In this document: positions 1 through 50,324 of the stretch, one piece after another
How the letters are laid out: every line of letters begins with the position of its first letter
Position numbering within the stretch: the stretch's first letter is position 1
From: Syntrophobacterales bacterium
Lineage (GTDB): Bacteria > Desulfobacterota > Syntrophobacteria > Syntrophobacterales > Thermodesulforhabdaceae
DNA: 50,324 nucleotides
Direction: 5' to 3'
Assembly: GCA_026992355.1 (NCBI GenBank)
Contig: JALXAE010000201.1
Span: forward strand, 1 to 50,324
Notes under the pieces: model-generated
What the model was told of the DNA's origin: nothing
The model's database searches: none
Seen by the model: only the letters and a program-made list of their open reading frames with translations
Program-made: the position numbers and the translations under genes

Positions 1-369
1 AGGAAGGTCCATCTCCTCTATAGATGGAACTCTTGCGGGAAGCTGACGCATTACAACAGAAAAGTATCCCTGTTGAGAAAACACATTAACACGGAATCTG
101 GCTTTTCCAGGAATAGCGTAAGAAAGGTCGCATGACCCATGTTCAATAAGATTTCGCAAATTTCTCCTGTTATTCCCGATAATTGCCAATGCTATCATCT
201 CGGTATGGTAGGGCATCAACTCACGAATCCCCATCTCGAGGAGCGCTGGACGTAAAAGGCCATCAACCTCGGCCTGAGGAGGCTTTCCCACAGTAAAGTT
301 AATATCAGACAATGTGGGATACTCATCCAATATCTTTGACAACAAATAATCCAGGTGTTCTCTTTTCAT
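1..369 (-). CDS. PilT/PilU-type twitching motility ATPase, N-terminal part (runs off the left edge)
   Basis: Not in the ORF track because the stop is outside the window. The reverse complement from the ATG at 369 reads MKREHLDYLLSKILDEYPTLSDINFTVGKPPQAEVDGLLRPALLEMGIRELMPYHTEMIALAIIGNNRRNLRNLIEHGSCDLSYAIPGKARFRVNVFSQQGYFSVVMRQLPARVPSIEEMDLP, which matches the PilT N-terminal domain and parallels the next gene. Confidence 0.88.
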   Translation of the reverse strand, partial: MKREHLDYLLSKILDEYPTLSDINFTVGKPPQAEVDGLLRPALLEMGIRELMPYHTEMIALAIIGNNRRNLRNLIEHGSCDLSYAIPGKARFRVNVFSQQGYFSVVMRQLPARVPSIEEMDLP

Positions 370-384
370 ACTTTATCTCCAAAA

Positions 385-1467
385 CTATACTTCCGTAAAA
401 TCTACGGGTGGCTCGCTTAGAAAGGGCCTAAACATTTCTTTATTTGCACATTTCATGTAGGCTTCTTGAGCAGAGATTCTGCCCGCCTGTAGGTGCTCCA
501 TAATTGAATCATCAAGAGTCTGCATTCCGTATTTTCTTCCAGTCTGTATTGCAGAAAGCAGGTGTTGGGTCTTCTTCTCCCTGATCATGGCCCGCACGCC
601 GTGGGTGGCAACAAGAATCTCAAGAGCCGCAATTCTTCCCGGCCGGTCACTCCGTTTGAGAAGGGTTTGAGACACAACAGCTCTTAAAGCATCGGCCAGC
701 ATTTGACGAATCTGCTCCTGTTCATCCGTTGGAAAAACCTCAATAATTCTGTTAATTGTTTTTGAAGCATATTCCGTATGCAAGGTTGAAAACACCAAAT
801 GACCCGTAGCTGCCGCTTCAATAGCCAAACGCATAGTTTCAAGATCACGCATTTCGCCAACCAGAATTATGTCCGGGTCTTCACGCAGGGCGGCTCTAAG
901 AGCTGTAGCGAAGGATCGGGTATGAGTTCCCACTTCCCGATGATTAATAATACAATTTTTACTTTCATGAACAAACTCAATAGGGTCCTCAATCGTTATG
1001 ATATGATCTTTTCTATGCCTGTTGGCTTCATCTATTATTGCGGCCAAAGTTGTGGACTTACCACTACCGGTGGGACCCGTGACAAGTACTAAACCTCGAG
1101 GCAAAAGAGCCAGTCTTTTAAGCACTTTAGGCAGTCCAAGTTGATCTATTGTCTTAATTTCTGACGGAATTTCTCGAAAGATAGCCCCAATTCCCCTATT
1201 TTGCATAAAAAGATTAGCTCTGTATCTGCCAAGTCCCGGAATTTCATAGGCAAAATCCACATCTCCAGTTTCTTCAAATTCTTTTATCTTTTCTTCAGGA
1301 GTAATTTCGTACAACATGGCTCTGAGGTCATCATCATCCAGCTTTTTAAATTTTATCCGCTCCAAATCTCCATGAATTCTGAGTGCCGGTTGCTGACCTG
1401 ACACCATATGAAGATCAGACGCCTGATGTTTATGCATCAATTCAAAAAAAGCGTCTATCCGTGCCAT
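385..1467 (-). CDS. pilT: PilT family type IV pilus retraction ATPase
   Basis: Walker A GPTGSGKST, Asp box IITIEDPIEF, Walker B-like DIILVGEMRD, HLVFSTLHT His box; full-length 360 aa. Confidence 0.93.
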   Translation of the reverse strand: MARIDAFFELMHKHQASDLHMVSGQQPALRIHGDLERIKFKKLDDDDLRAMLYEITPEEKIKEFEETGDVDFAYEIPGLGRYRANLFMQNRGIGAIFREIPSEIKTIDQLGLPKVLKRLALLPRGLVLVTGPTGSGKSTTLAAIIDEANRHRKDHIITIEDPIEFVHESKNCIINHREVGTHTRSFATALRAALREDPDIILVGEMRDLETMRLAIEAAATGHLVFSTLHTEYASKTINRIIEVFPTDEQEQIRQMLADALRAVVSQTLLKRSDRPGRIAALEILVATHGVRAMIREKKTQHLLSAIQTGRKYGMQTLDDSIMEHLQAGRISAQEAYMKCANKEMFRPFLSEPPVDFTEV

Positions 1468-1491
1468 GTAATCTCCTCTTTAATTTGAGGG

Positions 1492-2178
1492 TTAATCGCT
1501 AAAGAAAAACTCTTCTTCCGGCAACTGAACACATGTCAGGTACCGCCCATATACAGCACCAGTATCTATGCCAATTTTATTTTCCATAACAAAAGGAGCA
1601 TTAAAGGGAGTGTGACCGAAGATCACCTTCTTTTCGAAATCACAGGAACTAAAAATAAACTCATGCCTTATCCATAGCAAATCATCTTCAGATTGCTGTT
1701 CTATTGGAACACCAGGCTTCAAACCTGCATGGACAAAAATATAATTGTCAGTTTCAAGGTATACCGCAAGATTTCGGAAAAAAGAAGAATGTTCTTCGGG
1801 AAGAAACACTTCATATTTACCGTCCATGCTTTCCAAAAAACCGTAACTTTCTATAGTGCTTCTTCCTCCATTCCAGAAGTACAATAGTGGATCCGCACCC
1901 TGGAGAAAATCCATAAACATCTTCTCATGATTTCCTTTTAAAAACACTATGTTTTTAGATTTCCTCGACAAATCCAGAAGAAAATCAACGACTTCTTTCG
2001 AATAAGGGCCTCTATCAATGTAATCCCCCAGAAAAACCAGTAAATCTCTTTCAAAATCTATAGGAATCCGCTCCAATATCCTTTCCAGTAGGTGAACCAT
2101 TCCGTGAATGTCTCCCACAGCAAAAATCCGTCTGAACTGGCTATCTTTTACAAATATGTGGCGTATCACAGCGACCAT
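1492..2178 (-). CDS. Serine/threonine phosphatase-like metallophosphoesterase
   Basis: GDIHG, GDYIDRGP, GNHE and FGHTPF motifs of PPP-type calcineurin-like phosphatases. Confidence 0.88.
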   Translation of the reverse strand: MVAVIRHIFVKDSQFRRIFAVGDIHGMVHLLERILERIPIDFERDLLVFLGDYIDRGPYSKEVVDFLLDLSRKSKNIVFLKGNHEKMFMDFLQGADPLLYFWNGGRSTIESYGFLESMDGKYEVFLPEEHSSFFRNLAVYLETDNYIFVHAGLKPGVPIEQQSEDDLLWIRHEFIFSSCDFEKKVIFGHTPFNAPFVMENKIGIDTGAVYGRYLTCVQLPEEEFFFSD

Positions 2179-3092
2179 ACAAAATAACTTCTTCTTTCAT
2201 CCAATCTCGTCAGTCCAATTTCCTTAGCATACGACAAAGCTGTAAGAAATTCCTTCTGAGTTATTCTACGGTCAATAAGAGAATCAGTATATGCTTCTCC
2301 GCATGGTCTGTATTGATCCATTATATTTACGTAAGTGTGAGGTGAAATCTCCGAAGCAATAAATCTCAGAATGTCTCGAGTTTCATCCAAACAATTCGGC
2401 ATTACAAGATGTCGCACCAGAAGACCCTTTAAAGCAATCCCATTTTTTATTACCAGGTCTCCAACCTGTCGATACATCTCCTTCAAGGCCTCTCTAACCC
2501 TGTCAGGGTAATCTGGAGCTTTGCACCACCTTTCAGAGCTTTCCTTGTTCCAGAATTTAAAATCTGGCATGTAAATATCGACAATACCGTCCAGAAGCTT
2601 CAGAGAAGACACCCTATCGTAGCCACTGGAATTATAAACTAAAGGTATATTTAAACCCTTTTCTATCGCATAAAACAAGCCTTCAAGAATCTGAGGAATT
2701 ACATGAGAGGGGGTAACAAAATTTATATTGTGACAGCCATTTTTCTGGAGCTCAATCATGATTTCAGCAAGCTGAACAGGGCTAACTTTGAAACCGCTGC
2801 TATAATGACTTATGTCATAATTCTGACAAAAAGAACACATTAAATTGCACCCGGAAAAGAAAATTGTGCCCGATCCGTTGCGCCCAACAAGAGGCAATTC
2901 TTCACCAAAATGTGGGCCATAACTTGCAACTACAGCTTCAGCACCAATAAGGCATAAACCTTTTTCTCCTTTTGTTCTGTCAACCTTGCACATCCTTGGG
3001 CAAAGAGAACATTTCTCAAGCCACCTCTTTGCCCGTTCAATTCTTTTAACCAGGACACCTTTTTCAAACGCTTTGATGTATGAAGGTTTCAT
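2166..3092 (-). CDS. Radical SAM protein (AmrS / PflA-related)
   Basis: CxxxCxxC in GCNLMCSFCQNYDISH plus an N-terminal Cys cluster CSLCPRMC; overlaps the downstream phosphatase gene by 13 nt. Confidence 0.87.
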   Translation of the reverse strand: MKPSYIKAFEKGVLVKRIERAKRWLEKCSLCPRMCKVDRTKGEKGLCLIGAEAVVASYGPHFGEELPLVGRNGSGTIFFSGCNLMCSFCQNYDISHYSSGFKVSPVQLAEIMIELQKNGCHNINFVTPSHVIPQILEGLFYAIEKGLNIPLVYNSSGYDRVSSLKLLDGIVDIYMPDFKFWNKESSERWCKAPDYPDRVREALKEMYRQVGDLVIKNGIALKGLLVRHLVMPNCLDETRDILRFIASEISPHTYVNIMDQYRPCGEAYTDSLIDRRITQKEFLTALSYAKEIGLTRLDERRSYFVWSL

Positions 3093-3094
3093 GG

Positions 3095-3727
3095 CTAACT
3101 CTTGTTCAATATGAGCACCTGTATTTTACCTTCTAACAACTTAGCAAATTCCTGAGCATCCTTTTCAGATCCTACAATAGAGCCATAATGCATCGGTATA
3201 GCTACCTTGGGCTTCATGGCAAGAGCTGCTTCTGCAGCTTCTTGAGCAGTCATTACATAGGTACCTGATACGGGCAAAAAGGCTACATCCGTTTTAATTT
3301 CCCTCATTTCGGGCATAAAATCCGAGTCTCCAGCGTGATAATATCTTACCCCTCCAACCTCAACCACAAAGGACAGCATACCAGCGCTTCTTGGATGGAA
3401 TTGTTTATTCGTGTTATAAGCAGGATAAACTTCTATCTTGACTTCATCTATTTCCAGCTTATCACCGGGTTTGACAACCTTTACATTCCCGCTAAGTTTG
3501 CTCGCCGAAGTTTTGTCGGTAACAATAACCGTATCGCCTTTCTGGATTTTTTTCACATCATCCGGCGAACAATGATCAAAATGTTCGTGAGAAATCAGGA
3601 TAATGTCCGCAGGTTTCAGCCCTTGAGGTAATTCGTAAGGATCAAAATAAATAATCTTACCATCCTCTATAGATATTGCGTCGTGCCCGTACCACTTTAC
3701 CTTAGCTCTTAATTCTTCTATGTTCAT
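3095..3727 (-). CDS. MBL-fold metal-dependent hydrolase (UPF0173-like)
   Basis: HEHFDH metal-binding motif, YHAGDSD, AIPMHYG. Confidence 0.87.
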   Translation of the reverse strand: MNIEELRAKVKWYGHDAISIEDGKIIYFDPYELPQGLKPADIILISHEHFDHCSPDDVKKIQKGDTVIVTDKTSASKLSGNVKVVKPGDKLEIDEVKIEVYPAYNTNKQFHPRSAGMLSFVVEVGGVRYYHAGDSDFMPEMREIKTDVAFLPVSGTYVMTAQEAAEAALAMKPKVAIPMHYGSIVGSEKDAQEFAKLLEGKIQVLILNKS

Positions 3728-3861
3728 GCTAACATCCTCCCTTATTTGCCCTTTACCTCAAAAATTAATACCTATACATATCGACATTGTATAAACTGAT
3801 AAAAATATAGGTTCCGATAAGTACTTTAAATTTATTTCATAAAAAGGAAAAATTCAAATAA

Positions 3862-6798
3862 ATGAAGCTCCAATATTTTCTGCAAGAGATTGAAAAGGAA
3901 AGCAGATACTGGAAAGTAGAAAGCGATTTTGAAATAGCAGGAAATCCTCCATCACTAACTAGCCCTTCCAGGTACATGTCTCACGAGGTGTTTAAAATTC
4001 TAAAGGAACAGAGAATCCATGGACTATATCTTCACCAATCAAAAGCGCTGAAAGCTATACAATCCGGATATCATGTGGTCGTTTCGACCCCAACAGCCAG
4101 TGGAAAATCTCTCATATATAACGTAGCAATCGCAGAAAAACTCCTAAAAAACAAAGAAGCCAGATCTCTTCTTATTTTCCCTATTAAGGCTTTGAGCAGG
4201 GATCAATACGAAAATGCCAGATCTTTTTTCCAATCCATTATAAACCCAGAGAACATCGCTGTTTATGATGGCGATACTGAAAAAAAAGAGAGAGAAAAAA
4301 TAAGGAAAAATATTCCAAATATTATCATCACAAACCCCGATATGCTCCATTACGGTTTTTTGCCGTACCACCAGAAATGGCAAAAACTCTGGGAAAATCT
4401 GAGCTTCATTGTAATTGATGAAATGCATACCTATCGAGGCGTGTTTGGCAGCCATGTAGCAATGATAGTTCGACGTCTAAAAAGGATTTGCAATTTTTAC
4501 GGCTCATCTCCTCAGTTTATCCTCCTGTCGGCAACCATAGGAAACCCAGAAGAATTGGCAGCCCAGATTTCAGGCATAAGTCAAAAGAAATTAGTTTTGA
4601 TAAACAATTCAAGTGCCCCAACCCCCAAAAAACACCTTCTATTTCTTAGAACTGACTATCCCTTATCATTGGTTGCAGCCTTCATCGCTGCTCGCTCCAT
4701 AAAAAATGGACTGAAGACTATTGTGTTTACCCGATCTCGCAGGATGACCGAACTTGTCTATATCACCCTCAAAAGCAAGTTTTCAAACCTTGAGCGATTT
4801 GTCAGCTCCTACCGCTCCGGACTTTTGCCATCCGACAGAAGAGAAATCGAACAATCCCTTGCATCCGGTAATCTGAAATGCGTTGTGGCTACCAGTGCAT
4901 TGGAGCTGGGTGTTGATATAGGAGACCTGGACGTATGCGTTCTGGTTGGTTATCCTGGCACATTAATGAACACCTGGCAGAGAGCAGGACGGGTTGGACG
5001 AAGTGGGCAGGAATCGGCAATAATTATGATTCCCCAACGGGACGCTCTAGACCAATACATAGTTTCCAACCCGGAGCATATCCTTAGCAGACATTATGAA
5101 ACGGCGGTAGCAAGTACAGACAACCTGGAAATCCTGAAATGCCACCTAGTATGCGCAGCGTCGGAACTACCTTTATCCAAACAAGAATTAGACGAAAATG
5201 AGGCATGGTTGAAAGCTACAAAAGAACTCATACAACACGGTGAATTGTGGGAAGATGAATCTTCATTGTTATTTTCTTCAACAGGGTATCCTCACCGAAA
5301 TGTGGACATACGTCAGGTTGGAAAATCCTATACAATTTTTCTAAAGCCAAAGGGAAAAGATGTCAAACCATACCCGCTGGGATCAATCGATGGTGTGAGG
5401 GTTTTTAAGGAATGCCACCCTGGCGCTATTTACCTACATCTTGGCGAGATGTACCAGGTTACGGAACTAGACTTGCTCAAAAGAAATGTAGTGGTAGCAC
5501 CCTTCAATGGTTCTTATTTCACAATGGCCTTTTCTGAAAAGCATACAGAGATACTTGAAATAGTGTCATCAAGACCAACGGGAAATTTCGTAATCAGGCT
5601 CGGTAGACTTCGCGTGACTGAACGGGTGCTGGGCTACGAAAAAAAATCCACAAAAGGCGCAGAAACACTCGATTATGTTGATCTTGAGCTTCCACCTCAG
5701 AGTTTTGAAACCGTGGGGCTATGGATTGAAATTGATGGATGGATTGAAAAACTAATCAAAGATCAGAAATTGCACTTTATGGGTGGAATTCATGCAATAG
5801 AACACGCGATTATAAGCATGTTTCCCCTGTTTTTGCTTTGCGATAGAAACGACCTTGGGGGAATCGCAATTCCCTTGCACCATCAGATTAGAAAGAGTGC
5901 CATCTTCATTTACGATGGGTATCCCGGAGGAGTTGGTCTGTCGGCAGAAGCCTTTCACATTTTTGAAAATATCCTGACTAAAGTTCAGGAGCTACTTCAT
6001 TCGTGCGATTGCATCGAAGGATGCCCTCAATGTATACATTCGCCAAAATGCGGTTCTGGAAACAAACCGCTGGATAAAGAAGCCGCAAAACTCATATCAA
6101 AAGCCTTACTGGATCCCCAAATGTTGGCAAAATTCGGGAGTTCATCAACACACACAAATCAACAGGCTGTGCCTATTTTATCATCAGAATTGACTGCTCA
6201 GGAAAGGGAACTCAAATTGGCTTTTCTGGATCTTGAAACTCAAAAATTGGCCGGTGAGGTTGGCGGATGGCAGAATAAACACCTGATGCGAGTTTCGGTA
6301 GCTGTAATTTATGACGAAACTGAAAAAGACTTTTTGGTTTTCAGAGAATCAGAAATCGGAAAACTGCTCGAGTGCCTGAAAAAGTATGATCTCATAGTGG
6401 GTTTCAACATAAAAAAATTCGACTACGCGGTCCTAGCCCCCTATTCCACAACCGATTTATCTGAATTACCTACCTTCGATATCCTGGAAGAAATATATCG
6501 GTCGACTGGTCGAAGAGTGAGTTTAGACAACCTTTCCATTGCAACGCTTGGGGAGGGTAAAATTGCAAACGGTGTTGAGGCTGTACGATGGTTCAGAAGT
6601 AATAACTGGAACAACCTTATCGAATATTGCAAAAAGGATGTAGAAATAACCAGAAAACTATTTTACTTTGCCATAGAAAAAAAATACTTGTTAGCAGTAA
6701 ATAAAGGTAAAAGAGTTGTGAAGATATCCACTCCCTGGGACCTAAACCTCATTCTAAAACCGGCGCCCTGTCCTACTAAAACCAAGTTTTCTTTGTAG
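3862..6798 (+). CDS. MrfA(YprA)-type DEAD/DEAH helicase with DUF1998-like Cys cluster and C-terminal RNase H-like (MrfB/YprB-like) exonuclease domain
   Basis: VSTPTASGKS Walker A, IDEMH, LLSATIGNP, QRAGRVGRSGQ helicase motifs; CDCIEGCPQCIHSPKC cluster; C-terminal LAFLDLETQ ... GFNIKKFDYAVL ... YCKKDVEITR fits a DEDD-type 3'-5' exonuclease. Confidence 0.9.
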   Translation: MKLQYFLQEIEKESRYWKVESDFEIAGNPPSLTSPSRYMSHEVFKILKEQRIHGLYLHQSKALKAIQSGYHVVVSTPTASGKSLIYNVAIAEKLLKNKEARSLLIFPIKALSRDQYENARSFFQSIINPENIAVYDGDTEKKEREKIRKNIPNIIITNPDMLHYGFLPYHQKWQKLWENLSFIVIDEMHTYRGVFGSHVAMIVRRLKRICNFYGSSPQFILLSATIGNPEELAAQISGISQKKLVLINNSSAPTPKKHLLFLRTDYPLSLVAAFIAARSIKNGLKTIVFTRSRRMTELVYITLKSKFSNLERFVSSYRSGLLPSDRREIEQSLASGNLKCVVATSALELGVDIGDLDVCVLVGYPGTLMNTWQRAGRVGRSGQESAIIMIPQRDALDQYIVSNPEHILSRHYETAVASTDNLEILKCHLVCAASELPLSKQELDENEAWLKATKELIQHGELWEDESSLLFSSTGYPHRNVDIRQVGKSYTIFLKPKGKDVKPYPLGSIDGVRVFKECHPGAIYLHLGEMYQVTELDLLKRNVVVAPFNGSYFTMAFSEKHTEILEIVSSRPTGNFVIRLGRLRVTERVLGYEKKSTKGAETLDYVDLELPPQSFETVGLWIEIDGWIEKLIKDQKLHFMGGIHAIEHAIISMFPLFLLCDRNDLGGIAIPLHHQIRKSAIFIYDGYPGGVGLSAEAFHIFENILTKVQELLHSCDCIEGCPQCIHSPKCGSGNKPLDKEAAKLISKALLDPQMLAKFGSSSTHTNQQAVPILSSELTAQERELKLAFLDLETQKLAGEVGGWQNKHLMRVSVAVIYDETEKDFLVFRESEIGKLLECLKKYDLIVGFNIKKFDYAVLAPYSTTDLSELPTFDILEEIYRSTGRRVSLDNLSIATLGEGKIANGVEAVRWFRSNNWNNLIEYCKKDVEITRKLFYFAIEKKYLLAVNKGKRVVKISTPWDLNLILKPAPCPTKTKFSL

Positions 6799-7962
6799 AA
6801 GGGATAGTTTTTTCTTTTTATTTTTTTGTAAGGGTCTAAACTTCAAATTATGAATAACATTGTTCACCCTTATAACCTTGCCCTGTTTGAAAATAACTTC
6901 AGAAAGTCCATAGTACCATCTGTTGCCAATTACCTTAGTGGGGGTGCCCTGGACAGCCAAAACCTCGTCCTGAGTCGAACCTATTGAAAAAAAACTATTT
7001 GACAGTTGTCTTGGAAAATTTCTGGGAACTAATTTTACCCTGAGACTTCCGGTAAAATCATCATACCCTACAACCCTGCCATTTTCGAAAAATACCCTAT
7101 CCAGACCATAATACCATGTAGATCTTACCACTCTAGAGGGCATACCCTGGACCAGTAATACCTCGTCCTGGCTTGAACCCAGCGTAAAGTATAAAGGAAC
7201 CTCGCCAGGAAGCCTCCGAGGAACAATTCTTATTTTCAACTTACCATCAAAGTTATCATATCCAACGACTCGACCATTTTCGAATGTTACCGAAGATAAA
7301 CCATAGTACCATTTCTTTCCCGAAACTTTATCTGGAGGACCTTGAACATTCAAAACTTCTTCCTTAGTTGAATACAAAGTAAAAAAGCTCCTACGCCAAA
7401 ATTCTCTCTTTCGGTCTCCTCGATTGGTCTTTTGAACCACCTGACCCTTTTCTTTTACTTCGTTTCGCTTGGGCTCAGTTGATATCGAACGACTGCCTGT
7501 TTTTTTCACGATTATGTATCTCATTATCTTGTTTCTGCCGGTAATAGTACGCAAAGATAAAATAGTGAGAATAACCAAAGAGACAATTCCAAGCCACAGC
7601 CACTTTTTATTCGTAACATCAACTTTGCCTGTTACATTTTTTGAAGATGAAGTAGATGCCTGTACAAAATCATCCGATGATGACTTTTCCTTTTGCCTGC
7701 TTCTGATAATTTCTCTTATTCTGACATGGTTTATAAGAGTCCTGTATGCTTTTGTTATTTCGTTAAATTTTTGTTCTGCCAGTTCTCTATCTTTATGAGA
7801 AGCATTCGGTCCTAGGCTATCAGGATGCCACTTTTTTGCGAGTTCCCTGTATGCCCGTTTAATATCCTGTGAATTTGCCTCACGCGACAGGTTTAAAACT
7901 TTATAATATTTTTCCAAGCCATCATTCATGTTCAAATCATGAATATCCCCAGAAATTATCAA
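6754..7962 (-). CDS. J-domain (DnaJ-like) protein with single TM segment and three tandem C-terminal repeats
   Basis: N-terminal YYKVLNLSREANSQDIKRAYRELAKKWHPDS with HPD; hydrophobic WLWLGIVSLVILTIL; three repeats of the form T(K/Q)(E/D)EVL-VQG-P-(K/R)V----WYYGL--V-F--G(R/K)V. Start may be the internal Met of MNDGLEKYYKVL. Confidence 0.85.
   Translation of the reverse strand: MIISGDIHDLNMNDGLEKYYKVLNLSREANSQDIKRAYRELAKKWHPDSLGPNASHKDRELAEQKFNEITKAYRTLINHVRIREIIRSRQKEKSSSDDFVQASTSSSKNVTGKVDVTNKKWLWLGIVSLVILTILSLRTITGRNKIMRYIIVKKTGSRSISTEPKRNEVKEKGQVVQKTNRGDRKREFWRRSFFTLYSTKEEVLNVQGPPDKVSGKKWYYGLSSVTFENGRVVGYDNFDGKLKIRIVPRRLPGEVPLYFTLGSSQDEVLLVQGMPSRVVRSTWYYGLDRVFFENGRVVGYDDFTGSLRVKLVPRNFPRQLSNSFFSIGSTQDEVLAVQGTPTKVIGNRWYYGLSEVIFKQGKVIRVNNVIHNLKFRPLQKNKKKKLSLLQRKLGFSRTGRRF
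6840..7390 (-). repeat. Three tandem ~57-59 aa protein repeats inside the J-domain protein
   Basis: STKEEVLNVQGPPDKVSGKKWYYGLSSVTFENGRVVGYDNF / SSQDEVLLVQGMPSRVVRSTWYYGLDRVFFENGRVVGYDDF / STQDEVLAVQGTPTKVIGNRWYYGLSEVIFKQGKVIRVNNV; boundaries approximate. Confidence 0.85.
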
Positions 7963-8048
7963 ACCTATTGTTCGAACAAAATTGTTTTGTTATTGTAGCA
8001 ACATAAGCAACAAATTGAAACTATTTTGGAAACTGCTGAGGAGTCAAA

Positions 8049-8921
8049 ATGGGAACGCCGAGTTTCGATAAAAACAAGTATGTCAACCGCATAATAGAAC
8101 AGGCAGAGAGCCTGCCCCCATTCCCAAATGTTGTTCAAAAGGTAATGCCCCTTCTACAAACAATGGCTCCTGCTAAGCAAATTGAACAGGTTATTCAATA
8201 TGATCCCGCCATAGCATCAAGGGTTATTGCCTTGAGTAGGTCTCCAATTTATGCAAGGAGACATTCCATTGGCTCTTTGCGTGATGCCATAATTGCCCTG
8301 GGACAAAAGGAACTAATTAAGGTTGTACTTGCAGCATGCAGTGCCAGGTATTTCAAAGGCTCTACCGAAGGTTACGACCTCAGAGAAGGAGAACTGTGGG
8401 AACACGCCGTCGGTGTTGCTATCATGACAGAAATTCTGGCCTCTTTTTTGAACAACAAAAATGTCTTTACTTTATATACGGCCGGCTTGTTACATGACAT
8501 TGGAAAAACCGTTTTGCATTTCCACGTCAAAGACCAGTTTGAAAACATCATAAAACTTGTTAAAGACAAAAACATGCATTTCCTGGATGCCGAAAGGGAA
8601 ATTCTGGGTATAGATCACCAGCAATTAGGGGGGCTTATTGCCAAAAAATGGAACTTTCCAGACGTTGTTGTAGCAGCTATTCGTTTTCATCACGAACCTA
8701 CCAAAGCCGCTATCAAGTTTCAGGAAATTGCAAAGATCGTTCACCTGGCAAATATTATGGTTGCTACAATGGGAATAGGTTGCGGGGTCGACGGACTAAC
8801 TCAGCCAGGTGAAGAAGCAATTTTCAAGGAAATGGGCATAACATCAAAAAAAATATCCGAATTACTGGCTGAATTTGGCGATAGGTTTAAAGCTATAAAA
8901 GATTTTCTGGAGATAAAATAA
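8049..8921 (+). CDS. HDOD domain protein
   Basis: LPPFPNVVQKVMPLL ... LHDIGKTVLH ... IDHQQLGGLIAKKWNFPDVVVAAIRFHHEP layout typical of HDOD signalling proteins. Confidence 0.88.
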   Translation: MGTPSFDKNKYVNRIIEQAESLPPFPNVVQKVMPLLQTMAPAKQIEQVIQYDPAIASRVIALSRSPIYARRHSIGSLRDAIIALGQKELIKVVLAACSARYFKGSTEGYDLREGELWEHAVGVAIMTEILASFLNNKNVFTLYTAGLLHDIGKTVLHFHVKDQFENIIKLVKDKNMHFLDAEREILGIDHQQLGGLIAKKWNFPDVVVAAIRFHHEPTKAAIKFQEIAKIVHLANIMVATMGIGCGVDGLTQPGEEAIFKEMGITSKKISELLAEFGDRFKAIKDFLEIK

Positions 8922-8933
8922 GGGGTTACAAAA

Positions 8934-9206
8934 TTGCTTGTTTTGAGTAGAAAAGTGGGGGAATCCATACGAATAGGGGATAATATAGAAGTAAAAATAA
9001 CAGAGATAACCCCCAACAGGGTTAAATTAGGAATAAAAAGTCCGAGGGATATTCCCATCTACAGAGAAGAATTATATGAAAAAATTAGAGAAGAAAACAA
9101 AAAGGCGGCTTTAATTCAGCAAGAAGACCTCATGAGTGCTCCTGTAATAATTGGAAAAAAAACACTTTTTTATGACAAACAAAAAATAGGAGGACTTGAC
9201 AAATGA
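8934..9206 (+). CDS. csrA: Carbon storage regulator CsrA (TTG start)
   Basis: [51 protein letters not shown] is canonical CsrA. Confidence 0.96.
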
Positions 9207-9637
9207 AGATCGAGACAACCCGTTTTGGAACTATTGAGGTTGATGACAATCGTGTAATTGATTTTCCATGGGGTATTCCAGGATTTGAAAACATAAAAAA
9301 ATATGTTCTCATCGAATATAAAGATGGTCCATTTCAGTGGTTACAAGCCGTTGAAGAACCGTCTCTAGCATTTGTTGTTTGTCCTCCTGAAGTAATAGGC
9401 GTACAGTATAAGATACCTCAATCAACTCTAGAACCTCTGGAAGCAAACCAGGCTGATGATGTTATAATTTTGAATTTAATTTCCTTTGATAGAGAAAAAA
9501 ATATCATCCGATTTCATTTAAGAAGCCCTTTGGTTTTTCATGTTGAAAAACGGCGTGCTTATCAGTGGACAATGGATTCTGAAGAAGTAAAAAAATACAT
9601 CAACCTACCTGAGGGAATGGAATGGAAGGAAGCCTGA
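9203..9637 (+). CDS. fliW: Flagellar assembly factor FliW
   Basis: [34 protein letters not shown]...[20 protein letters not shown] overlap with csrA. Confidence 0.95.
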
Positions 9638-9696
9638 TCTTTTTCAGGTTCTTAACTGCAAAAAGTCAACTTCCAAAGATCAAATTACGGAAAAAA

Positions 9697-9729
9697 TCCT
9701 GCAGCAATTGATAACTGCTGCAGGATTTT
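9697..9729. terminator. Bidirectional intrinsic terminator between convergent fliW and fliS
   Basis: Perfect 10-bp stem TCCTGCAGCA (9697-9706) / TGCTGCAGGA (9716-9725), T4 on the plus side and A-run (T-run on minus) on the other side. Confidence 0.87.
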
Positions 9730-9738
9730 AATCTCCCT

Positions 9739-10146
9739 TTATCCTACTATAGATCCCTGCATATTGGGAGGTGGTGATGTCGAAGACTTTGAAATTTCCT
9801 GCCAGGCCTCCCGGAGTTCTTCCATAATTTTAATTAACGGATCGTAATAATCTGGGCCAGACCGGGAATTAACAGCTATGAGGTGCCTGAGAATATAATT
9901 ATACAACCTGCCTAAATTTACGGCAATGTCACCACCTTTTTCATAATCCAAACCAACCAAAAGTTCGGTAATAATATCTTGAGCATGCCTTACTTTATCA
10001 TATGTTGCTTCCAGATTCTTTTCCCGCTGATACTTTTTAGCATCCTTGAGATCATTTATTACAGCATCATAACACATAATCACAAGTCTTACGGGATCCG
10101 CCGTCTCTATTTTAGTTTTCTTATAGCTATCAACAGGGTTTGGCAT
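9739..10146 (-). CDS. fliS: Flagellar export chaperone FliS
   Basis: YKKTKIETADPVRLVIMCYDAVINDLKDA...GLDYEKGGDIAVNLGRLYNYILRHLI typical FliS. Confidence 0.93.
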   Translation of the reverse strand: MPNPVDSYKKTKIETADPVRLVIMCYDAVINDLKDAKKYQREKNLEATYDKVRHAQDIITELLVGLDYEKGGDIAVNLGRLYNYILRHLIAVNSRSGPDYYDPLIKIMEELREAWQEISKSSTSPPPNMQGSIVG

Positions 10147-10148
10147 AG

Positions 10149-10574
10149 TTATCCTCCTTGTTTACTGGAAAACATCTCGTGACTTCTATACATGGATATA
10201 GCATGCTTCTTTTTACGAAGCATGTTGATTTCATCTTCAATGTCTGCCATTCTATCTTTTAACGCCTTAACAACCTGCAACGTTACTTCGTGTACATTTC
10301 TCATTCTCTCATGAAACTCATTGTAAAGTCTGGCAAGCGCCTGGTCTTCCGTGAAAAAACGACCTGATCTTTCAGCAATTGATTTCATCTCTTCCAGGCA
10401 AACATCAATTTCTTGCCTGGTTTTTTTACACTCAGAATTTATCTTCGTAAATTCAGAAGGAGATAATTTATCAGCATTTTCCAGTTTTTCTGTATAGCTC
10501 TTTAGCAGTGCCAGGTTCTCATTTACCTTTTCTAACAATTCCTTCCACTTTTCCTGTGAATTTTTTAACTCCAT
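10149..10574 (-). CDS. FliT-like flagellar chaperone / hypothetical coiled-coil protein
   Basis: 141-aa helical protein between fliS and fliD; position and C-terminal basic segment fit FliT-like proteins; no decisive motif. Confidence 0.55.
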   Translation of the reverse strand: MELKNSQEKWKELLEKVNENLALLKSYTEKLENADKLSPSEFTKINSECKKTRQEIDVCLEEMKSIAERSGRFFTEDQALARLYNEFHERMRNVHEVTLQVVKALKDRMADIEDEINMLRKKKHAISMYRSHEMFSSKQGG

Positions 10575-10586
10575 TTTTACACATCA

Positions 10587-11894
10587 TTAACTGGTTTGAG
10601 AGGTCTGATTAGATAGGCCTCCCAGTTGAGCCATCAGCCAATCTGATTGCGATTGCATTTCAAAAAGGGCTTCTTCCATCTGAATAAATTGCCTGGTCAA
10701 CATCTCTATTTCTCTATCTATCCTATCTTGTTCACTGCTTATACGATCATCTATTTTATCTATACTATCTTCTAAACTATTCTCCTTCAAGGTTAGCGTT
10801 CCGCTAACAGGATCCATTAGATTATCAAGTTGCTGAAACATATCGGATGCAAAGCTGTTGATTTTAGAAGCAGCGGAGTCAAAATCACTCTGTAAAGCCT
10901 GTCTAAACTCTGACGTATCAAAATCAAGTCTATCATTATCGTTTATAGTAATTCCAAGGTCAAACAATTGGGCATTGAGATATACGGACTGTAGATTAAA
11001 TTTGATGGTCTGAAGAGTAAAGTCTGTTCCCAGAGGACCTACTTCGGCGTTAGGATCTGTATTACTGGTTATATGTTTTGATATCTCATCAAGGACAGCA
11101 TTATAAGCGTCAACAAAAGTCTGCATTTTTTCTTGTATGGCGTCATAGTCACGATCAATACGCATGGTAATGGTAACTGACGAATCGGCCGCATAAAGAT
11201 CAAAGGTTACCCCTTCAATTGCGTCAGTAATAGTATTCGAACTTCTGGAAATTGTAATTCCATCAATGGTAATTTGTGCGTCCTGACCAGAAATTTCTGT
11301 AAAGGACATGTCAGAATTAGATGCATCAAAACTAAACCCACCTGAGCCTGTTTCGTCGGCGGTTATGACAAGTTTATAATCATTATCACTTGCCTTTAAC
11401 ACACTAGCAGTAACACCAAGGTCCAGTGCATTTATTTCATCTCTTATTTCATTGAGCGATTTTCCGTCCAGAGTAATGTCAGTACCGTTTATTGTAATAT
11501 AACCAGTCTTCCCAGCATCCTCATCTGACGATGTGAATGATTCGCTGTACTCCTTTTGTGGAGTTGCTATTTGGAGTACTTGAATCTGATAGATACCAGG
11601 AGGCGCACTAGATGTTGTGGATACGGACATTAAGGAATCGGGGGACACACTTGGGTCAGAGGAAGAGAGATTGGCTGTAAAGATATCCAAATCCCAAGAA
11701 TCTCGAAGATCATCAACAGCATTCTTCAAATCAGTAAGCTTGGTTCCTAAATCTTGCCATGCTGTCAAACGATCCTGTAACGTCTGCTTCTGATCATTCA
11801 AAAGCTCTATTCGCTTTTCTTCCGCCTGGCGTATTTTATCTAAAATAGACTGCCAGTCTATACCACTCCCCAGACCAACCAAGCTGATGCCCAT
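10587..11894 (-). CDS. fliD: Flagellar filament cap protein FliD
   Basis: N-terminus GLGSGIDWQSILDKIRQAEEKRIELL...LQDRLTAWQDLGTKL and C-terminal RIDREIEMLTRQFIQMEEALFEMQSQSDWLMAQLGGL typical FliD. Confidence 0.94.
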   Translation of the reverse strand: MGISLVGLGSGIDWQSILDKIRQAEEKRIELLNDQKQTLQDRLTAWQDLGTKLTDLKNAVDDLRDSWDLDIFTANLSSSDPSVSPDSLMSVSTTSSAPPGIYQIQVLQIATPQKEYSESFTSSDEDAGKTGYITINGTDITLDGKSLNEIRDEINALDLGVTASVLKASDNDYKLVITADETGSGGFSFDASNSDMSFTEISGQDAQITIDGITISRSSNTITDAIEGVTFDLYAADSSVTITMRIDRDYDAIQEKMQTFVDAYNAVLDEISKHITSNTDPNAEVGPLGTDFTLQTIKFNLQSVYLNAQLFDLGITINDNDRLDFDTSEFRQALQSDFDSAASKINSFASDMFQQLDNLMDPVSGTLTLKENSLEDSIDKIDDRISSEQDRIDREIEMLTRQFIQMEEALFEMQSQSDWLMAQLGGLSNQTSQTS

Positions 11895-11967
11895 GGCATC
11901 ACCTCCCTTTATATATTCTTACCCATTTTATTTATTCGGTTATTCCATAAATCTTCTTAAAAAAAGA

Positions 11968-11985
11968 AAGCAATCATCGTACCAA
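11968..11985 (-). promoter_or_regulatory. Predicted sigma-54 promoter for fliD-fliT-fliS
   Basis: Minus strand reads TTGGTACGATGATTGCT: GG (11983/11982) and GC (11971/11970) at the 12-nt offset of TGGCAC-N5-TTGCA. Confidence 0.72.
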
Positions 11986-12012
11986 AAAATGAGGCGGGTA
12001 AAACCCCGCCTC
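11984..12012 (-). terminator. Intrinsic terminator of flagellin 1
   Basis: Minus strand GAGGCGGG-gtttta-CCCGCCTC followed by ATTTTTT; 8-bp perfect stem. Confidence 0.88.
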
Positions 12013-12055
12013 AAGGTGATGCCACGTAACGATTGATAAGCAATGTAACTTGATT

Positions 12056-12916
12056 TTAACCGAGAAGCTGCAGAATCTGCTGAGGAGCCATGTTAGCTTG
12101 AGCAAGCATTGCAATACCGGATTGTTGCAGAATCTGATTCTTTGTAAACTGCATGACTTCCCACGCCATATCAACATCACGAATGGTGGATTCACTTGCA
12201 GAAAAGTTTTCTATGCTGACTTCTAGGTTCTCCATCGTATACTGCAGTCTGTTCTGATAAGCACCAACCTTGGCCATGTACTGGTTGATGCTCGAAATTG
12301 CCGTATCGATTGCATCCATAGCACTTTGAGCACATTCCACAGAACTAATACTGATAGCTCCAACGGACACTCCAAGCGAATCGCTGTCGGCCTCGTCCAG
12401 CTCGAGATCCAGGCGATACTGAGCATCATTCTGCTGGCCAATCTGGAAAGTCAACCCGTCCGTAGCAGAATTATCCGCATTCACCGTATAAGATCCAACA
12501 GTTCCGGAAGCTATGAGAGCAGTTCTGTTGTACATGGTGGAGGCGGCAATTCTGTCAATTTCAGACTGAAGATACTCAAACTCGGACTTGAGCTGATCCT
12601 GGACGGTCTGGCTGGACGCCGCCTGTGTCGCCAACTCCTTCATACGAACCAGAATATCGTAAATCTTAGAGTATCCTCCATCAGCCACCTGAAGCATTGA
12701 TTGGGCTTCCGCTGCATTCTGATGGGCAACTCTCAAGGATCTAATATCCGCTCTAAACTTGTTGGCCACCGCCAGACCGGACGCGTCGTCCTTTGCCGAA
12801 TTTATACGATAACCGGAAGACAGCCTTTTAAGAGATTCGGCAAGCCTTCTGTTGGTCATCGTCAGATTGCGATGCACATTAATTGCTTCAACATTGGTGT
12901 TAATCCTGAGAGCCAT
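12056..12916 (-). CDS. fliC: Flagellin (paralog 1)
   Basis: MALRINTNVEAINVHRNL...SLKRLSSGYRINSAKDDASGLAVANKFRADIRS...C-terminal QILQQSGIAMLAQANMAPQQILQLLG. Confidence 0.96.
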   Translation of the reverse strand: MALRINTNVEAINVHRNLTMTNRRLAESLKRLSSGYRINSAKDDASGLAVANKFRADIRSLRVAHQNAAEAQSMLQVADGGYSKIYDILVRMKELATQAASSQTVQDQLKSEFEYLQSEIDRIAASTMYNRTALIASGTVGSYTVNADNSATDGLTFQIGQQNDAQYRLDLELDEADSDSLGVSVGAISISSVECAQSAMDAIDTAISSINQYMAKVGAYQNRLQYTMENLEVSIENFSASESTIRDVDMAWEVMQFTKNQILQQSGIAMLAQANMAPQQILQLLG

Positions 12917-12922
12917 TTTCTT

Positions 12923-12961
12923 CCCTCCCTGCTTTTCTAATTTTCGAGACTTCCCTGTCTC
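12923..12961 (-). promoter_or_regulatory. Candidate CsrA-binding leader of flagellin 1: GGA-loop hairpin plus a second GGA overlapping the Shine-Dalgarno
   Basis: Minus strand GAGAC-AGGGAA-GTCTC (12961-12946) places GGA in the loop; the SD region reads AGGGAGGG (12930-12923). Confidence 0.55.
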
Positions 12962-12981
12962 TAAAGCCTTCTTCTATGCGT

Positions 12982-14580
12982 TCAGTTAGATATTCGGTGA
13001 TCGCCCGAAAAAACTTTAAAAAGATTTCGCTTTATAAAGTTGACATAAGGCACAAGATAGAATTTCCCTTCTGCCTGAAGCTTCAAGATAAGCTCCTTCA
13101 TAAAATCTTCGCTCGTTTTTGTCCCATCTTTTTCGAGCAGTTTGAAAAAATCTTTCCCGGAGAGAAAAGCACTGACCAGCTTACCAACGAGAATATCTAG
13201 GTCATACTCCCCCTTAACATCCAATTCCTCAAAGGCTCTCTGTGCTTCGTAAATTTTACCAATCCTCAAATAATGCCAGGCAATCGCCAGCTTCACATCA
13301 AGGGAATCCGGCTCAGCCTTTAAGGCCCGAGATAAAAAAAACTCAGCCCTACTGTGGTCCCTTTTAAGCGAAAGGATATTTCCAAACAGGGCATATATTC
13401 TTCCGCTTCCACATCCCTTCTCAACCGCATCACAAAGAATTTTCTCTGCCGTCTCAATCCTTCCCAGTACAAAAGCATGGTTGGCTAACCATATGTAAGC
13501 ATCCACTTCGCTTATGCCTTCATTAAGCGCTTTTACAAAACATGCTTCATACTCCTTCAGAGTTCCCAATTCCCACCAGCAGTAAGCCAATCTTAAAAAC
13601 CACTCTCCTCTTTCAGGAGGAGCCAAAACAGGCATTGTGTCAATTTTGAGAGAGGCAGAGGACATTTTCGCAAAACACTCCAGTGCCCTGTCGAAGTGGC
13701 CGAGCCACTCCCATAACTTGCCGATACGATACAAAGCCCCTTTATCTTCTCGCCCACAGGCGAGCCCTTTAATAAGCCACCTCAAAGCATAATTTTTATC
13801 TCCTTTTCCTCGGGCAAGTTCGGCCAATAAAACATAAAATTCAAAAAGTAACCCTGAATATTGTTTAACCACTTTAACAAAGTGCGTTCTCAAATAACTC
13901 AAAAGCTCATTGTAAGCATCCTTAAACATACCCATAGATTCGTATGTCATCGCCAGCAAGAAAATATAGGAAATATCTTCCCTCCTGTAGGGCTTTTCCA
14001 AAAGCAAAATCCGTAAATTTCTTCTTATTTTTTTTCTTAACAGCTCAGGGTTGTCGTAACCGTAGTGTTCTATTTCGATATTTGTAGAAACAGGAATACA
14101 CCCTGCTTCTCTTAAAGAAGACATGAAGTTTTCGTGTATCCGCCCCTGAAACCTTATCTCTTTTAATAGAGGGGCACAGCGTATTTGTTTCAAATAAGCA
14201 TAGGGAACGGCTCTGTCTCTTACGGTTCTAATATCTTTCAACACAAAGTAGAAACACTTCTTTCCGTCAAAATAACCCTTCAATCGGTTTATCGCAACAA
14301 CACTCTCGTCTGGAACTCGATCATCGGCATCAAGCCATAAAAAGTAATCTCCTCGAGCAAGGGATAAACCGTAGTTTCGAGCCGCTGAAAAATCATCCTT
14401 CCACTTAAAGTCAAATACGCGGGAAGTATATCTCCGGGCAACTTCTTTAGTGCTATCCGTGGAACCAGTATCCACTATCACGATTTCATCTGCAAACTTT
14501 TTTACCTGAGGCAAAAGAGCCTCAAGATTTGAAGACTCATTTTTCACTATCATACAAACAGATAAATTTGCTCTTTTCAT
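12982..14580 (-). CDS. GT2-family glycosyltransferase with TPR-like C-terminal region
   Basis: LSVCMIVKNESSNLEALLPQVKKFADEIVIVDTGSTDSTKEVA...DDFSAARNYGLSLARGDYFLWLDADDR; helical repeats in the C-terminal half. Confidence 0.87.
   Translation of the reverse strand: MKRANLSVCMIVKNESSNLEALLPQVKKFADEIVIVDTGSTDSTKEVARRYTSRVFDFKWKDDFSAARNYGLSLARGDYFLWLDADDRVPDESVVAINRLKGYFDGKKCFYFVLKDIRTVRDRAVPYAYLKQIRCAPLLKEIRFQGRIHENFMSSLREAGCIPVSTNIEIEHYGYDNPELLRKKIRRNLRILLLEKPYRREDISYIFLLAMTYESMGMFKDAYNELLSYLRTHFVKVVKQYSGLLFEFYVLLAELARGKGDKNYALRWLIKGLACGREDKGALYRIGKLWEWLGHFDRALECFAKMSSASLKIDTMPVLAPPERGEWFLRLAYCWWELGTLKEYEACFVKALNEGISEVDAYIWLANHAFVLGRIETAEKILCDAVEKGCGSGRIYALFGNILSLKRDHSRAEFFLSRALKAEPDSLDVKLAIAWHYLRIGKIYEAQRAFEELDVKGEYDLDILVGKLVSAFLSGKDFFKLLEKDGTKTSEDFMKELILKLQAEGKFYLVPYVNFIKRNLFKVFSGDHRISN
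12991..13018 (-). promoter_or_regulatory. Candidate sigma-28 promoter for flagellin 1, inside the 3' end of the upstream glycosyltransferase gene
   Basis: Minus strand TAAAGTTT (exact -35 consensus) - 12 nt - ACCGAATA (partial match to GCCGATAA). Confidence 0.5.
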
Positions 14581-16148
14581 TGCAAAAGGCTTTTTATCCC
14601 GTAAAGAGCATTTTCTATATCCACAAGTCCTTTATTCAAAAGACCTAAGATATCACCGTAGGAATGAACATAACACGGGGGAACCAGTGAAAAATAATCT
14701 CTCACAATCCCTTTCGCCTTATCACCTCTTCTAAATAGATCAAAAAGAACCACTGCCAGATCATCAAAAGCCCCATTCCACCCATAAGACAAAATCCTTC
14801 TTTGAATAGTCAGAAGTTTTGCTTTTTCTCTGGCTATTTCGTCTAAAATCTTTGTTGCCTCAATCGTTAAGACATCGTGGTCTACAAGCCTTTTCAGGTT
14901 TGGATCAGAATCCATACCAAAAACAAAATCCCACAGATAACGATGAACAATCTGACGAGCGAAATTTTTGTTTCTTACTTTGCCTGTGGGCAAATAAACG
15001 AGAGTTCCATTGGTAAGAAAGGTGGAATGGCGCACTTCAATGCCCGGTTCATCTACGCTGCCAATGCCTTCCCCCCTTAAAATCCTGCTGGCTAATAAAG
15101 AAACAATTTCTGGAACGATTTTATTCCTGCACTGCAGGCTACACTCTTTTCCTACGGAAACATCCATACAGGGATAGCAATCCATCTCAGGAGTTATAAC
15201 CACATGTCCTTTTCCATAAGGTGCAGTCTCACCAGGATAAGCAGTAGCAACATAGATACCCAGAGTCGGAATTCCAAGCGCAGCCGCTATGTGAATGGGA
15301 CCGGTATCACTGGAAACAAAAAGAGAAGCTCTGGAAATCAGCGCCACCAAGTTGTGAACGGTCAGCTTGCCCACCAGATTCAAAAGAGTACCGGTAGAAC
15401 AGTTAGTATTTTGCCAGTATCGTACAAACAGGTCGGCCATTTGCTCTTCTTTATCACCGTGTCCGGTCAAAATAACAACGGCATCTCCGTCTTTTACCAA
15501 CAACCTTCCCAGCTCTACAAAATACTCAAGAGGCCAAGCTCTATGAAGTCTGCTGGCGCCTAGATGAAAAATTATAAGGCGTTTGCCGTTCAATATGCCC
15601 ATTTTTTCCAGCCATAGAGAAGCTTTTTTCAACACCCGCATAGGTATAGTCAAATAATTGGCCACGGGTTTTTGACGAACATGGCCCATGCCGACATGAA
15701 TATCCACAAGGTTAAAAGAATTATCCAGTCGATTGCGAACAAGCGAGAAAAGATAACGTCCCCATCTGTCCGGTATAAAAGCTTGATTCTGGTCAGGACA
15801 AACGAGGCCGGATTTAAGATCTGAAACAATTCGATGGGCTATGTAGCCCGACGGAAAATCGTGTGTCAAATTTACGACTAAGTCATATCTTTCCTTCAGG
15901 TAAGGGTGAGCAAGAATTTCTCTCAAAACATTCAAATCTTCGTTTTTTCTCAATAACGTCGCCGTCCCTGCCGGAATTTTGATGTATCTGTGAATAAGGG
16001 GCGTATATCTTATAACTTCGGCAAATTCAGAAACACAAAAAAAGGTTATCTGAAGCTTCTCGTATTTTTCGTGCAGTCTTGTCAGAAGAGGTAGGGTCTG
16101 GATTATATCTCCCATTCTGGTAAGCTGTATTATGAGCACCTTGTACAT
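14577..16148 (-). CDS. GT9-family (heptosyltransferase-like) glycosyltransferase
   Basis: VLIIQLTRMGDIIQTLPLLTRL...HLGASRLHRAWPLEYFVELGRLL...SSDTGPIHIAAALGIPTLGIY. Confidence 0.87.
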   Translation of the reverse strand: MYKVLIIQLTRMGDIIQTLPLLTRLHEKYEKLQITFFCVSEFAEVIRYTPLIHRYIKIPAGTATLLRKNEDLNVLREILAHPYLKERYDLVVNLTHDFPSGYIAHRIVSDLKSGLVCPDQNQAFIPDRWGRYLFSLVRNRLDNSFNLVDIHVGMGHVRQKPVANYLTIPMRVLKKASLWLEKMGILNGKRLIIFHLGASRLHRAWPLEYFVELGRLLVKDGDAVVILTGHGDKEEQMADLFVRYWQNTNCSTGTLLNLVGKLTVHNLVALISRASLFVSSDTGPIHIAAALGIPTLGIYVATAYPGETAPYGKGHVVITPEMDCYPCMDVSVGKECSLQCRNKIVPEIVSLLASRILRGEGIGSVDEPGIEVRHSTFLTNGTLVYLPTGKVRNKNFARQIVHRYLWDFVFGMDSDPNLKRLVDHDVLTIEATKILDEIAREKAKLLTIQRRILSYGWNGAFDDLAVVLFDLFRRGDKAKGIVRDYFSLVPPCYVHSYGDILGLLNKGLVDIENALYGIKSLLQ

Positions 16149-16160
16149 TGCTTAAATTCC

Positions 16161-17708
16161 TCAAGCATTGTTTTCTAAAAATCTCGTCCTGAGCCATAAA
16201 CTCACCTTCTTTCCTTCGAAATCACTGCATCTCTCAAGCTTGTCGGCATAGAAAAGGGCATCTTTCCAATTGGAGTTTTTAATGCAAAAGGCTATAAGCA
16301 ATCGGAGTTTTTCTCCTTCTTTGCATCTTTCAATTATTTCCTTTTCATAGGAAGTTTTATTTATGATTTCCAAAAAAGGCCCCAAAGAGGCTATCCACTT
16401 CTCGCTCATGGAAACCACTTCAAGAATTCTCATAATCCCTTCAAGGTTTTTATTCTCAGCGTAAACACGAAAAATTCGTGTAAGCAACGGTAACACCTGA
16501 ACAACGGACTTTTTGCATTCGGCGTAACTTATTAAAAATCTTTCTGCCTTATTCCATAGCGAAAGTTCTACAGCACACGATGCAGCAAACCTTAAAAGTT
16601 CGGGATCTTTCGGATGTTCTTCAATTTCCGGTTCTATAACATCAAGAGCTTTTTCGTAATACTCTGCTCCATGATAGCAGTTGGCAAGTAGCTTTTTCAC
16701 CTCCAGAAGGGGCATTATAAACTCGTGGCTTAGCAAAGAAGCGTGTTCGAAAATGTGCCCCATGTGTTTGTGATAATCGTAAGTGATTTCCGCGTGCGGA
16801 ACGGCTTCCTCATAGCGTTTCAAAAAGTACAGAGCCACCGATTTGAGCAAATTTGCCGTACTTTGCTTCGGAACAATACTGAGAGACTCGTCAGCCATTC
16901 TTACGACCTCAAGATATTCCTTCTTCTCAAGAAGCAACCTGCTTCTCAAGTTTAAGATACCGGCTATTATAAATTCGCCTTCCGATTCCTTGATGAGTCG
17001 GTATGCTTTCTCTATCGCTTTCCATGCTTCGTCGGTGTTTCCCAGCATAAAATAAGTTATTGCAAGATAGTAATGAGCGGCAGCGCTATCTGGATTGTTC
17101 TCAACCTCCTTTTTGGACAGCTCCAGATTCCTCTGGAGCTTTGACATCCAATCGTCTTTGTCGAGATGATAACCGAGGTGATCTATGATAAAAGGAGCTG
17201 CACCTATTCTGGCATTTAGACGCTTAAGAGAAGGAAAGACCTGCTCGTGGACAGCTCTTTCAAAACGCACCCCGGGAAGTTTTTTAAAAAACCTCATCAC
17301 ATATCCAATAGAACTATGGAAAAATCCACCACTGCTAAACGCCAGATTTCTCACCATGCTGGTATAAGCTTCTGCTTCTCCGCTTGAGGCAAGATGGCGC
17401 AATACACCTTTTGCACCGAGTGTGTTTAATCGCTCGTCCGCATCGAGGCATATAATCCACTCCCCTCTGGCCTTAGAAAGTGAGTAGTTTCTGGCTTCAG
17501 CAAAGTCATTGACCCATTCAAAATAGAAGATTCTGACTTTATCTCCGAAGGATTTAGCAATTTCTACCGTACTGTCTTCAGAACCTGTATCTACCAATAC
17601 AATTTCGTCAACTTCCCTTATCAAACTGGCAATACAGCCCTTTATGAATTTCTCTTCGTTTTTAACTATCATGCAACAGGAAACAAGAGGACGGTTTTCT
17701 ACAACCAT
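16161..17708 (-). CDS. GT2-family glycosyltransferase with TPR-like C-terminal region
   Basis: PLVSCCMIVKNEEKFIKGCIASLIREVDEIVLVDTGSEDSTVEIAKSF...NDFAEARNYSLSKARGEWIICLDADERL. Confidence 0.87.
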   Translation of the reverse strand: MVVENRPLVSCCMIVKNEEKFIKGCIASLIREVDEIVLVDTGSEDSTVEIAKSFGDKVRIFYFEWVNDFAEARNYSLSKARGEWIICLDADERLNTLGAKGVLRHLASSGEAEAYTSMVRNLAFSSGGFFHSSIGYVMRFFKKLPGVRFERAVHEQVFPSLKRLNARIGAAPFIIDHLGYHLDKDDWMSKLQRNLELSKKEVENNPDSAAAHYYLAITYFMLGNTDEAWKAIEKAYRLIKESEGEFIIAGILNLRSRLLLEKKEYLEVVRMADESLSIVPKQSTANLLKSVALYFLKRYEEAVPHAEITYDYHKHMGHIFEHASLLSHEFIMPLLEVKKLLANCYHGAEYYEKALDVIEPEIEEHPKDPELLRFAASCAVELSLWNKAERFLISYAECKKSVVQVLPLLTRIFRVYAENKNLEGIMRILEVVSMSEKWIASLGPFLEIINKTSYEKEIIERCKEGEKLRLLIAFCIKNSNWKDALFYADKLERCSDFEGKKVSLWLRTRFLENNA

Positions 17709-17730
17709 TTTTTAAATCCTAATCGTAAGC

Positions 17731-19452
17731 TTAAACCCAACCCAGTATTTTAAGGTCGGAAATAATTCTTTCCAAACGATGCCTTATCGTATGTTCTCGA
17801 AGAACCACTCGGCGGGAAGCACGGGCAATGTCTTCCCGCTCTTGCGGGTGTTCTAGGTAATACTTCGTTAACTTGACGAACTCTTCTCCGGACTTATAGA
17901 AGGCTATGTCCTTGCCAAAAAGGCTTGTCAGCTCTTCACTGTAGTCGGCCAGAACGAAACCTCCCACAGCGCACACATCAAAAACCCTTAAGGTCACCAT
18001 ATCTTTCTGGTATATTCGGTTGATGTCTAGGTTCACTTTTGTTCCATTGTAAATAAGAGGAAGCTCAATGTAGTGCCCCGCCGTGCCACAGTAAATAATC
18101 CTATCATCGAGAACGTCCCTCCACTTTTCGTCGCCCCATACTCTAATTGCGTACTCAGAAGCAAGATTGCTAAGCTCATTTAAAAGCTTTACACGACGCG
18201 CAGATGCGCATTCTTCTGCAAGGCATAAAAGACCGTCAATTTTCTTCCCGTTTTTATCCTGCACAATCCACGAACTGGTGTTTTCTGATAGTAGGTGTTT
18301 AAGGAGATAAGGCAAAACGAAGTGTTCGGTATCCTGTAATTGTCTTTTGACCGATTTGGAGAGGAAAAACTGTAAAGAAGAATCAACAAGACTAAATAAC
18401 ATTGATTTTAGAACGTTTCCCTGACGCACCATGGATGACCCAACAAAGGACACATCGACACCGTATTTTTCCATTTCAACATCGCTCAGCTTAATGGGTT
18501 TAAATCTGAAGTGATTAGTAGCAAGAGGCAGATATAAAACCCTGGGAAATCCGGATTGCCTAAGCAAAGAAATGCGAGATTTTCTGTAGGTGTAAAAAAG
18601 GGTTCTGCCGATCCTTCTGCTGTTCCCCTTTGGAACCTCTATGGTTGGATCAATTTCCCACACAACATAAGGCAGCCCCTGTCGGGAGCATATATCTTCA
18701 ATTCCCCTGACATAGTTTATACTCATGGCAAACAAAGGAAGGTTTTCTTTGATAAACTTTTCCAGATCCTCTGGGTTTACTCGAAGAACATCCACCGGAA
18801 GCACCGACATACCAAGGAGTAGAAGATTTTCGCAAAGGTCTCTGCTGAGAAGTCCGGTTATAAGAAGTATGACCTTTCCCTTATTTCCTCTGGCATTGCT
18901 TATACAATGGTACTCCTCCCCGTATAACCCCGACAGACGAGGATGCTGCCAGATGCGGACATCTTTTCTAGAAAGCTCCCATAACAGCGCCGGGAAATTA
19001 ATCCAAGAGTAAATTTTCAAACGACCTTTCAAAATATCTTTGGAGTAATCCCTTACAGAAAACATTATCTTCAGAAACTCCGGATACCTCTCATAGACCA
19101 AAAGTTCACAAGCATCGGACACAGCATCACACAAAACACCCACATGATACCCGAAACCTGCGCCCACCATAAGTATGGCTTCCTCGTTAAAAAGATGAAA
19201 TCCTGTCAGATGGCTCAAAGCTTCACCAAGAGGATCATCCAGGCTGTGAATGGTTCCATCTCCGGTTCCTGTGAAATATTTGAACCTTGCGGTTAGCCAG
19301 CCATGACAGCTCTCGGTAATTTCAAAGGGGGTATGATCTCCCGATGAATCTATCAATTCAACGAGCTCTTCATCTCCAACTACAGATAGGGCGTGCAAAT
19401 TTTTTAAATAAACCTTCTCCGACGGTATTTTCAAAAAGCCGAAAGCATTCAT
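17731..19452 (-). CDS. CgeB-like / GT4-type glycosyltransferase
   Basis: C-terminal VTLRVFDVCAVGGFVLADYSEELTSLFGKDIAFYKSGEEFVKLTKYYLEHPQEREDIARASRRVVLREHTIRHRL is the CgeB-like glycosyltransferase signature. Confidence 0.82.
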   Translation of the reverse strand: MNAFGFLKIPSEKVYLKNLHALSVVGDEELVELIDSSGDHTPFEITESCHGWLTARFKYFTGTGDGTIHSLDDPLGEALSHLTGFHLFNEEAILMVGAGFGYHVGVLCDAVSDACELLVYERYPEFLKIMFSVRDYSKDILKGRLKIYSWINFPALLWELSRKDVRIWQHPRLSGLYGEEYHCISNARGNKGKVILLITGLLSRDLCENLLLLGMSVLPVDVLRVNPEDLEKFIKENLPLFAMSINYVRGIEDICSRQGLPYVVWEIDPTIEVPKGNSRRIGRTLFYTYRKSRISLLRQSGFPRVLYLPLATNHFRFKPIKLSDVEMEKYGVDVSFVGSSMVRQGNVLKSMLFSLVDSSLQFFLSKSVKRQLQDTEHFVLPYLLKHLLSENTSSWIVQDKNGKKIDGLLCLAEECASARRVKLLNELSNLASEYAIRVWGDEKWRDVLDDRIIYCGTAGHYIELPLIYNGTKVNLDINRIYQKDMVTLRVFDVCAVGGFVLADYSEELTSLFGKDIAFYKSGEEFVKLTKYYLEHPQEREDIARASRRVVLREHTIRHRLERIISDLKILGWV

Positions 19453-19479
19453 TTACAAACCCGCTCGGCCAAAAAAACT

Positions 19480-19522
19480 AAAAAAATAGGGAAACATCGT
19501 TAATTTATCTCCGATGTCTCCC
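19480..19522 (-). terminator. Intrinsic terminator of flagellin 2
   Basis: Minus strand GGGAGACATCG - 12-nt loop - CGATGTTTCCC (one G-U) followed by TATTTTTTT. Confidence 0.82.
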
Positions 19523-19555
19523 GATTTTACAACGATAATATACCACTTTATAAAA

Positions 19556-20416
19556 TTACCCCTGGAGTAGCTGTAGAATCTGCTGAGGCGCCATATTGGC
19601 CTGGGCAAGCATAGCAATACCCGACTGCTGAAGAATCTGATTTTTGGTAAACTGTGTAACCTCCCATGCCATATCTACATCCCTGATGGTAGATTCACTG
19701 GCGGAAAAGTTTTCCAGAGTTATTTCCAGGTTTTCCATGGTGTATTGTAAACGGTTTTGATAAGCACCGATCTTTGCCATATATTGGTTGATACTCGTAA
19801 TCGCCGTATCAATTGCATCCATAGCACTTTGAGCACATTCCACGGCACTGATACTGATAGCTCCAACGGACACTCCCAGTGAATCGCTATCGGCCTCGGC
19901 CAGCGAAAGAGCCAGCTGAAATTGTTCACCGTTCATCTGACCAATTTGGAAAGTCAATCCGTCCGTAGCTGAATTGTCTGCCTTTACGGTATAACCTCCA
20001 ACAGTTCCTGTTGCTGCTATAAGAGCAGTTTTGTTATATAATGTAGAAGCAGCAATTCTATCAATCTCAGATTGGAGATACTCAAACTCAGACATTAACT
20101 GATCCTGCACGGTTTGACTAGATGCAGCTTGAGTGGCCAATTCTTTCATACGAACGAGAATGTCATAAATTTTAGAGTATGCACCATCGGCAACCTGAAG
20201 CATTGATTGAGCTTCAGCAGCATTTTGATGGGCAACTCTGATAGACCTTATATCCGCTCTGAATTTATTAGCCACGGCCAATCCGGATGCATCATCTTTA
20301 GCGGAATTAATTCTATACCCCGAACTCAATCTTTTCAGTGATTCTGCCAGCTTCCTATTTGTTAAAGTCAAATTCCTATGTACATTAATTGCTGGAACAT
20401 TTGTATTAATTCTCAT
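19556..20416 (-). CDS. fliC: Flagellin (paralog 2)
   Basis: MRINTNVPAINVHRNLTLTNRKLAESLKRLSSGYRINSAKDDASGLAVANKF...; near-identical in protein to the flagellin at 12056-12916. Confidence 0.96.
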   Translation of the reverse strand: MRINTNVPAINVHRNLTLTNRKLAESLKRLSSGYRINSAKDDASGLAVANKFRADIRSIRVAHQNAAEAQSMLQVADGAYSKIYDILVRMKELATQAASSQTVQDQLMSEFEYLQSEIDRIAASTLYNKTALIAATGTVGGYTVKADNSATDGLTFQIGQMNGEQFQLALSLAEADSDSLGVSVGAISISAVECAQSAMDAIDTAITSINQYMAKIGAYQNRLQYTMENLEITLENFSASESTIRDVDMAWEVTQFTKNQILQQSGIAMLAQANMAPQQILQLLQG

Positions 20417-20487
20417 TGCTCACACTCCCTGTCATTTTTTTTTACCTTCCATGGCTTAACACTCCTACCCGTTTTGAAAGTGGATTT

Positions 20488-20504
20488 AGCAAATGCAATG
20501 CCAT
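20488..20504 (-). promoter_or_regulatory. Predicted sigma-54 promoter for flagellin 2
   Basis: Minus strand ATGGCATTGCATTTGCT = TGGCAT-N5-TTGCT, with GG/GC offset 12 nt. Confidence 0.8.
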
Positions 20505-20604
20505 GTTGCTGAATAACCTCCTAGACTGTTGCATGCGAAAATGTTACTAAGTTTTACGTAACCGCGTAAATTAGGACCCACACCAACTTTATGCAGGAAA
20601 AACC

Positions 20605-21210
20605 ATGGGATGCTTACGAGTAATTTTTACACTCTATGCGTTGATTCTGGTTCTAACTGCTTGCACTTCAAATAACGAGTGGGAAACTCATACCCCCATT
20701 AAGCTCAACCCCATAAATGTGATAGTAAACTATTCTCCAACTAAAGATTTGCTCACCCTGGGAGTAGCCCCTTTTGAATCATCCGATTGGCCACTTTCAT
20801 GGAGAAAAAGACTTACCGACATGTACGAAAATTCCCTCACAAAGAGGAAAATTTTTTCTACTATCAAAAGAATTTCATGGAATGGGGAAAATGTAAAAGA
20901 CTTAATTTTTAAAGCCAGGGCAGTAAATTGCGATAATTTGCTTTTCGGAAAAATTCACAAAGCTGCTATAAGCGGAGGAAGGGAAGTACAGGGATTGAAC
21001 CTTGAAATATGGATTATTGACACTAACACCTTGAAAACATTATACCATGTAGAACAAACAGCCTATTCAGTTCCAGGCCCTGATAGAGACTGGTTTTGGA
21101 AAACTTCAGTTGGAGCACCAGCAGCAAACATTAACGCCATTGCCAAAACTTTGGCGGAACAATTCGCATCAAGCCTTGAACACTTTATAAATAAAGATCA
21201 AACAAAATAG
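20605..21210 (+). CDS. Putative lipoprotein of unknown function
   Basis: Signal peptide with lipobox LVLTAC; no recognised domain. Confidence 0.6.
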   Translation: MGCLRVIFTLYALILVLTACTSNNEWETHTPIKLNPINVIVNYSPTKDLLTLGVAPFESSDWPLSWRKRLTDMYENSLTKRKIFSTIKRISWNGENVKDLIFKARAVNCDNLLFGKIHKAAISGGREVQGLNLEIWIIDTNTLKTLYHVEQTAYSVPGPDRDWFWKTSVGAPAANINAIAKTLAEQFASSLEHFINKDQTK

Positions 21211-21234
21211 ACCAGGCTTGCACTTCAAGCTTTT

Positions 21235-21261
21235 TAAAGCTTCAGGCAAATGTGCCGATTA
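21235..21261 (+). promoter_or_regulatory. Predicted sigma-28 (FliA) promoter upstream of flaG
   Basis: TAAAGCTT - CAGGCAAATGT (11 nt) - GCCGATTA; 14/16 positions match TAAAGTTT-N11-GCCGATAA. Confidence 0.78.
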
Positions 21262-21290
21262 ATATAATGGATTAAAGTCATAAGAACAAA

Positions 21291-21308
21291 ACTCCTCAAA
21301 AAAGGAGT
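21291..21308 (+). promoter_or_regulatory. SD-sequestering hairpin in the flaG leader
   Basis: ACTCCT-CAAAAA-AGGAGT, 6-bp perfect stem whose 3' arm is the probable SD of flaG (ATG at 21315). Confidence 0.5.
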
Positions 21309-21314
21309 AAGATT

Positions 21315-21710
21315 ATGGATACGAAAGTTCCGGAGATACAACCCGTTGCCATAGAAAACTGGACGAAGTTAAGTAAAGATGTCCAGAGAGAAGAAATCAT
21401 AAAACCCGTGGAGGAAGCAACGGGAAATAAAAGTAAGAAAATTGGGGATGGCAAGGAAAAAATACAAACCAGCCTTTTGGACGCATCATTGGAGAATGCA
21501 AAAAAGCTAGCGGAAGAAATTGAAAAGTACCTTAAAGATCTGAACATTAAGCTGTCTTTCAAAGTGGATAAGAAAACCCATGACGTCATCGTGCGAATCA
21601 TCAATAAAGAAACAGGCGAACTCATCAGACAAATTCCACCTCAAGAACTTCTAAAGTTGCGTCAAAAATTAGAAGAGTTGGTTGGTGTGCTTTTTAATGG
21701 AAAAATTTAG
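21315..21710 (+). CDS. flaG: FlaG family flagellar protein
   Basis: LKDLNIKLSFKVDKKTHDVIVRIINKETGELIRQIPPQELLKLRQKLEELVGVLFNGKI is the FlaG C-terminal domain. Confidence 0.9.
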   Translation: MDTKVPEIQPVAIENWTKLSKDVQREEIIKPVEEATGNKSKKIGDGKEKIQTSLLDASLENAKKLAEEIEKYLKDLNIKLSFKVDKKTHDVIVRIINKETGELIRQIPPQELLKLRQKLEELVGVLFNGKI

Positions 21711-21880
21711 GATTAACAATTAGTTTGGATAATCTCTTCTTTGTTAAGACAGTCCACCAACGACCGGAAAGTACTATACTCATTTTACTTTTTACATTGG
21801 GGAAATGATGTTATGAGTATACTGAGATGATAAGTGTGTGGTCAAAAACTTAGTTCAATTGTGAGGAGAAACAAACTTAA

Positions 21881-23452
21881 ATGCGAATCCTAATTGTGGA
21901 AGATGACTCTGAGCTGGGAAACCTTCTTAAGCAATATCTTGAGCGCTTAGGACATGAAAGTGTAACTCATGTGCCAGAAGGAAAACAAGCTCTCAAGGAA
22001 TTACAACTTTCCTCTTTTGACTGTGCATTTGTAGATTTACAACTCCCTGATGTAAATGGACTCGAAATACTGAAAGAACTAAAAACAACAGACCCTTCTA
22101 TACCTGTTATAATGATGAGCGGATATCCGACGCTGGAAAGATCTATAGAGGCTATGAGGTTAGGAGCTTCCGATTTTTTGACAAAACCATTCGCTTTTCA
22201 AGATCTGGTAGTGTCCCTTGAAAGAGCCCTACGAGAGCGAGAAATCCTCTTGGAAAATATTTCTCTTAAGCTGGATCATCAAGCAAAGTTAGAACTTGAA
22301 AAATTAAATAAACAACTTGAGGCCAATATTGAGGAACAAAAAATACTTTTCCAGGTTTCAAACGAATTGGACGAAGTAAGAAGCAGCGACGCACTATACG
22401 AAACTTTGATACGGTGGGCCAGTACGTTAACCAATGCGAGGGAAATGGGATTTTACGCCATTATACCCCCGGGAAATCAATTGGTTCTTGTTGCAGAAAA
22501 AAATTCACAACAAAGTCACATTTCTTCTTTTCCCAAAATTATAAATCGAAATAATGAATTGGCAAATTTAACATTAAAATATTCATCTCTTGGAAAAAAC
22601 GGCCTTTCGAGAACAAATATTCCAAGCGAAGCTCTACAGAGTCACTCAATTCATACATGGTTGCATTCTGAATTTTCATCCCTAAACCATGATTGCAATA
22701 TCTGGTGCTTGGAAATCAGAGGAGAACCCTTTGGCTTTCTGGTGGGGCTAATCCCAAAGGAAAACCCCAATTTTGATAAATCTAAACAAAGAATTCTTGA
22801 ATTCCTATTGAAAAAAGCAGGCCTTACTTTAGAAAATTTGGCTTTATATGAAAGCCTAATGGCCAACTTTTATGGTATATTGCGTTCTCTTGTAAATGCT
22901 CTGGAAGCTAAAGACCAGTACACGGGCAAACACTCAGAAAGGGTCACACATTTTGCTTTAAAAATAGCTACATATATGAACTGTTCTAACGAAGAACTTG
23001 AATCTCTTAAAACCGTGGGTTACCTGCATGATATAGGCAAAATTGGAATCCCCGATGACGTGCTCACTAAACCTGGAAGGCTCACTGCAGAAGAATTTGA
23101 GTTAATCAAACAGCATCCTGTTATAGGCGAATCAATTGTAAGAGATCTGGGTTTTAGTGATATTGAAAGATCCATAATCAGGCATCATCATGAGAGGTGG
23201 GATGGAAAGGGGTACCCAGACGGCATAGGAGGTGAAGATATACCTTTAACCACTCGCATCATTTCTGCCGCAGATGCTTTCGATGCTATGTCTACGGATA
23301 GGTCCTATAGAAAAGCTTTACCGATGGAACGCATTGTGCAAGAATTTAAAAATAACAGGGGAACTCAATTCGATCCACTGGTAACAGATGCGGTACTGGA
23401 TTTAATAAATGAAAGAACACAGGAAGGTGAAGCCAGTGACACCCGAAGATAA
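21881..23452 (+). CDS. Response regulator with C-terminal HD-GYP domain (putative c-di-GMP phosphodiesterase)
   Basis: Receiver ILIVEDDSELG...CAFVDLQLPD...DFLTKPFAF; HD-GYP signature HDIGKIGIPDDVLTKPGRLT...HHERWDGKGYPDGIGGEDIPL. Confidence 0.93.
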   Translation: MRILIVEDDSELGNLLKQYLERLGHESVTHVPEGKQALKELQLSSFDCAFVDLQLPDVNGLEILKELKTTDPSIPVIMMSGYPTLERSIEAMRLGASDFLTKPFAFQDLVVSLERALREREILLENISLKLDHQAKLELEKLNKQLEANIEEQKILFQVSNELDEVRSSDALYETLIRWASTLTNAREMGFYAIIPPGNQLVLVAEKNSQQSHISSFPKIINRNNELANLTLKYSSLGKNGLSRTNIPSEALQSHSIHTWLHSEFSSLNHDCNIWCLEIRGEPFGFLVGLIPKENPNFDKSKQRILEFLLKKAGLTLENLALYESLMANFYGILRSLVNALEAKDQYTGKHSERVTHFALKIATYMNCSNEELESLKTVGYLHDIGKIGIPDDVLTKPGRLTAEEFELIKQHPVIGESIVRDLGFSDIERSIIRHHHERWDGKGYPDGIGGEDIPLTTRIISAADAFDAMSTDRSYRKALPMERIVQEFKNNRGTQFDPLVTDAVLDLINERTQEGEASDTRR

Positions 23453-23975
23453 GAGAAACTATCTTCGAATTCATATTCCTCATTTAAAAGTAAAATATAA
23501 CATCTTGCCCGATAACCAAAAGGCTTTTCTACCAAGAAAAAAGACAGCATATCAGTTATCTCACGATGAAGAAGCAGAGTTAGACCCTATTTTTAGGGTT
23601 CTGCTGGATAAATTAGAGAGTCTAGAGCTTAAGGTTGATTATTTACTTAAGTGGTTAGGCAAAGATGGGCGGGACAAACCCTTCGAGCATGAGGCAGAAA
23701 TAATAGACATTAGTGGAGGTGGACTCTCATTCCATAGTGAGCAACCTCTTAAAGAAAATACAATGTTAGAGCTTTGTATAATGTCAGATATTGGAGAAAT
23801 GAGTCCCATCTTTGCTATTGGAAGGGTATGTTGGTCAAAGGCAGAATCAAATAAAGACATTACGAAAAATATCGTGGGAATCTGCTTTGAAGATATGTAT
23901 GAAGAAGACAGGCAAACTATAATGAGAATGATTTTTCACGCAGAAAGAAAATTAAAAAAGAAAAAAGATTCCTGA
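23409..23975 (+). CDS. PilZ domain protein
   Basis: KRNYLRIHIPHLKV...IIDISGGGLSFHSEQPL...GICFEDMYEEDRQTIMRMIF fits PilZ; likely true start is GTG at 23436, preceded by AGGAAGG. Confidence 0.75.
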   Translation: MKEHRKVKPVTPEDKRNYLRIHIPHLKVKYNILPDNQKAFLPRKKTAYQLSHDEEAELDPIFRVLLDKLESLELKVDYLLKWLGKDGRDKPFEHEAEIIDISGGGLSFHSEQPLKENTMLELCIMSDIGEMSPIFAIGRVCWSKAESNKDITKNIVGICFEDMYEEDRQTIMRMIFHAERKLKKKKDS

Positions 23976-23980
23976 TAAAA

Positions 23981-24718
23981 TTGCCAGTAATGAAAAAGTT
24001 ACCCAGCAAAATACTCCTTAGACAATACTTTTTACAATTCAAGGGCAACCTTATGAAAGGTTTCGTGCATAATTTGAATACTCCCTTGCAAAATGTTAGT
24101 TTTCTACTCGAATTTATGAGGTCGGACATACCGTCTTTATCTGAAAGCGAACTTAGAGATTATTGTCACGACAAGACAAAGGCTATTTACTCCCAGTTTT
24201 CTAATATTTCTGAAATGATTCATGTCATCAGACAATTGGACTATATGGCCAAAGAAGAATCCCCTATTTTTCTGGGCGAATTTACAGAAATAATAAAAGA
24301 AGTTTTAAAGTTTGATCTCTTTTTTAAACACCATGCCGAACTGGAAATTGATGTACCGGAAGAGATAAAAACGTCTGTAATCCCCGGAAAGGTATTTGTA
24401 CCCGTAATCTGCCAGCTTCTGGACAATGCTCTCAAGGCCTTACGAGCTGCTGATAGAAAAGAATTAAAAATCATTGCGACTTCGAACTATCTGCGAATTG
24501 TGGATACCGGTTGTGGGCTTGAACATGTAGACAACGTGGAAATGTTGTTTGACTATGGAGTGATAATGTGGCCAGATGAAGTAACATCAAACAATGACAT
24601 TGTAAGTGCGGGGCTCGGATTATACTGGATAAAGGATGTCTTGCGTTCTTTGGGATGTAAGATATCACTTTTTACCGAGAAGTCCTCATTTACTGTTGCA
24701 GAGATAAGTTTTCCATAA
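23981..24718 (+). CDS. Soluble histidine-kinase-like ATPase without recognisable sensor
   Basis: H-box-like VHNLNTPLQNVSF, N-box QLLDNALKALRAA, G1 VDTGCGL, G2 SAGLGLYWI. Confidence 0.82.
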   Translation: MPVMKKLPSKILLRQYFLQFKGNLMKGFVHNLNTPLQNVSFLLEFMRSDIPSLSESELRDYCHDKTKAIYSQFSNISEMIHVIRQLDYMAKEESPIFLGEFTEIIKEVLKFDLFFKHHAELEIDVPEEIKTSVIPGKVFVPVICQLLDNALKALRAADRKELKIIATSNYLRIVDTGCGLEHVDNVEMLFDYGVIMWPDEVTSNNDIVSAGLGLYWIKDVLRSLGCKISLFTEKSSFTVAEISFP

Positions 24719-24832
24719 TGAAAAGAAAAAATTTCCAGCTCTTTCAGAAAACTTTTCCATTTCTTCAAAGTGCCCGAAACAATATGCCAATGAAAAGCCA
24801 GCATATTCAAACTCCGCATCTCACGCATTCCA

Positions 24833-24850
24833 TTGGCAGTAACTTTGCAC
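24833..24850 (+). promoter_or_regulatory. Predicted sigma-54 promoter upstream of the orphan gene at 24900
   Basis: TTGGCAGTAACTTTGCAC = TGGCAG-N5-TTGCA, GG/GC offset 12 nt. Confidence 0.78.
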
Positions 24851-24899
24851 TGCGTTCTTCTTGAGTTTATAAAAATCCTTGAGTGAGAGGGAGCATGTC

Positions 24900-25376
24900 A
24901 TGAAAGCCGGCAAAATTAAAGGAAATTTCATACAAGAAGCTAATCCTACAGAAAACCGTAAGAAGGAGAAACTTCAAGGGAGAGGTGATTTCTATAAGCT
25001 TATGACAGAAGCAGCAAAATCGCCTGAGCCCGATTGTATGAAACCCCATCTGAAAATTACATCAACAAATGCTGAATTAAATAAAATGATATTAAACGTT
25101 GAAAATCTTCACTCTGTGGATGAGTCTGAAGACTCAACCGTAAACGGGCAAGCCCTATTTTCCACAATTGAAGATTCTATAAATCGTCTTGACCAGTTTT
25201 CTGCTGAGCTCGGTAAACCCAATTCGGATGCCGGGCGAATTGAAAATATCCTAGAAGGTGTGTTCCAAAAAATTCTCAGTAAAGATATATCTACAGAAGC
25301 GAAAGACCTTTTGGAAGAAATAAAGGTAGCAGCCTATACAGAGTATATTAAATGGAAACGAGGAGATTACTTTTAG
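24900..25376 (+). CDS. Hypothetical protein, probable member of the flagellar regulon
   Basis: Start at ATG 24900 (SD gagaggga); directly downstream of a strong sigma-54-like promoter and upstream of flgF; no recognised domain. Confidence 0.6.
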   Translation: MKAGKIKGNFIQEANPTENRKKEKLQGRGDFYKLMTEAAKSPEPDCMKPHLKITSTNAELNKMILNVENLHSVDESEDSTVNGQALFSTIEDSINRLDQFSAELGKPNSDAGRIENILEGVFQKILSKDISTEAKDLLEEIKVAAYTEYIKWKRGDYF

Positions 25377-25627
25377 TTATATTACTTTCCGTTTCATTGT
25401 TTCTTTGTCTATGTTCTCCCTCGTTATCCCAGGATAAAGAAAGGGATGTGCGAGTTTTCAAAAGCGGACCAACCCAGGAAGAAATCAACAAAAATTTTGA
25501 ATATGAACAGGAAAAGGAAGATAAAGCCTGGGAAATGCTCCAGAACAGCTTCTTTGACATAAATCCCGATAACTGGCTCAGACCCTTTCCATCACAACTT
25601 CCAGAAAAAACCCCGAAAGCGAAATGA
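25352..25627 (+). CDS. Small secreted hypothetical protein
   Basis: N-terminal METRRLLLVILLSVSLFLCLCSPSLSQ signal peptide; overlaps the preceding ORF by 25 nt. Confidence 0.5.
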   Translation: METRRLLLVILLSVSLFLCLCSPSLSQDKERDVRVFKSGPTQEEINKNFEYEQEKEDKAWEMLQNSFFDINPDNWLRPFPSQLPEKTPKAK

Positions 25628-25683
25628 CCTCAAAAACAAATGATACAATTTCATGTGCAAAACATTCATGTAGTTTTTAGTTC

Positions 25684-25697
25684 GTCAATAAATTGAC
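25684..25697. promoter_or_regulatory. FleQ-box-like palindrome upstream of flgF promoter
   Basis: GTCAATAAATTGAC, 6-bp arms GTCAAT/ATTGAC, about 63 bp upstream of the sigma-54 -24 element. Confidence 0.55.
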
Positions 25698-25757
25698 AAC
25701 ATCTCTGTGTTACCCTCCAAAATAAAACCATAAACTCCAATGAACAGCCTCCCAATA

Positions 25758-25775
25758 TAGGCATCAAAATTGCTT
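25758..25775 (+). promoter_or_regulatory. Predicted sigma-54 promoter for the flgF-flgG-flgA-flgH-flgI operon
   Basis: ATAGGCATCAAAATTGCT: GG (25760-61) and GC (25772-73) 12 nt apart, TTGCT -12 element. Confidence 0.72.
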
Positions 25776-25800
25776 AAAGTTCATATCGGAGGGAGAAACC

Positions 25801-26505
25801 ATGAAGCTAGGACAATACGCTGCTGCTCTAGGGTCAATACTCCAGGAAAAAAGATTGGATATACTTGCCAACAACCTGGCTAATTCTCAAACACCTGGAT
25901 TCAAGCGGGATATAGTAAGATTCACGGATTTCCTCTACGAGGAAACCTATACTCAGATGCAACCTGGACCCATAAAGACAACATCCGCACCGTTGGATGT
26001 AGCAATTACTGGGGAAGGATTCTTTAAAGTAAAAACTGACCAGGGCATATTGTATACCAGAGCTGGTCATTTTAGTCTCGATGCTCAGGGGCGACTTGTC
26101 ACACCTGAAGGATGGTTCGTGTTAGGAGAAAACGGCATTATCAAGCTCAATTCTACGGATGTTATAATAGATCATTCGGGGCAAATAATGGAAATAGACA
26201 AAGCAGCTGGTCCTGGTGCTCCACCGAAGGTTGTTGATTCTTTTGATATTGTAACCTTCGAAAACATAAAATCGATGAAAAAGGTGGGACAAAATTATTT
26301 TAAACCCTTAGATCCCAAAGCTAAGGAACTAAAACCCAAAACGTTACTCGTGCAACAGGGAGCTCTTGAAGGCCCTAATTTCAATATTGTTGAAGAAATG
26401 ACTAACCTGATAGAGACGCTCCGCATATTTGAAGCGTATCAAAGAACACTACGAACATTTCATAACGAAGATAAACAACTAATACGTAAAGTGGCCGAAA
26501 AATAA
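25801..26505 (+). CDS. flgF: Flagellar basal-body rod protein FlgF
   Basis: KRLDILANNLANSQTPGFKRD...DVAITGEGFFKV...YTRAGHFSLDAQGRLVTPEG; immediately precedes flgG. Confidence 0.9.
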   Translation: MKLGQYAAALGSILQEKRLDILANNLANSQTPGFKRDIVRFTDFLYEETYTQMQPGPIKTTSAPLDVAITGEGFFKVKTDQGILYTRAGHFSLDAQGRLVTPEGWFVLGENGIIKLNSTDVIIDHSGQIMEIDKAAGPGAPPKVVDSFDIVTFENIKSMKKVGQNYFKPLDPKAKELKPKTLLVQQGALEGPNFNIVEEMTNLIETLRIFEAYQRTLRTFHNEDKQLIRKVAEK

Positions 26506-26520
26506 ACAGGGAGGGGTATT

Positions 26521-27303
26521 ATGATCAGAAGCTTATGGACAGCAGCAACAGGAATGTCAGCCCAGCAATTAAATCTTGATGTTATAGCGAACAATCTAGC
26601 CAACGCTCAAACCACAGGTTTTAAAAAAAGTAGAGCAAATTTTGAAGATCTCATGTATCAGACCATTATCCCTCCAGGTGCTACCACATCCAACGATACT
26701 ACTATACCAACTGGCATCCAAGTAGGTATGGGAGTAAAACCCGTAGCAGTGCAAAAGCAATTCAGTCAGGGAAACTTTACCCAGACGGAAAATCCATTGG
26801 ACTTGGCAATAGAGGGAAAAGGCTTTTTCAAAGTTCTCAGAGGCACCGAGGAAGTTTACACCAGGGCCGGCTCTTTTAAACTTGATGCGGATGGCTATAT
26901 ATGTGATCCAGAAGGAAACAGGTTACAGCCTGAAATAGCAATTCCTCGCGACGCAGTCCATATCAATATAGATGCTGGGGGAACCCTCACTGCAATCGAC
27001 CAAAACGGAAACATTCTTGTTACCGAAAGAATTACTCTCTACGATTTTCCCAATCCAGGCGGCTTAATCAGTGTGGGACGGAATTACTTCATTCCCTCAG
27101 AAGCTTCTGGCGACGCTGTTGAGGGAGATCCTGGCACAGAAGGCTTTGGCACCATACTCCAGGGTTTTCTGGAAAACTCCAATGTAAATGTAGTAGAGGA
27201 AATGGTTAACATGATAGCTGGGCAGCGTGCTTATGAGGCCAACTCCAAAGTTATCCGCACCGCAGATGAAATGTTAAGGATTGCAAATAATGTTCAGGCG
27301 TAA
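26521..27303 (+). CDS. flgG: Flagellar distal rod protein FlgG
   Basis: MIRSLWTAATGMSAQQLNLDVIANNLANAQTTGFKKSRANFEDLMYQT...VNVVEEMVNMIAGQRAYEANSKVIRTADEML. Confidence 0.97.
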   Translation: MIRSLWTAATGMSAQQLNLDVIANNLANAQTTGFKKSRANFEDLMYQTIIPPGATTSNDTTIPTGIQVGMGVKPVAVQKQFSQGNFTQTENPLDLAIEGKGFFKVLRGTEEVYTRAGSFKLDADGYICDPEGNRLQPEIAIPRDAVHINIDAGGTLTAIDQNGNILVTERITLYDFPNPGGLISVGRNYFIPSEASGDAVEGDPGTEGFGTILQGFLENSNVNVVEEMVNMIAGQRAYEANSKVIRTADEMLRIANNVQA

Positions 27304-27315
27304 AGGGGGCTGAAC

Positions 27316-28314
27316 ATGAGTATATACAAAAAACCTGCAATCCTCTTGATTTTTTTGCTAATCGCTTTTTTCACAAATTATGCGGTAGCGTTTGCCAAGC
27401 AGCCGCTTCATCGAATAGAAATTCAATCACGAGTTGAGGTTGATAAGAATGAAGTTTATTTAGGTGATCTTATATCTAAACAGTCCATCTCGCCAGAATG
27501 GCAAAAATTTTTTAATACAATTTATATTGGAGAGGCTCCAGAACCCGGAAGCGTAAAGTACGTGCAAATAGATCTTCTAAAAGATTTTTTGGAAAAACTT
27601 ATCAAATCCGAAGGTCTCGACCCTAAGGATGTAACCCTCACCTTACCGGATGAAATTGTTGTAACAAGAAAGAGCGTTACCATACCCAAGTTCGAAATCG
27701 AAAAAATCTTTAAAAACCATGTATTAAGAAATGCTCCCTGGAATAAAAGTGACATATCCATAACAAATATCAGGTATGCTGGTTTGCCTGTTGTTCCTGC
27801 GGGACAACGCAGATATGAAGTAATTCCTCGTGATCATGAACCATACCTTGGAAACGTCACTGTTACAGTAAACATCTATGTAAATGAAAAAAAAGCAAGG
27901 ACACTGCGTGTCGCAGGTATTGTCAGCTTGTATAAAAACGTGGTTCACGCAAAGAAAATAGTCAATAAGAATCAGATTATAACCCCTGATGCTGTCGAAA
28001 TCAGGAGAGCTCAAATAACAGATAATCCCTCAGAATATCCAGAAACAATCGATCTCGTTGTTGGAAAGAAAGCTCTAAAAGAAATATTTCCAGGGGAACC
28101 CATTAAGCTTTCCAGTTTAGACAATCCTATAGTTGTGGAAAAGGGAGATATAGTAAAAATAGTGTTGCAAAAGCCAGGGCTTATAGTCACTGCCAAAGGT
28201 ATGGTAAAGGAAAATGGTCATATTGGCGATACAATAAAGGTAATGAACTTAAATTCTCGAAAGATAATTTTTTGCAGGGTAAGAAACAAAGAAACTGTAC
28301 AGGTAATTGATTAA
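27316..28314 (+). CDS. flgA: Flagellar basal body P-ring formation chaperone FlgA
   Basis: SAF-like C-terminal region VVHAKKIVNKNQIITPDAVEIRRAQITD...GKKALKEIFPGEPIKLSSLDNPIVVEKGDIVKIV; position between flgG and flgH. Confidence 0.93.
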   Translation: MSIYKKPAILLIFLLIAFFTNYAVAFAKQPLHRIEIQSRVEVDKNEVYLGDLISKQSISPEWQKFFNTIYIGEAPEPGSVKYVQIDLLKDFLEKLIKSEGLDPKDVTLTLPDEIVVTRKSVTIPKFEIEKIFKNHVLRNAPWNKSDISITNIRYAGLPVVPAGQRRYEVIPRDHEPYLGNVTVTVNIYVNEKKARTLRVAGIVSLYKNVVHAKKIVNKNQIITPDAVEIRRAQITDNPSEYPETIDLVVGKKALKEIFPGEPIKLSSLDNPIVVEKGDIVKIVLQKPGLIVTAKGMVKENGHIGDTIKVMNLNSRKIIFCRVRNKETVQVID

Positions 28315-28339
28315 CAAAATAGTGGGAGTGGTTACAACA

Positions 28340-29074
28340 ATGAAGCACAAAATTAGGAATTATCTTGTGATGTTAATTTTGATCATTAGCTCTTTCGGCT
28401 GCGTAACCACTCAAAAAAAACCGAGCAGAATCACCAATCAGGCACCGCCCCTTCCCGAAAATCTTCTTTATTCTGCTCAACTTCACGGGACAAAGCAGAA
28501 ATCCTCCTTTCCACTGAATCCTCCAACTGGTTCTCTGTGGTCGTCTTCTATCACATCTCTGTATAGAGACATTAAAGCACACAAAATTGGAGACATAGTA
28601 ACAATAACAATAAGCGAGGAAGCTGATGCTAGCGAAGAAGCAAAAACTGAAACTAAAAGAACTCACGGATGGAATGGCCAGCTATCTGCCTCGACTTTCA
28701 CTCTCGCCGGGAAAAACCTTGTGGGAGGGGATACATCGTTCAAATATGGCTCTGAATTCGGACGCACACTTAAAGGTTCCGGAAAAACCACTAGAACTAA
28801 CTCCGTTACGGCATACATGACAGCAACCGTAATCGACGTTCTTCCTAATGGCAACTTAGTGATTAGAGGATCAAGGTGGGTTAAGGTTAATGATGAATTG
28901 CACCAGATAGTTTTGGAAGGAGTAATCAGGCCTGTGGATATTACACGTAACAATACCATCCTGTCTCAAAAAATAGCGGACGCAAAAATTTTTGTTGTTG
29001 GTAAAGGCCCAGTGTCAAGGCATCAAAAACCGGGTTGGCTTGGCCAGATTATAGATTTATTATTTCCCTTGTAA
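28340..29074 (+). CDS. flgH: Flagellar L-ring protein FlgH (lipoprotein)
   Basis: Lipobox SSFGC; GSLWSSSITSLYRDIKAHKIGDIVTITISEEADASEEAKT...GNLVIRGSRWVKVNDELHQIVLEGVIRPVDI. Track start 28307 is probably too early. Confidence 0.95.
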   Translation: MKHKIRNYLVMLILIISSFGCVTTQKKPSRITNQAPPLPENLLYSAQLHGTKQKSSFPLNPPTGSLWSSSITSLYRDIKAHKIGDIVTITISEEADASEEAKTETKRTHGWNGQLSASTFTLAGKNLVGGDTSFKYGSEFGRTLKGSGKTTRTNSVTAYMTATVIDVLPNGNLVIRGSRWVKVNDELHQIVLEGVIRPVDITRNNTILSQKIADAKIFVVGKGPVSRHQKPGWLGQIIDLLFPL

Positions 29075-29089
29075 TGGTGGAGGCAGGTT

Positions 29090-30211
29090 ATGGCCAGGGC
29101 ACGGTTTCAACGTTATATGGTTATTCTTTCCCTTGCGATTTGGGCAGTCTTAACATTAGCAAGCACAGGATTTAGCGCAAGAATCAAAGATATAGCCTAT
29201 TTTATCGGCAACCGTTTTAACATGCTCATTGGCTACGGATTAGTTGTAGGATTGAACGGTACCGGCGACAAAGAAAAAACCCAATTTACCGTTAGCACCT
29301 TGGCCAATCTCCTTGACAACATGGGCATTCATGTAGATCCCGACCAAATTAAAATTAAAAATGTAGCTGCTGTTATGGTTACGGCAAGATTACCGGCCTT
29401 CGCCAGAATTGGAACCAAATTGGATGTACAGGTCTCTTCCATAGGTGATGCAAAAAGCCTTGTTGGTGGAACTCTTCTTTTGACTCCTTTACAGGGACCT
29501 GATGGAGAAGTGTATGCTGTGGCCCAGGGGCCCATATCAGTGGGAGGTTTTGCCTTTGGTGGAGCTGCAGGTGGAGGTGTACAGCAAAATCATCCAACTG
29601 TCGGGCATATATCCAACGGTGCCATAGTGGAAAAGGAAGTACCCTTGGATTATCAAAACTATAGCGTTCTGGACCTAACACTAAGAGAACCTGATTTTAC
29701 CACGGCATCAAACGTGGCAAAGGCAATAAACGCAGCCTTCGGGCAGAAAATAGCCGAAGCCAGAGACGCCGCAACCATTAGAATTTCCGTTCCTGAAAAC
29801 TCGGGCAAAAACCTGGTAGATTTTATTTCAAAAGTTGAGAATTTAGAAGTAGTACCCGATTCCGTAGCAAAAGTGGTAATAAATGAGCGAACTGGAACAA
29901 TAGTTATGGGCGAAAATGTAAGAATATCCCCCGTTGCTGTAGCTCACGGCAATCTTACCGTCAGTATTACCGAACAACCTTATGTTTCTCAACCGCTGCC
30001 GTTTAGTAGAGGCAGAACCACGGTAGTGCCTCAAACTCAGGTAGAAATCAAAGAAGAAAAAGCTCATCTTGCAATTGTTGGAGGTGGAGTTACAATTGGA
30101 CAGGTGGTAGAAGGGCTCAACGCTATTGGTGCAACACCAAGAGATTTAATCAACATACTCCAGGCAATAAAAGCAGCAGGAGCCCTTCAGGCTGAAATAG
30201 AAATTATTTAG
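29090..30211 (+). CDS. flgI: Flagellar P-ring protein FlgI
   Basis: ARIKDIAYFIGNRFNMLIGYGLVVGLNGTGD...GQVVEGLNAIGATPRDLINILQAIKAAGALQAEIEII. Confidence 0.97.
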   Translation: MARARFQRYMVILSLAIWAVLTLASTGFSARIKDIAYFIGNRFNMLIGYGLVVGLNGTGDKEKTQFTVSTLANLLDNMGIHVDPDQIKIKNVAAVMVTARLPAFARIGTKLDVQVSSIGDAKSLVGGTLLLTPLQGPDGEVYAVAQGPISVGGFAFGGAAGGGVQQNHPTVGHISNGAIVEKEVPLDYQNYSVLDLTLREPDFTTASNVAKAINAAFGQKIAEARDAATIRISVPENSGKNLVDFISKVENLEVVPDSVAKVVINERTGTIVMGENVRISPVAVAHGNLTVSITEQPYVSQPLPFSRGRTTVVPQTQVEIKEEKAHLAIVGGGVTIGQVVEGLNAIGATPRDLINILQAIKAAGALQAEIEII

Positions 30212-30243
30212 ACTTAGACTATAACCAAAGCAGGTTAGGCAAA

Positions 30244-31083
30244 ATGGCCAGGAAGGAAAAGGAAGAAAGTTCTGGCGGCGGTGATTCCGGTGGTTGGCTA
30301 ACTACCTACACCGATTTGTGTACCCTGCTCCTTACTTTTTTTGTCCTTCTTTTGAGCATGTCTGTGATTGATCCAGAACGTAAAAAAGACGCACTAAATT
30401 CGCTTGTTGGTGCCTTTGGTTTTTTGACGGGAGGTAGGTCTCCAATAGGCGAGAAGGTGGGAACTGATGTGCGGGAAACAACAGCACCTTTACTACCAAA
30501 TTCCCCTATTTCTTATGACCTCCTAAAAGAAATGACTCTCAGAAATAATCTTGATCCCGAAGCAGAAATAATAAAAGAAAAAAATAAAATTGTTATAAGA
30601 ATAAATGACAGATTATTGTTCAAAAAGGGTTCGACCCAATTGACACCAAAAGGCGAAAAGTTTCTGGCTACAGTAGCCGCATATCTGAAAAAAAAACCTG
30701 AAGATATAGATATAAGGGGCCATACCGATCCTTACGAAAATGCCGATAATCCAGAATGGCCTATTTTATCATGGAAATTATCAGCACAAAGGGCTCTCGC
30801 AGTCTATAGATTTTTGCTTGATGTAGGTATTTCACCAGATCGTATGAGTGCACATGGTATGAGCTATTACTGGCCTATTATAGATAGTTTGAAATATCCT
30901 CACTTGAGATACAAAAATCAAAGGGTAGAAATAATCATTGGTAGAAATCCCGCTCTGCCGACCACAATCTACAGAAAGGAACCATCTCCCCATTCCTACT
31001 TCAATTATAAAAATTTCTTTTTTAAACTTTTTCCTCAGACAGAAAGCGAGGGCAAAAGTGGCAAAAAAAAGGCGGAAAAGTAG
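30244..31083 (+). CDS. motB: MotB-like flagellar stator protein (copy 1)
   Basis: GGWLTTYTDLCTLLLTFFVLLLSMS TM with conserved Asp; OmpA-like DIRGHTDP...NQRVEIIIG. Confidence 0.87.
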   Translation: MARKEKEESSGGGDSGGWLTTYTDLCTLLLTFFVLLLSMSVIDPERKKDALNSLVGAFGFLTGGRSPIGEKVGTDVRETTAPLLPNSPISYDLLKEMTLRNNLDPEAEIIKEKNKIVIRINDRLLFKKGSTQLTPKGEKFLATVAAYLKKKPEDIDIRGHTDPYENADNPEWPILSWKLSAQRALAVYRFLLDVGISPDRMSAHGMSYYWPIIDSLKYPHLRYKNQRVEIIIGRNPALPTTIYRKEPSPHSYFNYKNFFFKLFPQTESEGKSGKKKAEK

Positions 31084-31819
31084 AAATAGCGGTGATAATG
31101 GTGGAGGTGGAGGGGAAAGTTCCTGGATGATGACTTTTTCTGACCTGTCCACCTTACTGTTAACCTTCTTCGTGTTACTAATCTCCATGTCATCTCTGAA
31201 CGATCAGGCATTGAGAACTGCCTTTCACAATTTTGATCGAATGAGCGGAATACTTTTTTTTAGAAATCGAGAAGCAGTTCAACTTCCTCAGGACCTAGCA
31301 ATACGAGACATAATTAAATCACTAAAAAGTGTATATGTAATCGATGTACGAGATATAAATGAAAAGGCGCCAGATTCTTTATCTGATAAAGAATTCAACT
31401 TGTTGGTCTCGACCGGTAATTTATTATGGTATAAAAGGGAAAAACTTTACGGGTCCTTCTCATTCATATTTGGAGACGAAATTCTTTTTGAAAGTGGCAG
31501 CGCTACATTAAAACCTAAAGCATATCCTCTTCTTGATAAGCTCGCAAAATTCTTAAAAGAGTCAAATTACATGGTTTTTATTGATGGCCACACTGATAAT
31601 GTAAAGCCCAAACCTACATCACCTTATCCAACAAATATGGATTTGTCGATCGCACGGGCAATGGCAGTATTAAATTACTTCATAGACAAAGCAAAGGTTC
31701 CTCCTACAAAGCTTGCAATAGGTGGATATGGTGATTTGTTACCAATTGCTGACAACTCTACACCCAAAGGGCGAGCCCTGAATCGTAGGGTTGAGTTAAT
31801 ATTTAAGCCTATTTCATAA
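31058..31819 (+). CDS. motB: MotB-like flagellar stator protein (copy 2)
   Basis: SSWMMTFSDLSTLLLTFFVLLISMSS TM with Asp; FIDGHTDN...NRRVELIF. GTG at 31058 preferred over the track start at 30938, which would extend 146 nt into copy 1. Confidence 0.84.
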   Translation: MAKKRRKSRNSGDNGGGGGESSWMMTFSDLSTLLLTFFVLLISMSSLNDQALRTAFHNFDRMSGILFFRNREAVQLPQDLAIRDIIKSLKSVYVIDVRDINEKAPDSLSDKEFNLLVSTGNLLWYKREKLYGSFSFIFGDEILFESGSATLKPKAYPLLDKLAKFLKESNYMVFIDGHTDNVKPKPTSPYPTNMDLSIARAMAVLNYFIDKAKVPPTKLAIGGYGDLLPIADNSTPKGRALNRRVELIFKPIS

Positions 31820-31897
31820 CACCGAGATATTCGTTCCTACATTTTAGGAAAAATATTCCCGATATTGAAATCGTGTAGAAGGTAAGGAGCGTCCAAC

Positions 31898-32200
31898 ATG
31901 AAAGTTCAAAACTCACCGCTAAATAACGAAAAAGCCCTTGAATTCAAAAAACGGCAACTTCGCAAGGCGTGTAGAGAATTCGAAAGTTTATTTACGGCAT
32001 ACCTTTTGAAATCTATGAGGTCGAGCATCATAAGAGGGGAAGAAATCAGCAACACGAGCAAGCTTTACGAAGGTATGTTTGACGAAGCTGTAGCCAGAGA
32101 AATTAGTTTAAGCGGAGCTTTTGGCTTGGGCGACATTTTATACGAACAGTTGCTTCCCCTCTTAGAAAAGGAAAAACCTGAAAGAGGCGGGGAAAAATGA
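31898..32200 (+). CDS. flgJ: FlgJ N-terminal-domain-only rod-binding protein
   Basis: LRKACREFESLFTAYLLKSMRSSI...YEGMFDEAVAREISLSGAFGLGDILYEQL; lacks the muramidase domain. Confidence 0.88.
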   Translation: MKVQNSPLNNEKALEFKKRQLRKACREFESLFTAYLLKSMRSSIIRGEEISNTSKLYEGMFDEAVAREISLSGAFGLGDILYEQLLPLLEKEKPERGGEK

Positions 32201-32568
32201 AAGCCACTATGTCCACATTATTGAACGACTTGCTGGATTCAATCCGTAAAGAAAGGCAACTTATAACGGCTTTAAACCACGAAGAACTTATGTCGCTGTT
32301 GCCCAGAAAACTCGCTCTGCTGGAACAAATAGAAAAGCTGTGCAGTAAGACTGACGACATCAGGCCTCTGGCTGAAGACGAAGAAGTAAAGCAAACCCTA
32401 AAACTGGTAAAAGAGGAAAACGAATTAAACAGAATTTTTTTGGAAGAGATGTCCGAAGCTTACAACGACCTCTGGTCTCTCCTGATGCCAACTGTTTACA
32501 ACTCAAAGGGCAAACAGGAACACATATCAGAAACCACGAAAGGTACGAACTTTAGCGCAGAGGCGTAA
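32197..32568 (+). CDS. flgN: Flagellar chaperone FlgN family protein
   Basis: LLDSIRKERQLITALNHEELMSLLPRKLALLEQIEKL; between flgJ and flgK. Confidence 0.83.
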   Translation: MKATMSTLLNDLLDSIRKERQLITALNHEELMSLLPRKLALLEQIEKLCSKTDDIRPLAEDEEVKQTLKLVKEENELNRIFLEEMSEAYNDLWSLLMPTVYNSKGKQEHISETTKGTNFSAEA

Positions 32569-32572
32569 AACC

Positions 32573-33883
32573 ATGCTGGTTCAAAGCCTTGAAACCGCGA
32601 AAAATACTCTACTAAACGCTCAACTGCAAATCCAGACGACAAACCACAACATTGCTCGGGCAGACGACAAAAACTACCACCGTCAGGAAGTGGTTTTGGA
32701 AACGAAACCACCTTTGCGTTACGGAGGATTTTTCATAGGCATTGGTGCGAGAATTCAGCAAATTAAACAAAACATAGACCCATTGCTGGAAAAAAGGTTG
32801 CTTTTAGCCATCTCTCAAGAACAGGACTACACTACCCGCGCAAGTTACTTCGACAGGCTCACCACCTACACCTTTGACGATGTAACTTCGGGCATATCCG
32901 CTTCGCTTCAAAACTTCTGGAACGCATGGGATGCTTTCAACGAAAATCCCGGTGAAGCCGAAAAACAGGGCGTCATAAAGTCCGCAGAATATCTGGCCGC
33001 TCATGTGTCGGAAGTTTACAGAAGCTTGAGAAATTTACAGGAAGACATAGACCAAGATCTGGCAAATTCAATAGACAGAGTTAACGAACTTCTAACAATC
33101 ATTGCTGACTACAATCAGCAAATTGCCCAGCTGGAAATTCCTAACTCCAATGTGAGAGCCAACGACTTGAGAGACGAAAGATACGCTGCAATTAAAGAGC
33201 TCAGCGAGTATTTGCCAATTTCTACAGAAGAAGACGACTTTGGCAGAATAACGATTACGGTGGAAGACGGAAGCGACTCAATAGTCCTCGTAACGGAAAA
33301 CAGGGCTGGCAGTATCGGACATCCGTCGGCAGGAGACTTCGATTATACCGATGCAGATGGCAACCACATAGCCCCAAGCCCTCACGACCTTGCGGGCGGA
33401 AAGCTGTTCGGTTTATACAAAAGCTACGAAAGTGTCGGGAGCGTAAAAGCGCGCTTTGAAGAGTTTGCCGAAAATCTTACAAACGAGGTAAATGCAGCTC
33501 ACGGAAGTGATGTGTTCGATTACAACCTGGCTGCTGACGACATTTTAACCGTTGATGCAGGTTTTAACCCGGACTCCTCCCGTGCTTTGGATGTGAGCAA
33601 TCTTCAAGATGCCCAAATCGTCGGTCTCAGTAATTTGACCTTTTCTCAATACCTTGCGGACATTCAACATCAAATCGGCACAGATCACCAAAACTTCCAA
33701 GAAAAACAAGAGCTTTACAACTCAGTAAAACTAGAACTGGAAAAACAACAGCAAGCCGTCTCGGGTGTCTCTCTTGATGAAGAACTGGTAAACATCATAA
33801 AGTTTCAGCACATATTTCAGGCAGCAGCCAGAATCATAAGGGCCACCTCAGAAATGCTGGACACGGTTATTAACATGGTCTGA
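32573..33883 (+). CDS. flgK: Flagellar hook-associated protein FlgK
   Basis: SLETAKNTLLNAQLQIQTTNHNIARADDKNYHRQEV...VSGVSLDEELVNIIKFQHIFQAAARIIRATSEMLDTVINMV. Confidence 0.94.
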   Translation: MLVQSLETAKNTLLNAQLQIQTTNHNIARADDKNYHRQEVVLETKPPLRYGGFFIGIGARIQQIKQNIDPLLEKRLLLAISQEQDYTTRASYFDRLTTYTFDDVTSGISASLQNFWNAWDAFNENPGEAEKQGVIKSAEYLAAHVSEVYRSLRNLQEDIDQDLANSIDRVNELLTIIADYNQQIAQLEIPNSNVRANDLRDERYAAIKELSEYLPISTEEDDFGRITITVEDGSDSIVLVTENRAGSIGHPSAGDFDYTDADGNHIAPSPHDLAGGKLFGLYKSYESVGSVKARFEEFAENLTNEVNAAHGSDVFDYNLAADDILTVDAGFNPDSSRALDVSNLQDAQIVGLSNLTFSQYLADIQHQIGTDHQNFQEKQELYNSVKLELEKQQQAVSGVSLDEELVNIIKFQHIFQAAARIIRATSEMLDTVINMV

Positions 33884-33896
33884 GTGAGGTGTGAAA

Positions 33897-34730
33897 ATGA
33901 TTTCTAGGGTTAGCTTTGCGTCAAGCTACGACATTCTCACAAATGAGATGCTTTCAAAGCAGAGTGAAGTAAGAAACTTACAGGAAGCCATCTCCAAAGG
34001 CAAAGCCCTGCTCAGGCCTTCAGACGACCCAGCGGCGTGGGTTCAATCAATGAACCTGAAAAGCGCTCAAAAGGAAATGGAACAGTGGCGGAGAAACATA
34101 GAATTCGGCACCAGCTGGGCAAAAACCACGGAAGGAACATTAAGCCATCTGAACAACCTGCTCACCAGATCAAGGGAAATAGCCATCAAGGCCATTAAAG
34201 CGACCTCTCCGGAAGAAAGAGAGGCACTCAAGAACGAGCTTTCACAGATAAAAGACGAGATAGATCAATTAGTCGAAACGAAATACAGAGATAGAGAGCT
34301 CTTCCACGATCCCCCGGACGATCCGGTAAAAATAAGAATAGGAAAGAACAAAACGATGGAAGTTAGCGTCGGAAGGGAGGAGGTGTTTGGCACCGCAGGG
34401 GATACGATTTCAGATCATGTGCAGGCTCTCCACGACGCTATAGACAGCAACGATGTAAACGCCATAAGTACGAGCATGGGTGATGTCGAATCTGACCAGC
34501 AACGGGCGCTATCCGCACTAACCAAAGTGGGCGCAATCATGAACAGGCTGGAAGCACGCGAAAGTGCCATCTCATCTATTTCCATTAACTACGAGGAAAG
34601 AATAGGAGAGATGGAAAAAGCGGACATCGCGAAACTTGCCACCGAATATCAGTTAAAGAAAACCGCCTTACAGGCCATTTATCACACCACCGCATCGGTG
34701 TCAGAACTTTCCCTCCTTCGTTATGTCTAA
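33897..34730 (+). CDS. flgL: Flagellar hook-filament junction protein FlgL
   Basis: MISRVSFASSYDILTNEMLSKQSEVRNLQEAISKGKALLRPSDDPAAWVQSMNLKSAQKEMEQWRRNIEFGTSWAKTTEGTL. Confidence 0.94.
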   Translation: MISRVSFASSYDILTNEMLSKQSEVRNLQEAISKGKALLRPSDDPAAWVQSMNLKSAQKEMEQWRRNIEFGTSWAKTTEGTLSHLNNLLTRSREIAIKAIKATSPEEREALKNELSQIKDEIDQLVETKYRDRELFHDPPDDPVKIRIGKNKTMEVSVGREEVFGTAGDTISDHVQALHDAIDSNDVNAISTSMGDVESDQQRALSALTKVGAIMNRLEARESAISSISINYEERIGEMEKADIAKLATEYQLKKTALQAIYHTTASVSELSLLRYV

Positions 34731-36070
34731 AAACCAAATTCCGCCAGAAGAGCATCAACTTCGTCTTGAGAATGAAGAGCATCTTCCTTCTTTTCATGGG
34801 CAGGACCGTACAATATTTCTTTTTCCTCCTTTTCCCTTTCAACTTTTTGAGAAATGTCTGGCTTTACCTTAACACCAAAAGTCTTTATTAAATCAACCAG
34901 TTTCGTTTCAAGATCGCGCAACAAATCAATAATTTTCATTATAATTTGACCGGTCAAATCCTGAAAATCCTGAGCTGTTAATATAGTTATGAAATCTTCC
35001 TTATCCTCCTTACTTAGACGTTTGATATTATCTATTTTATCTAAAACATCATCGATAACTTTTTTTGCCTTTTCTCCAAGAGGATGAAGGGAGGTAATAC
35101 ATTCCTGAATATGAGAGAGACTATTCAATTCTTCTTCTTTACGATCTTGAAGCTTTTCAAGGTGATCCAGTGTAGTGGTGGCAGCGTTCTCCGTTAATTT
35201 CAAGATATGCTCCAGTCGATTGCCAGAATCCGGAATCTTGGTTTCAACATACTCTCTCAAATGGGGATCAAGCACATTTGAGATGCTTTTAAGAGAATCA
35301 TGGAACTTTCTAGCAATTTGACCAAGCTCATTAAAAAGCTCACTGTCCTCGACATTGCTTGATATATCCTGCAATACAGATCTTGATCTATCTAAATCCC
35401 CCTGAGCAAAAGAAATCATGAACTCCTTTATGCCAAGAATTATTTTCCTGAAAGACTCATCATAAAAAGGTTCAGATAGCTTTTCATCTGGATCGGACAT
35501 GGATAGTATTCGTTCAAGCTTTTCCGCTTCCGCTTTTCTAAAGGGAAATTGTATCACAAAATACTCGGGATTGTCTGAATCAGGATCATGAACTTCCGCA
35601 CCAAATCGTTCAAACAGCCTTTTTAAATTGGTCAAATCCACTCCATTGGAAGAAACAGGTGCATCAATAATTGATTCAATAGTGGCAATTTCTTCATCAT
35701 TATATTCTTTCTCCGATACCACCGATTCTTCAGAGATTTCATCATCTTCAAAGCCTATAATATCAGACACCTCTTTAAGAGTATCATCAGATATATCACC
35801 ATTCTGCGCTACAAGTATTTCCTTGACTGTAGCCAGAGCAAACTGTAGGAGCTGTAACGTCTCGGCCTGCACGTCTCCTTTATGAGCTGACTCCCCCTCC
35901 AACTCCCTTTTTAAGGCAAGAATAAATTTTTTCATATTTGGAAACTTTAGATTTTCCACCAAATCAAGAGACTTATCAACAAGTTCTCTAAATCTTTCCT
36001 GGTTAAACGAGCCTTCAGAGCCGGAAAACAGGATTTCTAAATCAGTGACCACCTTGACCAATTCATTCAC
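34727..36070 (-). CDS. cheZ: CheZ-type CheY-P phosphatase with long N-terminal extension
   Basis: Catalytic-region motif TAQDFQDLTGQIIMKII and C-terminal CheY-binding-like tail SQDEVDALLAEFGF. Confidence 0.88.
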   Translation of the reverse strand: MNELVKVVTDLEILFSGSEGSFNQERFRELVDKSLDLVENLKFPNMKKFILALKRELEGESAHKGDVQAETLQLLQFALATVKEILVAQNGDISDDTLKEVSDIIGFEDDEISEESVVSEKEYNDEEIATIESIIDAPVSSNGVDLTNLKRLFERFGAEVHDPDSDNPEYFVIQFPFRKAEAEKLERILSMSDPDEKLSEPFYDESFRKIILGIKEFMISFAQGDLDRSRSVLQDISSNVEDSELFNELGQIARKFHDSLKSISNVLDPHLREYVETKIPDSGNRLEHILKLTENAATTTLDHLEKLQDRKEEELNSLSHIQECITSLHPLGEKAKKVIDDVLDKIDNIKRLSKEDKEDFITILTAQDFQDLTGQIIMKIIDLLRDLETKLVDLIKTFGVKVKPDISQKVEREKEEKEILYGPAHEKKEDALHSQDEVDALLAEFGF

Positions 36071-36091
36071 TGAGATGCCTCCCTCTCTGTT

Positions 36092-38296
36092 CTACTTATT
36101 CTTGCCTTCGAAAAAATTCACTATCCCTTTAACATCTATAATCAAGGCCACCTTTCCATCTCCAAGAATCGCCCCTCCAGAAATACCCTGTACATTTTTC
36201 ATCAAGCTCCCAAGACTTTTTATAACAACCTCTTGCCTTCCTATGATCTCATCAGCAAGTAAACAGTAATTACGCCCATCCTCGCTAACAACCAAAAGCA
36301 ATGCATCCCAAGGATTAGTATACTTTGGTTTGACATCAAATAATTCGTGAAGCCTGACAAGAGGCATCAATGAACCTCTAACGTTTATCATTTCGCCCCT
36401 ACCCTGAACGGTACAATAATCCTCTTCAGCAGGACGTACTGACTCTTTAAGTGAAACCGTTGGAACTACATATCTTTCTTCACCTACTCTAATTATCATT
36501 CCATCAATTATTGCCATTGTTAAAGGCAATTTAAGCTGAAAGTGACTACCCTGCCCTGGAGTGCTTTCAACTTCAATTTTACCTCTAAGCTCTTCCACGC
36601 ACTTTTTGACAACATCCATTCCAACACCACGTCCTGAAACGTCCGTGACCTCTTCCTTCGTTGAAAAGCCAGGCCTGAAAATCAGTTCATATATCGTTCT
36701 CTCATCTAACTCCTCATCCGGGGTAATAAGTCCTCGCTCAATAGCCTTCTGTCGTATCTTTTCCGCATTTAGTCCACGACCATCATCTCTGATATCTATG
36801 ACAATATTACCGCTTTTTTGCTCGGCAGACAGTACAATGGTCCCCTGAGGTGGTTTCCCAGCCTTTACCCGTTCCTCCGGGGGTTCTATCCCATGATCAA
36901 CAGCATTCCTAATCATATGCACAAGGGGCTCGTAGATTTGATCCACCATATTACGATCTATCTCTGTTTCTTCACCATACATTTTCAGCACAACCTCTTT
37001 CCCAGATTTGCGGGACAGGTCTCTAACCAACCTTATCATCTTTTGAAAAGTACTCTTTATGGGAACCATTCTCAAAGATGTGCTAATTCGCTGTAATTCC
37101 CCTGTAATTCTTCTTAATTGCACGATGTCTTTCTGGAATTTTTGGTCTCTGATTTTTTGAACCTCTGGATTTTGCAAAACCATAGATTGAGCAATAACAA
37201 GCTCTCCTATCATATCCACCAGATTATCAAGCTTCTGCGTATCTACCCGTATGGATGTAGCTGTTTCCTTCAGTTTCTTCTGCTCTCTTATCGCAAGAGT
37301 AACATCCTGAGGTTGAACGGCACCTTCCTTAACAAGTTTTTCACCAATCTTCAGACCTTCTTTTTTAGCCTCTTCAGCAGCCTTATCCACATGATCTTCT
37401 TCCACAATTCCCTTTTCAACCAATATTTCCCCAACTTTTGGAACAGTAACAGGGGGATGTCCCTTCGTAGGATCAAAGTTGCGAATATACTTAAGAAATT
37501 GCCTTACTCTTGGGTCACCCTTATACTGTATTTCGCCCTTGGAAAGACCATCTTCGAGCAAATCTAGCTGTTCTTTAAGTATGTCAACCGCTTGCAAAAC
37601 AATATCAATTATAGCCTCTGTAACAGGAAACTCGCCCGAACGTGCTCCATCCAGAAGATTTTCCACATCATGGCTGAGTTCGTGAATGTCTGTGAGATTT
37701 AAAAAACCAGCTACTCCTTTAATGCTATGAAACGGACGAAATACAGCATTTATAACTTCTTTATCTTCAGGATTTTGCTCTAAAGAAATCATGTTTAGTT
37801 CTATCGAGCCGAGATGTTCCCTTGCTTCATCCAAAAAATCCTTAAATAGCTCAGGATCTTCTACTGGCATATACTCAGGTTCCTGAACTGCCTCATCCTC
37901 CTCAACACTACTTTCGGCTACAACTTCCCCGCCAGGTTGTTCATCAGCAGATGGCGTTTCTTCGACTGGCTGTTTCTGTTCGTCAGAGTCGAGAGGAATC
38001 TCACTTTCCGTGGGCATGGTAGCTGTACCCTCACACAAATTGCGTATGGCTTGCTGAACTTCCTGCCAATCCCTGTCAGGATCTGGTGACTCCTCAAGAA
38101 TGAGACGATTCAAAAGTTTTCGGAGCTTGTCAATTTCGGCCTTTTCCTTGTCATCTACGCCGACAGACTCAAGTTCATCAAGAACATTCAAACATTCTCC
38201 CATTCCCATAAGGTCATCAACACCGGCAATAACACTTGTTGCAAGGCGATCAAGTAAGTCTTGTTTTGATTGTTTATCAGGAGAACCCATGATCAA
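36092..38296 (-). CDS. cheA: Chemotaxis histidine kinase CheA
   Basis: Hpt FHSIKGVAGFL; IRNAVDHGIEPPEER; VSGRGVGMDVVKKCVEELRG; C-terminal CheW-like domain. Confidence 0.96.
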   Translation of the reverse strand: MIMGSPDKQSKQDLLDRLATSVIAGVDDLMGMGECLNVLDELESVGVDDKEKAEIDKLRKLLNRLILEESPDPDRDWQEVQQAIRNLCEGTATMPTESEIPLDSDEQKQPVEETPSADEQPGGEVVAESSVEEDEAVQEPEYMPVEDPELFKDFLDEAREHLGSIELNMISLEQNPEDKEVINAVFRPFHSIKGVAGFLNLTDIHELSHDVENLLDGARSGEFPVTEAIIDIVLQAVDILKEQLDLLEDGLSKGEIQYKGDPRVRQFLKYIRNFDPTKGHPPVTVPKVGEILVEKGIVEEDHVDKAAEEAKKEGLKIGEKLVKEGAVQPQDVTLAIREQKKLKETATSIRVDTQKLDNLVDMIGELVIAQSMVLQNPEVQKIRDQKFQKDIVQLRRITGELQRISTSLRMVPIKSTFQKMIRLVRDLSRKSGKEVVLKMYGEETEIDRNMVDQIYEPLVHMIRNAVDHGIEPPEERVKAGKPPQGTIVLSAEQKSGNIVIDIRDDGRGLNAEKIRQKAIERGLITPDEELDERTIYELIFRPGFSTKEEVTDVSGRGVGMDVVKKCVEELRGKIEVESTPGQGSHFQLKLPLTMAIIDGMIIRVGEERYVVPTVSLKESVRPAEEDYCTVQGRGEMINVRGSLMPLVRLHELFDVKPKYTNPWDALLLVVSEDGRNYCLLADEIIGRQEVVIKSLGSLMKNVQGISGGAILGDGKVALIIDVKGIVNFFEGKNK

Positions 38297-38308
38297 TCTC
38301 CTGTACCT

Positions 38309-38695
38309 TTAATCTTTTGGTAAAATTTTTTCTATTTTTTCTGCAAGTGTTTGTGCAGTAAAAGGTTTCACTATGTAATTACTCACCTTTGCTTTAACTG
38401 CCTCTATTACATTTTCCTTCTGGGCTTCCGCAGTAACCATCAAAAAGGGTAAATCCTTTGTTTCTTCATTTGACCTTACCCACTTTAATAATTCTAATCC
38501 CGTCATTTTGGGCATATTCCAATCGGAGATTATCAAATCAACTTTTTGAGTTTTCAAAATATCCACTGCAGCTGTTCCATCTTCAGCTTCCAGAATCTTT
38601 TTAAACTCAAGGTCTCGTAAAATATTCCTAATTATTCGCCTCATAGTAGCAAAATCATCTACTATCAGAACGGTCATATCCTTATAAGACGGCAT
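38309..38695 (-). CDS. cheY: CheY-type response regulator
   Basis: VLIVDDFATMRRIIRNILRDLEF...DLIISDWNMPKMTGLELLKWVR...PFLMVTAEAQ...YIVKPFT. Confidence 0.95.
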   Translation of the reverse strand: MPSYKDMTVLIVDDFATMRRIIRNILRDLEFKKILEAEDGTAAVDILKTQKVDLIISDWNMPKMTGLELLKWVRSNEETKDLPFLMVTAEAQKENVIEAVKAKVSNYIVKPFTAQTLAEKIEKILPKD

Positions 38696-38716
38696 AGTTT
38701 CCCCCTTCCCACAAAT

Positions 38717-39799
<1,083 letters not shown>

Positions 39800-40309
39800 C
39801 TATCTGTCCCCTTCATACGGATACCAGTCTTCCTTCCTAATCTTATCCACGTGCATTATTGCCACTTCATTTGTATAAGTATTAAAAATTATTTTTCTAC
39901 CCTTACGACCTCCAGTATCCTCAGCCGTTATTTTCACACCATGTCTAACCAGCAACCTACGAGCTATAAAAACATTCTCACGAGCTACACTGGCTGATTC
40001 CTTTGAAGATTCCTCAGGGACAGCGCCACCAAAAATCTGAGCCTCCAAGTTTTTTATCTCACTTCCATCATCACGAAAAAACTTAATCAGTGCGTAAACG
40101 GCAGCATTTCCAAAAAGCGGGGTTGATTCTTCCCGTTTAGAAGCCCTGGGGTATAAAAAATGATTCATTCCCCCCTTCTTCCGTTTCCTATCCCACAAAC
40201 AAACCGAAACACCCGTTCCAAGAACTGTTGCAATAAGAGTTGGTATTTTGGGAATATATATATACCCTTTGCGCAAAAAATACTCATTAGGCCTAATAGC
40301 TCTGCCCAT
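39800..40309 (-). CDS. cheD: CheD family protein lacking the catalytic Cys (probable pseudo-deamidase)
   Basis: LIATVLGTGVSVCLWDRKRKKGGMNHFLYP...NLEAQIFGGA...NVFIARRLLVRHGVKITAEDTGGRKGRKIIFNTYTNEV. Confidence 0.9.
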   Translation of the reverse strand: MGRAIRPNEYFLRKGYIYIPKIPTLIATVLGTGVSVCLWDRKRKKGGMNHFLYPRASKREESTPLFGNAAVYALIKFFRDDGSEIKNLEAQIFGGAVPEESSKESASVARENVFIARRLLVRHGVKITAEDTGGRKGRKIIFNTYTNEVAIMHVDKIRKEDWYPYEGDR

Positions 40310-40333
40310 TGAAAAATCCCAACTACAAAATAA

Positions 40334-40771
40334 TTATGAAGCTCTTTCGCATACTGTTAATGTACCAACCCTAGAGCCAAATACAAAAAGAGGGGTTTCT
40401 GAACAGGTGTAATCACCATCAGGCGGTTCAGGTTCTCCATACACCGGAAGCTTAAGAACAAACTTTATACCAGATCTAGCTATGACGCTTCCCGCCAGCA
40501 TATTCGCAAGTTCCTTCATACAGTCTTCCACATCGCTTTCCTCTACCTCTTCAGGAATTAACCCCAAAAAGTCTGCGGTTACTTGCTTGGCAAATTCAAC
40601 ATCAAACTTGACCATCAGCATCAACCTAACATCTGGAGATTCCAGCTCAATGTGAGAGGTTGCAAGATTGTCTGTGAGGTTATCTTCATCGCCCACAAAC
40701 TCTACTACATTGAAAAACATCGTTTCCATAACCTCAGAAATCGCATCCTTCGTCAATTCCACCCAGCTCAT
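40334..40771 (-). CDS. CheX/CheC-like CheY-P phosphatase
   Basis: D-x3-E-x2-N motif DCMKELAN followed by a Pro-containing strand; small CheX-sized protein in a che operon. Confidence 0.72.
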   Translation of the reverse strand: MSWVELTKDAISEVMETMFFNVVEFVGDEDNLTDNLATSHIELESPDVRLMLMVKFDVEFAKQVTADFLGLIPEEVEESDVEDCMKELANMLAGSVIARSGIKFVLKLPVYGEPEPPDGDYTCSETPLFVFGSRVGTLTVCERAS

Positions 40772-41153
40772 AATCCGGCTCTCCCATAATACCAGTAAGG
40801 TACTCCCTGATTTGTTCTGGTTGAAAGGGTTTTCTTATGTATCCCTGAGCCCCCATAGCCATAGCTTTGTTCAATCTTTCTTCATTTGATTCTGTGGTTA
40901 TAAGCACAACAGGAATGTCTTTGAACATTTCATTTTTTCTGAGATTTTTTATAAACTCTATTCCATCCATAACCGGCATATGTATATCGCTCAAAATCAA
41001 ATCAACCCATTCAGACTCCAAAATTTCCAGAGCTTCTTTGCCATTGGAGGCTTCATAAATTTTTCCTATGTCAAAACCAGACAACTTCAGTGTTTTTATA
41101 ATGACCCTTCTCATAGACCTAGAGTCGTCCACAACCAATACATTGTATGCCAT
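40734..41153 (-). CDS. CheY-like single-domain response regulator
   Basis: VLVVDDSRSMRRVIIKTLKLSGF...DLILSDIHMPVMDGIEFIKNLR...PVVLITTES...GYIRKPFQP. Confidence 0.92.
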   Translation of the reverse strand: MAYNVLVVDDSRSMRRVIIKTLKLSGFDIGKIYEASNGKEALEILESEWVDLILSDIHMPVMDGIEFIKNLRKNEMFKDIPVVLITTESNEERLNKAMAMGAQGYIRKPFQPEQIREYLTGIMGEPDYELGGIDEGCDF

Positions 41154-41182
41154 GGCTTATCCACCAGCTTGTTTAATAAGTT

Positions 41183-41665
41183 TTAAAATTCAAATTCGCC
41201 CTCTCCTGCAACCTTCAAAAAAAATTTTCCCGAACTTATCTCAAGCCTTAAAGTCCTATTAACCTTACCACCTACATGCTCCGCAGCTATCCTGACATTA
41301 TTCCGCCAAAAAAGTTTTTTCAGCACCATATAGTTTCGCTTGCCTATATTAAAAATTCCGTTCTCATCCAATATGTTCGCTCCTCCAGCTACCTTCACAA
41401 TTAGATTTTGCTTTTTGGCTCCAAGGCTGTAGCATGTTTTGAACAACAAGGGGATACCGGTGTCGCCAAACATGGCTGGATTTTTCTTCGCTTTGGTAGG
41501 ATCAATCTTGGATTCAGGCAACATGTAATGTAACATTCCACCAACTCTAGCCTTGGGATCATAGATAGCTACACCAATACATGACCCAAGAGAATAAGTC
41601 ACGATAACATCGTCCTGCTTGTCGCTCACTGCCATATCACCAACGCCAACGACTATACGTCCCAT
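41183..41665 (-). CDS. cheD: CheD chemoreceptor glutamine deamidase (intact catalytic motif)
   Basis: VTYSLGSCIGVAIYDPKARVGGMLHYMLP...VAGGANIL...NVRIAAEHVGGKVNRTLRLEISSG. Confidence 0.94.
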   Translation of the reverse strand: MGRIVVGVGDMAVSDKQDDVIVTYSLGSCIGVAIYDPKARVGGMLHYMLPESKIDPTKAKKNPAMFGDTGIPLLFKTCYSLGAKKQNLIVKVAGGANILDENGIFNIGKRNYMVLKKLFWRNNVRIAAEHVGGKVNRTLRLEISSGKFFLKVAGEGEFEF

Positions 41666-41694
41666 TAGACTCCGAAGCTCCCCGCAATTTTGTC

Positions 41695-42552
41695 TTATGG
41701 CTTCTGATAAATAGCTGGCATAACATATTTTAATCCATGATTTAGCCCGGCAAGACTCTCCGAATGACCAACAAAGAAATATCCACCAGGGGCTAAATAT
41801 GATGTCATACGTCGGATTAACTCACCTTGAGTAGGCTTGTCAAAATATATCATGACATTTCTGCAAAAAATTACCTCAAAGGGTCCCTTAAAGGGATATC
41901 TATCCTTTAAATTAAGACGCCTAAATGTAACAACCTTTTTTAATTCCTCAGAAACCTGATAAACTTTTTCTCCGTTTTGTACAATCTTGATAAAAAACCT
42001 GTTTTTCATTGCAGGTGGAACTTTCTTCACTCTATCTTCTGAATATATCCCTTTAATAGCGGTTTGCAAAACCCTGGTGGATATATCGGTGGCAAGTATT
42101 TTAAAGTCCCATTTTACCTTTTGCGTGTTTTTTTCAAAAAACGTTAAAACACACATGGCAATACTATAAGGCTCCTCGCCCGTTGAACAACCAGCACTCC
42201 ACATCCGAATCCGTCTATCTCCATCTTTAAGCTTTTTGCTTGTTATTTCCGGTAAAGCAACCTTCTCTAAGAAGTCAAAATGTTGATACTCTCGAAAAAA
42301 ATAAGTCAGGTTAGTTGATATAACATCTAAAAAATGGATAAATTCACCAAAGTTACTGGGGTTGGTAAGATACTTATAATACTCCTCGTAGGACTTTATT
42401 CCCGTAGCCCGTAAACGTTTATTAAGCCTGGCCTGAAGAAGAGATTTTTTCCCCTCATGTAAGTATATGCCAGCAGTGTCATAAACAAGTTTACTAAACT
42501 TCTGGAATAATTCGTCGCTTAACTGAGCAGAGTTCAATCTACTTATCCCCAT
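41695..42552 (-). CDS. cheR: Chemotaxis methyltransferase CheR
   Basis: NLTYFFREYQHFDFLE...IRMWSAGCSTGEEPYSIAM...PFEVIFCRNVMIYFDKPTQGEL...GGYFFVGHSESL. Confidence 0.96.
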   Translation of the reverse strand: MGISRLNSAQLSDELFQKFSKLVYDTAGIYLHEGKKSLLQARLNKRLRATGIKSYEEYYKYLTNPSNFGEFIHFLDVISTNLTYFFREYQHFDFLEKVALPEITSKKLKDGDRRIRMWSAGCSTGEEPYSIAMCVLTFFEKNTQKVKWDFKILATDISTRVLQTAIKGIYSEDRVKKVPPAMKNRFFIKIVQNGEKVYQVSEELKKVVTFRRLNLKDRYPFKGPFEVIFCRNVMIYFDKPTQGELIRRMTSYLAPGGYFFVGHSESLAGLNHGLKYVMPAIYQKP

Positions 42553-42774
42553 TTATTATAAATGGTAAAATTACCAAACACTATCGTACCACCAACGATA
42601 TATAAAAAAGGATTAGATGACAATTTTTTTTACATTTACAACCTAGCTTACACCCCTCCCTAAGCTTTACGAATATTAATTCTATACTCAAATATGTTTT
42701 TTGACAATCAAGCAGAAATTAAATAGACAGCAACCTGAAAGTAGCATCATCAGGTCATCAAAGGAACTGGAAAC

Positions 42775-44316
42775 GTGATTTTATCAGCCAAACGCATCCT
42801 GCAATTTTGTGTATTTTTCACTGGCCTAGCCGGTATCGTCACAGAATACACTCTTTCAACTATTGCTTCATACCTTCTAGGAGACACTATATTCCAGTGG
42901 GCCTTAACAATAAGCTTCTTTCTTTTCGCAATGGGTTTGGGCAGCAGGTGGACAAGATATGTAAAAATACATGAGACAACATGGTTCGTAATTGTCGAAT
43001 CCTGCTTGTCTTTAGCAATAGTTCTGTGTGTCCCAGTAGTTTACGGAATGGCCTCCTGGCCCGATAGACTACCCTGGTTCTTGTACAGCTGGACAATTCT
43101 CATCGGAGTCTTAATCGGAATGGAAATTCCCCTTGTTATACGTATAAACAGCCAATACGAAGAACTATCTTTAAACCTAAGTAACATACTCGAGAAAGAT
43201 TACCTTGGAGCATTACTTGGTGGACTCTTCTTTGCTTTTATTGGGCTACCATTCTTGGGGATGGCCAGACTTCCCTTTGTTTTGGGAGTTATCAATCTCG
43301 CTGTGGCGGGAATTTTCACTTACCATTTCAAAGATCACATAAACAAAAAGGGAGTTGCTGTTCTTGTAATCGCCTTTTTTACTTTACCAACGATATTTCC
43401 CCTGCTTAAGCCTATCCAGCTATGGAGCGAACAAAAACTCTACAAGGACAAAATCATATATTTCGAACAATCTCAATACCAAAAGATCGTAATGACCCAG
43501 TGGCATGAGTATTTTTGGCTATATCTCGATGGTCATGAACAGTTCTCCAGCTACGATGAATACAGGTATCATGAATCACTGGTTCACCCTGCCATGCTAG
43601 CAACCCCATCCAGGGAAAACATACTTATCTTAGGCGGGGGTGATGGATTAGCAGCAAGAGAAGTATTGAAATACCCAGATGTTAAAACCATAACCCTAGT
43701 TGACATAGACCCCGCTGTGACCAGACTGGCAAAGGAATACCCGCTTTTGGTTTCCCTAAATGAAGCATCTCTGAAAAATCCAAAGGTCAAAATTATAAAC
43801 GACGATGCTGCCCATTTCCTGAAGACCACAAAAAACAGCGAAATTCCGCTTCTCTGGAATGTAATAATTGTGGATCTACCCGATCCAAGGAATCCGTCGC
43901 TAGAACGCTTGTATTCCGCTGAATTTTACCATTCATGCAAAAGCAGGCTCGCAAGAGGTGGCATTATTGTAACTCAAGCGACGAGCCCAATCTTTTGCAA
44001 AGAAGCCTTTTGGTGTATCGTCAAAACAATAGCAAGTGTCGGCCTAAATACACTACCATATCACGCCTATGTTCCTACCTTTGGAGAATGGGGTTGGGTA
44101 ATGGCTTCCGAACTTCCTAAAAAGGAAATAAAACAAAGAATCATAAATTCTCGAACTTTTGATAAGTTGCACCTTAGATTTCTTACAAAGGACATTCTCG
44201 CAAAACTTTTTGTCTTCAGTCCCGCTGATGTACTAGACCCCAATGAATTGGAAATACATTCCGATTTTCATCCCGTACTGTTTAAATACTATCAAAGCGG
44301 AGCATGGTTATTTTAG
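42775..44316 (+). CDS. Spermidine-synthase-like protein with N-terminal multi-TM domain (GTG start)
   Basis: About 7 N-terminal TM segments; C-terminal ILILGGGDGLAAREVLKYPDVKTITLVDIDP...NVIIVDLPDPRNPSLERLYSAEFY. Confidence 0.87.
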   Translation: MILSAKRILQFCVFFTGLAGIVTEYTLSTIASYLLGDTIFQWALTISFFLFAMGLGSRWTRYVKIHETTWFVIVESCLSLAIVLCVPVVYGMASWPDRLPWFLYSWTILIGVLIGMEIPLVIRINSQYEELSLNLSNILEKDYLGALLGGLFFAFIGLPFLGMARLPFVLGVINLAVAGIFTYHFKDHINKKGVAVLVIAFFTLPTIFPLLKPIQLWSEQKLYKDKIIYFEQSQYQKIVMTQWHEYFWLYLDGHEQFSSYDEYRYHESLVHPAMLATPSRENILILGGGDGLAAREVLKYPDVKTITLVDIDPAVTRLAKEYPLLVSLNEASLKNPKVKIINDDAAHFLKTTKNSEIPLLWNVIIVDLPDPRNPSLERLYSAEFYHSCKSRLARGGIIVTQATSPIFCKEAFWCIVKTIASVGLNTLPYHAYVPTFGEWGWVMASELPKKEIKQRIINSRTFDKLHLRFLTKDILAKLFVFSPADVLDPNELEIHSDFHPVLFKYYQSGAWLF

Positions 44317-44331
44317 CGGGTCATCCTAAAA

Positions 44332-45222
44332 TTATCTCAAAACCAGCACAGAAGCCCTGCAGGAACTTATGAAATGCTCAATCGAATCCTTATGAAACAA
44401 TTTCTCAAGCAAGGACTTCTTTCCCATCCACATGGCAAGCAATCCATGTTGAACCTTATTTCTTATAAATTGTTCAAATTCTTCAATTTCTGTGAATTGA
44501 CTATCCACATCAAGCCCTTTTTTCTTGTAATATTCAAGAACTTCGTCAAACCAGGGATAGACCTCAGCTTTAATGCCTCCACCCTTTGTTAATGCCACCA
44601 GGTTAACCTTTGCTCCGTGCAGTACTGCCATCTGATTAACCATCTCCAAAGAGTCTTGAGTAATATGGCTTTCATCCAAACAGGCATAAATCTGCTCTAT
44701 CCGTTCAGCTTCCTTTACTAAGAGAACTGAACAAGGTGCTGCCTGAACAAGCTTCTGCGGAAAGGTAGGGTTATCCTTCCACAAACATTCTTCACCCCTG
44801 GTGCAGCCCAGAACAACCAAACTTACTCCTTCTTCCTCAACAGCTGCCAACGTCTCGTTTACCGGCTGTCCAAAACGCAATCTGACCTTTAAATCCTTGA
44901 TACTACCCCGACAGACCATCATCTGCTCACACAAACCATCTTTAACGGAGAACCATTCATATTGACATTTTGTAGGTGAATATGGCGACTCATTAGGCTC
45001 CCAATGAGCCAAAAAGGTTTCTCTATATTTTTCAAGAGCGTTGATAATGGGATGGTCTAACAGAAGATCACACGGTTTCCCCGGCTTAACAGAACTGGCC
45101 ATATCTCTTGGTAAAATACCTAAAATAGTCACATCAGAAAACGTATTCCTAGCCAATAAACTAACTGTTTCTAAAGCAAAGGCACTGTATTCATGTTGGT
45201 CAGCTACAAACATGATTCTCAT
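44332..45222 (-). CDS. Universal stress protein family protein
   Basis: RIMFVADQHEYSAFALETVSLLAR...LVVLGCTRGEE...APCSVLLVKEAE; apparently two Usp-like halves. Confidence 0.82.
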   Translation of the reverse strand: MRIMFVADQHEYSAFALETVSLLARNTFSDVTILGILPRDMASSVKPGKPCDLLLDHPIINALEKYRETFLAHWEPNESPYSPTKCQYEWFSVKDGLCEQMMVCRGSIKDLKVRLRFGQPVNETLAAVEEEGVSLVVLGCTRGEECLWKDNPTFPQKLVQAAPCSVLLVKEAERIEQIYACLDESHITQDSLEMVNQMAVLHGAKVNLVALTKGGGIKAEVYPWFDEVLEYYKKKGLDVDSQFTEIEEFEQFIRNKVQHGLLAMWMGKKSLLEKLFHKDSIEHFISSCRASVLVLR

Positions 45223-45246
45223 AGTATTCCCCCTAAATTGAGGTTT

Positions 45247-46008
45247 TTATTCTCGCCAGTAGAAAAGTATGGGCGCATCTATTTTACCCAAAACACCAGT
45301 AATTTTCGCTAGATTATTTTCGTCTCTGGTAACTGCAGCGGCAATAAGCCCACTTTCCTCGGGTAAATCACCGGCTTTAGCATAATATTTTCTTTCAACC
45401 TTAAAACCCTTATCCTGAAGAGTTTTAGTAACCAGTAGCTGATCCAGAGCCCTATCTATCTCATCCAAAAAACACAAATTCATCTTAATGTTTTTTCTTT
45501 CAAAAATCTGATCTAAAAAACTCAAAAATGCATCATCAATACTATCACCTTCTAAAAGCAAAATAACTTCTTCAATCTTTAATAAATTCCTCACAAGAAT
45601 TATTGGAACCGGTGAATGCTTATACAGCTTCGAATCCAGCCTTTCTTCAATGATTTCAGGCTCCAAAGACACCGCACCCTCAATAAAAACATCATATTTT
45701 CCAGACTTTAACTGTTCCAAAATGACTTTTTCTTTATCACCCGTAGTCACAATGGGATTTATTGCAACCGGACAAAACCTGGATTCAGTAGCAACCAACT
45801 TACTTATCTCCTTTTCAAACTTTTCGATCATTTCCCGTTCCCAGGTGCGCCTCGCCCAACCTATCTCACTAAAAGCACCGGGAAGCTCAGGTTCCTTAGC
45901 ATAAATAGCCTGAATACTCATTTCGCAGAAATGGGCCAACTCACAGGCAAACCGCAGAGCTATACTTGCTTCAATATCAGGTGATACGGCTACGAGCGAT
46001 CTAATCAT
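45247..46008 (-). CDS. Universal stress protein family protein
   Basis: IRSLVAVSPDIEASIALRFACELAHFCEMSIQAIYA...YKHSPVPIILVRN. Confidence 0.78.
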   Translation of the reverse strand: MIRSLVAVSPDIEASIALRFACELAHFCEMSIQAIYAKEPELPGAFSEIGWARRTWEREMIEKFEKEISKLVATESRFCPVAINPIVTTGDKEKVILEQLKSGKYDVFIEGAVSLEPEIIEERLDSKLYKHSPVPIILVRNLLKIEEVILLLEGDSIDDAFLSFLDQIFERKNIKMNLCFLDEIDRALDQLLVTKTLQDKGFKVERKYYAKAGDLPEESGLIAAAVTRDENNLAKITGVLGKIDAPILFYWRE

Positions 46009-46042
46009 TTAACTTCACCTCCTTTAAAAATCAGTTCGTAGC

Positions 46043-46429
46043 TTACTCTTGCTTCAATTTTTTTTCCGCTTTTTTTACAACTTCGTGAATTTCGCTGAGC
46101 TTAAAAGGTTTAGCAATAAAATCGAAGACTCCCTTCTGATAGGACTGCTTGGCTGTTTCCATAGTAGCAAAACCAGTTATTACTATCACCTGAGTTGATG
46201 GTGATTTCTCTTTAACCTTGGTCAAGAAGGTCATTCCGTCTATACCTTCCATCTTCAGATCGGTAATCACTATGTCGAAATCTTTCTCTTTAACACGCTC
46301 CAAAGCATTTGAACTATCTGTAAAAGTTTCAACTTCATAGCCGTACTTTTCCAGATATGGTTTAAGTCTTTTACAAACGATAGGTTCATCATCTAATATC
46401 AAAATTGTAGTTTTTTCACCCGTTCTCAT
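46043..46429 (-). CDS. Single-domain response regulator (NtrC-type receiver)
   Basis: ILILDDEPIVCKRLKPYLEKYGYEVETF...DIVITDLKMEGIDGMTFL...VIVITGFATMETA...FDFIAKPFKL. Confidence 0.94.
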   Translation of the reverse strand: MRTGEKTTILILDDEPIVCKRLKPYLEKYGYEVETFTDSSNALERVKEKDFDIVITDLKMEGIDGMTFLTKVKEKSPSTQVIVITGFATMETAKQSYQKGVFDFIAKPFKLSEIHEVVKKAEKKLKQE

Positions 46430-49025
46430 AATTGCCTCCTTTACCGTTTAGGGAGTTCTTTTTCTCTAGCTTCTCGACGAATCGATTAGCAAAATATTCA
46501 ACCATGTCATCCGAATGCATCTGTGTATCGAGTTGTCTGGTGTAACCTATGAGAGCGCCCAATATCTTCATTCGCTCGCACATTTGGTCACGCCCTAGTT
46601 TTTTTATGCGGCCAACGACCAGATCTCCTCTAGTCTCTACTTTAAAATCAAAGTGTTCCAAAATCTCCGCAATACAAATAGCCCTTCTAGATCTTCTGAT
46701 TGTGTCCGTAACTCCACCCAGAAACCTGAAATAGGCATAATTATCATTAGGGTTATCAACTATATAAGAATCGACAATGTTAAAATGGTAACCCAACCGT
46801 AAGTTCATATTTAAATAATCCTTAGAAACTACGACTAGATTTCGACCTATTTGATCAGGTCCCGCCGCTGACGGAGAAAAAGTTCGAGTAATACTGGACA
46901 TCAAGCTTTTAAAATCCACCGTAACGGGCTCCGTATCCCACATCCCCGGCAATAACAAACCTTCCAACAGAGCCGCCAGCGGAACTGACGTTATTTGATC
47001 AGCCCTTACAACCTTTTCTGCAGCATCAACGGAGGTTCCATCTCCTATGTCAATCAGCATTATTCCAAGGGGAATTTCGATATCTAACCGTTTGGGCCTC
47101 GAACCCAGTTTATGAGGATAACTTTCACTAATTCTGATGATTTCTTCAACGGCTTTTTCGTGAACAAACCTTGTTATATCGTGATAAGTCATGCATCCTG
47201 CAGGAGTAAAATTACTGTCATGGGGATCTAACAAATTAAGGGGACTCAACTTTTTAAGAATGCGCTTTAAAAGCCTATACTCGTAAGACTCCTCAAAAAC
47301 CGTCTCCTCAGTTAGTTCATACAAACATAACTCCTTTATTTTGCCTTCAAAAATAATATTTTGAGTAGCGTCTAAGGTAATCTCCATGCCGTTTTTTAAA
47401 ACCTGAGTAGCAATACCCGTGTCAACTATTGTGGGAACTCTAAATTCCCTAGCAACTGTGGCCATGTGTCCCGTAGGAGACCCATAATCTGTAATTATGC
47501 CTCGCACCCTTTTTATAATCCTGGCTAATCTCGGGGATGTATATCTAGTCACAATTATTGCACCATGAGGAACCTCATCAAGATTTGTGTCGTCACCCAC
47601 CACAAACACCGAGCCTGTTGCAATTCCTCGCTGAACAACGGTACCCCTCTTGGACATTATAACAGTTGCCGTTTCCATAAGATGGGACAAATCACATTCA
47701 CTACGAAGTTCCAATCTTTGCACCGCAAGTGGACGTGCCTGAAGGATACAAATTTCTCCTTTTTTATCTATTGCCCATTCAATGTCCTGAGGCCTTTTAA
47801 AATACCGCTCAAGAAGCATTCCTGTATCTGCCAGCTGCTTTAATTGCTGAGAAGTCAAAGAGGGTTCATTCTGTTTGTCTTCTGAAACGCTAGTCCATAA
47901 CGTGCCACCCTCATCTAGCAAAGTAAGCTGCTTTTCCTTTTTAACAATTCTCATTGAAACAATCGGATGACCCGAACTTCTATCCACCTGGTATTCATCA
48001 ACCCTTGCAACACCCTCAACCACCGTTGGACCTAATCCCCAGGAAGCACTAACCAGCATGACTTCTTTTTCTGGTTCAGTTGGATGAAGCGTGTAAAGAA
48101 CACCACTGCACACCGGATCAATCATCAACTGGCACAAAACCCCTAAAACAGCCTCATGTTCATGGAACCCCTTGTTATATCTGTAACTCCAGGCATCACA
48201 TGAATACAAACTGGCAAGGACAACTCGGTACGCATCAAGCACACCAGATTTACCCACGTTGAGAACAGTTTTGTGAAGGCCAGCAAAGCTATGCTCAGAA
48301 TCTTCCAACCATGCACTGCTGCGCACTGCAAAGAAAGGGCGCTCTCGTTCACTTTTTTCAACAATCAAATTCAAAGTCTTTTCAATCTCGCCCAGCATTT
48401 TTCTTGGGAATTTACCCGCAAGAATTCGCTTTTGAATTTCTCGAGCCGAATCGAAGAAAAATTCCTCATCCAGACCATCCCAGTGAATCAGAACATGTTC
48501 TATAATTTCATAAATGTTATTTTGCTCCATAAAATCCTTGAATGCCTTCGTAGTAATCGCAAAACCGTCAGGTGTATTCAAATGTAGAATATTCTTAATC
48601 TCTCCCAAGTTTGCAGCCTTATTACCCACTTCATCCGATAAATCACGTGTAATTAAATCGAGAGGAATGGCATAGGGAGATTCCGGGATTGTTGGGCGAC
48701 CGGCCAATTCTTCCTGTATCTGTCTATGAATCCTTTCAAAAGCTTCGTAAAGCTCAAGATATTTGTGATCTCCAATAACATTTAAGTTATAAATCAGCTT
48801 ATAAACCTGATCACTTATTTCTTCGCAAGCAGACACTATATACTGCTTATCAAACACATATTCCCCACTCAGCTTATCTCCCATATCCGCCATCAGCTCT
48901 AAAATGCGATTATTCTGCGACAGAATTGCCCGGAAGGTATTAAACAGAACTACAAAAGAATACTCCTGCTTCTTACGGCGAAAACCAAAAATCTTCGAAA
49001 AAGCGTTTTTAAATGCTTCAAACAT
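46416..49025 (-). CDS. PEP-synthase-like dikinase: PEP/pyruvate-binding ATP-grasp plus phosphohistidine domain plus unknown C-terminal domain
   Basis: LSDEVGNKAANLGEI, FAVRSSAWLEDSEHSFAGLHKTVLNV, DIEWAIDKKGEICILQARPL, ITDYGSPTGHMATVAREFRVPTIV; overlaps the receiver gene by 14 nt. Confidence 0.88.
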   Translation of the reverse strand: MFEAFKNAFSKIFGFRRKKQEYSFVVLFNTFRAILSQNNRILELMADMGDKLSGEYVFDKQYIVSACEEISDQVYKLIYNLNVIGDHKYLELYEAFERIHRQIQEELAGRPTIPESPYAIPLDLITRDLSDEVGNKAANLGEIKNILHLNTPDGFAITTKAFKDFMEQNNIYEIIEHVLIHWDGLDEEFFFDSAREIQKRILAGKFPRKMLGEIEKTLNLIVEKSERERPFFAVRSSAWLEDSEHSFAGLHKTVLNVGKSGVLDAYRVVLASLYSCDAWSYRYNKGFHEHEAVLGVLCQLMIDPVCSGVLYTLHPTEPEKEVMLVSASWGLGPTVVEGVARVDEYQVDRSSGHPIVSMRIVKKEKQLTLLDEGGTLWTSVSEDKQNEPSLTSQQLKQLADTGMLLERYFKRPQDIEWAIDKKGEICILQARPLAVQRLELRSECDLSHLMETATVIMSKRGTVVQRGIATGSVFVVGDDTNLDEVPHGAIIVTRYTSPRLARIIKRVRGIITDYGSPTGHMATVAREFRVPTIVDTGIATQVLKNGMEITLDATQNIIFEGKIKELCLYELTEETVFEESYEYRLLKRILKKLSPLNLLDPHDSNFTPAGCMTYHDITRFVHEKAVEEIIRISESYPHKLGSRPKRLDIEIPLGIMLIDIGDGTSVDAAEKVVRADQITSVPLAALLEGLLLPGMWDTEPVTVDFKSLMSSITRTFSPSAAGPDQIGRNLVVVSKDYLNMNLRLGYHFNIVDSYIVDNPNDNYAYFRFLGGVTDTIRRSRRAICIAEILEHFDFKVETRGDLVVGRIKKLGRDQMCERMKILGALIGYTRQLDTQMHSDDMVEYFANRFVEKLEKKNSLNGKGGNYENG

Positions 49026-49088
49026 AGGGAGGCCTCACATCTCCCATTAGCCAAATTTGTATTGATGTTTCCTGAATAGCTGGGCCTC

Positions 49089-49838
49089 CTAATGAGCTCC
49101 ACCCTTGCCGCCAAATATAACGCCCATAGCCAAACCAGCCATGATAGCTATCAAAGTTGCTATAACGCCGTACCAACCACCATGATTGAAAGCCAGCGAA
49201 GAAAGAAAAGCGGGGAAGCCTACCAATTTAACAGGAACCACCTTTTCATTATGAGACATAACCTGTCCATTTTTCACAGTAAACACTTGAACCTTATATT
49301 CACCTGGGGTCAACCTTGCTGGAATATCAAGGTTTACGGAAAAGGCCTTTTTAGTGTCATCAATTTTGTCTACTTTTACTCGGCCCAGAAACTCTCCGTA
49401 AAGTTCTTCACTTTTCTTGAGTTTCAAAAATTCGCGGAACAGCTGTTTTTTATCGATCTTAGCCCTTGTTTCCACCTGAACCTCATTTGCGAGGCTTTCA
49501 AGGCCAAGAAGTTTCAAAGTATCTGCACTGGAAGCATAAACCAAAAAAGCGTTAGGAGTTTCCTTAAAGGTAACCGGATCGATATTCATCCAAAGCAATC
49601 CAAATATTTTGCCCTTCCTCTTTAAGTGCACATCATGAGATATGCCCTTAAATCGAACAACGATTTCCACATCGGATGGAACATATCCTGAGACCTTAAG
49701 AGTGGTGCCATGATAAAAGGCACCAATGTCAATCTTTTCAGGTTCAACTTTTATAACATCTGCGCGACAATCTACTCCATTCAGGATAGCCACAAAGATG
49801 CAAACAATGATTGCTAGAAAAATATTATCAACTCGCAT
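49089..49838 (-). CDS. TIGR02186-like membrane-anchored periplasmic protein
   Basis: Signal peptide, Ig-like periplasmic region, C-terminal TM YGVIATLIAIMAGLAMGVIFGGK; family assignment from remembered TSUP-adjacent context; ATG 49838 has a good SD (GGGAGGAC). Confidence 0.65.
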   Translation of the reverse strand: MRVDNIFLAIIVCIFVAILNGVDCRADVIKVEPEKIDIGAFYHGTTLKVSGYVPSDVEIVVRFKGISHDVHLKRKGKIFGLLWMNIDPVTFKETPNAFLVYASSADTLKLLGLESLANEVQVETRAKIDKKQLFREFLKLKKSEELYGEFLGRVKVDKIDDTKKAFSVNLDIPARLTPGEYKVQVFTVKNGQVMSHNEKVVPVKLVGFPAFLSSLAFNHGGWYGVIATLIAIMAGLAMGVIFGGKGGAH

Positions 49839-49839
49839 T

Positions 49840-50324
49840 TTAATGTCCTCCCGTATAAGCAAGCATTACTTTTGGTGTAAGCAGAAGACTCAAAAGCATT
49901 TTGACCATGACCAAAAGTACAAGAATGGCCAGGAAGATTTTCAATTGCTCACCTTTCAGTTTCTTGCTTATGCGAGCCCCAAATTGGGCACCAACGGTTG
50001 AACCCAGAAGCAAAAACAGGGCTAAAACAAAATCAACAGTATGGTTTGTATATGCCTGCATTATGGTAACATCGACACAGGTGAATAGGATCTGAAACAA
50101 ACTGGTACCGACAACAACGTGCATGGGCATGCGGAGAAGATAGACCATTACCGGCACCATGATAAATCCACCGCCAACTCCCATAATAGCGGCAAGAATC
50201 CCAACAAAAACGCCAAGACCAATCGGCAACAACACAGAATGACGAACGCCGGATCTCTCAAACTCCATCTGCCATGGGAGGCTCTGAACAAGTTTGCCAT
50301 ACCATGAAGTCCTGGCAGGTACCT
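49840..50324 (-). CDS. TSUP (TauE/SafE) family permease, C-terminal part (runs off the right edge)
   Basis: Open frame continues upstream of the track Met to the window edge (VPARTSWYGKLVQSLPWQMEFERSG); IGLGVFVGILAAIMGVGGGFIMVPVMVYLLRMPMHVVVGTSLFQI is TSUP-like. Confidence 0.88.
   Translation of the reverse strand, partial: VPARTSWYGKLVQSLPWQMEFERSGVRHSVLLPIGLGVFVGILAAIMGVGGGFIMVPVMVYLLRMPMHVVVGTSLFQILFTCVDVTIMQAYTNHTVDFVLALFLLLGSTVGAQFGARISKKLKGEQLKIFLAILVLLVMVKMLLSLLLTPKVMLAYTGGH

Follow-up and report, generated by a model that had tools for sequence, protein, structure and literature searches.

The closest described counterpart of the locus studied here is a poorly annotated nitrate cluster of Desulfovibrio (DVU0251-DVU0245 / Dde_0597-Dde_0605), comprising genes for a TauE permease, a hypothetical protein, a PtxB-like protein, a histidine kinase, a receiver, a dikinase, and a phosphatase (PMC4001038). 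Transposon insertions in the TauE, receiver, and dikinase genes led to nitrate resistance in both D. vulgaris and D. alaskensis, and isolated D. vulgaris mutants in the permease, hypothetical protein, receiver, and dikinase genes grew equally with and without 100 mM nitrate (PMC4001038). The authors proposed that nitrate entry via a leaky thiosulfate transporter was blocked in these mutants (PMC4001038), and this reading was repeated later (PMC9723548). In the same study, phosphatase mutants behaved in opposite ways in D. vulgaris and D. alaskensis, pooled and isolated mutants of DVU0250 differed, and the fitness values of the hypothetical protein and phosphatase genes disagreed between species or assays (PMC4001038). 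Apart from this unexplained cluster, no prior description of a module combining a receiver, a dikinase, and a TSUP permease was found among the open-license papers searched.

The nearest solved structures of the dikinase by fold are phosphoenolpyruvate (PEP) synthase, rifampin phosphotransferase, and HpeI. Small molecules are the substrates that HpeHI and PpsAB phosphorylate, using the same chemistry, and HpeH is charged by its partner HpeI (PMC12167813). Rifampin phosphotransferase, HpeHI, and PpsAB serve metabolism or resistance, and none of them has a described receiver partner.

The window, i.e., the whole stretch of 50,324 nucleotides analyzed here, is the entire contig C201, and its end truncates the first gene of a minus-strand cluster at 44332-50322. 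The following genes were identified in the cluster:

49840..50322, minus strand: TSUP/TauE-SafE permease, C-terminal 160 aa (PF01925, 98.7 bits)
49089..49838, minus strand: Alph_Pro_TM / TIGR02186-like membrane-anchored protein (PF09608, 141.6 bits, well above the cut-off)
46416..49025, minus strand: dikinase-like protein, 869 aa (PF01326 and PF00391, with no other Pfam domains)
46043..46429, minus strand: lone receiver, 128 aa (PF00072, 111.7 bits)
45247..46008, minus strand: Usp-like protein, weak match (PF00582, 19.7 bits against a cut-off of 24)
44332..45222, minus strand: Usp-domain protein, 296 aa, the final gene of the cluster (PF00582, 34.3 bits, above the cut-off of 24)

The six tightly spaced genes listed by the first-pass annotation were thus all present, the first one being cut by the contig end. 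The overlap of 14 nt that it had reported between the dikinase and receiver genes is exact in the sequence (ATGAGAACGGGTGA), and the receiver has its own Shine-Dalgarno sequence (AGGAGG) before its ATG. The gap between the permease stop and the ATG of the PF09608 protein, given earlier as 2 nt, measured 1 nt, and the remaining intergenic gaps were 63, 34, and 24 nt. On the minus strand, no terminator-like site separates the cluster genes, and such sites were about as numerous as in shuffled sequence. Since a plus-strand gene for a membrane spermidine-synthase-like protein and a chemotaxis-type cluster adjoin it, the module ends at 44332.

The dikinase-like protein was divided into the following parts, based on Pfam matches and an AF2 model with a pLDDT of 85:

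48672..49025, minus strand: N-terminal helical domain, approximately residues 1-118 (AF2 secondary structure, no family match)
47715..48635, minus strand: ATP-grasp domain (PPDK_N), residues 131-437 (PF01326, 273.9 bits)
47361..47570, minus strand: phosphohistidine swivel domain (PEP-utilizers), residues 486-555 (PF00391, 70.4 bits)
47466-47468, minus strand: H520 codon of the swivel domain, invariant in the aligned homologues
46416..47324, minus strand: C-terminal domain of about 300 aa with a conserved motif, presumed to be the acceptor domain

Like PEP synthase (PpsA), the enzyme combines ATP-grasp and phosphohistidine domains, and residues 121-565 match; unlike PpsA, it lacks the C-terminal PEP/pyruvate-binding TIM barrel. 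An identity as PEP synthase was rejected, since Pfam found no TIM barrel and the equivalog scores were far below the cut-offs (TIGR01418, 315 bits against 739.75; PRK06464, 328 against 598). The score against RIF_Ptrans_rph was similarly low (222 bits against a cut-off of 999). With rifampin phosphotransferase, HpeHI, and PpsAB, the enzyme shares the joining of ATP-grasp and swivel chemistry to an acceptor domain that is not a barrel, whereas its domain order is different and its acceptor domain has no detectable similarity to theirs. All of the catalytic-type residues of the ATP-grasp domain were present and conserved in the homologue alignment (K136, R235, E406, D414, E416, Q429, and R431), and the residues present would allow ATP to AMP turnover via a phosphohistidine.

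The C-terminal domain takes the place of the PEP-binding barrel, and no solved relative of it was found. It carries a motif consisting of C611-x3-HD-x2-R-x2-HE, G663, H747, N762, F768-x-GG, R781, and D833, in which C611, H615, D616, R619, H622, E623, G663, H747, N762, F768, G770, G771, R781, and D833 are invariant or nearly so. Sequence searches of Pfam and the PDB gave no match for this domain. Its model (mean pLDDT of 82) has a predicted mixed alpha/beta fold and gave no Foldseek match in the PDB at E<0.001; the best match (E=0.012) was too weak for a fold assignment, and no rifampin phosphotransferase appeared among the top PDB matches that would indicate a rifampin-binding-type acceptor domain. 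In the seven tandem dikinase triples examined, ATP-site residues are mostly lost from the middle copy, which retains H520 and the C-terminal motif. Because these copies keep both, we read the histidine and the C-terminal domain as the working core of the dikinase; by analogy with HpeH and HpeI, the copies lacking an ATP site would be charged by a partner. Furthermore, in some relatives of the dikinase, a DSP-type phosphatase forms part of the same protein or is encoded next, which fits reversible phosphorylation.

Orthologues were searched in 39 genomes of the order and in named genome contigs, and loci with a dikinase match of at least 740 bits were taken as orthologous. Dikinase orthologues (45-72% identity) were found in Desulfobacterota, including Solidesulfovibrio, and many further relatives (about 32-41% identity) in Desulfobacterota and Nitrospirota. 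The lone receiver directly followed the dikinase in all loci of at least 740 bits, and where this could be checked the TSUP permease and PF09608 genes came ahead of the dikinase. Among the orthologous loci with enough flank (n = 23, with one genome counted twice as L033 and L113), both TSUP and PF09608 genes lay within 5 kb in every case (23/23). Within that distance, 20 of these loci also have an NtrC-type regulator, 19 have a histidine kinase, and 21 have a Usp gene. Of the 39 genomes searched in the order, 18 encode PF09608 proteins, and these are exactly the ones with a dikinase orthologue (G037 at 41% and G023 at 47% among them); the PF09608 gene was always adjacent to it. Ignoring kinship, the chance of this exact co-occurrence is about 1 in 6 x 10^10; with kinship the true figure is larger, but the loci span several families.

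Among the 43 relatives at 400-740 bits (about 32-47% identity), a receiver was found within 5 kb in 38, a histidine kinase in 34, and a TSUP permease in 21, and the lone receiver lay no more than 600 bp from the dikinase in 25. A TSUP gene within 5 kb is missing from about half of the distant relatives; with about seven TSUP genes per genome, proximity by chance was estimated at 2-3%. The receiver can be downstream of the dikinase, upstream together with the histidine kinase, or convergent, and the dikinase-receiver linkage therefore survives rearrangement. Units of histidine kinase, receiver, and dikinase recur in distant branches, often beside TSUP permeases. Conservation of the arrangement across families and phyla places it far outside what chance would produce, and the gene linkage of the module is close to certain. 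An in-frame stop that seemed to be conserved in dikinases of the order to which the Solidesulfovibrio locus L094 belongs was dismissed, since the open reading frames were complete and the search had continued beyond the genuine stop codon. The dikinase family as a whole is large, with members in 107 of the 297 genomes sampled from the phylum and up to eight copies each, and it is sufficiently similar to PEP synthase to be misread as such despite the missing PEP-binding barrel.

A locus from the order of L094, L217, connects the window to the Desulfovibrio nitrate cluster. It contains genes for a TauE permease, a phosphonate-binding protein, a histidine kinase, a receiver, a dikinase, and a phosphatase, is syntenic with the nitrate cluster, and encodes a dikinase identical to that of the window at 26 of 26 checked key positions. 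The family link between the nitrate cluster and the window therefore appears good, with DVU0246 taken to be the dikinase from the annotation in the paper and the syntenic L217. As in the window, a TauE-type permease, a lone receiver, and a swivel dikinase of the PEP/pyruvate-binding type occur in one cluster. In contrast, the nitrate cluster has its own histidine kinase, which the visible window cluster lacks, as well as a phosphonate-binding-like protein and a DSP-type phosphatase; it has neither Usp genes nor an annotated PF09608 gene, its receiver is upstream of the dikinase, and its dikinase is only a distant homologue of that of the window.

Since the receiver and dikinase genes are downstream of the permease, polarity alone does not explain their mutants. 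The shared resistance of these mutants argues that both proteins are needed for permease-dependent anion entry in the nitrate cluster, with transcriptional explanations still to be allowed for. The earlier pairing of the receiver with the dikinase is supported by their co-conservation, the recurrent units of histidine kinase, receiver, and dikinase, and the shared mutant phenotype in the homologous Desulfovibrio cluster (PMC4001038); a lack of co-conservation had been named beforehand as refuting it, but the two genes were co-conserved in all checkable orthologous loci. The same data bear on the reading that the genes are merely co-regulated under one histidine kinase/NtrC pair and mechanistically separate, with the dikinase serving housekeeping or energy metabolism. 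NtrC-type regulators do adjoin most orthologous loci, and the Usp and PF09608 genes vary between module subtypes, as this reading would allow; however, the strict gene order in orthologues, the exact PF09608 co-occurrence, the recurrence of the module in several arrangements, and the shared mutant phenotypes (PMC4001038) make it quite improbable.

The phosphorylation-site residues of the receiver are complete (DD, the D in VITDLKM, the T in VITGFA, and the K in AKPF). Its mean identity between loci was 72%, compared with 57% for the NtrC receivers and 52% for the dikinase, and the receiver is therefore under strong constraint. It resembles other single-domain response regulators in being a stand-alone receiver with conserved phosphorylation residues but differs in its genetic partner, which is a dikinase and not a chemotaxis or phosphorelay protein. 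The first-pass annotation had noted no kinase or output domain adjoining the receiver. This holds for the present assembly, where no histidine kinase occurs in the visible part of the cluster, but not for most relatives, in which a HAMP-HisKA-HATPase kinase and an NtrC-type sigma-54 regulator adjoin the module. Orthologues of this kinase and regulator, 75% and 70% identical to those of locus L033, are encoded together in the host genome on contig C283, which carries none of the rest of the module. We infer that the C283 histidine kinase phosphorylates the lone receiver.

Direct transfer of phosphate from the dikinase phosphohistidine to the receiver aspartate had also been suggested, which would form an ATP-driven relay bypassing or draining the histidine kinase. 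The gene overlap and co-conservation, the intact phosphorylation residues of the receiver, and the swivelling histidine of the dikinase are compatible with such a relay, yet the invariant motif within the C-terminal domain is what a different acceptor would lead one to expect, and histidine kinases able to serve the receiver are usually nearby. Moreover, some distant loci with a sigma-54 activator have a dikinase with the same catalytic residues and no adjacent receiver, and the N-terminal helical domain is not HPt-like, as it lacks an invariant histidine in the alignment. No specific support for the transfer emerged, and we regard it as very unlikely.

Taken together, we tentatively propose that the operon is a regulated anion transporter in which two-component signalling acts through the dikinase to control the TSUP permease, a chain that is the likeliest of the readings considered and may be correct as a whole. 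The membrane histidine kinase, unlinked here and located on contig C283, would sense an extracellular or envelope signal and phosphorylate both the receiver of the NtrC-type sigma-54 activator, through which transcription would be controlled, and the lone receiver. Once phosphorylated, the latter would bind and switch the dikinase-like enzyme, which would take phosphate from ATP onto H520 and pass it to an acceptor held by the C-terminal domain; phosphorylation of the acceptor would either activate or inactivate the TSUP/Alph_Pro_TM transporter. Nucleotide binding by the small Usp proteins might add energy-state control. The proposal draws on the observed gene linkage, co-occurrence, intact catalytic residues, and absence of the PEP-binding barrel, and on the published mutants of the homologous cluster; the direction of control, receiver-dikinase binding, the identity of the acceptor, and the role of the Usp proteins are inferred. 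Candidates for the transported anion, by analogy, are thiosulfate, sulfite, or sulfonate; the host genome carries dsrA, which is consistent with sulfur-oxyanion respiration. It is also possible, if rather doubtful, that the switching of a dikinase with a new acceptor domain by a lone phospho-receiver, with phosphorylation that gates TSUP and is reversed in some relatives by a DSP-type phosphatase, constitutes post-translational control of transport across Desulfobacterota and Nitrospirota.

Alternatively, the dikinase could be a metabolic enzyme that phosphorylates an imported compound or its product as a first catabolic step, with the genes co-induced and the receiver only tuning the histidine kinase/NtrC pair as a phosphate sink or specificity partner. 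This would agree with its nearest folds (PEP synthase, rifampin phosphotransferase, and HpeI), with the small-molecule phosphorylation by HpeHI and PpsAB (PMC12167813), and with the VCKRL core of helix 1 that the receiver shares with NtrC receivers. Nevertheless, helix-1 identity between the receiver and NtrC was 0.48 within loci and 0.476 between loci, and its co-variation is thus uninformative as a sign of shared kinase specificity. Nitrate could hardly accept phosphate, but sensitivity to it is lost in dikinase mutants (PMC4001038). In addition, dikinase-receiver adjacency is kept where no nearby NtrC gene was found, and no catabolic genes were recognized as travelling with the module. These results make a metabolic role unlikely. 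In distance comparisons, the receiver tracked the NtrC receiver more closely than the dikinase (partial correlations of 0.62 and 0.37, respectively), which does not single out the dikinase as its partner.

If the proposed control of transport by the dikinase is true, a class of signalling enzymes has been mistaken for central metabolic enzymes, and there would be a mechanism behind the nitrate-resistance genes of Desulfovibrio, which have long gone unexplained. It would also be relevant to the uptake and exclusion of oxyanions, nitrate among them, by sulfate reducers. Nitrate and similar oxyanions are used industrially against souring, and Desulfovibrio is genetically tractable.

The stress response suggested by the first-pass annotation was based on the Usp annotation alone, and the mutant data point instead to anion transport. 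Both Usp-like genes are retained in many orthologous loci. A role in anti-phage defense was discarded, since PADLOC gave only weak and generic-looking matches for the receiver and none for the dikinase, PF09608, and Usp proteins. The PF09608 protein, presumed to be a transporter partner, scored 55 against the NCBIfam model TIGR02186 (cut-off of 255). In some loci, a membrane protein (x237) adjoins the larger TSUPs; a reading of it as a divergent PF09608 protein was set aside, and the copy in L075 had no Pfam match. Full-length TSUP relatives are about 310 aa long, with complete copies in L033, L034, and L114, and the second half of the permease is about 82% identical between loci.

The dikinase family occurs in several architectures outside the window. 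Triple clusters, in the order dikinase, receiver, dikinase, dikinase, were identified at seven loci (L116, L117, L118, L199, L200, L206, and the Solidesulfovibrio locus L094), and in all seven the middle dikinase has lost most of the ATP-site residues and retains the phosphohistidine and the C-terminal motif. A DSP-type (PTP-SAK-like) phosphatase was also found with the dikinase, either fused to it or encoded immediately 3' of it, at the following loci:

L143:2513-6292
L145:1480-5238
L217:10021-11079 (syntenic with the Desulfovibrio nitrate cluster)

Additionally, the dikinases of L110, L146, and L147 reach about 1050-1070 aa and are extended at the C terminus by a segment showing weak likeness to lectin/concanavalin-like domains, at scores mostly below or barely at the cut-off.

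In many genomes of the order that includes L094 (L187-L198), the gene upstream of a dikinase encodes a sigma-54 activator about 900 aa long, for which no receiver match was obtained, and a TSUP354 gene lies on the opposite strand. The Nitrospirota locus L043, which carries the histidine kinase, receiver, and dikinase unit, harbored two genes for MshEN-DUF202 proteins (L043:3368-6200), flanked by Usp and histidine kinase genes. Because MshEN is a c-di-GMP-binding domain, a second-messenger connection is possible at this locus.

Within the window, the module is separated from chemotaxis genes by a PRK03612-type gene (match above the cut-off):

42775-44316, plus strand, membrane polyamine aminopropyltransferase-like gene, 513 aa
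38309-42552, minus strand, chemotaxis-type gene run (CheY-like receivers, CheD-like, CheR)

The unlinked histidine kinase/NtrC orthologue pair of the same genome lies on contig C283 (L142), near genes encoding an aldehyde dehydrogenase, a methyl-accepting chemotaxis protein, and a small ferredoxin/sulfite-reductase-like protein.
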